A stretch of DNA of 64,000 bases from Cavenderia fasciculata (Eukaryota; Evosea; Eumycetozoa; Acytosteliales; Cavenderiaceae). The notes beneath the pieces are model-generated. The model was not told the DNA's origin, made no database searches, and saw only the letters and a program-made list of their open reading frames with translations. How positions within the stretch are numbered: position 1 is the first letter of the stretch; each line of letters opens with the position of its first letter. The position numbers and the translations under genes are program-made. Shown piece after piece: positions 1-64,000 of the stretch. The DNA is taken from contig NW_004457729.1 of the NCBI RefSeq assembly GCF_000203815.1, positions 3,596,674-3,660,673 of the forward strand. Direction: 5' to 3'.

Positions 1-10
1 GGGTATTATA

Positions 11-490
11 ATGAACCGAAACAATAGTTTTTTTAATATAATCAGTTTAGGAACACAGTCTACGCCTCCATCACAACCACAACCACCATCATCTGTAATC
101 CTAACATCAGCAACACCTATTATCAATAGTAATAGTAATATAGTAAATAATAATGTAGATAATTCATCATCCTCTTCGACGACAACGACAACAGACGCAT
201 GTACACCACCAGCACGTAAAAAGTACAAACCATTACAAAGATTTCATAATGCCAATCACGACCAAACTGTATTCTATGGATGGATCATTATTATAGTGAC
301 CTGTCTCTTTTTTGTACTATCTACCTATGCATTGGTCATTTCAAAGTTTATACCCGACACTGGTAATCGAATACTAGACTTTATCAAATACGATTGGTAT
401 TATTGTCTATTAATACCTGCTGTTATTCCAGTCACTATTATCACTGTCTATTTGAATTGGCTTAGTTTAAAGTTCTTTAGGCATAATTAA
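11..490 (+). CDS. pigY: PIG-Y-like subunit of the GPI-GlcNAc transferase
   Basis: Single-exon protein of 159 residues. The last ~75 residues form two hydrophobic segments (about 88-110 and 128-150) and end in LSLKFFRHN, which closely resembles the C-terminus of human PIG-Y (..GIKLFRHN); the spacing of the two membrane segments also fits. PIG-Y is a small ER-membrane subunit of the complex that adds N-acetylglucosamine to phosphatidylinositol, the first step of GPI-anchor synthesis. The first ~80 residues are a Ser/Thr/Asn/Pro-rich, probably disordered extension; human PIG-Y is only about 71 residues. The ATG lies 10 bases from the window edge, so an upstream exon cannot be excluded. The family call rests on recalled sequence similarity, mainly the conserved C-terminus. 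Confidence 0.75.
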   Translation: MNRNNSFFNIISLGTQSTPPSQPQPPSSVILTSATPIINSNSNIVNNNVDNSSSSSTTTTTDACTPPARKKYKPLQRFHNANHDQTVFYGWIIIIVTCLFFVLSTYALVISKFIPDTGNRILDFIKYDWYYCLLIPAVIPVTIITVYLNWLSLKFFRHN

Positions 491-954
491 TATTATTAAT
501 AAATGGATTGACCTCCTCCAACAATTTAATTTTATTATTATTTACGAAACTAATTAAGTTAATATCCATCCTAATTATTATATATTATTATTTATCCTTT
601 ACTAAAAGTGTACAACATGTTAGACTCTATCTTTGGTTCCCTACTACTATCCCCTAAATATAAATAAATAATATCGGGAAAGTTGTACTGTGACCCACGG
701 ATTGAGAAAACTGAGCTTTGTGTGTCTTGAAAAACTAGAAACTGAAGCAAGTCAACAAACCAACAAGTTAATTAAAATATTTATTTATTAGTTTTTATAA
801 ACATAGAGATAAAAGTAGTGTATACATAAAAGAGAGAGAATAATAAGTGGTCTATAGATACTCGATATTACTACAACACAACCCAAAGAGAAAGAGAGAA
901 ACTAAACAACAACTACAAAAGAGAATATCACAACATAGCATAGCATAGCATAGC
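491..954. other. Intergenic spacer between the PIG-Y-like gene and VPS28
   Basis: AT-rich DNA with no supported gene. It holds the 3' flank of the first gene and the 5' flank of VPS28, including an A/G-rich stretch near 880-900 and a pentanucleotide repeat just before the VPS28 start. Confidence 0.6.
934..953. repeat. (CATAG)x4 tandem repeat abutting the VPS28 start codon
   Basis: Four perfect CATAG units run directly into CATG, whose ATG is the proposed VPS28 start. Unit number could affect the 5' leader length but not the protein. Confidence 0.8.
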
Positions 955-2207
955 ATGTACCAAAACCAACCATCCTATCCTCCTTTAGAGTTTAATGAAC
1001 CTCCTCCACCAGTATGTATATTCTTCTTCTTCTTCTTCCTCTACCTCCTCTACTACTACCATTTCTAGAAAGTTATGAGAAATACTAAAGAGAGAGAGAG
1101 AGAGAGAGAGGAGACAGGGACAGTTTGACTAATATCTATTTCTTTCTTTTGTATCTATGTGTAGTATTATAACCCAAATTTGCCACCAAGTTATACACAG
1201 TCACAACAAATAAAGCAACAATCAAATATAAGGCCAATGTATGTAGATTTAGGACATATTAGGAGATGAATGGAAGAATGAATGATTTAAACTGACACTT
1301 TTTAATCTTAGTAATAATGGTAATAATAACAACAATGGTAATGGATATCATAATGGAAATGGAAATATGGTACCATTATCAATGTCACCTCCAAATAGCA
1401 ACAACAACAATATGATGATGATGAAAGAGGTTAAACTATGTAACAATAACAAAGATAGAGAGATGTATGATAATCTAGCAGAGTTGTATTCGATTGTAAA
1501 GGTGACAGAACACCTCGAAAAGGCATATATACGAGATAGCGTCTTACCAAAAGACTATACAACTGCTTGTTCCAAACTCATTGCTCAATTTAAAACTTCA
1601 CAAACACTTCTCAAAGATAATGTACCAAATATTAATACATTTATGAGAGATTATAATCTCGATTGTAAAGCTGCTTGTAATGTATCCCAAAAAACTATAC
1701 AAATATACAACATATACACAGTAATTATACATTTATATTAACATTTATTATTTATTTATTTAGACGAAAGATTAGTAAACAAGGGATATCCATCCACTTT
1801 GGAACATAATGTACATACAGATTCAAATGATACTAAAATGGCAAAGTATGTATAAACAATTCAATAATAATAATAATAATAATAGTACTTACTCTAACTA
1901 AACTAATACTTATTATTATTCTAGAAATGTTGCAGAAACAGTTCAATTCTTTATTACAACAATGGATTCTGTTAGATTAAAGTTTGTTGCAGTTGATAAT
2001 ATACATCCACTGTTGAGTGACTTGTTGGAGAGTCTTAATCGAAACACATGGCTTCCAAACTTTGAAGGAAAAGAGAAAATTATGTTTTGGATGACAACGT
2101 TAAACAAAATGAAGGCTAGCGAAGAATTGGATGAAGATCAAACAAGACAATTATTATTTGATTTGGATAGTAGTTATAATGCATTTTATAAGGCTATTAA
2201 AAGCTAA
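955..2207 (+). CDS. vps28: VPS28, ESCRT-I subunit
   Basis: Five exons: 955-1011, 1165-1238, 1312-1676, 1764-1845, 1925-2207, giving 286 residues with all phases consistent. The product matches VPS28 along its length: the core EVKL..KDREMYDN, the LEKAYIRD motif, LDCKAAYERL across the exon 3/4 junction, and the C-terminal four-helix domain ending QLLFDLDSSYNAFYK. VPS28 binds TSG101 and VPS37 in ESCRT-I on endosomes, and its C-terminal domain recruits ESCRT-II during multivesicular body sorting. Exon 3 must end at the donor GTAATG (1677), because reading on gives a stop and loses the family match. The N-terminal ~60 residues are a Pro- then Asn/Gly-rich extension not found in animal VPS28. Recognition is by family similarity; the splice sites are read directly. 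Confidence 0.92.
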
Positions 2208-2821
2208 TCATTCAATAATCCAATAATCAATAATATTCAACAACTTTAAATTAATATTAATCCTCCTTTTTTTTTTTGTATTTAAATTATCACATCCCTC
2301 CCATCCATCATCTTAATAGGTGAAACTACTCATACCCCTTTCTGTCAATAATAACATTAATAATAATAATAATAATAATAATTGGTTACCATTTTTCACA
2401 TCAACATCAACAAAACAATTAAATGAATAACTATACGATAGCTATAGCTCCCCAAATAAAATGATTGGTTTAATGACCAATTTTCCACAATTCCAAATTG
2501 CAATGAATTCCAGACATGGTTTGTTTGTTGTTTGTTTTGTGTTTTAAAATTTACAATTATTTATATAGTTTTGAATGAATATTGGCGATTGCTGTTGTTA
2601 TTATTATTATTATTTTGTTGTTGGAGAATATTCCCAAATGATCCAATCACCATTATAAATCATTCATTGGATTGAATTGACAATCCCCCAAAAGTAATAT
2701 TCGATTTGTGTCCAAGAGTTAATTCGTTGTTAGTTACATCCATTGTGTTTGTTGTTGTTGTTCTTTTTTTCGTTTCGTTCTATTCTATCTATTATTATTA
2801 TTATTATTATTATTTGATGGT
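2208..2821. other. Convergent spacer between VPS28 and SPT4
   Basis: Gene-free DNA between two 3' ends, with ATT/TTG trinucleotide runs (for example near 2596-2615 and 2790-2813). No RNA gene or long frame is supported. Confidence 0.6.
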
Positions 2822-3301
2822 TTAAGCACCAGTACCCTTGATTGAAAGTGCATAACAACCTGGTACCTTTCCTTCAATATGTTGTTTTCTAGCTACCCAA
2901 CTTTCATTTGGTTTCATCATTGAAATTAATCTATATATATATTCGAACCAACAAAAGGAGTATCTGTTAATAATCGTAATATCTATCTCTTGAGTTTATA
3001 TCAATGTTTCGTACCCTTCAAAGTTTGCAGTAGTTGAAGCTAGTGCATCATCTCTACGATAAGTTCTTGAACTTCTATCACAATTTTCGCATCCTTTATC
3101 TTCAAATTGGTTAATAGTCTTTACAAGTCCACATGATAGACATGCTCTAAGATTCTTTAAACTGTTTGGAACTGTCGATACATGTTCGACTCTTCTTTCT
3201 CTTCTTTCGCTTCTTTCACTTCTGTCTCCTCTGTCACTTCTATCTCCTCTATCTCTATCTCTGTCACCTCTGTCTCCTCTATCTCTATCTCTATGTGACA
3301 T
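2822..3301 (-). CDS. spt4: SPT4 transcription elongation factor with Arg/Asp-rich N-terminus
   Basis: Two exons on the minus strand (3015-3301, 2822-2930) give 131 residues; the intron splits a Gly codon (GG|A). From about residue 40 the sequence follows SPT4: LKNLRACLSCGLVKTINQFE, the second Cys pair CENC, then after the junction LISMMKPNESWVARKQ and a C-terminal PGCYALSIKG. The four cysteines form the zinc site. SPT4 pairs with SPT5 (DSIF) to control RNA polymerase II elongation. The first ~37 residues are almost only Arg, Asp, Ser, Gly and Glu in repeated RD/RG/RS units, an extension absent from yeast and human SPT4 (about 102-117 residues). The ATG at 3301 is the first in frame. The family call is firm; whether the tail has a function is unknown. 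Confidence 0.92.
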
Positions 3302-4752
3302 TCTTCTTTTGTCTTATTATTATTATTATCTCTCTATCAAATTTGAAATGAAACTGACTCAAAAGAAAAAACTATAGACACAAGAAACAGAAATTCACTC
3401 AATATTTATTTATATCAATTTAATTTAATTTAGGTATCAATTATCATTTCATTATTACTTTAGATTGATCTTGTTTGTTTGTTTGTTTGTTATTTTTAAT
3501 AATATCTTTGCGCCACAAATTATCTATCTATCCCTTTTGAGAAGTTAACTTTCGGTTATCAACTGTGCACTCTCTCCACTTGCTAGTGAACTTATTAAAT
3601 AAAATGTGTGTCGGTTGGTATACATAATAATATATCCAGCAGGAGGGTAGTGTATACACAGTCGAATAGATCCTCGCACAATAACAAGTTATCATAAATG
3701 AATTTAAATTTAATAGAGATCTCTTGGAGCACCTGACCTTTTATTTCTGAAGTTCATGCACCGTTGTAGATCCCCACGAAACGAAAAAAAAAACAAAAAT
3801 TAAAAAAAAATAGTTTCAAACAAACGAGTCGCCTTTTGACTCAAAAATAAGTTTAATTCAAAAAAATTATTAGTTATTTTTTTATATATTTATAATATAA
3901 ATTCACAATTAGGTAGGTAGTTGCCCCCACCCATCTATCTTATCTAAAACTGGAACATCATCAACCCAATTTTGATCGAGAGACAGTCTCTCTATCAATG
4001 CATAACAGAGTTAACACAACACACAAACAACCAACTGATATAGATTATAACTAAATCTATCTATCTGTATCAAGACGAGGCAAAGGGGAGAGAGTTGTGC
4101 GAAATATACAGATATTTGATTTATTAGAAAAAATATCTCATATCTAGATAATTTACACTATACAGATAGATACATAAATACAAGATATGATGAGAGTTCA
4201 TAACAGATAATATATATATATATAAATATAAATATATATATCTTTTATTTGTACACATATTACTTTTTGAAAATTAATATAACTATCTATATGCGAGTAT
4301 ATCACTATGGTGTATATACATATATATATATATATATCTATATTATTCTTCTTTTGATTGTTTGTTTGGTTGATGATGATGATGACAGTGATAATGATAA
4401 AGATGATAACTATGATACTAATATAAAGATTAATCTAACTAACAACTGACTTCTTCTTCCCTTTTTTAATCTCAACCCACCCACACACCTCACTCTTTGA
4501 TGTTCATTGCCGACCTCCCCTCTCATTTTCACTTTAAAAATTTTATCACTATCTAATCTATCTTTCGTCTTGGTCTATTATTTCATTATTACTTCTTTCT
4601 TTTTTGTTGAAAACTATAACAGATAATATACAATAACTATAACTATAATAGTAATAATAATAATAAGAAAATAACTTTAATAATATAATAATAGTAATAA
4701 TATAATATAATACCAAAAATATTATAAAGATACAAAAAAAAAGAAGTAAAGA
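3302..4752. other. Divergent intergenic region, SPT4 / Gln-rich gene
   Basis: About 1.45 kb between two divergent starts, so it should hold both promoters. Seen: A tracts near 3785-3810, TA-rich blocks near 4207-4245 and 4316-4340, and TATA-like sequence before the downstream gene. Only short low-complexity frames occur; no RNA gene was recognised. Confidence 0.6.
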
Positions 4753-5859
4753 ATGGAAGAACAAATGATTGACAAATCCTACTTTACATCGTTATATAAA
4801 CAAATTAGACTACAAGAGTTCTTGGAGGTTGCTCATACTATTCTACTTGATCGTTTGGAGAATGGCTATGGCAAGACTGTAAAAGGTGTAGCGTTGGGAT
4901 GTTTGCCCGTCGAGCTCTTTAGAGATCACTTTCAATTGTTTAGATCGTGGCGTTCATATACCAAGGACCGTGTCACATCGATCAATGGCGAGAAAGTCAA
5001 TGTCCAACACCTCTACTTTACATTCAACGCTCGTTCGGGTTTCCCCACCCTCTCGGCCGGCAAGGATTGGGTCAAGAAGAGAATCGACAAAAAGGACGGC
5101 TCGGACCCCGTCATCCACGAGTACCAAAAGGTCACCTTTATCATCAGCTACCGTGATACTCGTGTAGAGTGTGATTTCAAGATGTCCTCAGTCCCAGCTG
5201 CTGGAGGTCAACAAGCTGTAGCTGCTCAACAACAACAACAAGCTGCTGCCGCTGCTGTAGCTGCTCAACAACAGCAACAAGTTCAACAACAACAACAACA
5301 AGTTCAACAATTACAATTGCAACAACAAATACCTCAACAAATCCAACAACAACAACAATTACCTCAACAACAAGTTCAACAAGTTCAACAAGTTCAACAA
5401 GTTCAACAAGTTCAACAACAACAACAATTACCTCAACAACAGATTCAACAACAACAACAACAAATTCATCATCAACAACAACTACAACAACAAAACATTC
5501 TACAAACTTCACCACAAACCAATAACAACAACAACAACAACGCAACCTATCCTCCACCACAATATAATACTCAAATGCAAATGCCAACTTCATCACCTGT
5601 TAAATTGGAGAATAACCAACAAGTCCAACACAGTTTGCCAGCTCCCATGCCACAACAACAACAACAACAACAACAGTCGATACCACAGGGAACTCCTTCA
5701 CCACCAGTCATGGTAAAGATGGAAAACGGACAACACTTGGCAAACGGCAATCAATCACACTCTCCAGTCAATACTCCACCTCCACCACCACAACAACATC
5801 AACTCTCTCAAGAATCGACTCCACCACTCCAACCACAACCAATTGTAAATTTTAATTAA
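4753..5859 (+). CDS. Gln-rich protein with a ~145-residue conserved-looking N-terminus
   Basis: Single exon, 368 residues; family not recognised. Residues 1-145 are of normal composition, mixed charged and hydrophobic (ELFRDHFQLFRSWRSY, YQKVTFIISYRDTRVECDF), and are read from codons with many C-ending positions, so this part looks folded and well expressed. From about residue 150 the chain becomes poly-Gln with Ala and Val spacers, then Asn and Pro/Gln runs; QQV units repeat around residues 208-225. Gln-rich tails of this kind are common in dictyostelid transcription regulators, but nothing here proves a nuclear role. No signal peptide or membrane segment is seen. The frames inside the Gln region on the other strand are by-products of the CAA repeats. 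Confidence 0.8.
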   Translation: MEEQMIDKSYFTSLYKQIRLQEFLEVAHTILLDRLENGYGKTVKGVALGCLPVELFRDHFQLFRSWRSYTKDRVTSINGEKVNVQHLYFTFNARSGFPTLSAGKDWVKKRIDKKDGSDPVIHEYQKVTFIISYRDTRVECDFKMSSVPAAGGQQAVAAQQQQQAAAAAVAAQQQQQVQQQQQQVQQLQLQQQIPQQIQQQQQLPQQQVQQVQQVQQVQQVQQQQQLPQQQIQQQQQQIHHQQQLQQQNILQTSPQTNNNNNNNATYPPPQYNTQMQMPTSSPVKLENNQQVQHSLPAPMPQQQQQQQQSIPQGTPSPPVMVKMENGQHLANGNQSHSPVNTPPPPPQQHQLSQESTPPLQPQPIVNFN

Positions 5860-6622
5860 ATTATTTTAAAACCAACAAACTATATCCAACAACCAACCAA
5901 CAAAAACAATAGAAAATACGAAAAGAAACAATCTATATATTGATATTAATAATAATTTAAAAAAGACAACAATACATAATAATAATAATTATACTACAAC
6001 CTTTTTTTTAACTATAACCTTTTTTTTTTTTTTTTTTTTTTTGAATGGAACAAAAAAAAAAACCCAACAACAAACAAACAAATCCTCTTCAACATGCATT
6101 TAATAAATAATTTTGTTAAAAATCCTCTTAACTCTAGTTTTATATGTATTCATTCATTTTGAAGATTCTCTGTTAAAAAAAAGATTTCTTTTTCTTTGTA
6201 ATTATCAAAATTTACATGAATTATATGATTCAAAGATTAGATCTCTTTCATGTTTTCCAATCAAAACATTAATAAAATATTAATAATTAAATAATATTTA
6301 ATCGATGGAAAAGGGGAGGAGTCATTTTTCAATTGAATTCCCCAATTGATCCTTTATCTAAAATTGAATTTTTCCTGTTTTGGTTAAAAAAACAAAATAG
6401 TTTTTCGAAAAATCAAAAATAATAATAAATAAATAATAATAATATTATTTAATATTTTTTAAAAAAAGGGATCTATAATGGTCCATTCAACACGATTAAA
6501 GACTTTGAAATCAAACAACTAATTAGTTTTACTTTTACTTTTTAAAATTTCAAATAGAAAAAGATATTAATAATAATCTAAACATATAAACCAACAACTC
6601 TTTAAAATTTTAAACAAAAAAA
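5860..6622. other. Intergenic spacer with long T tract
   Basis: AT-rich, no gene supported. A 23-base T run lies at 6020-6042, followed at once by an A-rich stretch, so the two could pair. The 3' part holds the promoter of the next gene, including oligo-T/A blocks near 6460-6470 and 6618. Confidence 0.6.
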
Positions 6623-7408
6623 ATGACTAGCCATTATCAAGCAAGAAAGGAAGGTGATTTAACCTACACCTATGCTCCAAACTCTCCCAATGTTACTACC
6701 TATGTAACTGGTACTCAAGTAGCTACTGAACATAATGTTATTAATTGTATGTTGTACCCCTTATCCTACACCCATCCAACCTTTACCTTATTTCTGGAAA
6801 CATTGAATATTAATTAGTTAATTATTATTTTTTTTGTTTTCCATTTTTTTGAAGCAACTGGAACTGGAACAGTACTTGGAGCACCAATTATGAAAGAGAA
6901 ATTCTTTGCAGGTCAAAAGGATGCAGCTGGTATTCCCATCCCACCACCAATCCCACCAACTACAAAGGCACCAATCTCGACCGGTGGCAACTTGAACAAT
7001 TTAATTTCATCGCAGGCTGGAAACTTGAAGAGCACCAATACCCCCATTTTGTCGAGTGCCAAGCCATTGAATGGTGGTACCACCACCCATGACAATGGAT
7101 TCGGTAGCAACAAGTCCCTCAACAACAACAACAACAAGCCATTGAACGGAGACTCTACCCGCGGCACCACCGGTACCACCCACACTGCCAACGACCCCTA
7201 CTACAATGCCAACAACGGTCACAATTTAGCCGAGCCACACAAGCCATCTACCATCATGAAGGTAAAGGGTGTCGTCAAGGAAAAGTTTGGTCATATCACC
7301 AAGAACCAACGTTTGGAGGAAGAAGGAAAGCAATTGGAAGCTCAATTTGCAAAGGACAAATTAGACTATCAACACTTCCAAGATACTCATCCAGTTGCTC
7401 ACAAGTAA
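6623..7408 (+). CDS. Uncharacterised hydrophilic protein, possible CsbD-like C-terminus
   Basis: Two exons (6623-6746, 6855-7408), 225 residues. The junction joins ..EHNVIN to STGTGTVLGAP in phase 1. The N-terminal 40 residues are Tyr/Thr-rich; the middle is Pro-, Gly-, Thr- and Asn-rich and probably disordered (PIPPPIPPTT, poly-Asn near residue 130). The last ~55 residues are charged and probably helical: MKVKGVVKEKFGHITKNQ followed by LEEEGKQLEAQF. The pattern GxVKEKxGxxTxNxxLExEGK recalls CsbD-like stress proteins and related small fungal proteins, but this is a weak, single-motif resemblance. No membrane segment or signal peptide is seen. The strong C-ending codon bias in exon 2 suggests good expression. 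Confidence 0.75.
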
Positions 7409-7910
7409 ACTAGCAGTGATATAAATCTTATCAAACAACTTACAACAAAATTTAAAAAAAAAATAATAAAAACCTCTGTACACATTTTACAAAAAATATT
7501 CATTTGTTATTATTATTATTATTATTATTAATATATGTCATTCTTTTAATATCTTTGAGTGTTTATATATGTATGTTTAATAAATACTTACAAGAATTTT
7601 GTATGTAGTGTATGACCTGTTTTCGAATTTTGGCGCGCTGATGTTCCTTTCACCTTTTCGAAAAGAAACACAAAGACAGAAACATTCAATACTAGTATTA
7701 AAAAAAAGAGAGAGAAAGATAGGTACCTAGGTTTGAATCAGCAAACTACTCTCTTTGTATCTAGAATCTACTACTAGAACACAGTAACATACATACATAC
7801 TACTTTTGATAGTTGATACTTCAAGTAGATTACACATTATATATATATATAGTCATTCACAACCCTCATCTAATTCATTAGATCTATAGAGAGAGAGAAA
7901 GAAATAAAGA
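7409..7910. other. Intergenic spacer upstream of RFC1
   Basis: AT-rich 3' flank with ATT repeats near 7508-7532, then the RFC1 5' flank with a TA run near 7838-7852 and an AG-rich stretch near 7888-7900. No gene supported. Confidence 0.55.
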
Positions 7911-10900
7911 ATGGTAAAGAAAAAGACTAGTATGAAAGATCATGCCCAAGGCACTATCGTATGTATATATATTTATAAGAAGTATTGAATGAATTGGATG
8001 ATATATATGTCACATGATATTAATATATATTTACAATCATAATAATAATATAATAATAATATAATAATAATAATGATGTAGTCAATGCATGCTTTTATGG
8101 AGAGAATTCAAAAGAATAAGGCTGGTAGTAATAATAATGGTGACTCGCAAACAAGTGACTCTACTACAGCTACTGCTACCTCTACTCCAACCAAATCTCC
8201 TTCTGTCAAAAAGGTTGAACCTTCGTCATCATCATCATCGACAACATCAACATCATCGACAAAATCAAAGGATAAGAGAAATAGTGTAGATTCAAGTAGT
8301 AAATCATCTTCATCATCATCATCAAAGACATCAATTCTAAAAAAGAGAAAGGATATGGATCATGATAGTCACGATGATGATGAGCCAGACAATCGTAGTG
8401 ACAAGAAAAAACAAGAAAAGAAGGGTTCAGGATCAGGTAATGGTGAAAGTAAAAAGTCATCATCCTCCTCATCTTCATCCTCCAAACAATCAAGTAAGAT
8501 TAAAGATGATATCTTTGATGACGATGATATTTTCCAAGAAGATTCAGACAAGGAGAATAGAACAACTCATCATAGATTGAAAAAGACAAAGACTGTAGCT
8601 GCTCCTGCTCCTGCTGTTGAACCTTCACCAAAAAAGAAGAAAAAGCAAAGTACTACTAGCAAATCTCCATCTTCAACACCAACCAAATCATCAACAAACA
8701 AACTTAATTTCAACAACAATAATGGCGGTGGAAACGGTGAGCAACCATCCACCCCAATTAAAATGGAATCACTTACATCATCCTTGTCAGTCAAGTCGGA
8801 AAAGGAAAAGAGTGATAAACATTCTCATTCAAAAGATACCAAAGATACTACTACTAAACGTCACCAATCACCTTCTAAACAACAACAACATCAATCACCT
8901 GCAAAGAGTGCGATAGATGCATTCTTTTCTCCATCTAAACAATCATCATCTTCATCTTCAAAAGTTGCACCACCTGCAACACCTGAAAAGAAAGAACCAA
9001 CTCCTCAAATTATACCTTCTTTTAAAAAGGAAAAGGTTAATATGTTGGATGAATACATACCGAGTCATGATGATGATGATACTGAAGAGGATATTGAAAT
9101 GTCTGATGATGCAGGTGTTGCAGATAATTTTGATCAACAACAACAACAACAAAAGCAAAAGGAAAAGGAAAAGGAAACTGAAATGGAATTGGAGAAACGG
9201 TCAAAGGAAAGTTTTATGATTCAGAAAAAGATGAAGATGGAAGAAGAAAAGGCTAAAAAGGAAAAAGAACAATCTTCCATGTTGTTTAATGATGATGATC
9301 AAAAGGAAAAGGAAGAAAGAGCTAAAAAGGAAAAAGAACAATTGTTGGAAAAAGAAAGAATTAAAAAGGAACAATTGGAAAAGGAGGAAAGAGCTAAAAA
9401 GGAACAATTGGAAAGAGAAAACAAGATTAAATTGGAAAAGGCCAAACAACTTGCTGAAAAGGAGAGATTGGAAAAAGAGGAAAGAGAAAAGCAAAAGAAA
9501 AGAGTTAGTATCGAGAAAAAGAAACAACAAGAAGATCTTGATGATATTGATTCGACAGATGAAGAAGCTGATCGTGTAACAAGACATATTACTCCAACCA
9601 AACTTCAGCAACAACAACAACAACAGGAGAAAAAGACACCACCACCTCCATCTTCTCTTAAAAAACTCACATCTGGTATCTATGCACCTGATAGTATATT
9701 TGATGATGACGATGAAGATGATATCTATTCAACTATAAAATCATCTCAAAAGAGAGATAATAGTATTAGTAGTAGTAGTACTACAACTACTCCAATGTCA
9801 CCAAAACCAAACAAAAACTATGATGTTTCAAAACAACTAAACTCTGTCAAAAAGGAACCAAAGAATGACGGTGATAATGAAGATTTAACTGAAGAGGAAA
9901 CACAAGACATGCGAGAAACACGTGCACTCAGTAAAGATAAATTGATTGGTTCATTGATACACGAGGATCAAGTCAAACATGAACAACATCACGATACAAA
10001 ACCATCAACACCATCGAAACCATCTATATTGGTTAGAAAAACACCTGCCAAACCATCAACTCCCTCTTCTACTTCCACTTCAACAACAACAACTAAAAAC
10101 AATATTACAAAGACTATTGTTCACAATAATACACCAATCAAGGTAGCAGCACCATCACCTGCCAAGGTTGTAGAACCTCCATCACCTGCCAAACCAAACA
10201 AACCCACTCCCAAGAGAAAGGCAGGTGCAAAGGAACCGGCACCTGAAAAGACAGAAGAGGAAAAGAGAATAGCCAAGGAGAAGCAAAGACAATTCCTCAT
10301 GAAGGGAGGCAAGTGTGCACCACCACCCAACAAGGGTTCCAAGCCTGAACCACGTGGTGCTCCAAAATGTCTAGCCAAAAAGTACTTTACCGTCACTGGT
10401 GTATTGGACTGCTTTGAAAGAACTGAAATCAAAGGATTTGTCCAATTGTATGGAGGTCAATTCTCTGACAATGTCATTAAAAAGATTACTCATGTGGTCG
10501 TTGGAGAAGGTGGTGGTGAAAAGAAAAAAGAAATAATTGACGATAGATTAAGGGAAAAGAGTATTGTTGTCCTTACAGAAGATGAATTTTTGGCCATGAT
10601 CAATAATTCATTTGATCAAGGTAGTGATAGAGACATGTCTCCCCAACAACAACAAGATGATGAAATGGATTTGGATGAAATTGAAAATAGTGATAGTGAT
10701 AGAGATAGAACAACAACATCAACTAGTACTACTACTAGTACTAGTAATAGTGGTAATAATAGTTATAGTTCAACTCCACCAATCATTAAAGACTCTGAAT
10801 CTGAAAGTGATAGAGATATTAAACGACCAATGCCAACAGCTGCTCCAATAGCAAAGAAAACAATTTCATTGTCTATATCCAAATCAAAACCAACTAATAG

Positions 10901-13000
10901 TAATAATATTAATAATAATAATATCAATAATAATAGTAATGGTGAATTTAGACAAGCACAAGTATCAAGTAAACAAATGGGATTTGCACCAGCAAGTAAT
11001 CAAAGATTTGTCAATGCAATGAGTGATTCTGTTCAAAGTGATATGGATTTGATCAAACTTCCAGCATCATTTAAAAACATTAAAAAAGGAAATGATATGA
11101 TGTGGGTCGATAAATACAAGCCAACCACTAGTTCCGATATCATTGGTAATCCTGGTATGATTTCTCATCTCAAAGAGTTTCTAATGGATTTTGACAAACC
11201 TCTTAGAAAATACAAGCTCAATGCTGTATTGATTGCTGGTCCACCAGGTATTGGAAAGACAACTTGTGCTAGTATGATACTCAAGGAAATGGGTTACGAT
11301 GTCATTGAAATGAATGCTTCAGATACTAGAAGTAAAAATGATATTGATCATTTATTAGGTGGTGTATCTGATAATACTTCAATTACTCAATTCTTTTCTG
11401 TTAATGTATGAAATTTAAAAAAATCAAAACAAATCAAATCAATTATTTATTTATTTATTTATTTTAATTTTTTTTTTTTTTAGAAACAAGTAAAAACAAA
11501 GAAAAAAGCAATTATTATGGATGAAGTTGATGGATCATCAGGTAATAATGATAGAGGCGGTATAAAGGAAATCATTGGTATGATTAAAACGAGCAAGGTA
11601 CCATTTATTTGTATATGTAATGATTATTATAGTACAAAGATCAAATCTTTGAAATCATATTGTCTAGAAATGAGATTTAATCGTCCAACTCCCAAACAAG
11701 TATCAGACAGACTATTGCAAATTGCCAAAAATGAAGGAATGCAATTAAATCAATACATGGCCGAGAAATTATTTCTCTCAACCAAAAATGATATTCGTCA
11801 AACTATTCATTTAATGCAAATGTTGAATAGAGGAAATAATGAAAAAATTAATCCTTTAAATATTGATAAAAAGTAAAAAAGAAAAAAAGAAAAAAGAAAA
11901 AAAAAAAAAGAAAATTTATTTATTTACACTTTCTTTTTTATTTATTTTTTAGGATTGAAATGGCAGTAAAAGATTTTGAAACAAGTCCATTTGAAGCTAG
12001 TAGTGTTTTATTATCAAGTGCAAACAAAACATTAAATGAAAGAATGGAATTATATTTTAGTGATTATAATTTAATTCCATTGATGGTTCAAGAAAATTAT
12101 TTGACAAATGTACCTAGAAATCAAACTACCGATAGAAAGGGATATACAAACGAAATGGAATTATTCTCAAAGGCTGCAGAATCTATTAGTGAATCTGATG
12201 TTGTTAGCAAGGAAATTTATTCTCATCAAAGTTTTGAATTATTACCAACCTATGCTATCATGTCTACTATTATTCCATGTCATTTAATTCATGGAAGTAG
12301 TACAAATTTTTATCCAACTTTTCCTCAGTAAGAATAACCTAAATAGTATTTTTTTGTTACATTTATATATTAATATATATATTTTTTTAAATTTTTTAGA
12401 TATCTTGGAAAACAATCAAATTATGGTAAACAAAAAAGATTTGTATCTGAACTTCAATTACATATGAGATCATCATCGGCTCAATCACTTGCCAATAAGA
12501 GTGAAACTAGACTTTACTATACTCCCATGTTTAAACATTACATGGTACAACCAATGATTAGAGACAAGGCTGATGGTGTTGAATCGGTTATTGATTTTAT
12601 GGACGAGTATGGCCTCACTGAAGAAGATCGTGACGACGTGATCGAATTGACAACTTGGGGTGTAAAGGTTGAAGAATCTGAGGAATTAAAGTCTATCCCA
12701 CCAGCTGTCAAATCCTCATTTACCAGAAAATGGAGAGCTGGTTCACATGCAGTTTATGATGTTTCAATGTCTGCAACCAGAGGTAACAGTGTCTCTGACC
12801 ACGCCTCTACAATGGACTTTGAAGAAGCCGGTGCACAAGAAGAGTCAACTGCCAAGATTGAAGAAGAGGAAGATCAACAATCAGAAGAACAAGCTCAACA
12901 AGATGTAGTGGATAAATTAATTAAACCTTCCAAAAGTAGTTCAAAACAACCTGCCAAAGCTGCTGCCAAAAAGAAACCTGCTGCTACTAAAAAAAAATAA
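7911..13000 (+). CDS. rfc1: Replication factor C large subunit (RFC1)
   Basis: Five exons: 7911-7958, 8082-11405, 11484-11872, 11953-12327, 12400-13000, giving 1578 residues with consistent phases. RFC1 is the large subunit of the clamp loader that opens PCNA onto primed DNA. A BRCT domain lies near residues 765-855 (GAPKCLAKKYFTVTGVLDCF through THVVVGEG). The AAA+ module follows: Walker A GPPGIGKTT near 1070, Walker B IIMDEVDG near 1134 after the exon 2/3 junction, sensor region LFLSTKNDIRQ, then the RFC1 C-terminal domain and a Lys/Ala tail. The first ~760 residues are a low-complexity extension with poly-Ser, acidic runs, a Lys/Glu coiled-coil stretch (~380-490) and an IDAFF sequence near 293 resembling a degenerate PCNA-binding box. 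Human RFC1 has 1148 residues; the extra length is all N-terminal. The small first exon is supported by a clean donor/acceptor pair and phase. Confidence 0.93.
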
Positions 13001-13389
13001 ATAAATAGATAGAATAATAATAAAAGAGAGATCGATTTAAATATCTTTATTTTATCTTTTTAGATTCGAGAATCGAATAAAAAAAATCAATCTTTTTCCG
13101 AGTCTAGTGCCCCGTTCAATCCCAATACGGTGTTGGGGGTTATGAAAAAAACGACTTCCCCAACAATTTTTTTTAATTTTTTTTAACACATCATCACACT
13201 CTATCTAAACATCAAACACTTTTAAACAACCAATTAAAAAGTGATTCGTAATTGTAATAATAATAAAAATAAGAATAATCATAATCAAGTCACTATCATC
13301 ATCATCATTGTAATATTTAAAAAAATAGTTAAACTATAAGAGTAATAATAATATATTAAAGTAAAGAGAGAGAGAGAGAAAAGTAGAAA
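13001..13389. other. Intergenic spacer, RFC1 / TMEM164-like gene
   Basis: Mostly AT-rich. A less AT-rich patch at about 13100-13140 can form a CCCAA/TTGGG hairpin; no RNA gene could be recognised there. The 3' end holds an AG repeat (13362-13379) just upstream of the next ATG. Confidence 0.5.
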
Positions 13390-14627
13390 ATGGGAGATGT
13401 ATTTGAAACATGTTTCAAAATGGATGCATGGCATGATTTTAAAGTGTTGGGTCTACATGGTTTATCATGGACCGCTGTATCTTATCTAACACGTCCAAAA
13501 GAATACAACCTAACAACTAAAAAGAAGAAACAAGTCAGATCCTATTCCCTCACCTTGGGTGAATGGATACTCTTTTCAATCTTGGCTGCTTGTTTATTAA
13601 CAAATATATACATTCGCGTCGCCAAAGGCGTTCCTCATTGGTTGGTAAGTAGACATAGAAAGTAATATATGTATATTGACAATAAATGTTTTTCGAGTAA
13701 TGGGGAAATCAATTGGTTGGTTGACTCATTGTTTTACCCACCACCCTACTCCCACCCCCATTATCTAAAAACATTGATGGTTCATTACCATGGTTCTCAA
13801 ACAAAAAGAATCAATTGATCGATTGTTGACTGACAATTTAAATTAAATTACTTAATTATGATTGTAGTGGCAACCTTGTCATGTTTTATCGGCTGTTCTA
13901 ATGTATGTAATGTTATTCTCTGGAAGAGACCCAAGATACTTTTATTCTTATTTTTATTCAATGTGGATGCCGTATGTATACAATACAATTCTAAAATTCA
14001 AACTCAAAACTATAGTTGAAAGACTATAAATATTAATTAATATTATTATTCTTTAGATTGGTTGGATTTGTATCACCACCAAATGAAACGTGGTTCTTGT
14101 GGTGGTGGGAGATTTATGTATTCTATGTACACCATGCCATACTTTTGGTGATTCCATACTATTATTTACTTTATAACCATCGATTCCATCAACACTTAAA
14201 CTCTGGAAAGATTCACAAGCGTGAAAAGTCTGCCAACTATACGAGGGACAGCAGCAAGAGTAGTCTTACCACTGACGGTGGATCGGCCATCAACAAGTTG
14301 TCCATCATCATTCCACATTTCACTAGCAAGCTTGAACGATTCAAGATCTTTACACATACTTTTAGTCACGGTATCATCTACCATGCCTTTTTCCTCGGTC
14401 AAATGGGTATCTTGTTGGATGAGGATTTCGACGCAATGCGTTGTAGATTTGCCGGTGGCGAGATATTTGGTATCTATTGGAGAGAGGCTTTGGTTGCCAT
14501 CACCTATTTGGCTTCGCTTTTGGTGTCGTGGCTGCCAGATTACCTTGTGCATCGTCACTATAGAAACAAATACACTAAATTACCAATTACTGATGATGTC
14601 AAGGACGTTAAAATTAAACATCAATAA
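13390..14627 (+). CDS. TMEM164-like multi-pass acyltransferase
   Basis: Three exons (13390-13644, 13868-13971, 14057-14627), 309 residues. It has about six hydrophobic segments and lines up with human TMEM164 at the main motifs: WQPCHVLSAVLMYVML against LNPCHLVTMM.., WEIYVFYVHHAILLVIPYYY against the ELEIYYIQH.. segment, and IYHAFFLGQMGILLDEDFD..CR against FYHFSVLQILGLVTEVNLN. The PCH cysteine, first codons of exon 2, corresponds to the Cys of the TMEM164 family, reported as an ER acyltransferase that makes arachidonoyl ether phospholipids. The membrane segment after it is split by the second intron. A hydrophilic Ser/Lys-rich loop near residues 175-225 is longer than in animals. The family assignment is good; the amoeba substrate is inference. 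Confidence 0.82.
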
Positions 14628-14767
14628 ATCAATTAATCTATTAATTGGTTGGTTATTACTATTATTATTTTTGTAAACTCAAAAGTAAAAAAGAATTTAA
14701 ATTCAAAAAAGATGGATAATTTCACAAACGTTTAATATTATAGATATTATTTACAATTTTGTACAAG

Positions 14768-17700
14768 TTATACATGTATAAAGGTTTTTAGTTTTTCGAG
14801 TAGATCTTTCAATTGTTGGATACCTTCATTTGGTTGGGGCGATTGATTCTCGAGAATATTTAAATGATGCTTAGCCTTTTTCATTGAATCATCTACAATG
14901 GTTTGGATGTCACCAGCGTCCAATTGTTGAAGTCTTTGTTTAAGTTTGGAAACATCTTCAATTTGTTCTCTAAATTTGGCAGCAATATTGGAAACTGGGA
15001 AAAAATTATTAGAATGATCATTTTGTTGGTTGTAGGTGCATACATACTTTCTTTTTCCAATTCCTTGGTTTTGATGGGTATTTCTTTGTCTTGCTCTTGA
15101 GCTTCATTATATTTGGCTGTGATTTCGTCGTCTTCGACCCACATCATTTTGAATTCGGAATGGATGTGTAGAGAATATTTGCAACCACAATAAAAACACT
15201 CATCATAACGTATCATGAACATATTACGGAAGGTTCGACAATCCCTGATATTAAATGCAACATTTTTAATTGGGAGATAACATTTACATCCTTCATCACA
15301 CACCTCCTTTGAGTTGGGCCTGCAATCTGAAGACATGCAGACGGTCGAAACGCCTCCATTGGACCATTTTTCAGTGCTGGGCACCTTTCGAATCGCCTTT
15401 CCTTCGCTATTCAATTTACACTTTTGCTGTTTAAGCCAATCCTTTGATATTAAATGGCGGATTTGGGGAGCTTCAACGTCTTTAAAATCAGATAGTTTCG
15501 CCTCTGCAACCCCACAAGACGTATTTTTCTCCAACAGTTGATTGAACCAGTCAAGAAAAGCTTCTTTGAGTTCGACAAGCTTTTTCATTTGTGGAATATG
15601 GAATGGGTTTTCAATCTTGATTCTCTCGTAAATAAAATCCAGTGCCAGTTGGGCCTTGGATTCTAATTTTGTATCTGGAACCGAGAGCTTGCCAATTTTT
15701 TCGGCACCAAACTTATTACTTGGGTGAAGGGCCCTATTAAATTAAAAGTTAGTTATCAATTGGTGGGATTTAAAATTAGATCTAAATAAATACCAAGGAT
15801 TATCCATAAATAGACCAGGTCGATCTTTGACTCCATCCAACATTTCATTTAGGACATTTCTAACATTTGAAGCTTGGTTCAAGTTATCGCAAAATGTAAT
15901 GATTGTTGACACATTTTCCAATGCATCTCTCTTGAGATATGAAAATACATTTGAGATGGATTGGAGAGGTTCGAGGGTTTTTCTTGTCAATGCACCCGAT
16001 ACTACATAGATAAATCCATGTATTCTCTCGAGATTCGAGATCTCATTGAGAGTTGTCTTGATGTGCTCCTTGTCCTTGTCGGCTCCTGCAGTATCTAAAA
16101 ATCCTGGTGTGTCGATAAGGGTAATCGAAAATTGAAACTTGTTCTGATCGGAAAAGTACTCGATTCGGTAACGACAAACTTTTTGGGTTTTGCTCTTTCC
16201 AGGTACAGTTTCTTCATATTTTGTTAAACGAAGTGATTTTGGAGAGTCCATTTGGCCAGTCAAAATATTGAGAAAGAACTCAAGCAAAGTTGTCTTTCCA
16301 ACACCACTTCTCCCCATGAATATTAGGAAATAGTCTTTTTTTTTGTAGGGGGTTCCTCCAATTCCAAAACTTTACCAAAAAATTGCAACAGAGAATCTTT
16401 TCTAATCTTGTCAATGTAAACAAAATATTTGTACAATTGTTCATTTGAATAGTCAAATCTAATAAACTTCTCTTTTTGGTCTGCTGTCCAATCAGAGAGC
16501 TCTCTTTCATTTGAAATCGTATGTGAGTTACCCTTTTAAAAAAGAAAGTGAGTTAGGACCTTGTTAAAAACTTTTAAACTATTAATAATTGATAACATAC
16601 GTCTGTACGTGTGATAGTAGCTGGGTATCTCATTTCATTGCTGACCCACTCTCCATTGATGGATTTTACTTGATCCACATCCCCATTGCAATATGTCATT
16701 ATCCCAGATCCGTGTCGCTTCCCATTCAGACAATAACCAATATAAACGTCTCCATTTGTGTATGTGTATGTTCCTTTGTATGTTGGTACGCCACTTACAA
16801 TTGGGCCCAACCACGTTCCTTCTTTTGTGGTTGAGCTAGATATTCCAATCAGCATTTCCACGTTGGCTTTGTATTCTGTCAGAATATCCTGTGTATTGGA
16901 TACATCAAATCTAATTAAAATTTTAAAAGAGTAAGTAGACATAGATTACATTTAAAATACATCGATATTAACTTACTTGAGAATATTGTCGACTTTGTCT
17001 TTGAGCAATTTGACAGTGTCTTCATGTAATACTCTTAAACGTCGGATAAATTGGGAGACTTTGGTGTATAAAGTCTCAACATATGCAGATAGATTGTCAT
17101 CTTCGAGTATATGTTGAATGGTCTTTTTTGATTTGGATAAAACAGTCGTCATCTCTTCAATCTTTGAAATGTTTGCATGTATTTGATTGACTTTGGTTTG
17201 GTAGATATCAAAGTCAAGTTGAGCAAGGAGAGGATGTAGTTTAGAGGGCATTGGCAAAACAGATATTCGAATGGGAATTTTGTACTGTTTAGAGAGACCA
17301 GGGGTTCTAAGCAACCGAATAAATTCCTTGGCCTTTGCTGGTATGAGTTTTTTAAAGGCCTCGTTGTCTGGGTGCCCATCAATCGATCCATTAAACCACG
17401 CTTTTAAACTTGAGTCTGCAATGAGAGGCCCAATACTTGTGATAAACTGATCAAAATCTCCATTACAATATTCCTGCACCTGCCTGAGTACTGATTGCTC
17501 GCTAAAGTATATATAAATATTAGTAAATGGGTATTAGCTGATCTCTTGTGTTTTAGCAACATACTTGGATTCAAGAGATATGATCATCTTTACCCTTACA
17601 CCAATCTCGATTGATTGAACGTAATGTAAACCATACTGAGCTCTAAATTCATCCATGTCTTGTCTGATCTCTGAATGAGGTGATGGTGTCGAAGGCAGTG

Positions 17701-17932
17701 TTTTCTTTTCAGTTATGATTGTTGAAGTATAGATGATGGTTTGTTTCTTTTGGTCGCATATAACTTCAAGCAACGTAAAAGAATAGTTATATTCTTCGAT
17801 CGTTGGACAACAAGGAAGATACTCGATGCCCTTTTGAACAAATATGTCATTGCACTGCCTGTCTATCTCGCAGATATCGAATCCACTTCCTAACTCTTTA
17901 TCAAATCTAATGCTTGGGTTGAGTGTAATCAT
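14768..17932 (-). CDS. Multidomain GTPase A: N-terminal domain, helical, MORN, AIG1-like G domain, Cys/His
   Basis: Six exons on the minus strand: 17565-17932, 16977-17501, 16601-16910, 15794-16532, 15048-15733, 14768-14994, about 951 residues if one frame break is ignored. Residues 1-~195: domain with the motif YGLHYVQSIEIG, reminiscent of SNTX/MACPF-like domains that precede AIG1-like GTPases in some animals (low certainty). ~195-297: helical segment with ILEDDNLSAYVETL. ~298-401: MORN-like (YKGTYTYTNGDVYIGY, then GKRHGSG). ~402-648: G domain with P-loop GRSGVGKTT and G3 DTPGF. ~649-876: Cys/His cluster (STVCMSSDC, CDEGC, CFYCGC, HIH). C-terminal helix. A 9-base A run (T on plus, 16336-16344) between the linker and the P-loop puts the two halves of exon 4 in different frames; both sides match the paralogues, so a single-base indel, real or an assembly error, is likely. 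GTP hydrolysis and a role in defence are inferred from family only. Confidence 0.8.
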
Positions 17933-18256
17933 CCCAGACTATTGAATAAATATAAAGTATTACCAACTGTGAGCGATACAGTAATGATATAAATACAATG
18001 TTTTTAATTAATTTTTTTGTACCACCAATTTTTAAAACAATGGGGGGGGGTGGGTGATTTTGAAAAAACCTTTTCTCTTCAAAAAGATATTTTTCAACTA
18101 ATCTATTGAATTGAACATCATTTTAATTAATTTTTGGTTTCTTCTTATGGTGTAGCTTTCGATTGTTCATCTCATCACAAACAGCTCCTTTGATTTATTT
18201 TTTTGAAATCTCTTCATATAAAACTAGAGCACAGAGAATATAGGTTACAAGCAAAG
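17933..18256. promoter_or_regulatory. Shared divergent upstream region of GTPases A and B
   Basis: Only 324 bases separate the two divergent start codons. Seen: an oligo-T stretch before gene B (18198-18204), a G10 run near 18043-18052, and on the minus strand a donor/acceptor-like pair just upstream of the gene A ATG that could mark a 5'-UTR intron. Co-regulation of the pair is inferred from this arrangement. Confidence 0.45.
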
Positions 18257-21200
18257 ATGGATAAGGTCATTGTCAATATTCCTCATGACAACCCAGACAT
18301 GCTTGCTGAGTCAGACCTCGGGATGAGTCTACACTACGATCCCAACAACAGTCATAAAATCACAAAAAAACATAGGATATTCGACCTTCCTCCTATTACA
18401 CAGTAAGTTTGAGCTCAACCCTTACCTACCATTAATACATTTTCTTATTCTTTTCTTTTTCTTTCAGCTTTGTTGCTTCAGATGACACTTATTGCAGAGC
18501 GAAACCATTTGAAAACAACAATGAAATAACCTACATAGTGACAAGAACAAGAATCACAAGGTGTAGTCTAGATGAACCCACCCTTTCTCAACCCAACCCT
18601 CCCATTGAATCGGTTGGCGAATACTACATCAAGAAGATGGAGTTTAAAGCCTTGTTGGAGGTACATTTAACTTTAAAATCAGGGTAAGTACTCCTCTCAT
18701 TATATTTCTGAAACAATATTGTCTGACACTTAATTTAACAGGGACAAAGAATTAATAAAGAAAATTAGAAAGGAAACAAAATTAGAACATCACCTTGGTG
18801 TACTGTCTGACAAGCTAGAACAACACCTACAATTGGCCAAATTGAATGTGCTCGTAAGAAAAGGGTTCAAAGACCCGTTAGTTGGCCACCCAGTCACCCT
18901 AGAAATGTTAAAGTCATTCTTTAGTTTAAAAATAGACGAGGGCCACCTGTTAATGCCTGTAAAAATGGAGATTTCCGATGCACTGTCGCCTCTCAAAGTA
19001 GATAGTAAACAATTCTCGATTTTCAAAAGCAAAAAAGCCAAACTAGATTCATATTTACCAAGAATAGAATCAATGCTCAAGAAGTTATCGGATTATCGAG
19101 AAGAACTATCGGTAATATTGGAAGATGAGAATATGTCAAACTACATTGCTCCTCTCAACACTAAAGTTTCACAAGCTATTGGGCGTTTAAAATCCCTTAA
19201 ACAAGAGACAGAGTTGTTTGGGAAAGAAAGTTTCAAAAACATTGTAGAGTATGTCCATAAACAATTAAAATAATAATTATTATTTTCAATTATAATTTAC
19301 TTACTCAATTCTATCAGTAGAGAGATTACCGTCAAGGATACATTTTTAGATGAAGTTTTAAAAAAGATTTCAATTGCAATGGGAACAACGGAGACAACGA
19401 TTGTCGACAAGGGAAAATGGAAGGGAAAAACTATTTTGGATTTTAAAACAGATCCTACCACTCACATTCCAACACACCAAGGAATATTCACCTACCTAAA
19501 CAATGACGTATACAAAGGATATTGTCTGAATGGTAAAAGACATGGAAATGGAATAATGATATACCATCCTTGCAGTATTGATAAAATTAAATTGGTTGAA
19601 GGCGAGTGGAAAAGCGACGAGGTTAGCTATCCAGCAAAAATCACCTATGATGATGTATGTATCGATTGATTGTTTACAACAATATGTCTTGACCTAACCT
19701 TTTTTTTTATAGAAAACTGAAATGATTAGCAACAAAGCGGAATTGGACTCCTGGAAGGCAATGCGCCAAACTACATACCTCTCACAAAGTCTGGAAACAA
19801 GAACTATAGAAAGTGAAAAAACCACACAATTCAGAGTCAAAGTGGAAAAGATTAAAGACGAAACATTCAAGATTTTATATGGTCGCTTTAAAAAGTCTCT
19901 TTTCTCACATAGAAAACAATTCTTTGCTATGTTTTTAGGCGTAACGGGGTCTGGAAAGTCCACATTAGTGGAGTTTATTCTAAATATCTTGACAGGCCAA
20001 CTTGGGTCTCCACAAACACTTCGGGCAAAGGATCTAGAGGCAGCTGGCGTTGGAAAGAGCAAAACAGCCGAGGCATATCGGTATGACATCGAATATGTGG
20101 AAGATGACCTACTCATGTTCACATTAACACTAATCGATACACCAGGATTTGCAGATTCAAATGGAATAGATAAGGATAGGGGACACATAGAATCAATATT
20201 GAGCTCAGTCTCAAAGATTGAAAGACTGGACAATGTCACATACGTCGTTCCCATATCTCTTACCCGACAAACTCTGGAAACATTTAGTGTGTTATGTCAA
20301 GTATTTTCAATCCTGCCTATCCAGGCTTTTGATTGTGTTTCTACTGCAATCACATTTGGAGACAACAAAAATCAGGCATCTAACGTCCTGGATGTTTTGA
20401 ATGAAATGTTGCCAGGAATTAAAGACAAACCTGCTACTTTTATAAACAATCCTTGGTACGTACCAATTTCAAAATAATTAACATTGTTCCATTACTAACT
20501 ATAAAATTTAAAGGGCTCAACATCCAAACAATAGCTTTAAGGACAACCAGACAGAAAAATTTAATCTATCGGGAGCAGACAATTCCACTGATATCAACAT
20601 TAATGAAATTGCCAAAAAACTGGGATCATTTTTTGTGGAGAGGTACGAATCTCAAAAATCCTTTGAGTGCAAAGGAATGGTACAACTCAACAAACTCATT
20701 GTAACTCTTATGGAAGAACTTAAAAATATAAAAGAAACCTATGGTAAATTAAGCTCTTCTACTAAAAGCTTGGAGCTGATATCCAACTCCAAGGATTTGA
20801 ATCAATTGGCACACATCGCTGACAAAAATGCAATGGAAGAATACTTTAAAAAATCTGGATATGCTGTCAAGGATGGAAAACCAATGGCCAAAGTCATTGG
20901 TAATGAGCTTTGGCCAAATGGTGCTTACTCGACAGTGTGCCTAGCACCGGACTGTATCAAAGATGTATGCCACGAAGGTTGTGGTTTTTTGGGGTTCAAC
21001 TTTGACAATTGCCATGTTTTTAAAATGGATATTTGCCAAATATGCAAATGCCCTCGAAACCAACATGTCTACACCAAATTTAAAATCGGATGGATCGAAA
21101 ATGAGTCGATAGTCACCACTTTTTTGTCTATCCTAGACAAATCCATACAAATAGAAAAACTGTCCAACCAATATAATGCTGAAAGTATGTTACTACCATT

Positions 21201-21619
21201 TTTTTTTTTTAATATCCCCAATTTATTTACGTTACTAACTTATTTGTGATAAAAAAATAGTCAAAACCTATGGCGATCAGTACTCGCATCAACTAGAAAC
21301 ACTCAGACAACTAGAATCCAAATTCAAAGAGCTATCAGTCTTTGGCAATATCGACAAAATTCTTGATTGTTCACTTCAAACTCATAGACAGTTAGAAGCT
21401 GTACAGGCAATCGACGATGTCATCAAAAAGAAATATCTTACCGATGTTATCAGTAATCTCAAGTTGTTCATTGATACTATTAAAAACTCGGATGCACTCA
21501 AGAAAAGAATTGAAGGCGAAGTTTTGGAAATCACAGAACGAAGAAAAGAAAAAGTCTTGCAAATTAATCGCTGGATTGAAAAAGTAAATGCCCAACCCAA
21601 AACGACTGAGCAAATTTAA
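18257..21619 (+). CDS. Multidomain GTPase B: N-terminal domain, helical, MORN, AIG1-like G domain, Cys/His
   Basis: Seven exons: 18257-18402, 18468-18683, 18742-19248, 19321-19654, 19713-20455, 20514-21184, 21261-21619, giving 991 residues with no frame break. The order matches gene A: N-terminal domain (1-~200, with VGEYYIKKMEFKALLEVHL at the place of A's YGLHYV motif), helical segment with VILEDENMSNYIAPL, MORN-like segment (~290-401), G domain (~401-649; P-loop GVTGSGKSTL, G3 LIDTPGF, conserved TAITFGDN at the expected G4 position), Cys/His cluster (~649-872; STVCLAPDC, CHEGC, CQICKC, then H) and a C-terminal coiled coil. The ATG at 18257 is chosen because upstream in-frame codons lack an ATG. 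Intron phases from the MORN exon onward equal those in genes A and C. The TRAFAC GTPase fold is clear; the biological role is unknown. Confidence 0.88.
19950..20048 (+). repeat. 99-base segment identical to 25437-25535
   Basis: Starts just before the P-loop GKST codons of gene B and matches the same place in gene C base for base for 99 positions, although the flanking codons of the two genes differ often. It is best explained by recent gene conversion. Confidence 0.9.
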
Positions 21620-22275
21620 CAACCATTTCACCTAGAAATGTACAAAACATAATTATCATATTGCTGTAAATTAAATTACTAATCTAAAAATAATTAATTA
21701 TTAATTATTGAGGGAACTAAAAATATATATTGAAGAGACCAAAATGATTCGAATCATCACAAATTTAAGTGGCTACGAAAAAAAAACAAATATATTTGTT
21801 TGAATTATTATATTATTTTATTTTAAAACTAGAAAAAAAACATTATTATTAGTGTCTCTTCCTCTACCAATAATTGGTGATTATTAAATTAAATTATATT
21901 ATTATGGCCATGGGTCGCAATACCACCCACATTGATTAGGACTGCCAAGTCACTTTCTTAATTTTTTGTGATATCTACTTCTCAATCTTTATCACAGAAT
22001 AATTAAAACTATTATTATTTTGTTTAACATAAAAAAAGAATATGTTCAACTCCAATTGTTACTCTGTAGAATGATGATCATAATTTTTTTTTTTTTAATT
22101 GTTTTTAAATTTGGGAAGTTCAAAACAACGATCCAATAATAAATATCCTCCTAGTCTATTTCCGTCATCGACCCTATCGAGATATTTATTTTTTAGTAAC
22201 TTTTTTTTTTTTTGCTGAACATCATACCTTCATTAGATCGCTTCATTTTGTACCAATTCATTCTATGGTGATGGG
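21620..22275. other. Spacer between GTPases B and C, with oligo-T promoter element
   Basis: AT-rich. A 13-base T run at 22201-22213 lies about 60 bases upstream of the gene C start; such oligo(dT) tracts are typical of dictyostelid promoters. Nothing else is supported. Confidence 0.5.
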
Positions 22276-22339
22276 ATGGAGTCTCAAAGAAATAATAATA
22301 AATGTATTTCTAAGCATTGCTCATCGTCTAACGATCTAG
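22265..22339 (+). other. Overlapping upstream ORF at the start of GTPase C
   Basis: Two ATGs (22265 and 22271) lie 11 and 5 bases before the gene C start in a different frame and read 24 codons to a TAG inside the B-box codons. If the leader includes them, they would reduce initiation at 22276. Confidence 0.5.
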
Positions 22340-25300
22340 TTTATTGCCTTATGTGCAAATATACATTTTGCGAAGATCATTTTGAAGAATGCAAAACAGT
22401 CGATCATACATGTATAGATAAAAAAGATAGGGACATAATAGATTACCACTGCGATATCAAAGAAGCAGAATGGACGAGCAGGGACGCGAAACATAAGTTT
22501 ATTCAACTAGAGAATAACAACAACAATTGGATAATGGATTTAAAAGTAAAAGATGTATCTTCTCATCTCATTTCATTCTTTGGACCAACTGGTAGTGGTA
22601 TGTACATTTTATTCTATAGACCTATATCATTTTATCGAATCAACTTATTAATAACCAATTTATGTATAAATAGGAAAATCATTGATTATAAGATCGAGTA
22701 TACTAAAAAAGAATGGTTGTGAACAACATGAAATACCATTCGTAGGCAAAGATGACGGGCCATCCCAATCCACATCTTCAGATATCAACTATTATATATT
22801 CTCCGTTTTTAAAGATGCCGAATATCTGTTGGACTCTGAAGGAACTGGTGGAACACCTGACAACCAATTTTTGAAAGGTCAACCAGAAGAAAGGCTTCAT
22901 CACGTCGAAGAAGTTTATCCAAGACTTCTTCATCTCATCAGTGATCTGGTTGTCTATGTATTCAGCAACCCCAGAGAACATTCGACCATTGTATCGGCAT
23001 TATCAAAAATGGTCAGCCACGTTGAATCAAAAGTCATCAACAAGCCACACAAGCCTCATCTCTTGGTCATCTTCAACAACCAAAAAGAAAAAATTGACAA
23101 AGATAATGATTTTTTCCAATCCAAAGAATTCCTTGATGAGGGAGAAGATACAAAAATCATCAAATCACACTTTACAAGCTATAAATCAATCACCGTTCCA
23201 AACTCATCTGAAATGCCAACTTTGTTTATAGAGAAATTAAATTTGGTAATTGACGCATATAGTAGTAAAAAAACCAAGTTGGATACATTCATACCTCAAT
23301 TTACGGTTGGAGAAATAGTAGCACAATTAAATCAAAGCCAAGATAAATCGATAGATTATTTTATGTTATTGCAAGAGAAATCTCAAATCTATAAGGATTA
23401 TAAGAAGTCATTGGAAAACTCGTCAGGTACAACAGACTTGGAGAAACACCAAACGGCCATCGAACAAGTAAAGAAAAAAATAACATTTTCTACATCTCGA
23501 GATGATTTGGTTCAGGCCGAATATCTTATTTGGAATGGCAGATGTCAGGTAATCTGCAGTGATGGATTTCAATGCGATTTGATACTTGCAACACACGGAG
23601 ATTATCACCGATCAAGTAAATCAAGACAACAAAAATTGGAACCCAATAACTACAACTTTTTTAAGGAAATATTTTTCCCAAATAACCGAAAGTCATTCCA
23701 ACTTGAAGAAGCTATTGAATGGGCTGGTAAATTTACCGGTATGGCTATAGGCGAACCAAATTTGGTAAAATATTTCGACAATCTCAAACAACACAAAGAT
23801 TTAGATGATCTACTTTCAAAGTTGAAGGATTTTAAAACAAATATTCAAACAATGCTTGAAGACGAAGAATTTTTCATTTATGTGGAGGAACTAAACACAA
23901 AAGTACTACAAGCCATTGAAGCAGTTGAAAGTCATCAATTCAATCTATCTAATTTGATCAAACAATATGACAAAAGGTATGTCAACCAAAATTATATTTA
24001 CCTAGAACAAAAAATTGATTAATTTTTTTTTTACTTAAAACTACGAAATACCTAAACCAAGTCAATATATTTCCAAGGACACAATTTTGATGATGATTGG
24101 AGATATCCCATGTACAACAGACAAGGGAACGTGGACCGGTCCAAATATGGTCGATAAAATCTTTATCCCAAATGTTGAGGGAAAAGAGATTGCATCAACT
24201 AGTTTAGAGGTTGAAACAGATTCTACCACCTACACCCCAACATACAAAGGTACATACACCTACCTAAATAGAGACATTTACGAAGGATTTTGCCTGAATG
24301 GTAAGAGACATGGTCATGGAAAAATGACATTCCCAACTAGTAGCGATCAGGTAATATCGATTGAAGGCAATTGGAAAGAGGACGAAGTTAGCTATCCGAC
24401 AACCATCACCTATTCTGATGTACGTATCGATTGTATCAATGATGGGGGCATTCAATAACCCAAGTTTTTTTTCTACAGAGAACTGAATGGATTGAGGATC
24501 AAGTGAAACTGAATTTATGGAAAACAAGCCATGAATTCACAATCAAAGTAACCTCGAATCTTAAGAGAATAAACATGTTACTGGAGAATCTGGAGGAATT
24601 TCGAAAGGAAATCGAAACTCTTCTTGAAGATGAGGATATGTCAGGCTACATCGCACCCCTCCATACAAAGGTTTCACTGTTGATCGGGCAATTAAAGAAG
24701 CTCCATGCCGTAAATTTAAAGTCTTTTAACCAAATTTTAAAGTAAGTAAAGATATTGACTCTTTTTATTTACCCTAACTTACACTTATATTTCAACAGAA
24801 CAGAGATGGTTACTCATCATTATGATTTAGATGAATTGGAAAAAAAAAATTGCAATAACAATAGGACGATCACAAACAAAAACCGATCGGGGATTATGGA
24901 TTGGGCCGACCATAATAGATTCCAAAACAGATCCTCCTGTGCACATTCCAACATACATGGGAAGATACACCTACCCCAACGGCAACACCTACGTAGGGCT
25001 CTGCCTAAATGGTAAATGCCATGGAAATGGTACAATGAAATACCATTTAGGTAATGTCGATAAAATTAAATACATTGAGGGCGTATGGAAAGAAGACCAA
25101 GTTTCCTATCCAGCAACTATAATCTACTCTGATGTATGTATTGATTAAAAAATGATGGTGGCATTCATTAACCTAGTCTACTTTTTATAATTATAGGGAG
25201 CAATTGAAAAGATTGGGAGTCCAGAAGAGCTCGGCCAATGGAACGAAATTCGCCAAACTTTTTATAAATCACAAAGTCTACAAACTAAAACGATGGAATC

Positions 25301-27119
25301 TGATAGAACTACCCAATTCAGGGTCAGCGTGGATAGGATTAAAGATGAGACATTCCACTATTTATACAATCGCATCAAGGGGTCGCTTGACCCCCAGAGA
25401 AAACAATTCTTTGCAATTTTCATGGGTATAACCGGCTCTGGAAAGTCCACATTAGTGGAGTTTATTCTAAATATCTTGACAGGCCAACTTGGGTCTCCAC
25501 AAACACTTCGGGCAAAGGATCTAGAGGCAGCTGGCATTGGAAAAAGCAAAACCACCGAGGCGTATCGGTATGACATTGAATTTGTCATAGATGACAAACC
25601 CATGTTCACATTAACACTAATCGATACACCAGGATTTGCAGATACAAATGGAATAGATAAGGATAGAGCACACATCAAGTCAATACTGAGAGCTGTCTCA
25701 AAGATTGAAAGACTTGACAACGTTACATACGTGGTCCCTGTATCGCTTACCCGACAAACTCTGGAATCACTTAATGTTCTGTGCCAGGTATTTTCTATTC
25801 TTCCGGCCGAAGCTTTTTCATGTATATCGACTGCCATCACATTTGGAGACAACAGAGACCAGGCATCCAGTGTCTTGAATGTTCTGGACCAAATGTTGCC
25901 AGGAATAAAAGGCAAACCTGCCACTTTTATAAACAATCCTTGGTAAGTACAAAATATCCCCAATCATAAAATAAGCTTCTAACCCCATACATTTAGGGCC
26001 CAACACTCTGCAAATACCAACAAAGAGGTAAAGGCAGAAAGTCTCAATCTGACTGGTGTCGACAACACAAACGATCTCAACCTTAACATCAACGAAAAGG
26101 CAAAAGAGATTGGTATTTTTTTGGTCGAGAGGCTCGAATCTAAGCAATCTTTTGAATCAAAAGGAATGAATGTACTCAATAGCCTCATCGATACTCTGGT
26201 GACAGAGCTCGGGGATCTAACAGATATTTTCACCGTATATAACCATGCCAAAAATAATTTGGCTCTTATTTCATTAAATAATAACAAGGAATTCGATCGA
26301 TTGGTAACATCAACCGACAATAGCTCAATGGAGGAGTACTTTAAACAAAAGGGATATGCTATCAAGGATGGAAAACCGATGGCCAAAGTTATTGGCAATG
26401 AGCTATGGCCAGGTGGCGTTTACTCGACAATATGCCTAGCACCGGGATGTATCAAGGATGTATGTCAAGAAGGTTGTAGCTATTTTGGTGTCAACTTTGA
26501 TAACTGTCACTTATTTAACGAGCCCGAAACAGTTTGTCAAGTTTGTAAATGCCCCAAAAACCAACATGTCTATACCAAGTTCCGAACAAAATGGATTGAA
26601 AACGAGTCGATTGTTGAAAACTTTTACGCAATAGTAAAAAAAACAAAGGAATCCCAGGATCTCTCCAAACAATATAACGAAGAAAGTATGATATCATATT
26701 ATAAATTATTATAATATTTCATCTATATTAATAACCTTTTTTTTTTTGACCAAAAAGTATCAACATACCAAAAGATGTACGAAAAACAACTAAGTAAATT
26801 CAAAAAATTGGAATCCATTTTAAAAAAACTTTCGATCTTTGGAAACATCCAAACTCTACTCGAATGTGCACTCGAAACATACAGAGTTCAACTCGAAGCT
26901 CTTAAGCCAATCAACGATGAAAAAACAACAAAACATATCACAGACATCATGACTAGTTTCGAGTCGTTTATTAAAACCGTCAAGGACTCTGGGACACCAA
27001 AGAAAAGTATTCGCAAAGAGTTGGCTGAAATCGAAAAAAGAAGGAACGAAAAAATTGGTCTTCTAAGTAGTTGGATTAAAAAAATAAATGGCCAACAAAA
27101 ATCAACTGGACCAGGTTAA
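22276..27119 (+). CDS. Multidomain double GTPase C: B-box, GBP-like G domain, (helical-MORN)x2, AIG1-like G domain, Cys/His
   Basis: Eight exons: 22276-22597, 22674-23976, 24062-24419, 24479-24741, 24799-25133, 25197-25942, 25997-26685, 26758-27119, about 1458 residues. Order: B-box-type zinc finger (~10-50; CISKHC, CLMCKYTFCEDH); GBP-like G domain (~95-290; P-loop GPTGSGKS split by the first intron, G3 LLDSEGTGG, a LLVIFNNQ strand where GBPs have TLRD); a small Cys segment; helical unit and MORN; second helical unit and MORN; AIG1-like G domain (P-loop GITGSGKST, DTPGF); Cys/His cluster (STICLAPGC, CQVCKC); C-terminal coiled coil. Thus two different GTPase domains in one chain. In exon 5 a 10-base A run (24840-24849) joins YDLDELEKK to IAITIGRS only after a one-base shift, so one indel or sequencing error is present there. 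GTP-dependent assembly is the usual activity of both families; the function here is unproved. Confidence 0.82.
23776..25133 (+). repeat. Tandem duplication of a helical + MORN unit inside GTPase C
   Basis: The first unit (helical end of exon 2, then exon 3) and the second (exons 4 and 5) share the motifs MLEDEEFFIYVEELNTKV / LLEDEDMSGYIAPLHTKV and YLNRDIYEGFCLNGKRHGHG / YPNGNTYVGLCLNGKCHGNG. Genes A and B have a single copy. The second unit is bounded by phase-0 introns, so its gain keeps the frame. Confidence 0.8.
25437..25535 (+). repeat. 99-base segment identical to 19950-20048
   Basis: The gene C copy of the converted P-loop segment; identity stops at GGC|AT versus GGC|GT. Confidence 0.9.
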
Positions 27120-27558
27120 TATCCATTCCACCCGAGAAATGTAGTAATTACAATTTACAAATTAGATAACATAATCCAAAATGAAAAAAAAATAAACAAG
27201 GTTAACCAAATTAAAGGGAATATTATATAAATGATTCAATGGGTCATTTTCTGAACCATCAATAGAGGTTGTGGATATTCCAAAATTAATATTTGTTACA
27301 ATCGACGCTAGTCGGGACAGATTACCTTGTCCTCGCTATTCTGATCATCACCAAGCCAAGAAAAACATATCTCTTTCGATTGGACTGAAATGAATAATGC
27401 AGTCATGATTTGTCAGATAACAGTCCTCAATCCAACATCATAGCTGTTTTCTTTCTGTATCTCCAAATCTTAAGTGCCATAATGAAATAATAATAAAGCA
27501 AGACCAAAGTTTGTTGTTGTATAATAATGATAATAATTTTGTTTTATATTTGTGAACT
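27120..27558. other. Convergent spacer after GTPase C
   Basis: Two 3' ends meet here. AT-rich, with one slightly less AT-rich patch around 27300-27350. No RNA gene or coding frame is supported. Confidence 0.5.
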
Positions 27559-27979
27559 CTATTTGCCTTCGTATGATTGTAAATGTTTGTACAACTTGTT
27601 ACCATAACCATACTTGTCTAATAACAATAAATGATCTCTCTTGTACATTGGTAAAGGTACATCATCCTCTGTCCATCTAAAGATTTAGTGAAACAATTTG
27701 CAAATTAGTATATTGTCATCATTGTAGATATCAAGGATCTATAATTTGCAATGATTGCTGTTATTGTTGCAATCCTATAGTCTATCTCATCCTCTATCCT
27801 ATCACATACTTTCTTGGTTTTGGTAAACGTTTAGAGAGACAAGTATTATGAAGACGAAGGAAATCCTCTACCGATTTTTGCATAGTGAATCTCTTCTTTT
27901 GTCCCATTCTCCATGTGTGTGATTGCTTGATTGGCTTGTTTACAAGACCACTGAATAATGCTCTAGTTGCTGCAAACAT
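27559..27979 (-). CDS. Small basic protein, possibly mitochondrial
   Basis: Two exons (27810-27979, 27559-27676), 95 residues; family not recognised. The N-terminus MFAATRALFSGLVNKPIKQS has Arg/Lys, Ser and hydrophobic residues with no acid, as in mitochondrial targeting peptides. The middle is basic (RMGQKKRFTMQK), and after the junction the chain continues WTEDDVPLPMYKRDH to HLQSYEGK. The AA|A phase and good GTATGT donor support the splice. Size and charge would fit an accessory subunit of a mitochondrial complex or ribosome, but no motif decides this. Confidence 0.65.
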
Positions 27980-28869
27980 CTCTTTCTTTCTCTATAATCT
28001 ATATATCTGTACACAAGTTAACTGAAACTAAAACAATCATGTAGAATTACGCTCATATGATCAGATGCTGTGATCGTGGATGTGTCGTTTTTTTTTTTTT
28101 TTTTTTTTCTAGCTCTTTATATTATATATATGTAGGTCTTATCATATTATATATTCACATATATAATCAGATAGATTGATATTGTTTTATACTTATCACA
28201 ATAGCTTTAAATAATGGTTCATGATTGAATTAATGATTGGGATTTTAATTTATTATTATTATTCATTTAGACATTGAGCATGACGATAATGTATCATGAT
28301 CGTGGTGGTATGATGTCCGTCTGTCCAATGTCACCATGACCCACCACCAACAAACAAAAGAGAGAACCCGCAGTTGGACAGAGCGATATTAAAGCGCATG
28401 CATTGCACCAAAAGAAGGGAGGGATTCAACAAAAAAAATTCGAAAAACCAAAGCATGATAGAAACAACAAAAGACGTTGTTATTTTTCACAATTTAATTT
28501 ATATTTCCTCCTCTCTGTCTGTCTATCTATCTTATATATCTCTGTGTCTCTTTTACCTGTGGATAAAAGGGGGCTACATACAAAAGTATAAGAGTAAAAC
28601 CATCGATCGATTTGTGTATTTTTAATATTTATTTATTTATTTACATCATCAACGCCCGCTTATATTATAAATCAATCATTATCATTATCTTTTTCATTCA
28701 TTCTCACACTCTCACACAGCAAGAGTAATTTTAACTCTTCAACTACGCGCACACATTAATACATTAATTAGATCAGATACTATTATAAAGAATAGAATAG
28801 AATAGAGTAAAGGAAAAGGACAGACAGTTTAACAGTCTACGACTACCACCATATACACTTGCTATCAAT
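27980..28869. other. Divergent intergenic region
   Basis: Upstream DNA of both the small basic protein and the LMBR1-like gene. It holds a 21-base T run (28088-28108), short TA blocks (28119-28131), (TTTA)n near 28624-28643 and AGAAT repeats near 28790-28808. Only short frames without family features occur. Confidence 0.5.
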
Positions 28870-30697
28870 ATGGTCAACGTCTTTTTAATTATTGTAGCTA
28901 TCGTTGTCGTAGCTCTCATTATATTAGCAAGTCTCTATCTTATCGTTTACTTCCAACATCCAGATGATAAGAATGTTGCTTGGCTACCGAAAATCATTGT
29001 CGTAAGTAGATAAAGGACAACAAAGAACAACAAGACAACAAGACAGATTAGATAGTGAACAATAATTAACAGATTTATTATTATTTAAGGTTGCTGGTCT
29101 AACACTAGCAGCGGTTAGTATCCTTATGCTGCCACTAGATGTAGCTAATAAAGGAGGAGAAGGAGGATTCCCGATGGACACTATTTGGCTTGTAATCTAT
29201 ATTGCCATAGCCATATTTTCAGTCATCATCGTTCCATTTGCAATGTTTTATTATGAATCTGAAGAAGCAGAGTATGTACAAGTAGATAGACACAGATATA
29301 GATATATACAAAAATGTTAACATATATATATATCTTGAATTTAAAATTAGTGGTACCAATAATCAATTTGCATCAGCATTTAAGGGAACCCTTTTCCTTT
29401 TGTTTGCATTTGCAGTGATTACCGTCCTCTTATGGTTATTCATTGGTATTGCTGAAATCCCAACTGTTCTTGTCAACCAACAATTTTATGTAGCCAACTT
29501 AAACACTGCCGATTTCTCAGAGACTGGTAAATGGTTCAAGTTTAAGAATATCACATATGAAGGTACTCTTGAAGGTTATCAAGGATGGGTTAAAGTAAAT
29601 ATATCAAAAGAAAAAGATAATAATAATGTATTATTTATTTATTAATATTTCTTTTGTTTTTTTTTTAATTTTTTAGGAAACAAGAGATACAGGACAATAT
29701 TTAGTATTCCGTGTTAGTATTTTCTTGTTTATTATTACAATGGTATCATTCTTTGGATGGTTAATGTTTATTATTTTCGGAGGTATTGGTTTGGCCGCTC
29801 TGCCATTTGATATGATTACCGACTTTGGCAATCGTCCACAACGTATATCGTACGACAAGTATTTAGAGATCAAGGCAAAGATTGGAGAGAGAGCAACCCA
29901 ACTCGTCACTATTGGCAAGGAGATCCAAACCAAGTATTCTGGTGGCGGTGTTTTCAACATGAGCAGAAAGGAGCGTCGTAACTATAACCGTTACCGTGCT
30001 GCAGTGTTCGAGTTGGAAGATGATTATGAGAAGCTCAAGATCTCTTATCAACGTCAAGGAGGCAAGGTTATCTTCTACTGGGCTCAGTTCTTTGGTGGTT
30101 TCATTGCTGCCGGTTGCTCTGTCGCATGGGTGCTTCACGACATTATCTACATGTGGACTCAACCAGAACCATTCCATCCATTCCTCAACAACTTGGTGAT
30201 TTCACTCGACAATGCCTGGGGTTTCTTGGGTACCATTTGTTACGGTCTTCTCTCCTTTTATCTATTGTTCTGTTGTGTCAAGGGTAACTTTAAGTTTGGT
30301 TTAAGAATTTTCTTTTTATTCCCTGTTCATCCAATGCGGTAAATATTAAAAATATTAAAACAAAAAAGTAAAAGTATAATACTAATAATAATTAATTTTC
30401 TATCTTTTTAGTGTTGGAGCAACAATGATGAATGCATTCTTATTTAATGTTGGTTTAATTCTTATTTGTTGTGTTAGTATTACACAATTCTGTACTATGG
30501 CCTTTTCACAATACACATCGGTGACTGCTATCAATTCTTTGTTCTCCAATGCAGTTCGTTACATCAAGGGGTTAAAGTGGTTCTGGGTCATCTACATCAT
30601 TGCCATCTTTGTCATGAGTATCCTTGCTCTTATCATGCTCTTTGTATTTAAATCAAAGGATAAAAAGAAAAAGAATCAACCATTTAAATTGGCCTAA
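28870..30697 (+). CDS. LMBR1-like multi-pass membrane protein
   Basis: Five exons: 28870-29001, 29090-29271, 29351-29594, 29677-30338, 30412-30697, giving 501 residues. About nine hydrophobic segments: residues 5-28, ~45-60, ~70-95, ~120-145, ~200-230, ~330-360, ~370-400, ~425-450 and ~465-490. The conserved LMBR1 features are a long cytosolic loop with basic and coiled-coil residues ([31 protein letters not shown]), the preceding [13 protein letters not shown] segment and the [21 protein letters not shown] motif across the last junction. LMBR1-family proteins are lipocalin-receptor or cobalamin-transport-like integral membrane proteins of plasma membrane or lysosome; which applies here cannot be told. 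The C-terminus is basic (KDKKKKNQ). The family call is good, the precise orthologue is not known. Confidence 0.82.
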
Positions 30698-31010
30698 GAA
30701 AAACAATCAATTCACACATACACAAAACAATCTTAATCAATTTAACTAATAATAATAATAATAATAATTAATAATTTAAATAATAATAATCCTATTTTAC
30801 GCGTACCCATTCATTTAAATTATAATAACAATAACAATAATAATAATTAATAACGATCAATATTTCTCCCCTCTACTTTAATTTTCAAAATGTCAATAAT
30901 AATCTATACATCAAAGTAATAATAATAATATTTTTAATAAATAAATAATAAATTCCGAATATCAAAAATAACAATTATTTACAATTACTTTTATTTATTT
31001 ACAAGTTAAA
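30698..31010. other. Convergent spacer before GTPase D
   Basis: AT-rich with AAT trinucleotide runs (30747-30768, 30830-30845). Likely poly(A) addition region of two convergent genes; nothing else seen. Confidence 0.5.
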
Positions 31011-32602
31011 TTAACTTTGTGGAAATCCGATGCTCTGATTTGCATTATTAGCATATTCCATTTTCTTCTTTTCTTTAAGTTCTTTAGAATATTGACCCAA
31101 AAGCATTATCCCATTAAATGATCCACCTCCTATAAACTCAAATTCACCTTGCCATTGAGTTGCGTCGTCGTGTTGATGATACGTGCCATGTGTTGATAAT
31201 ACAAGTTTACATTGTTGATCTGAATCATTCTTTGATTGGCACTTGAGTGATTTTAAGATAAGGTAGTCTGTCGTTGCCAATTCTTCGATACTAGTGTCAG
31301 GTGAAAGATATTTTTTGGCATGTTCGACAGCCTCTATCAATCTCTCTCTATGCTTTGCGTTATATATTGTCGATAGTTGGTCCCATTTCTCTTTGTACTG
31401 CGCGTATATTACAGTATCTTCTTTATCCTCCATTACTGAAAAGAGATCATTGACATTTGCACCGTATTGATTCATCTTTCTGATAATTTCAATGGTGGTG
31501 GTACATTTGGCCTGATCACTTTCTCCACCAATATCGTTAAAATATTTAATGATTAATTTCAACTGTTGAATGAATTCAAAAGGATGGGTACCTGCATTTG
31601 GGACGAAAATAGAATGGTGACTGAGGAAACATGATTTGATGATTTCCTTTTTAGCCTCCATTTCTTTGTTTACCTCGTTTTCGTCACAAGTGTATGCACT
31701 AGCTTTAAAATAATCAACTTCTGAAATGTTTAATTGCTTGTTAAAGATGAGTAAAAGGTGTGGCTTGTATGAATTATTGGCGGCTTTTGATATGACTTGG
31801 CTGGGCATTTCCAAGAGATCTTTGAAAAATGTGTCTTGTTCTTGAGCGTTGTGAAACACATAGATGATAATCTTGCTGATCATATGCAACAGTCTCGGGT
31901 AAAAGACATTGACGTGGGTCTCTTTCACTGGAGTGGGAACGGGAACATCGGAATCATTGGTAAAGTGATTAGTGTCTGTTCCATGAGTGCCTTCACAGTC
32001 TAGAAAGGCACCAAAATTAGTTTGATACAAGTTGATGTCCGATGACATTGATTCACATGAATTTGTATTTCGTTTTGATAATGGTACTCCACTAGTACAT
32101 CCATAATTATTCAACTTTAATATACTTGCAAGTAATGCTGATTTTCCTATATATATATGTGATAGATGATTGGTTAGTTTAGGTAATTTGAGTTGGAAAA
32201 AAGACCACCTATAGGATACATACCTACTCCAGTTGGGCCAACAAAAGAGTACAAGTTGATATAGAATGGTTCGCTTTGTTGGCTCATTTGAAACTCTTTA
32301 TTATGATATACCAATTTGATGTATTTGTGGTCGTTATCTTGAAGTATTTGTGCTTTCTTGTTTTGAAGTCTTTGTGCTTTCTTGTTTTGATCATCATTGG
32401 AGGATGTGTAGTCTTTTAAGATATCGAGTATCTCTGGTATATTTGTTTCGACTTTGTGACCTGTACCTTCTTTTGAACATTCATCATGTTCTTTACAAAA
32501 TTGGAGGAGTTCACAATCATAACAGAAACAGTAAGCTTCCATCGGACACTGTGAACATTTGAACCTTGGTTGATGAACATTATTTGAAAGTCTTGGTTCC
32601 AT
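31011..32602 (-). CDS. GTPase D: stand-alone B-box + GBP-like G domain
   Basis: Two exons on the minus strand (32224-32602, 31011-32146), 504 residues, frame intact. It is a shorter relative of the N-terminal half of gene C: B-box-like Cys/His cluster (CSQCPMEAYCFCYDC, FCKEHDEC), a Gln/Lys helix with two copies of a QNKKAQ-type unit, P-loop GPTGVGKS split by an intron at the same codon and phase as in gene C, G3 LDCEGTHG and the LLLIFNKQ strand. The C-terminal ~150 residues share the KCQ..CKLVLSTHGTYH motif with gene C's CQVICSDGFQCDLILATHGDYH, then end without helical, MORN or second G domains. The P-loop and D-x-E-G motif place it near GBP/atlastin-type GTPases. Whether it works alone or with A-C is unknown. 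Confidence 0.85.
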
Positions 32603-32820
32603 CTTTAATTGAATTGATATATTTATATGTGTGTGTAATTCTCTCTCTATTTATCTGAGATATACAACAATGGTGTTATATGTGTGTGTGTTTTGAACAT
32701 CAATCAATTAAATTATTAAAAAAAAAAATAGATAGGCTTTTTTTTAAAAAGTTGAATTTATTATTATTACTATTGTGAATTTTAAGGGTACTTTCTTTCT
32801 TTTCTATTTTTCTTATATTT

Positions 32821-34156
32821 TTAGAGATCATAAGAACGCTTTGATGGGAAAGAACAACCATTTTGACGGATGATTTCAGAGGCGGCATAGTGACCAGCTT
32901 CGACACACTTGGAGACTTCCTTGCCCAAAGTGTAAGCAGCAACAAATCCACCACAGAAAGAGTCACCGGCAGCGTTGAGATCGACAATGTCTTCTGGGGC
33001 AATGTTGATTGGAGAGTATTGGGTGAGCTTGCCGTCTTGGAAGACAAGGGTAGAGTTTGGACCTTGAGTGAAAACGACGGTTCTGGAACGGGCAGAGTTG
33101 ACCTTTTCCCAGACAGAGAGCTTCTCGGCAATGACAGCCAAATCGGCACCCCAACCCATACGCTCACCTAAAACGGCGGCTTCACTTTCGTTGGCAAAGA
33201 CAACATCGACGTATGGCAACAAAGCCTTGACACGTTCCCAGAAAAAGTCGACTTGAATGAGGAATGGAGCGGCGAGACCGTAGAGGAATGACTTGTTCTT
33301 TTCGGCGGCATGCTTACCAAGGAGCATGGCAGAGTCTGGTGAGACGGTCATAAAGTAACCGACCATGTAAAAGAGCTCGGCGGCATCGATGAGAGCCTTC
33401 ATTTCGTCGGTTTGGAGATGTTCGACCTTGAAGTTGTTGGCAGCACCGAGATTGGTGGTGAGCGAACGTTCCTTGTTGTTCATCATGACAGCACAGGCTC
33501 CGGTTGGGGCAGAGGCGTCAGCCAAGTACTTGACAACGACACCGTTGGCTTCAGTGGCACTCTTTAAAATGTCGGCATTCTTGTCGGTACCAACACATCC
33601 AGTGTACAAGATTTGTTGCTTCTCGTTCAACATCCATTGAGCAACACGTGCTGTGTTTTGTGCAGCTCCTCCTGGAATGTATTCAACTTGGTACTTGGTT
33701 ACTAATTCTTCATATCTAAAGAATATTAATTAATCCATCAAAAATAGTTTCCAAAATAATAATATTATCCAATCATCATTTTAAATTGATCCATCCATAT
33801 ATATATATATCATCATTATTGAAAGTGAATAAAGTATTGGTATGTAGTAGGTAGTAGTGAGGAAGGTAGGTAAATGTCAATATCAATATAATTTACTTTA
33901 TATGTTTGGTTCACTACTCTCTACTACTTAGCAGGCTGTCTTTGTTGATATATTTAATCTTGTGACTATTGCTATAGAGAGTTGTTGAGGAATCAAACTA
34001 CTAGTTATTAATCTGAACTTACAATGGAAGGTGCTTCTCTTCGGCGAGGATAGCATTACCCAACTTGATGTCGTACTTGTTGAACAATTCAATGTCGACA
34101 TGAGCAGAGATATCGAGTAATGGGTTACCAATAACAAAAACCTTTGGGGATGACAT
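32821..34156 (-). CDS. adk: Adenosine kinase
   Basis: Two exons (34023-34156, 32821-33715), 342 residues, the usual length. A PfkB-family enzyme that phosphorylates adenosine to AMP with ATP, in cytosolic purine salvage. Seen: N-terminal VFVIGNPLLDISAHVD, the substrate motif IPGGAAQNTARVAQWM across the junction, the GCVGTDKNADIL segment, and the C-terminal PfkB signature DLNAAGDSFCGGFVAAY with the catalytic Asp of GD. The signature has Ala where most adenosine kinases have Gly (NGAGD), a mild variation. Codons are strongly C/G-ending, as expected for a well-expressed enzyme. An 18-base A tract on the plus strand (T on the coding strand, 34252-34269) lies about 95 bases upstream, a typical promoter element. 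Confidence 0.95.
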
Positions 34157-34958
34157 TATATTATGATGATATATGAGTTGAACTATGTATCTAAAGAAAA
34201 CAGTAAAAAGCACAAAGACAATGAAAGAAATCGGTCGAGTAATGTAAGTGCAAAAAAAAAAAAAAAAAATTAAAAAAAAATAATAATTATTATTATAAAT
34301 TATAAATAAACAAATACATACATTTTTTAAAAAAAGATATAAATATAAATATGAATAAAATTTAATGTTATTAATATTTTTCTACCGAGAGATAAATTGT
34401 TTGTTTTGTATTTATTACTAATAATAATAAAAAATTTGAGGAGGTCGAGATTAATGAGATGTCACGTCGAACCTCGGTTCTTTCATAAACCCACAACACA
34501 CCCACCCATTGACTCATTCATAATAGAATAGAATCCCAAGACCAAGACGACATCTTCCATTCAAGATTCAACTTGATCTTATCATGCATGTACATTCAAA
34601 ACCATATTCCTCTAATCTATTATAAGATGAAAACAATCATTGGTCTATATCTATTACATTGCGCCTGGTATTAGCATAAAAAGTATAACTACTTCCCAGA
34701 GAGAGTAGTTTGATGAAATTTTCGATATTATCCTCACAAGGTGTTAAAAACCAAAAACACAGACTCTGTAATTAATGTTCTGTTCGTGTTGTTATACAAC
34801 GACTTCTAAAGTTTATCTTTGCTGACAATTATTAATTGTATATATATATGTCAACTAGTTATTTGTATTATTGTTATTATTTTGTATAGTTAGTTTAAAA
34901 GGAAAAAGAAAAGCAAAAGGAGGATTATTAATATCTTAAAAGTAGTAATAGTAATAGT
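34157..34958. other. Divergent promoter region, adenosine kinase / ENPP-like gene
   Basis: Holds the oligo-T tract of the adenosine kinase promoter and, on the other side, TA-rich sequence (34839-34850) before the ENPP-like gene. A GAACC..GGTTC inverted repeat lies near 34476-34487. No RNA gene recognised. Confidence 0.5.
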
Positions 34959-36919
34959 ATGAGTTTCAACAACTACTCTGCATTGGTAGGCGATGGAGAT
35001 GAAGATGAAGATCAATTCGAACACCAAGATATAAATCATTCTGGTATTGGTAGTAATAGTAATAATAATAGGAATATAAATAATAATAATAATAATAGTC
35101 ATCAAGACCACAATCCTTTCTTTTTCACATCAAAGGATTTTGAGCAGACTCCATCTTCATCACCGTCAAATAAGAAGAGTGGTAGTGGTGCTGGAGGTAG
35201 TCGGTTTGCATTAGATGATGACGAAGAAGAAGACAAGGAAGACCATGCATTCATAGAGGTGGAACGATTGATTGCTCCAAGTAGTGCACTCTACAATAAA
35301 AGAAGATTACTAGCTTTTGGTTTACTATTAATCTTGCTTATATTGGGTACTACAATATCCATTGTCATCTATCGTAATATTTCACATAAAGATGATCAAG
35401 ATGTACCTCTTGATTCATCCTCCTCATCATCTTCATCCTCTTCAGAACCTGTACCACCATCATCATATTCAACCAATATACCCAATCTCATTGTTATCTC
35501 AATTGATGGTATGTATCAAGTAGACCAAACCCTCTGGCCAATTAACTTACATTCTTTCATTTAATTTAAAATCTAAAGGATGCAGATGGGATTATTTAAA
35601 TAGAGGAATAACACCCAATTTACAAGCTTTATACAACAATGCCAAAGGTGCTCATGCACAATTTATCACACCTCAATTCCCTTCTAAAACATTCCCAGTA
35701 TGTTGATATTAAATATAGGATACATACATACATACATGTTTATTAACCATTCCCATTTCTTTCTTTATTTAGAATCATTATTCACTAGCAACTGGATTAT
35801 ACCCAGAGTATCATGGGATTATTGGCAATCAAATGTATGATCCAACAGCCAACAAATATTTTGATTACAAGAAGCCTGCTGTAACAGACCCTTTTTGGTA
35901 TTGGGGTGAACCTATCTGGGTCACTGCACTAAAGAATGGTCTCACAGCTGCTTGTTATTTCTGGCCTGGTTGTAGTGCTCCAATCCAAGGTTATTCACCA
36001 AACCCAAATATGGTTACTGTAAGTAGCGATGATTTAAAATGTTTTATTTCTTGTTATATTAACTACGTTATATAGTATTCAGATACACAAGCAACTGATG
36101 TATTGGGAACTGTATTCCAATGGCAATTAAATCAAAGACCAAATTTAACGATGGTGTATTTATCAGATGTCGATATTGCAGGTCACGAATATGGAACTGA
36201 ATCAAAACAAGTGAATCAAGCACTTGGATTTGTTGATGGAGCTATTGGAACATTTATCAAGAATATGACAGATGCTGGATTGATTGAAAATACCAATATA
36301 CTCATTCTATCCGATCATGGAATGACTAATATCACTGGAACGATTGATATTACAACATATATTAACATGTCTCAAATATTACTTGGAGGTGGTGCAACAC
36401 CCATCCTATCAATATTTCCAATCGATGGTGAATTAACAGTTGATGAGATATACGATAAATTGTCCGGTATTCATCCAAACCTTACCATCTATAGAAAAGA
36501 GGATGTTCCAGCACAATACAATTTCAACTCTACTACCAATGCGCGAATTGCTCCTATCATTGGTGTTGCTGATTTAGGTTGGGCTGTTTACACTGGTAAA
36601 GCAATTACTGATTTTGCAACACATGGTTATGATCCAGTGTAAGTAGTCAAGTCAACAAACAAATCAAAAAGAAACAATATTAATATTAATTTTAATTTAT
36701 TCTATTCTATCTATATCTCTTATTAGTAATATGAATATGAAGGGAATATTTATTGGACATGGACCAAATATTAAAGGAGGATTAATGCCTTTTAATTTCT
36801 CAAATACCGATGCCTATACTCTATACACTGGATTATTAAATATTACAGAGAACTTACCAATTACAAATGGAACAACTTATTTAAGAAATTTGGTTATCAA
36901 GTCTAAATCTGAACCATAG
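34959..36919 (+). CDS. Type II membrane ectonucleotide pyrophosphatase/phosphodiesterase (ENPP-like)
   Basis: Five exons: 34959-35508, 35579-35697, 35773-36018, 36076-36638, 36727-36919, giving 556 residues. An acidic, Asn-rich cytosolic N-terminus (1-~115) is followed by one membrane anchor (LLAFGLLLILLILGTTISIV, ~120-140) and a Ser-rich stalk. The catalytic domain starts at LIVISIDGCRWDYL. Alkaline-phosphatase-superfamily residues are in place: nucleophile Thr in FPSKTFPNHYSLATG, the DVDIAGHEYG and LSDHGM metal motifs, and the C-terminal GIFIGHGP. ENPPs hydrolyse nucleotide or phospholipid phosphodiesters outside the cell or in endolysosomes. Several N-x-S/T sites suit a secreted domain. 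It lacks the nuclease-like and somatomedin domains of larger ENPPs, so it resembles the short ENPP4/5/6-type layout. The substrate is not predictable. Confidence 0.9.
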
Positions 36920-37203
36920 TAATATAATATCATTTAAATTAATACATACTATTATATGATTGTTTTAAAACAATCATTATTACTTTTATTTTATTTATTT
37001 TTTTGTTGTTGACTGAATTTTCTTGATGAGAAGAGTAATAAATACGAATGGAATAATAATAATGATCATTATTATTATTTAACAAGACATTTTAAATTTA
37101 ATATATTTTTAAAACCAAAATACAGAATATTTGTTTGTTCACTTTTTGAAAAAATCATTATTTACTTTACCTTTTTATTTATTTGTTTGTAGAATGAATT
37201 GAG

Positions 37204-39934
37204 ATGAATAAATATAACAGTTATAGTAGTAGGAGTAGTAATAGTAATCTTGAATTCATTCAACGTAACAATAGAGAAAACACTTTTGACTTTACCATAG
37301 AGATCAAGTCGTACCCGATAGCTAGTTGTCTTGCATTTGGTAATTTCATCATAGAGTTGAATGGTACGGTATTAATAGTAGTAATTACAGACACTCGAAT
37401 GGTATACTATAGTGTGAGTAATGAAACGTACATAGTACTATTTGTGATTAACATATAATCTCTTTGTCTATTCATTTGTATAGAGCGCAGTCAAATATGT
37501 ATTTATGTAAAGTTTGGGACTCGTGAGATTCCTATATTGGTAAATATCAATCAATTCAGTCTAGACTTTTAAATAGTAGAAGTTATCATCAATTAATACG
37601 TATTAACTTTATTATTATTATTATTATTTGTTGTTGGTTGATTATAGATAGATAATAATATAAAAAAGTTTCTTTATGAACACGTGTTAATGGACAAAAT
37701 ACAGTTGTACTTGATATTACCAATCACAACCTTTCCTAAATCTTGTTTATCGGGAGCGTTGTTGAAATGTGTAGAGATTATAAGTCCAACGTCGGCGCAA
37801 TCAAATCGATCTTGGATTGATTTGTGCACCATTTTGAAATCAATGTCGGATGGTTCATTTGTCGACCATTTTAGATTCCAAGTAAATGATCCTATTGATA
37901 GCGATGGTAGTCAAAACTCTACACCCAAAGAATCATCATCATCATCATCGATTACCTCTCCAAAATCTAGCTTTACCAAAGTTTCACCTACCTTTTCAAC
38001 TACAAAAAAATCTTCTTCTTCTTCTTCTTCTTCAGGCTATAGTTACTTTGAAGTCAAAAATAGATCAAACAATCTTGATAATAATAATAATTTAAAAACA
38101 ACAAATAGTAGTAGTAGTAGTAGTTCATTGGTTGGAAACAAGAGAAAACCAAATGATCAACCTGTTGGTTCTTTCAATTCTACATTTGAGTCAAAACCAA
38201 AATCAGTTAGACAAACATCACAAGTAAATTTACAACAATCCAAACTTTCTTCTTATTCTTATTCTTCATCCAAACCAACTTCACCTGCAAAACAGCCAAC
38301 ATCAACTATTAGATCAGTTTCAAGATCAATTAATAATACAATTAATAATACAATTACAAATTATTTCAAACCTTCATCTTTGGCATCATCTTTTTCAACA
38401 ACATCATCATCATCAAAAGGAAAAAGATTAAGTGAAAAAGGGTAACTATTTAAATATCAAAGAAAGTTTTGAATGAATATTAATATTTACCTTCTTTTTA
38501 GATTTAAAAATTTAGGAAATACTTGTTTTATGAATTCAGTATTACAATCATTTTTTGGTTCAAATGAAATTGTAAATGATTTAAAAAACAAAGAGTATTG
38601 TATAGAAGAAATAATCTAATTATATAAAAGACATACTAATTTATTTCTACTTTAGATTAATGAAATATTTTATTGAAAAGGAAAATAGATTATATCCAAT
38701 ATTAATGGCAACACTTTTAAAAAAACAAGAACAAAAGGATAATAGTTATTTTGGGTTATCGTCTGGCATTGATACTAGATCGTTTAAAGAGAGAATTGAT
38801 GATATTACACCAAAATTCACAGGTTATCTTCAACATGATGCACAGGAATTTTTAATTACATTATTGGATATTTTGGAAGAAGAATTAAAAAAAGAATTTA
38901 TTGATCAATTTAAAGCATTAAAACAAATTGAAAAGAAAAAACAATTAAATAATAATACGATTACAACGACAACTACAAATGGTAATCATCAATTGGAAGA
39001 ATTAGATATTGTAAATGTTACATCAACAAATCAACAAGAAAAGGAAATCATTGGTAAAATTAAAAAAGAGGAAAAGGAGGAGGAAGGCTCATCATCACAA
39101 GAGTTTACAGCAGAGGAAACTGAAATGGTTACCAAAGAAATATCAAGTGTTTGTCCAATTACAAAAAATTTAAAATCAACTATTACAAACACTATTATTT
39201 GCAAGTCTTGTGGAGACAAATCCGTTTCAAGAGAGATATTTACAGACATTTCATTAAACATACCTCATGAAAAAGGAGGTGCAACCAATTATACACAAGA
39301 GTTATTAGAGTTGTACCTAAAAGAGGAAGTGATTGAAAGAAAATGTTCAAAATGCTCAAATCAAAAATCAACCATACAAAAACATTTTTCGCATCTACCA
39401 AATATATTGGTATTACATTTAAAAAGGTTCATTCAATTACCAAAATCAACAGAATATTTAAAAGATAAAACTATTGTCTTTCCTTCTCTTGAATTGAAAA
39501 TTAAATATATTCAAGATCAAGAACAAGATGAAAAGGAAGAAGATAAAAAACAACAAGAGGAAATAGAAGTAGATATAAATGGTATTGAAGAAGAAGAAAA
39601 AGAAATTACTTCAACAACTACAACTCTAACAACAAATACAAACAATAATAATAATAATAAGAAATCACAACCAAAAAAGAATGAATTTGAATTAGCAAAA
39701 TATTCGTTGTATAGTACCATTCAACATATTGGATCTGGAATTAGTTCAGGACATTATATATCATTTCTTAAACAAAATAATGCAACTTGGAAATGTTATG
39801 ATGATTCTGAAGTGAGTGAAGTTGCTGAAGATGATGTATTTGAACAATTAATGTCTGGTGGATATCTATATTTTTATCGTTTGGAAACTAAAAAAGAGGA
39901 TAATATAAACGGTTCAACAGTAGAAACCGAATAA
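37204..39934 (+). CDS. USP37-like ubiquitin-specific protease
   Basis: Exons: 37204-~37427, ~37491-37539, 37648-38441, 38502-38594, 38656-39934, about 812 residues. The C-terminal half is a USP/UCH protease: Cys box GNTCFMNSVLQS (exon 4), QHDAQEFL, a zinc ribbon CKSCGDKS..CSKCSNQK, the His box SSGHYISFLKQ and CYDDSEVSEV. It removes ubiquitin from proteins. The first ~140 residues, spread over three exons, look like the PH-type domain at the N-terminus of USP37/USP26/USP29 (TIEIKSYPIASCL.., VLIVVITDTRMVYYS, YEHVLMDKIQLYLILP). Between lies a Ser/Asn-rich linker. A second insertion rich in Glu/Asn splits the catalytic domain. The exon 1/2 junction is uncertain: a GTACAT donor at 37428 with the acceptor before 37491 keeps the frame; the better-looking GTGAGT donor at 37414 does not. 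Other parts are firm. Confidence 0.85.
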
Positions 39935-40031
39935 ATGTTTACACATATATGTACAAATTTACAAACTTCATTTAAAAAAGACTTTTTGATTATATAACAA
40001 AGAGTTTTTTTTTTCTTACTCCATTTTCTAT

Positions 40032-42485
40032 TTATTTTTTATTTTTAGCAATATTTTCTTCAATAGATTTGATGACGGAAAGGGCAGAATCGGTGACCTT
40101 GGTACCTGGACCAAAGATGGCAACAACACCAGCCTTGTAGAGGAAGTCATAGTCTTGGGCTGGGATAACACCACCACAGACGACGGCAATGTGTGGAGCA
40201 CCCATTTGTTTGAGTGTCTCGATTAATTGTGGAACGAGGGTCTTGTGACCGGCAGCTTGCGAGCTGATACCGACAGCATGAACATCGGCATCGATAGCTT
40301 GTCTGGCAACCTCTTCGGCGGTGGAAAAGAGTGGTCCGACATCACAATCAAAACCTAAATCAGAGAAACCAGAGGCAACAACCTTGGCACCTCTGTCATG
40401 TCCGTCTTGACCCATCTTGGCGACGAGGATTCTTGGTGGACGACCTTCATTGGCCTTGAACTTTTCGACAGCGTCGGCGACGGCTTGGATCTCATTGTCC
40501 TTGCCATAGTTGGTCTTGTAGGCACCCGAAGCGAGTGTGTGGGTTGGCTTGTAACGGCCATAGACGCTTTCGAGGGCGTCAGAGATTTCACCGACTGTGC
40601 AACGTGCACGTGAGGCCTTGATGGCGAGATCGAGCAAGTTGCCGGGCTTGGTGCCAGTGGCAGCGTCCTTGAGGTCTTGCAACGACTGTTCAGCGAGTTT
40701 AGTGTCACGTGTCTTTTTAATCTTTTCAAGACGGTCGATTTGAGATTGACGTACAATCTTGTTATCGATGGCTAGAATATCGATTGGATCTTCATTCTTG
40801 AGACGATACTTGTTGACACCGACGATTGTCTCGATACCCGAGTCGATACGTGCTTGACGTCCAGCAGCACTCTCTTCAATACGACGTTTGGGCATACCCT
40901 CTGCAACAGCCTTGGACATACCTCCAAGTGCCTCAACCTCGTTGACAATGGCCAAAGCACTTTGCTCGAGCTCATTGGTCAATGCTTCGATGGCATACGA
41001 CCCGCCAAATGGATCGATGATACGTGGGATACCAGTCTCTTCTTGCAAGATCAACTGAGTGTTTCTAGCGACACGAGCTGAAAACTCGGTTGGCAGGCCG
41101 ATGGCCTCGTCGAGTGCGTTGGTGTGCAAACTCTGTGTGCCTCCGAGCACGGCGGCCATGGCCTCGACGGTGGTACGCACGACGTTGTTGTATGGGTCCT
41201 GCTCGGTGAGCGACCATCCACTGGTCTGACAATGTGTACGCAACATCAGCGACTTGTTGTCCTTTGGCGAGAACTTTTCTTTGATGAGCTTGGCCCAGAG
41301 ACGACGGGCGGCACGCAACTTGGCAATCTCCATGTAAAAGTTCATACCAATGCCAAAAAAGAACGAGAAACGTGGTGCAATCTCATCAACTGTCACGCCA
41401 CCCTGCATGCCGCATCTGACATACTCCAATCCATCGGCCAAGGTAAACCCTAGCTCCAAGCCAATATCGGCACCAGCCTCTTGCATATGGTAGCCCGAAA
41501 TGGAGATAGAGTTGTATTTGGGCATATTCTTGGCCGTGTAACCCATAATATCCGAGATGATACGCATCGAGGGGTCGGGTGGGTAGATGAATGTGTTACG
41601 CACCATAAACTCTTTGAGAATGTCGTTTTGGATGGTGCCGGCAAGCGATGACTGGGGAGCACCCTGCTCCTCGGCAGCGACGACGTACATGGCAAGAACG
41701 GGCAACACAGCACCGTTCATAGTCATCGATACGGATACATCCTTGAGTGGGATGCCGTCAAAGAGGATCTTCATGTCTTCGACCGAGTCGATGGCGACAC
41801 CGGCCATACCGACATCACCCATGACACGTGGATGGTCGGAATCGTAGCCACGATGTGTCGCAAGATCAAAAGCGACACTCAGACCCTTTTGACCGGCGGC
41901 CATATTCTTTCTGTAGAATCGATTTGATTCCTCGGCCGTTGAGAAACCGGCGTATTGACGAATAGTCCATGGACGATGTGAATACATAGTGGCATATGGA
42001 CCACGAGTGAATGGGAATTGACCTGGTACTTCGTCTTGAACATCTTTGACGTCCGATTGCATATATAAAGGTTTGATGGCAATACCTTCGGGTGACTGAA
42101 ACGTTAACTTGTTGACTGGATCATCATCCTTGATCTCTTTCTTTGCCATCTTTATCCATGCTTCTGGTATAGTAGTAGTACCACTCTTTGATAAACAAAT
42201 TGATGTAGTTGATATACTACATGCTTGTGTATTTATTTGATTCTAGAGAATCAAGTACATAATATTAATATCATTGTTTCTTTCTCTCTTTCTCTCTTTC
42301 TCTCTTTATATCTATCCTATCTATCTTGTTTGTTGTTGTTGTTGTTGTTTTCTTTGTCACATGTATGTTGATCATCATCATCTGACCACTTTCTATTCTA
42401 TTCTATCTATCTCTGTTTGTTGAGTTATTACCTTTAAAATGAATCTTGTTGCTGATCTACCAGCAGCACTTAGTAAAGAGTTCAT
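40032..42485 (-). CDS. mut: Methylmalonyl-CoA mutase, mitochondrial
   Basis: Two exons (42432-42485, 40032-42242), 754 residues, close to human MUT (750). It converts (R)-methylmalonyl-CoA to succinyl-CoA with adenosylcobalamin in propionate, odd-chain fatty acid and branched amino acid breakdown. The large exon alone opens at an internal Met, but upstream in-frame codons read [14 protein letters not shown], matching the conserved start of mature MUT, and run back to a clean acceptor. The first exon, [18 protein letters not shown], is a good mitochondrial presequence and joins in phase 0. Seen: the substrate domain start [21 protein letters not shown], the YHMQEAGA segment, and the C-terminal cobalamin site [10 protein letters not shown] with the lower-axial His. 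Codons are strongly C/G-biased. Confidence 0.95.
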
Positions 42486-42935
42486 TCCTACTGCAATACT
42501 ATATATTTAACTAAATAAATAAATAAGCAACAGAATTGAATTGAAAGTAAGTGATAATAGCGTTTTGTTCAATTCAATCTCGGGGAAAAAGAAAATATAA
42601 TAAAAATCGATTTTTATTGAACTCCATTTTGAAAAGTAGGTCGGTCATGTGATCTTTCTTCATAATGTATATATTATTACATACAATTGCATTTGGAAGA
42701 AACATTTGAAAATAACACCTGACAGATGTATAACCTGGCTCACATATCACTTGTGACAATTCCAAAATGCTCTATGATAGGTACATAAAAGAGAGAGAAA
42801 AGAAAAGAGATGGTTGTTAAAATGTATGATATAAAGATGAGAATGATGGTTGATTTATTTGTATAATGATCAACTATACATAATATATACACACTAGTAG
42901 TAGTATTGTGGTGGGGGATTTATTTATTAAATTAA
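42486..42935. other. Spacer upstream of methylmalonyl-CoA mutase
   Basis: AT-rich DNA between the mutase start and the 3' end of the kinase-GNAT gene. No feature supported beyond being the likely mutase promoter. Confidence 0.5.
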
Positions 42936-45879
42936 TTAATTTGGTTTGGGAGACCTTTCCATTACCCAAATGACATCGATTCCTTCGGGAAGATCGTTAC
43001 CTTTCATTTCGTAACTCATGTCAAACGATTGACGCATGAAAAAGGAGATGGACCGTTGCTTGAGTACAATGGCTTTGGCCTTTTTGTTGGAAAAGTCACA
43101 CCATTCGAGTACGGGACCGAGCAAGTAGGGACCGATACCCTTGCCTCTATAGTCTTTTGAAATGGCCATATAGGCGAGGTGGTAGCCATTCTCTGATGTT
43201 TCAGTGCGTTCCATGGCACGGTCCAAAACTTCCATGAGGTCTTTGATACGCTTGGTTGCACGTAACCCAACTTTGGGCAGGATCGAGAGGATCTTTAACA
43301 TCATCATGCCATAAGGTATCTTTTTGGATTCCGGTGAGATCCAACAGGCTACGCCGTGTAGGACATTCTCGGAATTGTAGTATCCCCAGATAATGAATCT
43401 CTCATTGTACATGATCTTGAGTGCAGCGTCGAAAAATGCCTTTCTAATAAAGAACCCTTCATCCATTTCCTCCATCAGTGGTAGTATACCAGACTTTTTA
43501 GAGGTTGATGATATATTGGGTGGCGTGGGGGATAGTGGTGGGATACTACTCGTACTATTTAGACTTGACGGTATCCCAGTACTACTATTTAAGCTAGCAC
43601 TGTGATATGATGATGATGGAGGTGGAGGAAACGATGCAGTTGATGTGGATAGAGGTGATGTTCCACCACAACCATGGCCATTGACCGTCGACGACGAAGA
43701 GTTGACACTACTATTCCCATTTACATTCCCATTATTATTATTATTATTTCCGTTAACATTTCCATTTGAATTACTTCCATTTGAATTATTCCTTCTTTTT
43801 CTTGCCCATGAGAATCTGGGGTCGTTAGAGTATGCTTCGGCCAAAATATAGGCGGCCGAGTTTAGATCGTTTCGGTCAAGTTGTTTTCTAAACCCGCCAA
43901 GCGGACTGACATTGTACAGGCTCTGAGACTTTATCAAAGAGATGCTCGACGGTGTCGACGAGATGGTCAAAGGACTGAGACTGAGCTCAGGTGACAAACT
44001 AGTCGACGGCGAATGTGTTGACAATAACGATGCCAAGTTACTATGACTAGCACTAATCATAATAGTTCTAAATCTTTCAAACATTTTATGTTGTAAAATA
44101 GCCTCTATAGTTGGTCTCAATTGTGGATTAAGATCTAACATTTTTAAACATAATTCCCCAATTTGGAAATGTTCCTAAAATAAATAAATAAATTAAAAAG
44201 TTAACAAATATTTTCTAATTTCTATTTTCTTTTTCTTTTTATATTCTTACAATTGGAAATTCTCTTAAAAAAGCATTTGAATCAAAAGTACCAGCTAATA
44301 ATTCCTCGGCAATGTATCTTCTTGTTAGGGGGAGTAGACGAAGAGTTGTCATTTCGTAAATGATACAACCCAATGAAAAAATATCGCTTGATCGACTGTA
44401 TGGTTCGTTGTTGAGTACTTCAGGTGCCGAGTAACAGTAGGTACCGGCAATACCGACGATAGGATCCTCGGAAAAGTTGGTGGCCAATCCAAAATCACCG
44501 ATTTTGATGAGATAGTTGGAAAGGAATATATTTTCAGACTTTAGGTCACGATGAATAAGATGCGCAGAGTGGATGGCTTGAACGCCCATACATAACTGGT
44601 ACAACCAGTTGTACAGTATTTTCTTGGGGATTTGTAGAGATAGTTGTGATTCTGGTGGTGGACTAGTTGGATAGTTTAATGCTGTCGCTGGAATAGTATG
44701 ATGTGGCTCCATAGCCGAAGAGTTTGATTTTGATTTTCTATGACTCTTGAACCAACTTCGACGTTTTTTCTTGGTTTCTGTATATGGTGATGATTGTGTT
44801 GGTGAACCTCCATTCACTGTTATAGTAGTTGGATGACTATTGTTTGTATTGTTTGTATTGTTGGTATTGGGGGGAGGATCAGACTTGCTACCTGGTTTGG
44901 GAGAGGTTGGTGCAAGCATAGAAACGTCGTCACTTCTATTGAGCATATTGGCTTTGAGTAGGCTTGGGTTGGTTATGAAATTACTAAAGTTGGCTCCGGT
45001 AGGTACCGCAGCTGTGCCAGGGGTGGTTGGCGTGGGTGTAGTTGTCGTGCTGTCTCCCGCAGGTTTGGTGTTTGAGTTAATATTGTTTATATTGTTACTG
45101 CTCTTGGGAGACAGAGGTGAGGGTGGAGAGGTGGTGGTGATGTGGGGGACGGGCGAGTTGGTCGAGTTGGAGTTATTACTGGATGTGGACGAGTAGGTGT
45201 AGGTGGTCGACCTATCATCTTCGAGGAGTACACTACCGACTATGGAGGGTGTCGCCAAGCTCTGCTCCTCGTCTATGATGCTGGGTATCTTGTAGTTGAA
45301 GCTGTTGGCAGGCGATATAAAGGAAAAAAGGTTCGAATGGCTCCCGACGTTGAGTGCACCCAAACTGCCGACATTGGGAGACAACGAGTTGGAATTTGTG
45401 GCCGACGATAGTGTAGGCGACGTGATCATCATGGCTTGGTCGTGTACGGCCGTAGCATGACGAATCAAGTTGACCATAAAATCCATGAGGTCGCCGCCAT
45501 CGCAGTACTCCATGACAATGCACAGACTGTGCGTGATACCGTTGTTCATGAGAAACACCTCTTCAAACTTGACGATATTTTGGTTCTGTATCTTGGCCAG
45601 TGACATGGCCTCGTTGAGGCCCTCGTTGGCCTGCTCGAGATTCGTAAAGTTGCGTTGCTTCAACACAAACAGTTGCTCGGTTCCATTCTTCTTGACCAAC
45701 AATGCCTTGGCCTCGCCACCACTGCCAATCACCTTGACGACGGTGTATTTGTTCATTATGTACCTGTTGTTGTGCAAATATATATAAGTCAATGATGTTG
45801 CCGATGACGGTAAACAAGGTGATGATGGAGATGTTGTAGATGATGGTGTAGTTGGTTTGGGAATAGTAAGAGTTGACAT
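42936..45879 (-). CDS. Protein kinase fused to a GNAT N-acetyltransferase domain
   Basis: Two exons (44251-45879, 42936-44174), 955 residues, joined in phase 0. The N-terminal Ser/Thr kinase domain has the glycine loop IGSGGEAKALL, Lys in FVLKQ (~74), HRDLKSEN (~443), DFG (~462), SAPEV and the final-helix region LDLNPQLRPT after the junction. A ~260-residue Ser/Thr/Asn/Pro insertion (~143-405) sits between lobes, after MEYCDGGDLMDF. After the kinase a low-complexity linker leads to a GNAT domain (~700-955) with motif A YRGKGIGPYLLGPVLEW and EGIDVIWVMER. The gene should start at 45879: the longer frame adds 65 residues from oligo-T leader. All kinase catalytic residues look intact. The fusion is in one continuous second exon, so it is not a gene-merging artefact. 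Kinase subfamily and acetyl acceptor are unknown. Confidence 0.87.
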
Positions 45880-48814
45880 AATACAAATAATAATTATAAT
45901 AAAGCAAATTATAGTATAGTATTTCCAAAGAGTGAAGAGACAAAATAAATAATATTTACAAAAAAAAAAAAAAAAAAAAACAATCACACAAAAGTTGTAA
46001 TATTGATAAGTCTGATGATGAAAGGTCTGATGATGATGTATAATGGGTAGATCTAAGTCATTACTGCTATACACTATATGTTATTCTTTGTTATGGTTCT
46101 TATTCTTTCTTGATCTTGTTGGAAAATAAATAAATAATATGAAGTATGGAATGTGGATTGGATTGGATTGATTGATTGATTGTTTGATCAAACAAGTTGG
46201 ATTCTACTGAAGTTACACAACCCACTCACTCACTTGTTGTTCTTCTTGTCGTGTGTGTGTGCGTCCAATTATCAAACAATTGATTTATGATAATTACTGA
46301 CTGGCCGGATTGATTGGTTGATTTTTTTTTACTTTCTGGTTGGATTGATTTAAAAAGTAACAACAAAAATGATAGATTTGATTTTGGTTGTAATAAAAAG
46401 TAATTACAGTGACCGACCGATTGTTATTAAATGATAAATTATGATTGTGTTGATGGATTAAGTATCTATAATTATAATTTAGGTTGGTTGTGATTGTGAT
46501 TTAATTATAGGAAAATGATTTAAATTTTAAACGGCGGGAGGCTGACTTGACTGACTGGCTGGTTGTCAGATAGTGATGATGATGATACCGTTCCGTTGTT
46601 ATTATTATTGTTAATGTTGATTGATGGGATATAGGAGAAATGAAGCAGAAGAAGAACAACAACAACAACAACAACAATAGAATAGTAGTAGTAATAATGA
46701 TAATAATAATAAATGTGGTGGTGATGATGTTAAAGGTAACATGAAAATGGTGTAACCTTGAAAACTACTACTGAAAGTTGGAAGCAAGCAAGGACCACTA
46801 ATGAAAAATATAACAATAGTGTTGTTGGTTGGTGTCTGGAAATAGGAATTATAGATGATAGATTTCTATTAATATCAGAATTACTCCTGATGATGGAAAG
46901 GAAAAAAAAAAAAAAAAATGAACCAACCAACCATATGGTTGTTAGTTTAGTTGGATACCATTCCATCCATCTAACTAGTGTAGACGTTGTTGATCAATTG
47001 GTTAATCATCATCATCATTATCTATGTATCCCTCTATCCCCATCACTCTGAAGTTGTGATTGTCACCACCACAAACTGAACTGACACACATACAATTGAT
47101 AAAGTGGTGGGTGGGTGGGTGGGTGGATGAAAACCAAAAGTGGTTGGCTGGTTGGTTGGTTGGCAGTGTGTGTATGTGTGTATGTATGAGTGGGAGGGAG
47201 GGAAAACAATGCGTACTAGATATAGAGTATCCCAATTGAGTAGAGAAGGAGGAGGAGGAGTTGATGGTGTTGGTGACGTTCTTAATTCAACCCCCCTCTC
47301 TATTATGTATTGAATACCTTGGTTGGTTGGTTGTTGTCATCGTTTGCGCAATTAGCATTGACATGTTGTTCATCAGTCCATCCGTCCGTCCGTCCATCCA
47401 TCCATCCATCCATCCACTGTTCCATCTATAGATACTACTACTATAATGTGTGCGCGTCGGACGGATGGACCATTTTAGATATATTCTTGTTTGAATGTTG
47501 CATGTGTATGTGCGTATTTCTCTCGCTCTCTTAATTATCCAACAATAGAATATGATTGAGTGTATCTGCAGAGCTCAGCTGTTGTTGCCGTGATGATCAT
47601 GTCGTTACCAATCATCATGATGGATGGTAGTAGTAAGTATAGGAGAAACTAGGAACACTGCTGCTGCTCGTTGTTAATGAAGTAGGGAAGAAGAGGAGCA
47701 AGATGAAGATGAAGATGATAAAGATGAATAATAACATGATGTCTTACAGGACATAGATCTACTTTTACTATCTATCCATATTATCATGTCAATCCAAGTA
47801 TGTATGATGTATATTCATATTGGGCAATGTTGTTGTTTTAAATATAGACTTGTGAAATGAAATGAATGGTGATGAAATCTATTTTTGGGGAAACATGTAG
47901 CATGTAGTACAAATAAAAAAGGTATGGGAGGAACATACATTTACCAGCCTTTTTCTTTTTTATTCCAGGGAATATATTTATATAATTATATAAAGTCTAA
48001 ATCTGTGTGAGAGTGTGCTATATGTGCTTTCTATTTTAGATCTTTCTATGTGTTTATATATATATATATCTTTCTCTCTCTCTGTAAATTATATGTACAT
48101 GTATGTATATATCTCTGTGAATATTTATTTTCTCTATCTAAACATGTGATTGATTGTTTTTATTGATTGATTGATTGATTGATTGATCTATATTACTTGT
48201 GATTTAAATTAAACACTTGTTGTTGTTGTTGTTGTTTCAGCTGCAAACTTTTGGAATTACATTCCCACCCACACACAGTCTCTCTCTCTCTTTGTCTCTT
48301 TCTGTCACAACCCTCCCCCTCACCTATCACTGTCAGTGGGCATGATGTATGTTTTTCAAAGTTAGAATGAATGGTGGTTCTCTCTCTCTGTCTCACTCTC
48401 TCATTGTTCGTCATTTTGAGTGGCATGACACGACCGGAGAGGAGGGGGGTGTTTAAGTTAGTTTTAGTTAACTGCTGCCCACCACCACCACCTCTTCTCT
48501 TTAGCAGTGCCTAGTTCCCACTCACACACCCACCCACCACAGTGTTAAATGTGTGGATTCGATCTAACACCACATCAATCAAAATATATTTTAGTTTTTA
48601 AAAAAACAGTCAAAGTATTATAATGGGGGGTGGTTCCGTTCCAATCATCAATCCTGATCGATCAACTTGCTACTTTTTCATTCCCGTTTGAGGTATGTCT
48701 TCTCCCTCCCTCCTTTCCATGTTTGTAGAACCATTCATTCATTCATTTGAAACAAAAACCATCCGTAAGCAAAGCATAACTGTTTGTTGTATGTGTGTGT
48801 CGATCTAGTTAGTT
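45880..48814. other. 2.9 kb gene-free region upstream of the kinase-GNAT gene
   Basis: Low-complexity DNA. A 21-base A tract (T on the coding strand of the kinase gene; 45960-45980) lies about 80 bases before its start. Further out: TGGAT/TGATT repeats near 46155-46185, CAA run near 46656-46676, GGTGGGT and TTGG repeats (47105-47165), CATC/CGTC repeats (47370-47417), TGAT repeats (48165-48187) and CT-rich runs (48060-48080, 48280-48300). Frames here are short and repeat-driven. No RNA gene recognised. Confidence 0.6.
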
Positions 48815-50416
48815 TTATTGATTTGAATGGTCATCAGTTAGTTTTGCCTTTTTAACCTTGTCCTCTCCTTCACCCGATACCGAGACGGCGGTATCATTGA
48901 TATCTGCTGGTTTGCTCGATGTATGTTCATCTACATTGGTTGTGGTTGTAGTAGTTGTAGTAGTTGTATCTTGTTCAGTATCTTTTCTTTTTAAATTATT
49001 ATTATTATTGTTATTGTTATTTAAACTTTCAGATGTTGATACTTCTGTTGTTTCTTGATATTTTAAAATAGTTGGCATTTTGAATGATAAATGCATCATT
49101 CTAGTGGTTGGAGCGACATCACGTACTTCGTAGCACTGGTAGTCGTTTGGAAGTGGATGTTGGAGTATTTTTTCGGCTTCGGCTCGAGTACGCTCAGAGA
49201 TGTCGTCGCCAGCCGACACAAAGGTGTAGACGTGGATGGTTGGAGGTGGGATGGGAGGTGGAATGGTATGGCTGAGGAAAATGTCTTTAAAGACGTCTAA
49301 AAACTCGACACTTGTCGATGGCAGGTTCATAACGACCTGTGTAAATGGGATAGGTGGGGATGTCTCGAGCAGAAGCTTTCTGATGAATGCACGAGCATCC
49401 ATATTGAATATCGACAGCAGAGGTTTAGAGGTAGTGGCCGACGTCGACACTTTGTTACGTGCAGCATTCTCTGCCATGTATTTGGTCGAGTGTGGATTCA
49501 AGTCGTTGGCATAGACACGCACCTTTTTATTCTTGGCAGCGGGTACTGCAAACGGACCGACTCCAGCAAACATATCACACACTATATCATCCTTTGTAAA
49601 CGATTCAACCAATTGTCCATGTTCATATTGTAGTCTACTATTCCAATACACATCTGCAAAATTAAATCTAAATGTACATTCATTTTCTTTCTACAATGAA
49701 TCAAACAAATCCGATTAACATCCATTTCAATATTATATTATTATATTATTATATATTCTATTTTACTTACAACTTCAGCAATATAATCATTATCACCAGC
49801 TAATAATTCAAAATTAAAAGTTCTAAATACAGTATCTATTTTTCCAATCTTGTTGAGAACCGTTCTGACACCGGGTCCCTTTTTGTCAATGATCGCTTGT
49901 CCAATGATATTTTTGAATGGTAGTTGTTCGTCACGCAAGTTGAGATGAGCGATATGTCCAATCCTCTCAAATGCATAGGGAACTGGTACATTCTCTGGCA
50001 ACGATTCCTTTAATACCTCTTCATATGAATAGTTTTCATAGTTTAATTGTACTCCATGATTGACAACTTGTAATTTATTCTTGTCTATATATTCTCTTAA
50101 TCTTTCAGGTAATTCAGTTTCTAATTAACAACCAAACCAATTAGTTAGAGTTTTGGTTGTATCAATCACACATTCTATTCTATTCTATTATATCTTACAT
50201 ACCATTCTTAATTGTTTCACTTAACAATACTACTTTGTTCTCATCTGTATCTGCATCTACAATATGTTTAAACTTTTGTCTACAAAATAGGAACCTACAA
50301 ATTTGAATGAATGTGTGTTGTTAGAAAGAAGGTTGGTTATTGATTATTATCATTGCATAATCTCATCTATCTCATCTATATGATCGATCTATCCTATCTT
50401 GTATATCTGATCTCTC

Positions 50417-50474
<58 letters not shown>

Positions 50475-50603
50475 ATTAATTGAATGTACCAACCCTTTGA
50501 ATTCAGTGACCAATGTCTTTAAACCAGATTTAGGTGCTTTCAATCCGAGGATCGATATTGATCTTTTAAACATCTCTTTGTTCAATGTCGTCGTCGTCTG
50601 CAT
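48815..50603 (-). CDS. trm5: tRNA (guanine37-N1)-methyltransferase TRM5
   Basis: Four exons on the minus strand: 50494-50603, 50203-50294, 49771-50120, 48815-49690, giving 475 residues. TRM5 methylates G37 next to the anticodon, preventing frameshifts. Family motifs: N-terminal LNKEMFKRSI..LGLK, then FERIGHIAHLNLRDEQLPFK, ENECTFRFNFADVYWNSRL across the last junction, SAM site CDMFAGVGPFAVPAAK, YANDLNP and the catalytic-region VVMNLPSTS, ending with RDVAPTTRMMHLSF. A ~75-residue Asn/Thr/charged tail extends beyond the family end. The first junction (GG|G) needs a GTTGGT donor, which is unusual; the obvious GTACAT nearby leads to a stop. No clear mitochondrial presequence is present, although TRM5 is often dual-targeted. 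The family call is certain. Confidence 0.93.
50417..50473. repeat. (TTG)x19 microsatellite in TRM5 intron 1
   Basis: Nineteen uninterrupted TTG units (CAA in the transcript), lying entirely within the first intron of the TRM5 gene. Confidence 0.9.
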
Positions 50604-50781
50604 TCTCTTCTTTTATATTAATATTAATTGATTGATTGATGCGATGATGCTATAAACCCAAACACAAACAACAAATAAGATAATAAACTAAAACGATGAA
50701 AATGTAAATAGATATAAAAAAGGAAAAACGAGAGATATAGGGGTGTCCCTTCACACACTTAATTTCTATTCATTCTTTTTA

Positions 50782-50795
50782 CTTCTCGCGAGAAG
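50782..50795. promoter_or_regulatory. Perfect 14-bp palindrome CTTCTCGCGAGAAG upstream of TRM5
   Basis: Lies about 180 bases upstream of the TRM5 start. The core TCTCGCGAGA is GC-rich in very AT-rich DNA. A dimeric factor site is possible; no known dictyostelid factor is claimed. Confidence 0.4.
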
Positions 50796-50972
50796 GAGAA
50801 CATGTAATCAAAGAAGAGAGTAGAGAGACACACATGCATTCTAGAAAAGACATAGTCAGAAAGATAGATAACATAACAGCAGCAGCAGCGTTGTGATGAA
50901 GTTATAGATCAAATAGTAAACACCCGCCCCCCATTAATACCTGTGTGTGTTTTGGTTAGGGGTGTTTAGATG

Positions 50973-50986
50973 AAGATGATCATCTT
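50973..50986. promoter_or_regulatory. Perfect 14-bp palindrome AAGATGATCATCTT
   Basis: A second perfect palindrome, about 190 bases beyond the first. It could be a protein-binding site or chance. Confidence 0.3.
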
Positions 50987-51050
50987 TATTTGTATCTATC
51001 TCGACAATTGTAAAATCGGCAAGATTGGTCAAGATGAATCTTTAAAGAGC

Positions 51051-51088
51051 GCGTCGCTAACCTAACCTTTTGGGGATAGGGTCGACGC
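51051..51088. other. GC-rich hairpin, GCGTCG..CGACGC
   Basis: Six-base perfect outer arms (51051-51056, 51083-51088) enclose a partly paired ACCTAACC / GGATAGGGT stem with a T-rich loop. It stands out from its AT-rich surroundings; it could be a structured RNA element or regulatory site. Confidence 0.4.
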
Positions 51089-53342
51089 TGCATAGATTGA
51101 TGTATAGATTAAAGAGACAAAGAAAGAGAAAGAGAGAGAGAGAGGAAGAGGAGAGGAGGGTACACACTACTACCCAAGGGCAAGGTGATCTTTGATTAAA
51201 CACTGTATTATACCTACCTTCCTAAATGGTAATCATCCATCAAGATTCTCAAAAGAAACAGTAAAGGTACCTACCTGTTTGCCTTGACACGTCTCATCCT
51301 CTCATCACATCATCGATTAAACACAATCAAAAGGGTATATCGAGGCATAATAATAATAATGGTATGTTCTTAAAATAAACTAATGTTATCAGAAACATGA
51401 ATCCTGCCTTCTAACTGTTGTTGATGCCACCATTTTAGAGTTTACAATTACAATTATTATTATTACCATTCAAATCAATTTCCAAATTCATTCATTTTGT
51501 GATCACAACTCAACAAACAAACAAATCAATTAATTAATCAATCCATTCCATTTTTAATTTTGATTCATTTAATAGTTAATAATAATAATAATAATTAACT
51601 GTTGTTGTAATATTAATAATAATAATAATAATAATACTCATTCAATCAAATCCATTGTTTATTTTTGGATATATAATAATAATATTTTTGTAATAATATA
51701 ATAATAATCTAATAATTCTGTATAATAGTAATCATTGACAATTGACTAATTAGTTTGCCAGTCAGTTATCTCTCAAACCAAACCATATCAATCAAATCAA
51801 ATTTAAATATATATATATTTTATTTATCCATAAATCCATCTACAAATTCAATTATTTATATTTATCCATATCCAAAATATCCAAATATCACTGCTTGTCA
51901 TTACAATCAACAACAACAACAATAACAACAACAACAATCCGATAGACCAGAACTGAACTGATTAACCAATCGTTTTCGTTCGTTGGAAAGGAAACAAAAA
52001 ACCAAGAAGTAGAAGAATAAGAATTAGAAGTAGGAGGAGAAGTGTCCCTAGGAATATTTAAAGGTAAGAAAGAAAGAAAGAAATCCACCACCACCCAACT
52101 CATCAACATCACTATCACCATCACCATCACCATGGTTAGTCCATTAACCATGTTCACATTTACAACATCACCAATACACAACACAACATTAAACATTCAT
52201 ATCATACAAAGAATGTCATGTTTGATTATATGTTTTTGGCAAGACTGTGTGTGTGTGTTGCAGCTTGTAGATTTAGATATATATATAAATCTCACCACCA
52301 CCTATACTGCAGTGATGCGCCATATCTCACGATGCAGGTTAGTAGTAGTAGTATAGAAGTAGTGATTATACAACAAGTTAACCTTTTCCCCATCCATCAC
52401 ACCCCACCCCCACCCCAAAAAAACGTGTGTCTGAGACACATCACAACAACCACCGATCCAACCAATCCCAACATTGGATATTATTTACATCATCATGGAT
52501 CGTTGGTGATGTGTGGGAGGGAGGTGAGTGAAATGTCAGTCTGTGATTTTTTTTTAAAACAGCAGTATTATAATACCCACACCACATCACTCACCATCAA
52601 AGATGTGATTAACAAACAAATCTGGAATACATGTCTTTAGATTGATCATCGTTCATCATCGATCATCATCACATGGATACCCATCAAAGGTTGATGATGA
52701 TGCTGGCACACTTTTACCTCTTCTCTTTTCCCAACTTGCAATCTATCTTTGGAAAAGAAAAGATAGATGACACATTGGAATTGCCTACTCAGTTTCTGCT
52801 GGCTTGTCCATTTATATCTGATGTTACATGGCATGGGGGGGTGAGGTGATTTCTGATAAGGGTTCAAGAACACCAACTTTAACATAATAGAACGTGATTA
52901 TCAAAAAAACTAGAACTAGCATCGCATCGCATCACAGCTAGCAGTAGTGGTAGCAGTAGTAGTAGTAGGAGGAATGTAGCCCTACTACTACTCTCTATGG
53001 ATTTAGTAGTTGGATGATGTATTAAGTGGGACGAGGAGCAAAAAAAATATTAATTGTGTTGTTGGTAGCGTAGAATTATTATTATTGTACAATAATACAT
53101 ATACACATACACAAAGAGTACAACTACTAGTCGATTATTATTTTATTTTATTTATTTGTTTTTTCCAACGACGGGTCAATTTAATTGATCAACACAACAC
53201 AACCAACCAACCAACCAACCAACATCACAAGGTCAAGTGATTTAAATTCAACATCGCATCCATTCCATCTCACATTTTTTTTTATTACTTTATACACAAA
53301 AGAAAAGAGAGAGGAGTGATTTATTATTAGCTCATCATCCAA

Positions 53343-53343
<1 letters not shown>

Positions 53344-53380
<37 letters not shown>
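53344..53380. repeat. (AAT)n microsatellite
   Basis: About twelve uninterrupted AAT units in the LRR gene's upstream region. Confidence 0.85.
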
Positions 53381-54371
53381 GGAATTATTCCAGAGGGGGG
53401 TGACAGACAGACTGGAAGAAAGAATTGGAATTAAAAGGAAGGAAGGAAGGAAAAAGATTAATCAATTAAATGGTGTGTATATACATTGAATATGTGTGTG
53501 GTGATTTGATAAAAGATAGTAGTGATTTTGTTAAGTGATATCATTTTCGTAAATCAGTTATTTATATAAATATAGTGTGTGTTGGAGAAAGTGTGTGTGT
53601 GTGTTTGACTGACAGACTGACTGTGTGTGTCAGTAGGTCAACCTAATATTGACAGTTGGACAAGACAAGACAAAGACAAAGACAAAAGACAAACAATTAT
53701 TTTCAAATATTCATCATCAGCTCAATTCAAATTCATTTATTATTACTTTGATATTGATATTGAGAGAGAGAGAGAGAGAGGACAAGTACAAAGGACAAAG
53801 GAAAAAGCGCAAATATATCATCATCAACAACATTTTATTCTTTTATTTATTATCATCATCAAGAAGTACTTCTTGTCCAAAAATTCCAATTCAATTTCCA
53901 ATTGCACAATCTATAATTCAACAAATATTATCCCGGTCAAGGGCACCTTTTACACTTTCTCTTTGTCAAAGTACTTTTTCATTCCTTCTCATCAACTATT
54001 ATAATAATAATAATAGTAGTAATAATAATAATAATATTGCAATTGTTATATGATTATTATTATTGTTGTTGATTGTTGATCTTGGTTCATATAATTTAAG
54101 AATTTATATTTTCAAATATTATTAGTTCTATCCATCTTCACTTCATTTTCCAACAAACAAACAAACAAACAAAGTTTACATTATATTTATTTTTAATTTA
54201 TTTATTTATTTATTTAATTTATTTAACTTATTTATTTATTTAACTTTATCCCACTATAGTGCTTCCAACAATAATATAATAATCATAATAATCATAATAA
54301 TAATTATAATTTTACAACCCAAAATATTAATATATTTTTAAACAACAACCAAAAAAAAAAATAGCAAAAGA

Positions 54372-57300
54372 ATGATTGTATCTCAATCCCCAAACAACTC
54401 AAACAAAAATATGATTCCATCATTGAATTTTGGATCAATGAAAAATAAGAATACTTTAAATTTAGTTGTCAATGTAAATAATAATAATAATAATATATCT
54501 AATAATAGTAATCATAATATTATTGGTAGTGATACATTTAGTTCACTAAATAATCATTTAAATTTTATGAGTATTGGTAGTAGTGGTAGTGGTCCATCAA
54601 CTCCAACTTCAACTACATCTTCATCTCCTCCATCTGCCACTTCATCTTCAACTCCATCATTTCCATTCCACTCTTCTGCTGCTGCTGCTGCTGCCGCTGC
54701 TGCCGGCGGACAATCATCTGCCAACTCATCACCTTCCATATCTCCATCTTCTAATGGACCATTGACCATACTGGCAACTACAAACACCTCTACTTCTGCC
54801 ACACTACCTCCACCACCATGTCCGTCAACATCACGAGGCAACAATCGAGCACACCAATTTTACAGAGAGTTTTGTGCGCGTTACCTCGGACTGCAGTCAC
54901 TCAACATTCGAGTGTCCAACTCACACGAGCTCATCTCTATATCCGAGGCACTCAAGCTGCGTCACTCTATCTGCCATCTCAACCTCTCACACAACAAGTG
55001 TATCAAGGATTTGGAGGCGTGGATCGCACTTGGATCAGCCCTTAAAATTGCCACGCAGACGATCGTCCAACTCGACCTCTCACACAACTATTTGGCAAGT
55101 GAAGGGTTGTCTCCAATCATCTCGGATGTCATCCGTAGCAACAAAAGCATTCAGTGGCTTAATTTGGCCTACAATAACCTCGACAAGGATGAGAACCAGT
55201 CGATATTGGACGCACTCACCCATAACCAGACACTCACCTATATTGACCTGTCCAACAATGACTACCAGTCGACGACGGATATATCGGCCCGTCTATGCAC
55301 TTTTATCGAGTGCAGCACGTCGATTCAACATATCAACTTTGGTCGCAACTCTTACAAGATCCCATTGAGCGGGCTGTCTAAAGCACTGTCTGCCAACCAA
55401 TCATTAAAGTCGATCGACCTCAGCTACATGGCCATCTCCAACACTGACACACTCCCCCTACTCAAGGTCATGCTCGACTCGAGCCGTATATCATCTATCA
55501 ACCTTTGCCAATGTTTGCTCAACCAACTACCCAACAGCAGCACCTCTGGAAGCAGTAGTGTACATAGTCACCATGGTCACCACCATCGCGATCACAGCGG
55601 TAATCATGGTCGTCGTCGTAGTAGTAGCACTTCAAGTTATGTTAGAAGAAGAGAAAGAGAAAAGGATAATCAACAACAAAGTCAACAAAATCAACCTCAA
55701 CAACAAAAAGATAATGAAAAAGAAAAGAATAATAATAATCATGTAGACCAATCCGTTTCATTATCATCAGCAACATCATCCCATTCACCTTGTTTATCAA
55801 CATTTGGAGTTACAATTACTCAACATTTGGCACATAGATATCGAGAGGTCGATCAATTAGACGAAGAGGTTGCGATGGAGCTTGGACAAGAGGAGGAATT
55901 GAATCGATTGATTTCTATCTTTTCGGGCACCCATCATCTTTTGTTGGACAATACACCTAAATCGAGAAAGGAGGTGGTTCCATTTAGTGACATGTCTACA
56001 ATGGTCGAGTCGTATCATTCCAATGAGCAGCCGTTGAGCTACCCTTCGGCATCGGCATCGGCATCGTCGACGCCAACTGCTGCTGCCGACACTGCGCAAG
56101 CCATTTCTTTGGCGGCAATGGACCGCAGCAACAGTCTGCTGATCGGCTACTGTCCACTGCAGTATCTCAACTTGTCGGGCATCCCATTTGGCAAAAAGGG
56201 CTTCAAATGCTTTTTGGATATCCTCAATCGCAACCAAGACCTCTCTACACTGGACGTGAGCAGCTGCGGGCTACCTGAAGAGTGCGGGCGGTTGATCAGC
56301 GACTTTATCCGCAAGAATAGTAATATCAAGGTGTTGAACTTGTCGAGCAACGACCTCAACGAGTCGTCCATCGATGTGGTCGAGGCATTGGGCACGAACA
56401 AGAGTATCATCAACCTCAACATCTCTTCAACACGGTCGTCCAACTTGATTGGCAAGGTGTTGGCCAAGAGTCTGACCGTCAACCACACCCTGCGCATTTT
56501 GGACGTGTCGCACACCAAGTTGGCATTTTCTGGTATTTTGGATTTGACGATTGGACTGGCCAGCAACCGCATCGTGCTCGAGTCGCTCAATCTCAACGAC
56601 ACGGACCTGCTCGACAAGGGTGCCATCCATCTCGGCGAGGCGTTGGCCACCAACACGTCGCTGTCGGTGCTGTACATCAACTTGAACAGCGTCGAGAAGC
56701 AGGGTGCCAAAGCGATCGCCAGTGCGTTGAAAAAGAACTCGACCCTGCGTGTGCTGCACATGGGGTACAACGCGATCGGCTGCAAGGGCCTCAAGGCGCT
56801 GACCAAGGCGCTCAAGGTCAACAAGACCCTCGTCGACCTGTCGGCCAAGAGCAACTGCATCAACGACAAGTGTAACTCGTGGCTCGACTCGTACCTCAAG
56901 CACAACACCACGCTCGAAACACTCAACCTCCGCGGCAACCAGCTCGGCGCCAAGTCTGGACAAAGTCTAGTCAAGCTGCTCGCGTCCAACCACACCCTAC
57001 TCAACATTGACTTGTCCAACAACAGCGCACTTGAAAAGGAAACTATCTACAAGGTGTACCAAGCACTCAAGCGTAACCATACCTCTACCTCTATCGGTAT
57101 CAGCAGTACTCAGTCCTCTTCCAAGGATAAGGACAGTAGTATCTCGACAGGTGCCACTCCACGTATCTTGGTTAATCCTCCAACGACCCCTATCTACAAA
57201 CCACCCAACAGCCCCTTTATCCAGACTATTATCAACAACGACATTTACAACAACAACATTGGTGTCAGTAGTAGCATGACCAGCAACAACTCTTCTCACA

Positions 57301-57701
57301 AACATTGCAACAGTGCTAGCGTCCTAGACACGCACCATCACCACGAAAACAAGGCCAAGTTTTTCGAGCAGATTGTATCGCCTCCACTATCGTCGTCGTC
57401 GCCAGTCATTGGATTCGATTGTAACCAAGACACTTCATCCTCTCATTTGTCGTATTCGACCAGCTCCTCATCATCTTCTTCCTCCTCATTGTCTTTGTTC
57501 TCGTCGTCTGCAGCTGGTGGTGGTGGAGCTGCTCCAACCATTGAACTCATACCATCACCATTTACCCATTTCACAACCACAACCACGACTACCACCACAA
57601 CTACAACCTCTTTCCATCATTTATCTCTTGCAAATGGTAAATTACAACAACAACAACAAAATCAACAACAACAAATTGCAAACAAACAAAAGAACAAATA
57701 A
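54372..57701 (+). CDS. Ribonuclease-inhibitor-type leucine-rich-repeat protein
   Basis: Single exon, 1109 residues. A Ser/Asn/Pro/Ala-rich N-terminus (1-~155, with a poly-Ala run near 108) precedes a first block of LRRs (~160-400), for example ICHLNLSHNKCIKD, IVQLDLSHNYLASEG, IQWLNLAYNNL. A Gln/Asn/His-rich linker follows, then a second LRR block (~590-900) with a 28-residue period (LRVLHMGYNAIGCKGLKAL, LETLNLRGNQLGAKSGQSL). The C-terminus is His-, Ser- and Thr-rich, ending in poly-Gln. The 28-residue type with alternating helix is the one seen in ribonuclease inhibitor, RanGAP and NLR sensors. No NACHT or other catalytic domain, membrane segment or signal peptide is present. LRR codons are strongly G/C-ending, unlike the AT-rich flanks of the same exon. 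Role unknown; a scaffold is likely. Confidence 0.88.
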   Translation: MIVSQSPNNSNKNMIPSLNFGSMKNKNTLNLVVNVNNNNNNISNNSNHNIIGSDTFSSLNNHLNFMSIGSSGSGPSTPTSTTSSSPPSATSSSTPSFPFHSSAAAAAAAAAGGQSSANSSPSISPSSNGPLTILATTNTSTSATLPPPPCPSTSRGNNRAHQFYREFCARYLGLQSLNIRVSNSHELISISEALKLRHSICHLNLSHNKCIKDLEAWIALGSALKIATQTIVQLDLSHNYLASEGLSPIISDVIRSNKSIQWLNLAYNNLDKDENQSILDALTHNQTLTYIDLSNNDYQSTTDISARLCTFIECSTSIQHINFGRNSYKIPLSGLSKALSANQSLKSIDLSYMAISNTDTLPLLKVMLDSSRISSINLCQCLLNQLPNSSTSGSSSVHSHHGHHHRDHSGNHGRRRSSSTSSYVRRREREKDNQQQSQQNQPQQQKDNEKEKNNNNHVDQSVSLSSATSSHSPCLSTFGVTITQHLAHRYREVDQLDEEVAMELGQEEELNRLISIFSGTHHLLLDNTPKSRKEVVPFSDMSTMVESYHSNEQPLSYPSASASASSTPTAAADTAQAISLAAMDRSNSLLIGYCPLQYLNLSGIPFGKKGFKCFLDILNRNQDLSTLDVSSCGLPEECGRLISDFIRKNSNIKVLNLSSNDLNESSIDVVEALGTNKSIINLNISSTRSSNLIGKVLAKSLTVNHTLRILDVSHTKLAFSGILDLTIGLASNRIVLESLNLNDTDLLDKGAIHLGEALATNTSLSVLYINLNSVEKQGAKAIASALKKNSTLRVLHMGYNAIGCKGLKALTKALKVNKTLVDLSAKSNCINDKCNSWLDSYLKHNTTLETLNLRGNQLGAKSGQSLVKLLASNHTLLNIDLSNNSALEKETIYKVYQALKRNHTSTSIGISSTQSSSKDKDSSISTGATPRILVNPPTTPIYKPPNSPFIQTIINNDIYNNNIGVSSSMTSNNSSHKHCNSASVLDTHHHHENKAKFFEQIVSPPLSSSSPVIGFDCNQDTSSSHLSYSTSSSSSSSSSLSLFSSSAAGGGGAAPTIELIPSPFTHFTTTTTTTTTTTTSFHHLSLANGKLQQQQQNQQQQIANKQKNK

Positions 57702-57869
57702 TAATAATAATAATATATTAATGTTTGTGAAATGGAATGTAATTGTGTTTATATAAAATGTAAATAAAATTAAATTAATTAAATTAAGTTGTATATAAAT
57801 AAAAAATAGAAGATCAACCATAACCATATTTAATTAAATTGACATCCCAATATTTGGAAGTTATAGCTA

Positions 57870-58802
57870 CTACTCTGGTAAATTGTACCTCTGGAAATAT
57901 TCGTGTGGTAAACCAAATGCATCAATCTCTGTTTCGGGTTGCATGATATCACATATTATCTCTTGGATCTTCTCTAATGACCCATTCCATTTCATTTGAA
58001 CCTTGACTTTCTCCCAAAAGCCAGGAACATTTTTCAATAGGTATTCCTTGGTGCATTTAGCAGAACCAATGATCAATATGTTGGTATCATAATCTTCATA
58101 GCTATAGCCATGGTCTCTTCCCTTTCTTAATTGGAATTTAATTCTCTTGCCAGATAGAGTCATGACTGACCCGATAACTTCAGTTCGGAAATCAGTGCAT
58201 TTTGAATGATGATAACCTATTTGTTCAATTGAATGATATTCGACCGACTCTAACACAAATAATGATTCTAGATCATCTCTATACATGTCCAAGTGGTCTT
58301 GATCAAGAGCTTTCATTTTCTTTGCCAATAATGCTTGATTGGTGATAGATTGCTGATCACGGATTTTACATACAAGATATTGACCAGACATGTAGAAATG
58401 TTGTTGTATTCTAAGATGATAAGTTCTATAATACCTTGATATAAATACATCTTTCCATCCATTGATACTTTTTACCTTTGGATAGTTGATATTTGTTCCA
58501 AAAAGGTAATCATCATCTTCATCCTCATCATCATCAACACTACCACCGCAGCTTGGTTCAATGACAGGTTTAAAATCCTCCAAATTGGAGTTGGGAGTAT
58601 AATCTTGTGGCAGTAATGACAAACTTGTCCATCTAACATAGCATAGTTGTTGCCAAAATGAATCATTGTCAAATAACCTATTCCAATTCTTGTTGACAAA
58701 GAGGAATGGGAATGATAACATATATCTATCACCTCTTACACACTCTACTATGATTTGTTTAATGATCAATAATGATAAAGCAGGTAATTCGGTTGTTGTC
58801 AT
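57870..58802 (-). CDS. F-box-like protein
   Basis: Single exon, 310 residues. The first ~55 residues fit an F-box: LPALSLLIIKQIIVECV, then FPFLFVNKNWNRLFDNDSFWQQLCYVRW, where the Trp and following Leu are typical. F-box proteins bring substrates to SCF ubiquitin ligases through SKP1. An acidic patch (DDDEDEDDD near 90-98) follows, then a region with no recognised repeat, rich in Tyr and Lys, holding two Cys (CTDFRTEVIGSV, SAKCTKEYL). There are no WD, Kelch or LRR repeats, so the substrate part is unknown. It ends 1.1 kb from the TmcB-like gene on the same strand, not an operon. Confidence 0.72.
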   Translation of the reverse strand: MTTTELPALSLLIIKQIIVECVRGDRYMLSFPFLFVNKNWNRLFDNDSFWQQLCYVRWTSLSLLPQDYTPNSNLEDFKPVIEPSCGGSVDDDEDEDDDYLFGTNINYPKVKSINGWKDVFISRYYRTYHLRIQQHFYMSGQYLVCKIRDQQSITNQALLAKKMKALDQDHLDMYRDDLESLFVLESVEYHSIEQIGYHHSKCTDFRTEVIGSVMTLSGKRIKFQLRKGRDHGYSYEDYDTNILIIGSAKCTKEYLLKNVPGFWEKVKVQMKWNGSLEKIQEIICDIMQPETEIDAFGLPHEYFQRYNLPE

Positions 58803-58915
58803 AATAGTAATAATATTATTGAAAGTAATAAATCAATAAAATAAAGTAAAAAAATGAGAAGGGTCGTGGATGATAAAAAATTTATGAATAAATTAAATAA
58901 ATATTTTTATGTTTG

Positions 58916-61900
58916 TTAATCTTCATCAATAATTTTATCACTAACATGCATAAATTGGATATCTTCAGGAGCAAGACGAAGCATTGCAAGAGTATGTATA
59001 TGTTGAACGCGAAGACGATTGATAAAGGGACGGAAGAGGATGAGGTAGATGAGCACGAGTAGGACGGTGGATACGGACAAGATGGCGGTGATGATGTTGA
59101 GTGCCTTGGTTTGAATCTCTTGCCAGTACTCAAAGAATCTAAAAGTGGTGCGATCGAGCCCATCACTAATGTCGGGATACATGGCATTCATCCACACGAT
59201 GTCTGGATCGGTCCCGGTCATCGCTGAACGATTTTCATAGGCTAAATTGAGAGAATGTTGGATCATTTGCTCGATCGTCCAATCCAAACCAAATATAGTG
59301 TCCTTGTAATAGGGATCCTGGGGCTGACGACACTCGGATTGGTCGATACGATAACATCCAAATGTGCCATCCATCACATCTTCAGTACGAGGAATATCGA
59401 TGAGTGACTGATGATTCTTTTGGAATGCAAGGGTGGTGTTGTGTATATCATGTTGGAGATTATCACCCTCGTCTGGTGGTGACAATAGCTTGGTTGTGTA
59501 ATAGTGTAAAAGTCGAGAATCGGCTGTACGGTAGGCACAGAGCGCAAGGTCATACCCAGCTTGTTGATCGACAAATATTTGTGCAAAACTTACGAACAAT
59601 CCCATGGTCAATATACCAAAGAGCAGGAATAATGCAAAACTATATGAAACATGTAGTCTACGTAATACCACACGTAACGATCGTTTGTTGATATTTCTTT
59701 TACTTGTACCATCCCATCCACCAATTCTTTTCTTGACAGTGGCAGTGGCAGTAGTAGTAGTACTATCACCAACTATTTTGGCGGGAGATAGTAAAGGTAA
59801 ATGATGATCCTCTTGATCAAGAACTGCAGTTCCATCTTCTCCACCACCTTTGGTTAATTCTTCACCTTGTAATAATATATTTGGTGATGAAGAAGAAGAT
59901 TCTGGTAAAAGGGATGAAGATGATTTGTTGACCATCCTCGAGGAGGAGGAGGAGGGGGAGGAGAATGGGCTATGACTATTGTTAACTTGATCATCTTCAT
60001 CGTCACCACTGGTCAAATCAAATTGGATATCACGATCTGACCCACTTTCAAGATTAGAAAGTTTAACCTTTTTGGTAGCCATTTTCAAAACGAGGTCGTG
60101 AGGAGCAAGAGCAAAGAGTACGAGTGTACGTATCTTTTCTCTCGAAATTCGACTCACGATTGGACGGAAGAGGAGGACAGCGAGGATAAAGAGCAATCCA
60201 AAGATGGATACCCACACATACAAGATGTTGAGAGAATTGTTGTTGGCTGACAAGAGGATAGTGCCGACGTAAGCCTTTTGAACGAGGAGAAAAGAGTCGG
60301 ACAAGGTCTGAGTGTTTTTGGTGACGAATCTGAATCCAGGGTCACGACTAATTTCGGTGCCAAAATCATCGATCGCGTAGCTGTTGATGACACGGGCATT
60401 CTCGACATACATATTACCACCCTTCCACACGTTGAATGGCTGCGTGACGTATTTAAAGTCGGTGGTGTTGTCATTGTAGGCGTTGGTTCCGATCAGCATC
60501 ATCATGTCGATAACCGGTTTGTTGTAGACTGCACGCAGCAGGGCAGAGTTGGCCGGATTGGTCTTGTTGAACTGGGGATAGGAGAAGAGGACGCTGCCAA
60601 TGTCATAGACACCAGAAATACCAGCCTGGCGCTTGAGCGTGGCAATGGGGTCGCTGACATAGGCCTGCGGACTCTTTTCGCCATAGTAGATGGCCCGATG
60701 AATATTCTCCATAATGTTGATGCGACGCACATTGTCGTGTTGGTGGTACGCAAAGCCCGCCGAATTATTGGCCAGGGCGTACTGGTTCATGAGCAGGAAA
60801 TTGTTGGCTACTTGGACACTCTCTGACCCCAAGCTGCCAAGTGACAAAACACCCTGGAAAGCATTACGTTGCGCAATCATTTGATTACGAAGCACGACCA
60901 ACACGACAATGGCAAAGATGACAGTGGCCAACGTCGTAAATATCATCAACCATGAAAGACGAGAAATTGAGTTGCTTTGTTGATACGCAGCATAATTCGA
61001 TCGACTATGATAAGATGATCCAGTTGCATCACTAGAATCGTCGCCAGATAAACCACCACCCGATTTTTTATCTTGTGTTGATGAATTTTCGGGAATTCTT
61101 ATTGTTTTTTGTTCCCCTCTGCGCAGGGAACCAGCCGCAGCTGAAGTATCAATACTAATACGCTCCAATTGAATTCCACCAGTACTGGCACCATCACCCA
61201 TTATATCTAGGTCGGATGGAATACTACTAGACAACCGACGAGTATGTTCAATAGATAGACTCTTGGACATATTGTCTTCGATCGTATCTGCCTTTTTAGC
61301 TAGTTTGAAAGAGTGGTCTCTGTCACGCACCACCTCTTCGACAAACTGGGCATAGTCACGAATGACACGAACCGAGTTGGGGTTGAGTCCAAGCAGCCGT
61401 TCATACTGTTCGGTGGCCCTCGTCTCGGATGTGGCAATCTTGCCCGAGAGCGTAGAGAGGGCATTGAGATCGATCGTTTCGTGCAAGAGATGTCTCCAGA
61501 ACCGATTGATATAGTTGAGACAGGATTGGTGGGATCGACGTGCCCCAAGATACAACTTTTTAAACTCCATGTACGTGACAAAATCTTGAATCTTGCCACT
61601 GGGACCACGCAGATCGGAATCCATCATTTGCTCACGCTCCTTGTCACGTTGAAAGATAAAGAACCGAATATCAAATGGCGGGTTCATACGACGAAGCTTT
61701 TCCAACGATGCATAGCCAACATGACGATCTTGACGAACGGTAAAGAGATAGTTTGCATAGGCCATCCACAGAAGCGAAGAGTTTGGATAGTACTGTAATC
61801 CACATTGGAACAGTAGATTGGCGCGATCAATAGCTGCTTGATCACGTTGATTACCACCACGTGATGCTAGAATACGACGTGACATTATTTCAATAAACAA

Positions 61901-63882
61901 AGGCATTGAAAACCACTTATCAAAAAATGGAAATTTAATTTGACTTTTGCTTCCCAATGTTACAGGTTCTTCAAATTTTACAATCTTTTCACCATTTAAA
62001 TTATTATTATTATTTATAACTTCCATTGTTTGAACTGATGTTTGTGGTGGAACATTTGTTAAATATTTTAATTGTTTATATAAATATTTATAAAATAGTT
62101 CTAAAATCAAAAAATAACTAAAAGTTAATATTTAATAATATATTAATATAGTTTATAATAACTTACTATTTAAAAAGAAACCAAGGAAAAATGAAGGAAT
62201 TAAACCAGCAACTACTAAATAACTTGTAGCTGGTGATTCAGTATCATTTACAATCATTGTTAGAATGGTACAAAATGATACCCATAGGACGATTGTATAT
62301 AATCCAGACTTGATTTGATTCAATCTCTGATTATTATAGGGAAGTAAAATGATGGAACCAAAAGACAGTAAAAGTAACCCAATAAAAAATACAATTGCCA
62401 ATAACCATGGATACCCTTTTAACAATTCAAAAAAGAATGCAAATATTGTTTTAACAAGTAATATGGTTAAATCAAACTAAAGTATAAAGTAAATAATTAT
62501 TATTATTAATATGAATAAATAAATATAAATATATTTATATAAATATTTTTTTTCTTTTTTTTTAACATACTCTAGCATGAGGTTTAGCAAATCTATCAGA
62601 AACTGAAGTATCAAATTCATAATAGGTAACACTCGAACAAACAGCAATGATTGTAAAAAGAATGATGAAAACGATGGAAAAGATGGTGATTGGCATATTC
62701 TCTGGTCCGTAGCAAAGAATGTCTTGACTAGCGAATCGAGTCAGATAGTATCCTCCTCCACTCTCTGAATCCTTTGAACAGTTTAGACCGATGAGAAACA
62801 GAGAAAGCAGTGGAATGTAGAGCACGGCGACAGTCGATGAAACAAACCATCTCAAAGTTCGAATGATCCAAATGTTGGCTATCTTTCCTTGATAGAATGT
62901 ATAGGCGACATACCAAATGTTGATAAATCCCAATACCATAAAGGCAATGGCCACCCAAAATAATACTGTAAATCCTTTATATGCTAATACATCTGCTGGA
63001 TGTGATATTGGTGATACGATTTTTTTTAAATAACTATAAATAGAAATAGAAAAAAGAAAAGAAAAGATAAGAAAGAAAGAAAGAGTAAGAAGAGAAAAGT
63101 CGATCAATCAAAGTATAGATTTGATTTGATTTGGTACTTACAATCCTAGATCACCACCCCAAGGGAATACACTTTTAAATCCAAAAGATATTAATTCTAT
63201 AAAAGGTATTGATACAGATAGATATATAAATAGATATATATAGATATATATAGATTGATATTTGATTAGATTATCATTGTCATGTGTGGGTAGTAGGTAT
63301 GTGGGGATGGGTATGATCTGATGAACAATAGACTAAAATAAACCTATTGGTCAGATCATGAAGATGAAGATGATGATGATGGTGCAAAAAAAAAAAAAAA
63401 CCTCTTCTCGATGATTTTCAAACCTCCACATATTTTAAAACGAGGAACCTGGTATTTTGGAGGGTTGGAATTGGCCCTTAATGGTTGTCTTTTGTCTTTT
63501 CATCATGACAACCCAGTGCATGAACTGTTTAAACTATATCCTCGCTCGTGCTTTTACAGTACTGCTACTTGAACACAATACAATACTACTTACGAATAAA
63601 TTCAATGATCAATGCAATGATTGTTAATGCTTTTGGAAATGTATTATTCTTTGTCATTGCATATAGTACTCCGAAAATACCTATACATATTTTATTAATA
63701 AAATGGAAAATTAATGGGTTAATAAATTTCTTGAAATACCATACTTTTTATTCTCTATCTCTCTCTGTTTCTTCTTACTTACCCTTTTCAATTGATTTGG
63801 AAAAGTTTAATAGTCTATTTAAACTACCAGAAGAATCAGTTCCAGATGTTCTGGATTTACTTGATCTCCTTGATGAAGACAT
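58916..63882 (-). CDS. TmcB-like multi-pass membrane protein with TPR-like segment
   Basis: Six exons on the minus strand: 63783-63882, 63594-63680, 63142-63196, 62571-63033, 62167-62476, 58916-62100, giving 1399 residues with consistent phases. After a Ser/Arg-rich N-terminus come about seven to eight hydrophobic segments (~45-345), starting IFGVLYAMTKNNTFPKALTI, typical of the Dictyostelium TmcB (tiny macrocyst) family, also found in ciliates. Residues ~390-590 are a TPR-like helical region (SLLWMAYANYLFTVRQDRHVG, LLGLNPNSVRVIRDYAQFVE). The C-terminal half holds more membrane segments (WLMIFTTLATVIFAIVVLVVL, VSIFGLLFILAVLLFRP, FALFLLFGILTMGLFVSF, ILSVSTVLLVLIYLILFRP) and two ...LFRP..R......L..LAP.D repeat-like juxtamembrane motifs. 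In D. discoideum a tmcB mutant makes small macrocysts, hence the name. Function in this species is inferred from family only. Intron 3 (63197-63593) is much longer than the others. Confidence 0.83.
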
Positions 63883-64000
63883 TGTAGTAGTTGTTGTTGT
63901 AGATAATAATAATTATTATTTACAATGAGATATAAATAAATAAAAGATGAGGAGGAAATCAGAAAAAGTAGTTTGAGGTCCTCAAGCAAGGGGACAAAAT

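What the first reader, a model, noticed from the sequence alone, without database searches (positions are those of the whole stretch)
14768..32602. Cluster of four related multidomain GTPase genes (A-D)
Three large genes (A minus, B and C plus) lie side by side, and a fourth (D, minus) follows after two unrelated genes. A, B and C share a core: helical segment, MORN-like segment, AIG1/septin-like G domain, Cys/His cluster, coiled coil. C and D share a B-box plus a GBP-like G domain. So C is a hinge protein with two unlike GTPase domains joined by MORN units. AIG1/GIMAP- and GBP-type GTPases act in cell-autonomous defence in animals and plants; a dictyostelid counterpart with this layout would be a good candidate for intracellular defence against ingested bacteria. 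The cluster and domains are seen; the role is inference.
Basis: partly seen in the sequence, partly recalled or inferred. Interest (0 to 1): 0.85.

Follow-up and report, generated by a model that had tools for sequence, protein, structure and literature searches.

The report
Amoeba immune-type GTPases with perforin-like ends
A social amoeba carries a cluster of four genes built from two kinds of molecular switch known from animal immunity, some with an end that resembles a pore-forming protein, so they are candidates for attacking bacteria inside the cell, although nobody has tested this.

Summary
The cluster is real. A, B and C share one core: helical segment, MORN-like segment, AIG1-like G domain, Cys/His module, helical tail. 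C also carries, at its front, the G domain of D. By profile comparison the first G domain is nearest AIG1-type (prob 95.7) and the second nearest GBP (95.2). Neither reaches the Pfam AIG1, septin or GBP cut-offs, and the second lacks the GBP 'RD' motif, so the names hold as kinship, not membership.

First, A and its relatives E and F begin with a region whose only Pfam match is MACPF/perforin (just below cut-off in E, weaker in F and A; none in B, which is homologous there). Profile searches within this genome agree in both directions, for A and E only. C has a D-like GTPase unit instead. Second, some relatives of the C/D G domain carry patatin phospholipase and RING-like fingers, and one frame joins a true GBP domain to the D-type module.

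A and C each have one frame break, at their longest homopolymer. B and C share a 99-base conversion tract. The defence role is inference.

The parts
14768..17932 (-). Gene A: MACPF-like start, helical segment, MORN, AIG1-like G domain, Cys/His module, helical tail; 6 exons by my model
   Evidence: Exon model; alignments A1, A3, A5
17565..17752 (-). Gene A, MACPF-like stretch with RAQYGLHYVQSIEIG
   Evidence: PF01823 13.3 bits, E 0.09, below cut-off 21.5; best-ranked gene among 929 ORFs for an own-genome MACPF profile
16676..16729 (-). Gene A, MORN unit
   Evidence: PF02493 24.8 bits, cut-off 22.5
16336..16344 (-). Frame break of gene A at a 9-base homopolymer, shortly before the P-loop
15794..16335 (-). 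Gene A, AIG1-like G domain
   Evidence: PF01926 26.9 bits (over 21.9), PF00735 septin 25.3 (below 26.2); alignment A1
15048..15733 (-). Gene A, end of G domain and Cys/His module
   Evidence: Alignment A3
18257..21619 (+). Gene B: start homologous to the MACPF-like start of E/F, helical, MORN-like, AIG1-like G domain, Cys/His module, helical tail; 7 exons, open throughout
   Evidence: Exon model
18257..18683 (+). Gene B, start homologous to that of E and F; itself no Pfam match
   Evidence: Alignment; Pfam none at E<=10
19318..19654 (+). Gene B, MORN-like exon
   Evidence: Alignment with the MORN units of A and C; not listed by PF02493 at E<=1
19713..20455 (+). Gene B, AIG1-like G domain (GVTGSGKS, SKT, DTPG, TFGD, INN)
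20514..21184 (+). Gene B, end of G domain and Cys/His module
22276..27119 (+). Gene C: B-box-like cluster, GBP-like G domain, Cys/His patch, helix-MORN twice, AIG1-like G domain, Cys/His module, tail; 8 exons
   Evidence: Exon model
22276..22420 (+). Gene C, B-box-like Cys/His cluster (by spacing only)
   Evidence: Sequence; no Pfam B-box match at E<=1
22574..23350 (+). Gene C, GBP-like (family Y) G domain, ends approximate; P-loop split by an intron at the same place as in D
24279..24338 (+). Gene C, first MORN unit
   Evidence: PF02493 24.3 bits
24840..24849 (+). Frame break of gene C at a 10-base homopolymer
25197..25942 (+). Gene C, AIG1-like G domain
   Evidence: 76% identical to B; PF01926 22.9 bits, over cut-off
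25997..26685 (+). Gene C, end of G domain and Cys/His module
19950..20048 (+). 99 bases of B identical to C 25437-25535, over the P-loop and following region: gene-conversion tract
   Evidence: 0 of 2000 codon shuffles reach 99 bases
31011..32602 (-). Gene D: B-box-like cluster, GBP-like (family Y) G domain, Cys/His patch; 2 exons, open

Best explanation
A, B and C are large GTPases without a sign of a membrane helix, of an AIG1-like family. In A, E and F (and by homology B) the front end is a divergent MACPF/perforin-like region, followed by a helical segment and a MORN-like segment. In C this front end has been replaced by a D-type unit: a Cys/His-rich N-terminus and a GBP-like GTPase. D belongs to a second family (Y) of about twenty places in the genome, some of whose longer members add a RING-like finger and a patatin phospholipase.

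Proposed mechanism (inferred): GTP loading makes the G domains dimerise, and the helical tail and MORN segment assemble the proteins on an internal membrane such as a damaged phagosome. Assembly brings the membrane-attacking end to work: the MACPF-like end in A/B, and patatin in Y relatives recruited through the GBP-like domain that C shares with D. C would act as the adaptor that couples the two GTPase families.

Shown by sequence: domain order, kinship, fusion, gene conversion, and the existence of patatin relatives. Moderately supported: MACPF ancestry. Inferred: GTP switching, assembly, membrane target, pore or lipase action, and defence.
For: Gene models and shared core. Relatives: 8 places match the B G domain, B itself included; 24 places at E<=1 match the C GBP-like exon, of which 20 are neither C, D nor helical segments of B and C. 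AIG1 kinship: prob 95.7, score 62.2 against a best of 26.6 in 20 shuffles. GBP kinship: prob 95.2, score 62.0 against 20.1. MACPF is the only Pfam family at E<=10 for 3 of 4 N-terminal regions, and E appears in the genome-wide PF01823 list (16.9 bits, below cut-off). An own-genome MACPF profile ranks A exon 1 and E exon 1 as the top two genes among 929 ORFs (E 3.3e-4 for the full A exon, 0.012 for E; same ranks when no stop is read through). In reverse, 4 of 10 MACPF proteins come directly below the profile's own family. hhalign score 29.6 against a best of 17.0 in 40 shuffles. Patatin is over cut-off in 3 of 9 scanned Y relatives, and 4 of 20 patatin places genome-wide lie in frames that the Y G domain also matches, one of them weakly (E 0.24). 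GBP and the D-type module share one 314-aa frame. Gene conversion between B and C. Highest 19-residue Kyte-Doolittle window of A-D is 1.62. In D. discoideum the single GBP restricts intracellular L. pneumophila (PMC12040241, passages).
Against: No Pfam AIG1 or GBP match in the window. The AIG1 model itself over-reaches: it rings in 14 of 14 bacterial control genomes, 8 over cut-off, and two of the 9 places over cut-off here read, by eye, as EngA- and Era-like. Two of four AIG1 references did not match the X profile (prob 3.3, 0.9), and Y matches EngA nearly as well as GBP (92.3). MACPF is below its cut-off in all members and absent in B; F ranks only 17th (E 3.5) in the own-genome MACPF search; the PDB profile search found nothing; hhalign probability is only 10%. 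The MACPF signature (recalled) is worn: its Thr is lost in A, E and F, and GG is kept only in E. C and D themselves have no patatin and no RING. The frame breaks in A and C may mean decay. The same GBP study found no effect on M. marinum, and one D. discoideum patatin-family gene, of unknown relation to these, is listed as lowered with P. aeruginosa (PMC2474670, passage). No relatives outside this genome were found in three scans (the two bacterial loci read as EF-G-like). No expression, localisation or fold data.
Confidence: 0.45

Rival explanations
1. Ordinary membrane-traffic or cytoskeletal GTPases: septin/AIG1-like scaffolds that shape internal membranes, with MORN as lipid contact. The MACPF-like and patatin resemblances are remains without lytic function.
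For: Septin is the best PDB profile match for the A/B/C G domain (CDC10, E 2.9e-4), and the septin Pfam score of A lies just under cut-off (25.3 against 26.2). D. discoideum GBP also affects cell migration (PMC12040241, passages). Of five patatin or patatin-like ends read by eye, L016, L017 and L018 lack the nucleophile serine position.
Against: Tandem family, gene conversion, expansion of Y to about twenty places, and coupling to patatin with GTSTG and DGG kept in L022 and L025 are more usual for conflict genes (general knowledge).
Confidence: 0.3
2. Self/non-self recognition or regulated cell death in the amoeba, like fungal patatin-NLR systems, rather than killing of bacteria.
For: Fungal PLP-1 joins a P-loop switch to patatin and kills cells in the presence of an incompatible partner (PMC12881547, passages). 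Some family Y members have the same logic with a GTPase. Conversion and expansion fit.
Against: C and D carry no patatin. No polymorphism data between strains were available.
Confidence: 0.12
3. Decaying paralogues: A and C are pseudogenes and only B and D are expressed.
For: One frame break each in A and C. F on another contig is also broken inside its G domain.
Against: Both breaks sit at the longest homopolymer of the gene, a common place for sequencing slips. The other exons are open with GT-AG introns. Protein is conserved on both sides of each break.
Confidence: 0.13

Closest known systems
AIG1/GIMAP (IAN) GTPases
   Same: G1 GxxxxGKS/T, G2 SxT, G3 DTPG, G4 TFGD/TFCD and a G5/IAN-like [KR]PxxF[IML][DN]N occur in order in A, B and C (by eye; motifs as defined in PMC7053062, passages). 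Profile nearest to the best AIG1 hit of this genome.
   Different: No PF04548 match. A and B are about 950-990 aa, with MACPF-like, MORN and Cys/His parts.
Septins
   Same: Sub-threshold PF00735 and the best PDB profile match.
   Different: PF00735 cut-off not met; G4 is TFxD; MORN and MACPF-like parts are not septin parts (recalled).
Guanylate-binding proteins (GBP)
   Same: D[TSC]EG at G3 in 9 of 12 Y sequences; profile prob 95.2. One frame joins a true GBP domain to the D-type module.
   Different: G4 is N[KNRQ] instead of RD. PF02263 not met. D. discoideum GBP is predicted to have a signal peptide and a TM helix (PMC8565484, passages).
MACPF/perforin proteins
   Same: Sub-threshold PF01823 at the signature in A, E, F; reciprocal profile support for A and E.
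   Different: Short, worn signature; joined to a GTPase. Cut-off not met, no match in B or in PDB.
Fungal patatin-NLR proteins such as PLP-1
   Same: A nucleotide switch joined to patatin, in relatives of D (PMC12881547, passages).
   Different: The switch is a GTPase, not NB-ARC. C and D lack patatin.

Membership tests
AIG1/GIMAP GTPase (A, B, C second half) | PF04548 match over the curated cut-off | tested here: not met
   Not listed at E<=1 for A2, B, C2; genome-wide list of 14 places has none in the window, though the model is lax (14 of 14 bacterial controls ring)
AIG1/GIMAP GTPase (A, B, C second half) | G1, G2 SxTx, G3 DxPG, G4 TxGD/TxCD, G5/IAN in order (definition from PMC7053062) | tested here: met
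   Alignment A1 read by eye; definition from passages
AIG1/GIMAP GTPase (A, B, C second half) | Conserved box between G3 and G4 | tested here: inconclusive
   LTRxTLE resembles the RFxxTxEE end of the box, by eye only
AIG1/GIMAP GTPase (A, B, C second half) | Closest in profile to AIG1 domains | tested here: met
   Prob 95.7 and 95.6 with L053 and L008 (L008 itself sub-threshold); 3.3 and 0.9 with two other AIG1 hits; GBP 3.9, EngA 4.4, Era 0.4, family Y 87.7
AIG1/GIMAP GTPase (A, B, C second half) | Coiled coil (GIMAP definition of PMC7053062) | not tested
   Tail looks helical; no predictor run
Septin (A, B, C second half) | PF00735 over cut-off | tested here: not met
   A 25.3, B 21.0, C 17.7 bits, cut-off 26.2
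GBP (C first half, D) | PF02263 over cut-off | tested here: not met
   No match at E<=1; 17 genome places, none in the window
GBP (C first half, D) | RD at G4 (recalled as a GBP feature) | tested here: not met
   RD present in the 6 own-genome GBP frames that reach that region (L061-L064, L066, L027); N[KNRQ] in 11 of 12 Y sequences by script and FNKK by eye in the twelfth
GBP (C first half, D) | Closest in profile to GBP | tested here: met
   Prob 95.2; but EngA 92.3, family X 83.5 and one AIG1 hit 78.2
MACPF (start of A, B) | PF01823 over cut-off | tested here: not met
   E 20.7, F 15.7, A 13.3 bits, B none; cut-off 21.5
MACPF (start of A, B) | YGTH[FY]..GG signature region (recalled) | tested here: inconclusive
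   Aligned at the signature, but Thr lost and GG only in E
MACPF (start of A, B) | Reciprocal profile match with MACPF proteins of the same genome | tested here: met
   A and E rank first among 929 ORFs, F 17th, B not among the rows shown; reverse search puts 4 of 10 MACPF proteins directly below its own family
MACPF (start of A, B) | MACPF/CDC fold with membrane-inserting regions | not testable with these tools
   Structure prediction switched off
MORN repeat | PF02493 over cut-off | tested here: met
   Exons of A and C; protein-level scores below cut-off; B, E, F not over cut-off
B-box zinc finger (C, D) | Pfam B-box match | tested here: not met
   None at E<=1
Patatin-bearing GTPase family (C, D) | Patatin domain in the same protein | tested here: not met
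   No patatin match in C or D; present in relatives

The most novel reading that the evidence does not exclude
GTPase-gated perforins: a family of intracellular proteins in which an AIG1-like GTPase controls a built-in MACPF pore, working beside a second, GBP-like GTPase family that controls a patatin lipase, with gene C as the physical bridge. This would be a two-armed intracellular membrane-attack system of an amoeba.
Probability: 0.22. Interest if true: 0.92.

Novelty: new variant of a known kind. Interest (0 to 1): 0.68.

Why it matters
GIMAP- and GBP-type GTPases serve cell-autonomous defence in animals, but how they arose is open. An amoeba in which the same two switch types are wired to membrane-attacking domains, and to each other in one protein, would suggest that GTPase-controlled membrane attack is older than animals. 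Dictyostelids can be knocked out and fed or infected in the laboratory, so the idea can be tested directly.

Tried and rejected
The PDB profile of the N-terminal region gave no match at E<=10. Relatives outside the genome: viral contigs gave none for either G domain. Genome contigs, scanned with the X G domain only, gave two Mesoaciditoga loci that read by eye as EF-G-like translation factors, noise. PADLOC, five window exons given: the B G-domain exon matched six models, best LeoBC (E 4.9e-9, residues 32-161), which I take as shared P-loop/G-domain similarity, not membership; the B Cys/His exon matched JetA at 13.6 bits; the other three gave nothing. The best PDB match of the C/D profile was SMG9 (E 0.0067), over profile positions 114-180 around the P-loop. 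L008 alone found no GTPase in PDB at E<=1. A resemblance of the N-terminal and helical part to the stonefish-cytolysin type of MACPF proteins came from memory; it is an untested lead, and a literature search for it found nothing.

Literature, all in the CC-licensed PMC library only, listings capped: AIG1/Dictyostelium/GTPase/GIMAP (15 of 40 papers seen), Dictyostelium/MORN/AIG1/B-box (2 papers), Dictyostelium/guanylate-binding protein/bacteria (15 of 22), patatin/Dictyostelium/RING/GTPase domain (12 of 69), stonustoxin/GTPase/MACPF, MACPF/Dictyostelium/GTPase, MACPF/AIG1 (1 paper; its passages treat the two as separate enriched domains), patatin/Dictyostelium (15 of 31), species (10 of 16). 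No title or abstract start in those listings describes these proteins. Papers were seen as passages (PMC8565484, PMC7053062, PMC2474670, PMC12040241, PMC12881547, PMC12373286, PMC4334915); none was read whole.

Full report
Source. The window lies at C5:3596674-3660673 of a 30,995,898-base, 21-contig genome. Size and composition fit Cavenderia (Dictyostelium) fasciculata: 31 Mb, 25 supercontigs, 66.2% A+T in a table of PMC4334915 (passages); the window is 35.05% G+C. The species is an inference.

Gene models. I built spliced models with a small dynamic-programming gene finder and corrected them by hand. A is on the minus strand (14768-17932, 6 exons), B plus (18257-21619, 7), C plus (22276-27119, 8), D minus (31011-32602, 2). 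Each runs from ATG to TAA, and all 19 introns are GT-AG. B and D are open. A and C each contain one frame break, at a 9-base run (16336-16344) and a 10-base run (24840-24849); those are the longest runs in the coding sequence of each gene, and the protein on both sides aligns with B. Between C and D there is one clear gene, LMBR1-type (E 3.2e-16), and beyond D a PfkB-type kinase (E 4.5e-57).

Family X (A, B, second half of C). Pfam gives MMR_HSR1 over cut-off for A and C and under it for B (19.6 against 21.9); septin scores are 25.3, 21.0 and 17.7 bits against a cut-off of 26.2; AIG1 is not listed at E<=1. The genome-wide AIG1 search lists 14 places, 9 over cut-off, none in the window. That model is lax: it rings in 14 of 14 bacterial control genomes, 8 over cut-off, and L055 and L058 among the hits read, by eye, as EngA- and Era-like. 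The motif set of the AIG1 domain as defined in PMC7053062 (passages) is there in order: GVTGSGKS, SKT, DTPG, a stretch LTRxTLE that may be the conserved box, TFGD or TFCD, and [KR]PxxF[IML][DN]N (by eye). In hhalign runs the X profile (A, B, C, E and the C4 gene) scores 62.2 (prob 95.7) with L053, the best AIG1 hit of this genome, and 62.6 (95.6) with L008, a sub-threshold one; 23.4 (3.3) and 19.1 (0.9) with two other AIG1 hits; 25.8 (3.9) with GBP; 24.1 (4.4) with EngA; 16.8 (0.4) with Era; and 48.7 (87.7) with family Y. Twenty column shuffles of each target reached at most 26.6. X is therefore AIG1-like, not a Pfam AIG1 member.

Relatives of X in the genome: of 8 places matched by the B G domain, B, C and A account for three; a tandem pair on C14 (E, and F in two pieces) has the same order of parts; a C4 gene (28% identity) lacks the P-loop lysine (GPKSGGTT), so it is probably a pseudo-GTPase; and C10:209116 is weak (E 6.4e-4). 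F is interrupted inside its G domain.

The start of X proteins. Before the helical segment, E, F and A give exactly one Pfam family at E<=10: MACPF. E, given without its first exon, has 20.7 bits (E 4.9e-4, cut-off 21.5), F 15.7 (E 0.017), A 13.3 (E 0.09); B gives none. The genome-wide MACPF search lists 28 places at E<=1, 26 over cut-off, and the last listed is E (16.9 bits, below cut-off, E 0.07); 1 of 14 bacterial controls rings. I aligned ten MACPF proteins of this genome and searched 929 distinct ORFs of at least 60 aa from the window and fetched loci (the ten MACPF loci left out). The first four rows are A exon 1 (three overlapping copies) and E exon 1 (E 0.012); F ranks 17th (E 3.5), and B is not among the rows shown. 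Repeating this without reading through any stop gave the same top four. In reverse, the X N-terminal profile lists its own family first and then MACPF_L076, L077, L078 and L072 (E 0.006-0.05), with the others mixed among noise. hhalign between the two alignments scores 29.6, over 42 columns at the MACPF signature; 40 shuffles reach at most 17.0 and the reversed alignment 15.8, but the program's probability is only 10%. PDB gave nothing. The signature is worn: FGLYYIHKIELGG in E, FGFHYIGKIEFGA in F, YGLHYVQSIEIGV in A. I put the chance of a true MACPF ancestry at about 0.7, and of pore-forming ability much lower.

C as a fusion. C lacks that start. Instead it has a D-type unit: a Cys/His-rich N-terminus, a GBP-like G domain whose P-loop is split by an intron at the same place as in D, and a Cys/His patch. 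The join is visible: near the end of the C exon, query residues 376-419 match the helical segment of B (41%, E 0.008) and residues 364-425 match C's own second helical segment (39%, E 0.013). The helix-MORN unit is present twice in C. The first MORN unit is nearest that of A (57%), the second nearest that of B (58%). B and C share 99 identical bases over the P-loop region, in an exon that is otherwise 58-93% identical per 60 bases; 0 of 2000 codon shuffles give such a run. This points to recent gene conversion.

Family Y (first half of C, D). The C exon matches 24 places at E<=1: itself, D, two helical segments of B and C, and 20 others, some of which may be pieces of one gene. The D exon matches 17, itself included. 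Of 17 frames read, nine were given to Pfam. Three carry patatin over cut-off (E 8.1e-25, 2.6e-22, 1.7e-7), three have sub-threshold RING-type matches, one a sub-threshold Hsp20-like match, and four none of these. L022 and L025 keep GTSTG and DGG; L016, L017 and L018 have lost the serine position (by eye). A genome-wide patatin search lists 20 places, four in frames that Y also matches, one of those weakly (E 0.24). GBP proper is a separate set: PF02263 lists 17 places, none in the window, and rings in 0 of 14 controls. Yet one 314-aa frame on C10 holds the second half of a GBP domain (E 8.9e-7, with VLRD) followed by the D-type module, so the two families exchange parts. By hhalign, Y scores 62.0 (prob 95.2) with GBP, 49.4 (92.3) with EngA, 46.6 (83.5) with X, 40.2 (78.2) with one AIG1 hit, 30.9 (25.9) with Era and 27.6 (12.9) with the best AIG1. 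Y is nearest GBP but not sharply. Its G4 is N[KNRQ] (11 of 12 by script, the twelfth by eye), where six of six GBP frames that reach the region have RD. G3 is D[TSC]EG in 9 of 12.

How it most likely works. Steps shown: domain order, kinship and fusion. Steps inferred: GTP-driven dimerisation, membrane assembly through helical tail and MORN, attack by the MACPF-like end or recruitment of patatin relatives, and a target such as a damaged or bacteria-bearing phagosome. Support for the defence role is circumstantial: expansion, conversion, effector-type relatives, and the antimicrobial action of the single D. discoideum GBP on L. pneumophila (not on M. marinum) (PMC12040241, passages; PMC8565484, passages). 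Fungal PLP-1 gives the precedent of a nucleotide switch joined to patatin (PMC12881547, passages). One D. discoideum patatin-family gene, of unknown relation to these, is listed as lowered with P. aeruginosa (PMC2474670, passage).

Novelty. The parts are known; these combinations were not described in any title or abstract start of the listings named in Tried and rejected, which cover only CC-licensed PMC papers and were capped. I rate it a new variant of a known kind. The boldest reading, GTPase-gated perforins bridged to GTPase-gated lipases, is not excluded (probability 0.22).

Noticed in passing
G000:C10:528000-541600 (L019, L021, L023, L026, L027): Dense cluster of family Y places with one frame joining a true GBP domain to the D-type Cys/His module, and a frame with patatin and a weak Y match at its edge.
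   Followed up: partly
G000, PF02263 list: About ten PF02263 loci outside the window (some may be atlastin-type), whereas D. discoideum is reported to have one GBP (PMC8565484, PMC12040241): a possible lineage expansion.
   Followed up: no
G000, PF01823 list: 26 MACPF places over cut-off, many in neighbouring pairs on C3, C18, C14 and C13.
   Followed up: no
L007 (G000:C4:1343161-1344508): Divergent family X gene with G domain and Cys/His module but no P-loop lysine: a likely pseudo-GTPase.
   Followed up: partly
L014 (G000:C3:2393312-2394247): Family Y relative with an Hsp20-like stretch (sub-threshold) before its RING-like finger and, by eye, a worn patatin-like end.
   Followed up: no
window:19950-20048 and 25437-25535: 99-base identical tract between B and C over the GTP-binding core: gene conversion.
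   Followed up: yes
window:8082-11411: Large plus-strand frame with BRCT and AAA/Rad17-type Pfam matches, as in replication factor C large subunit (recalled).
   Followed up: no
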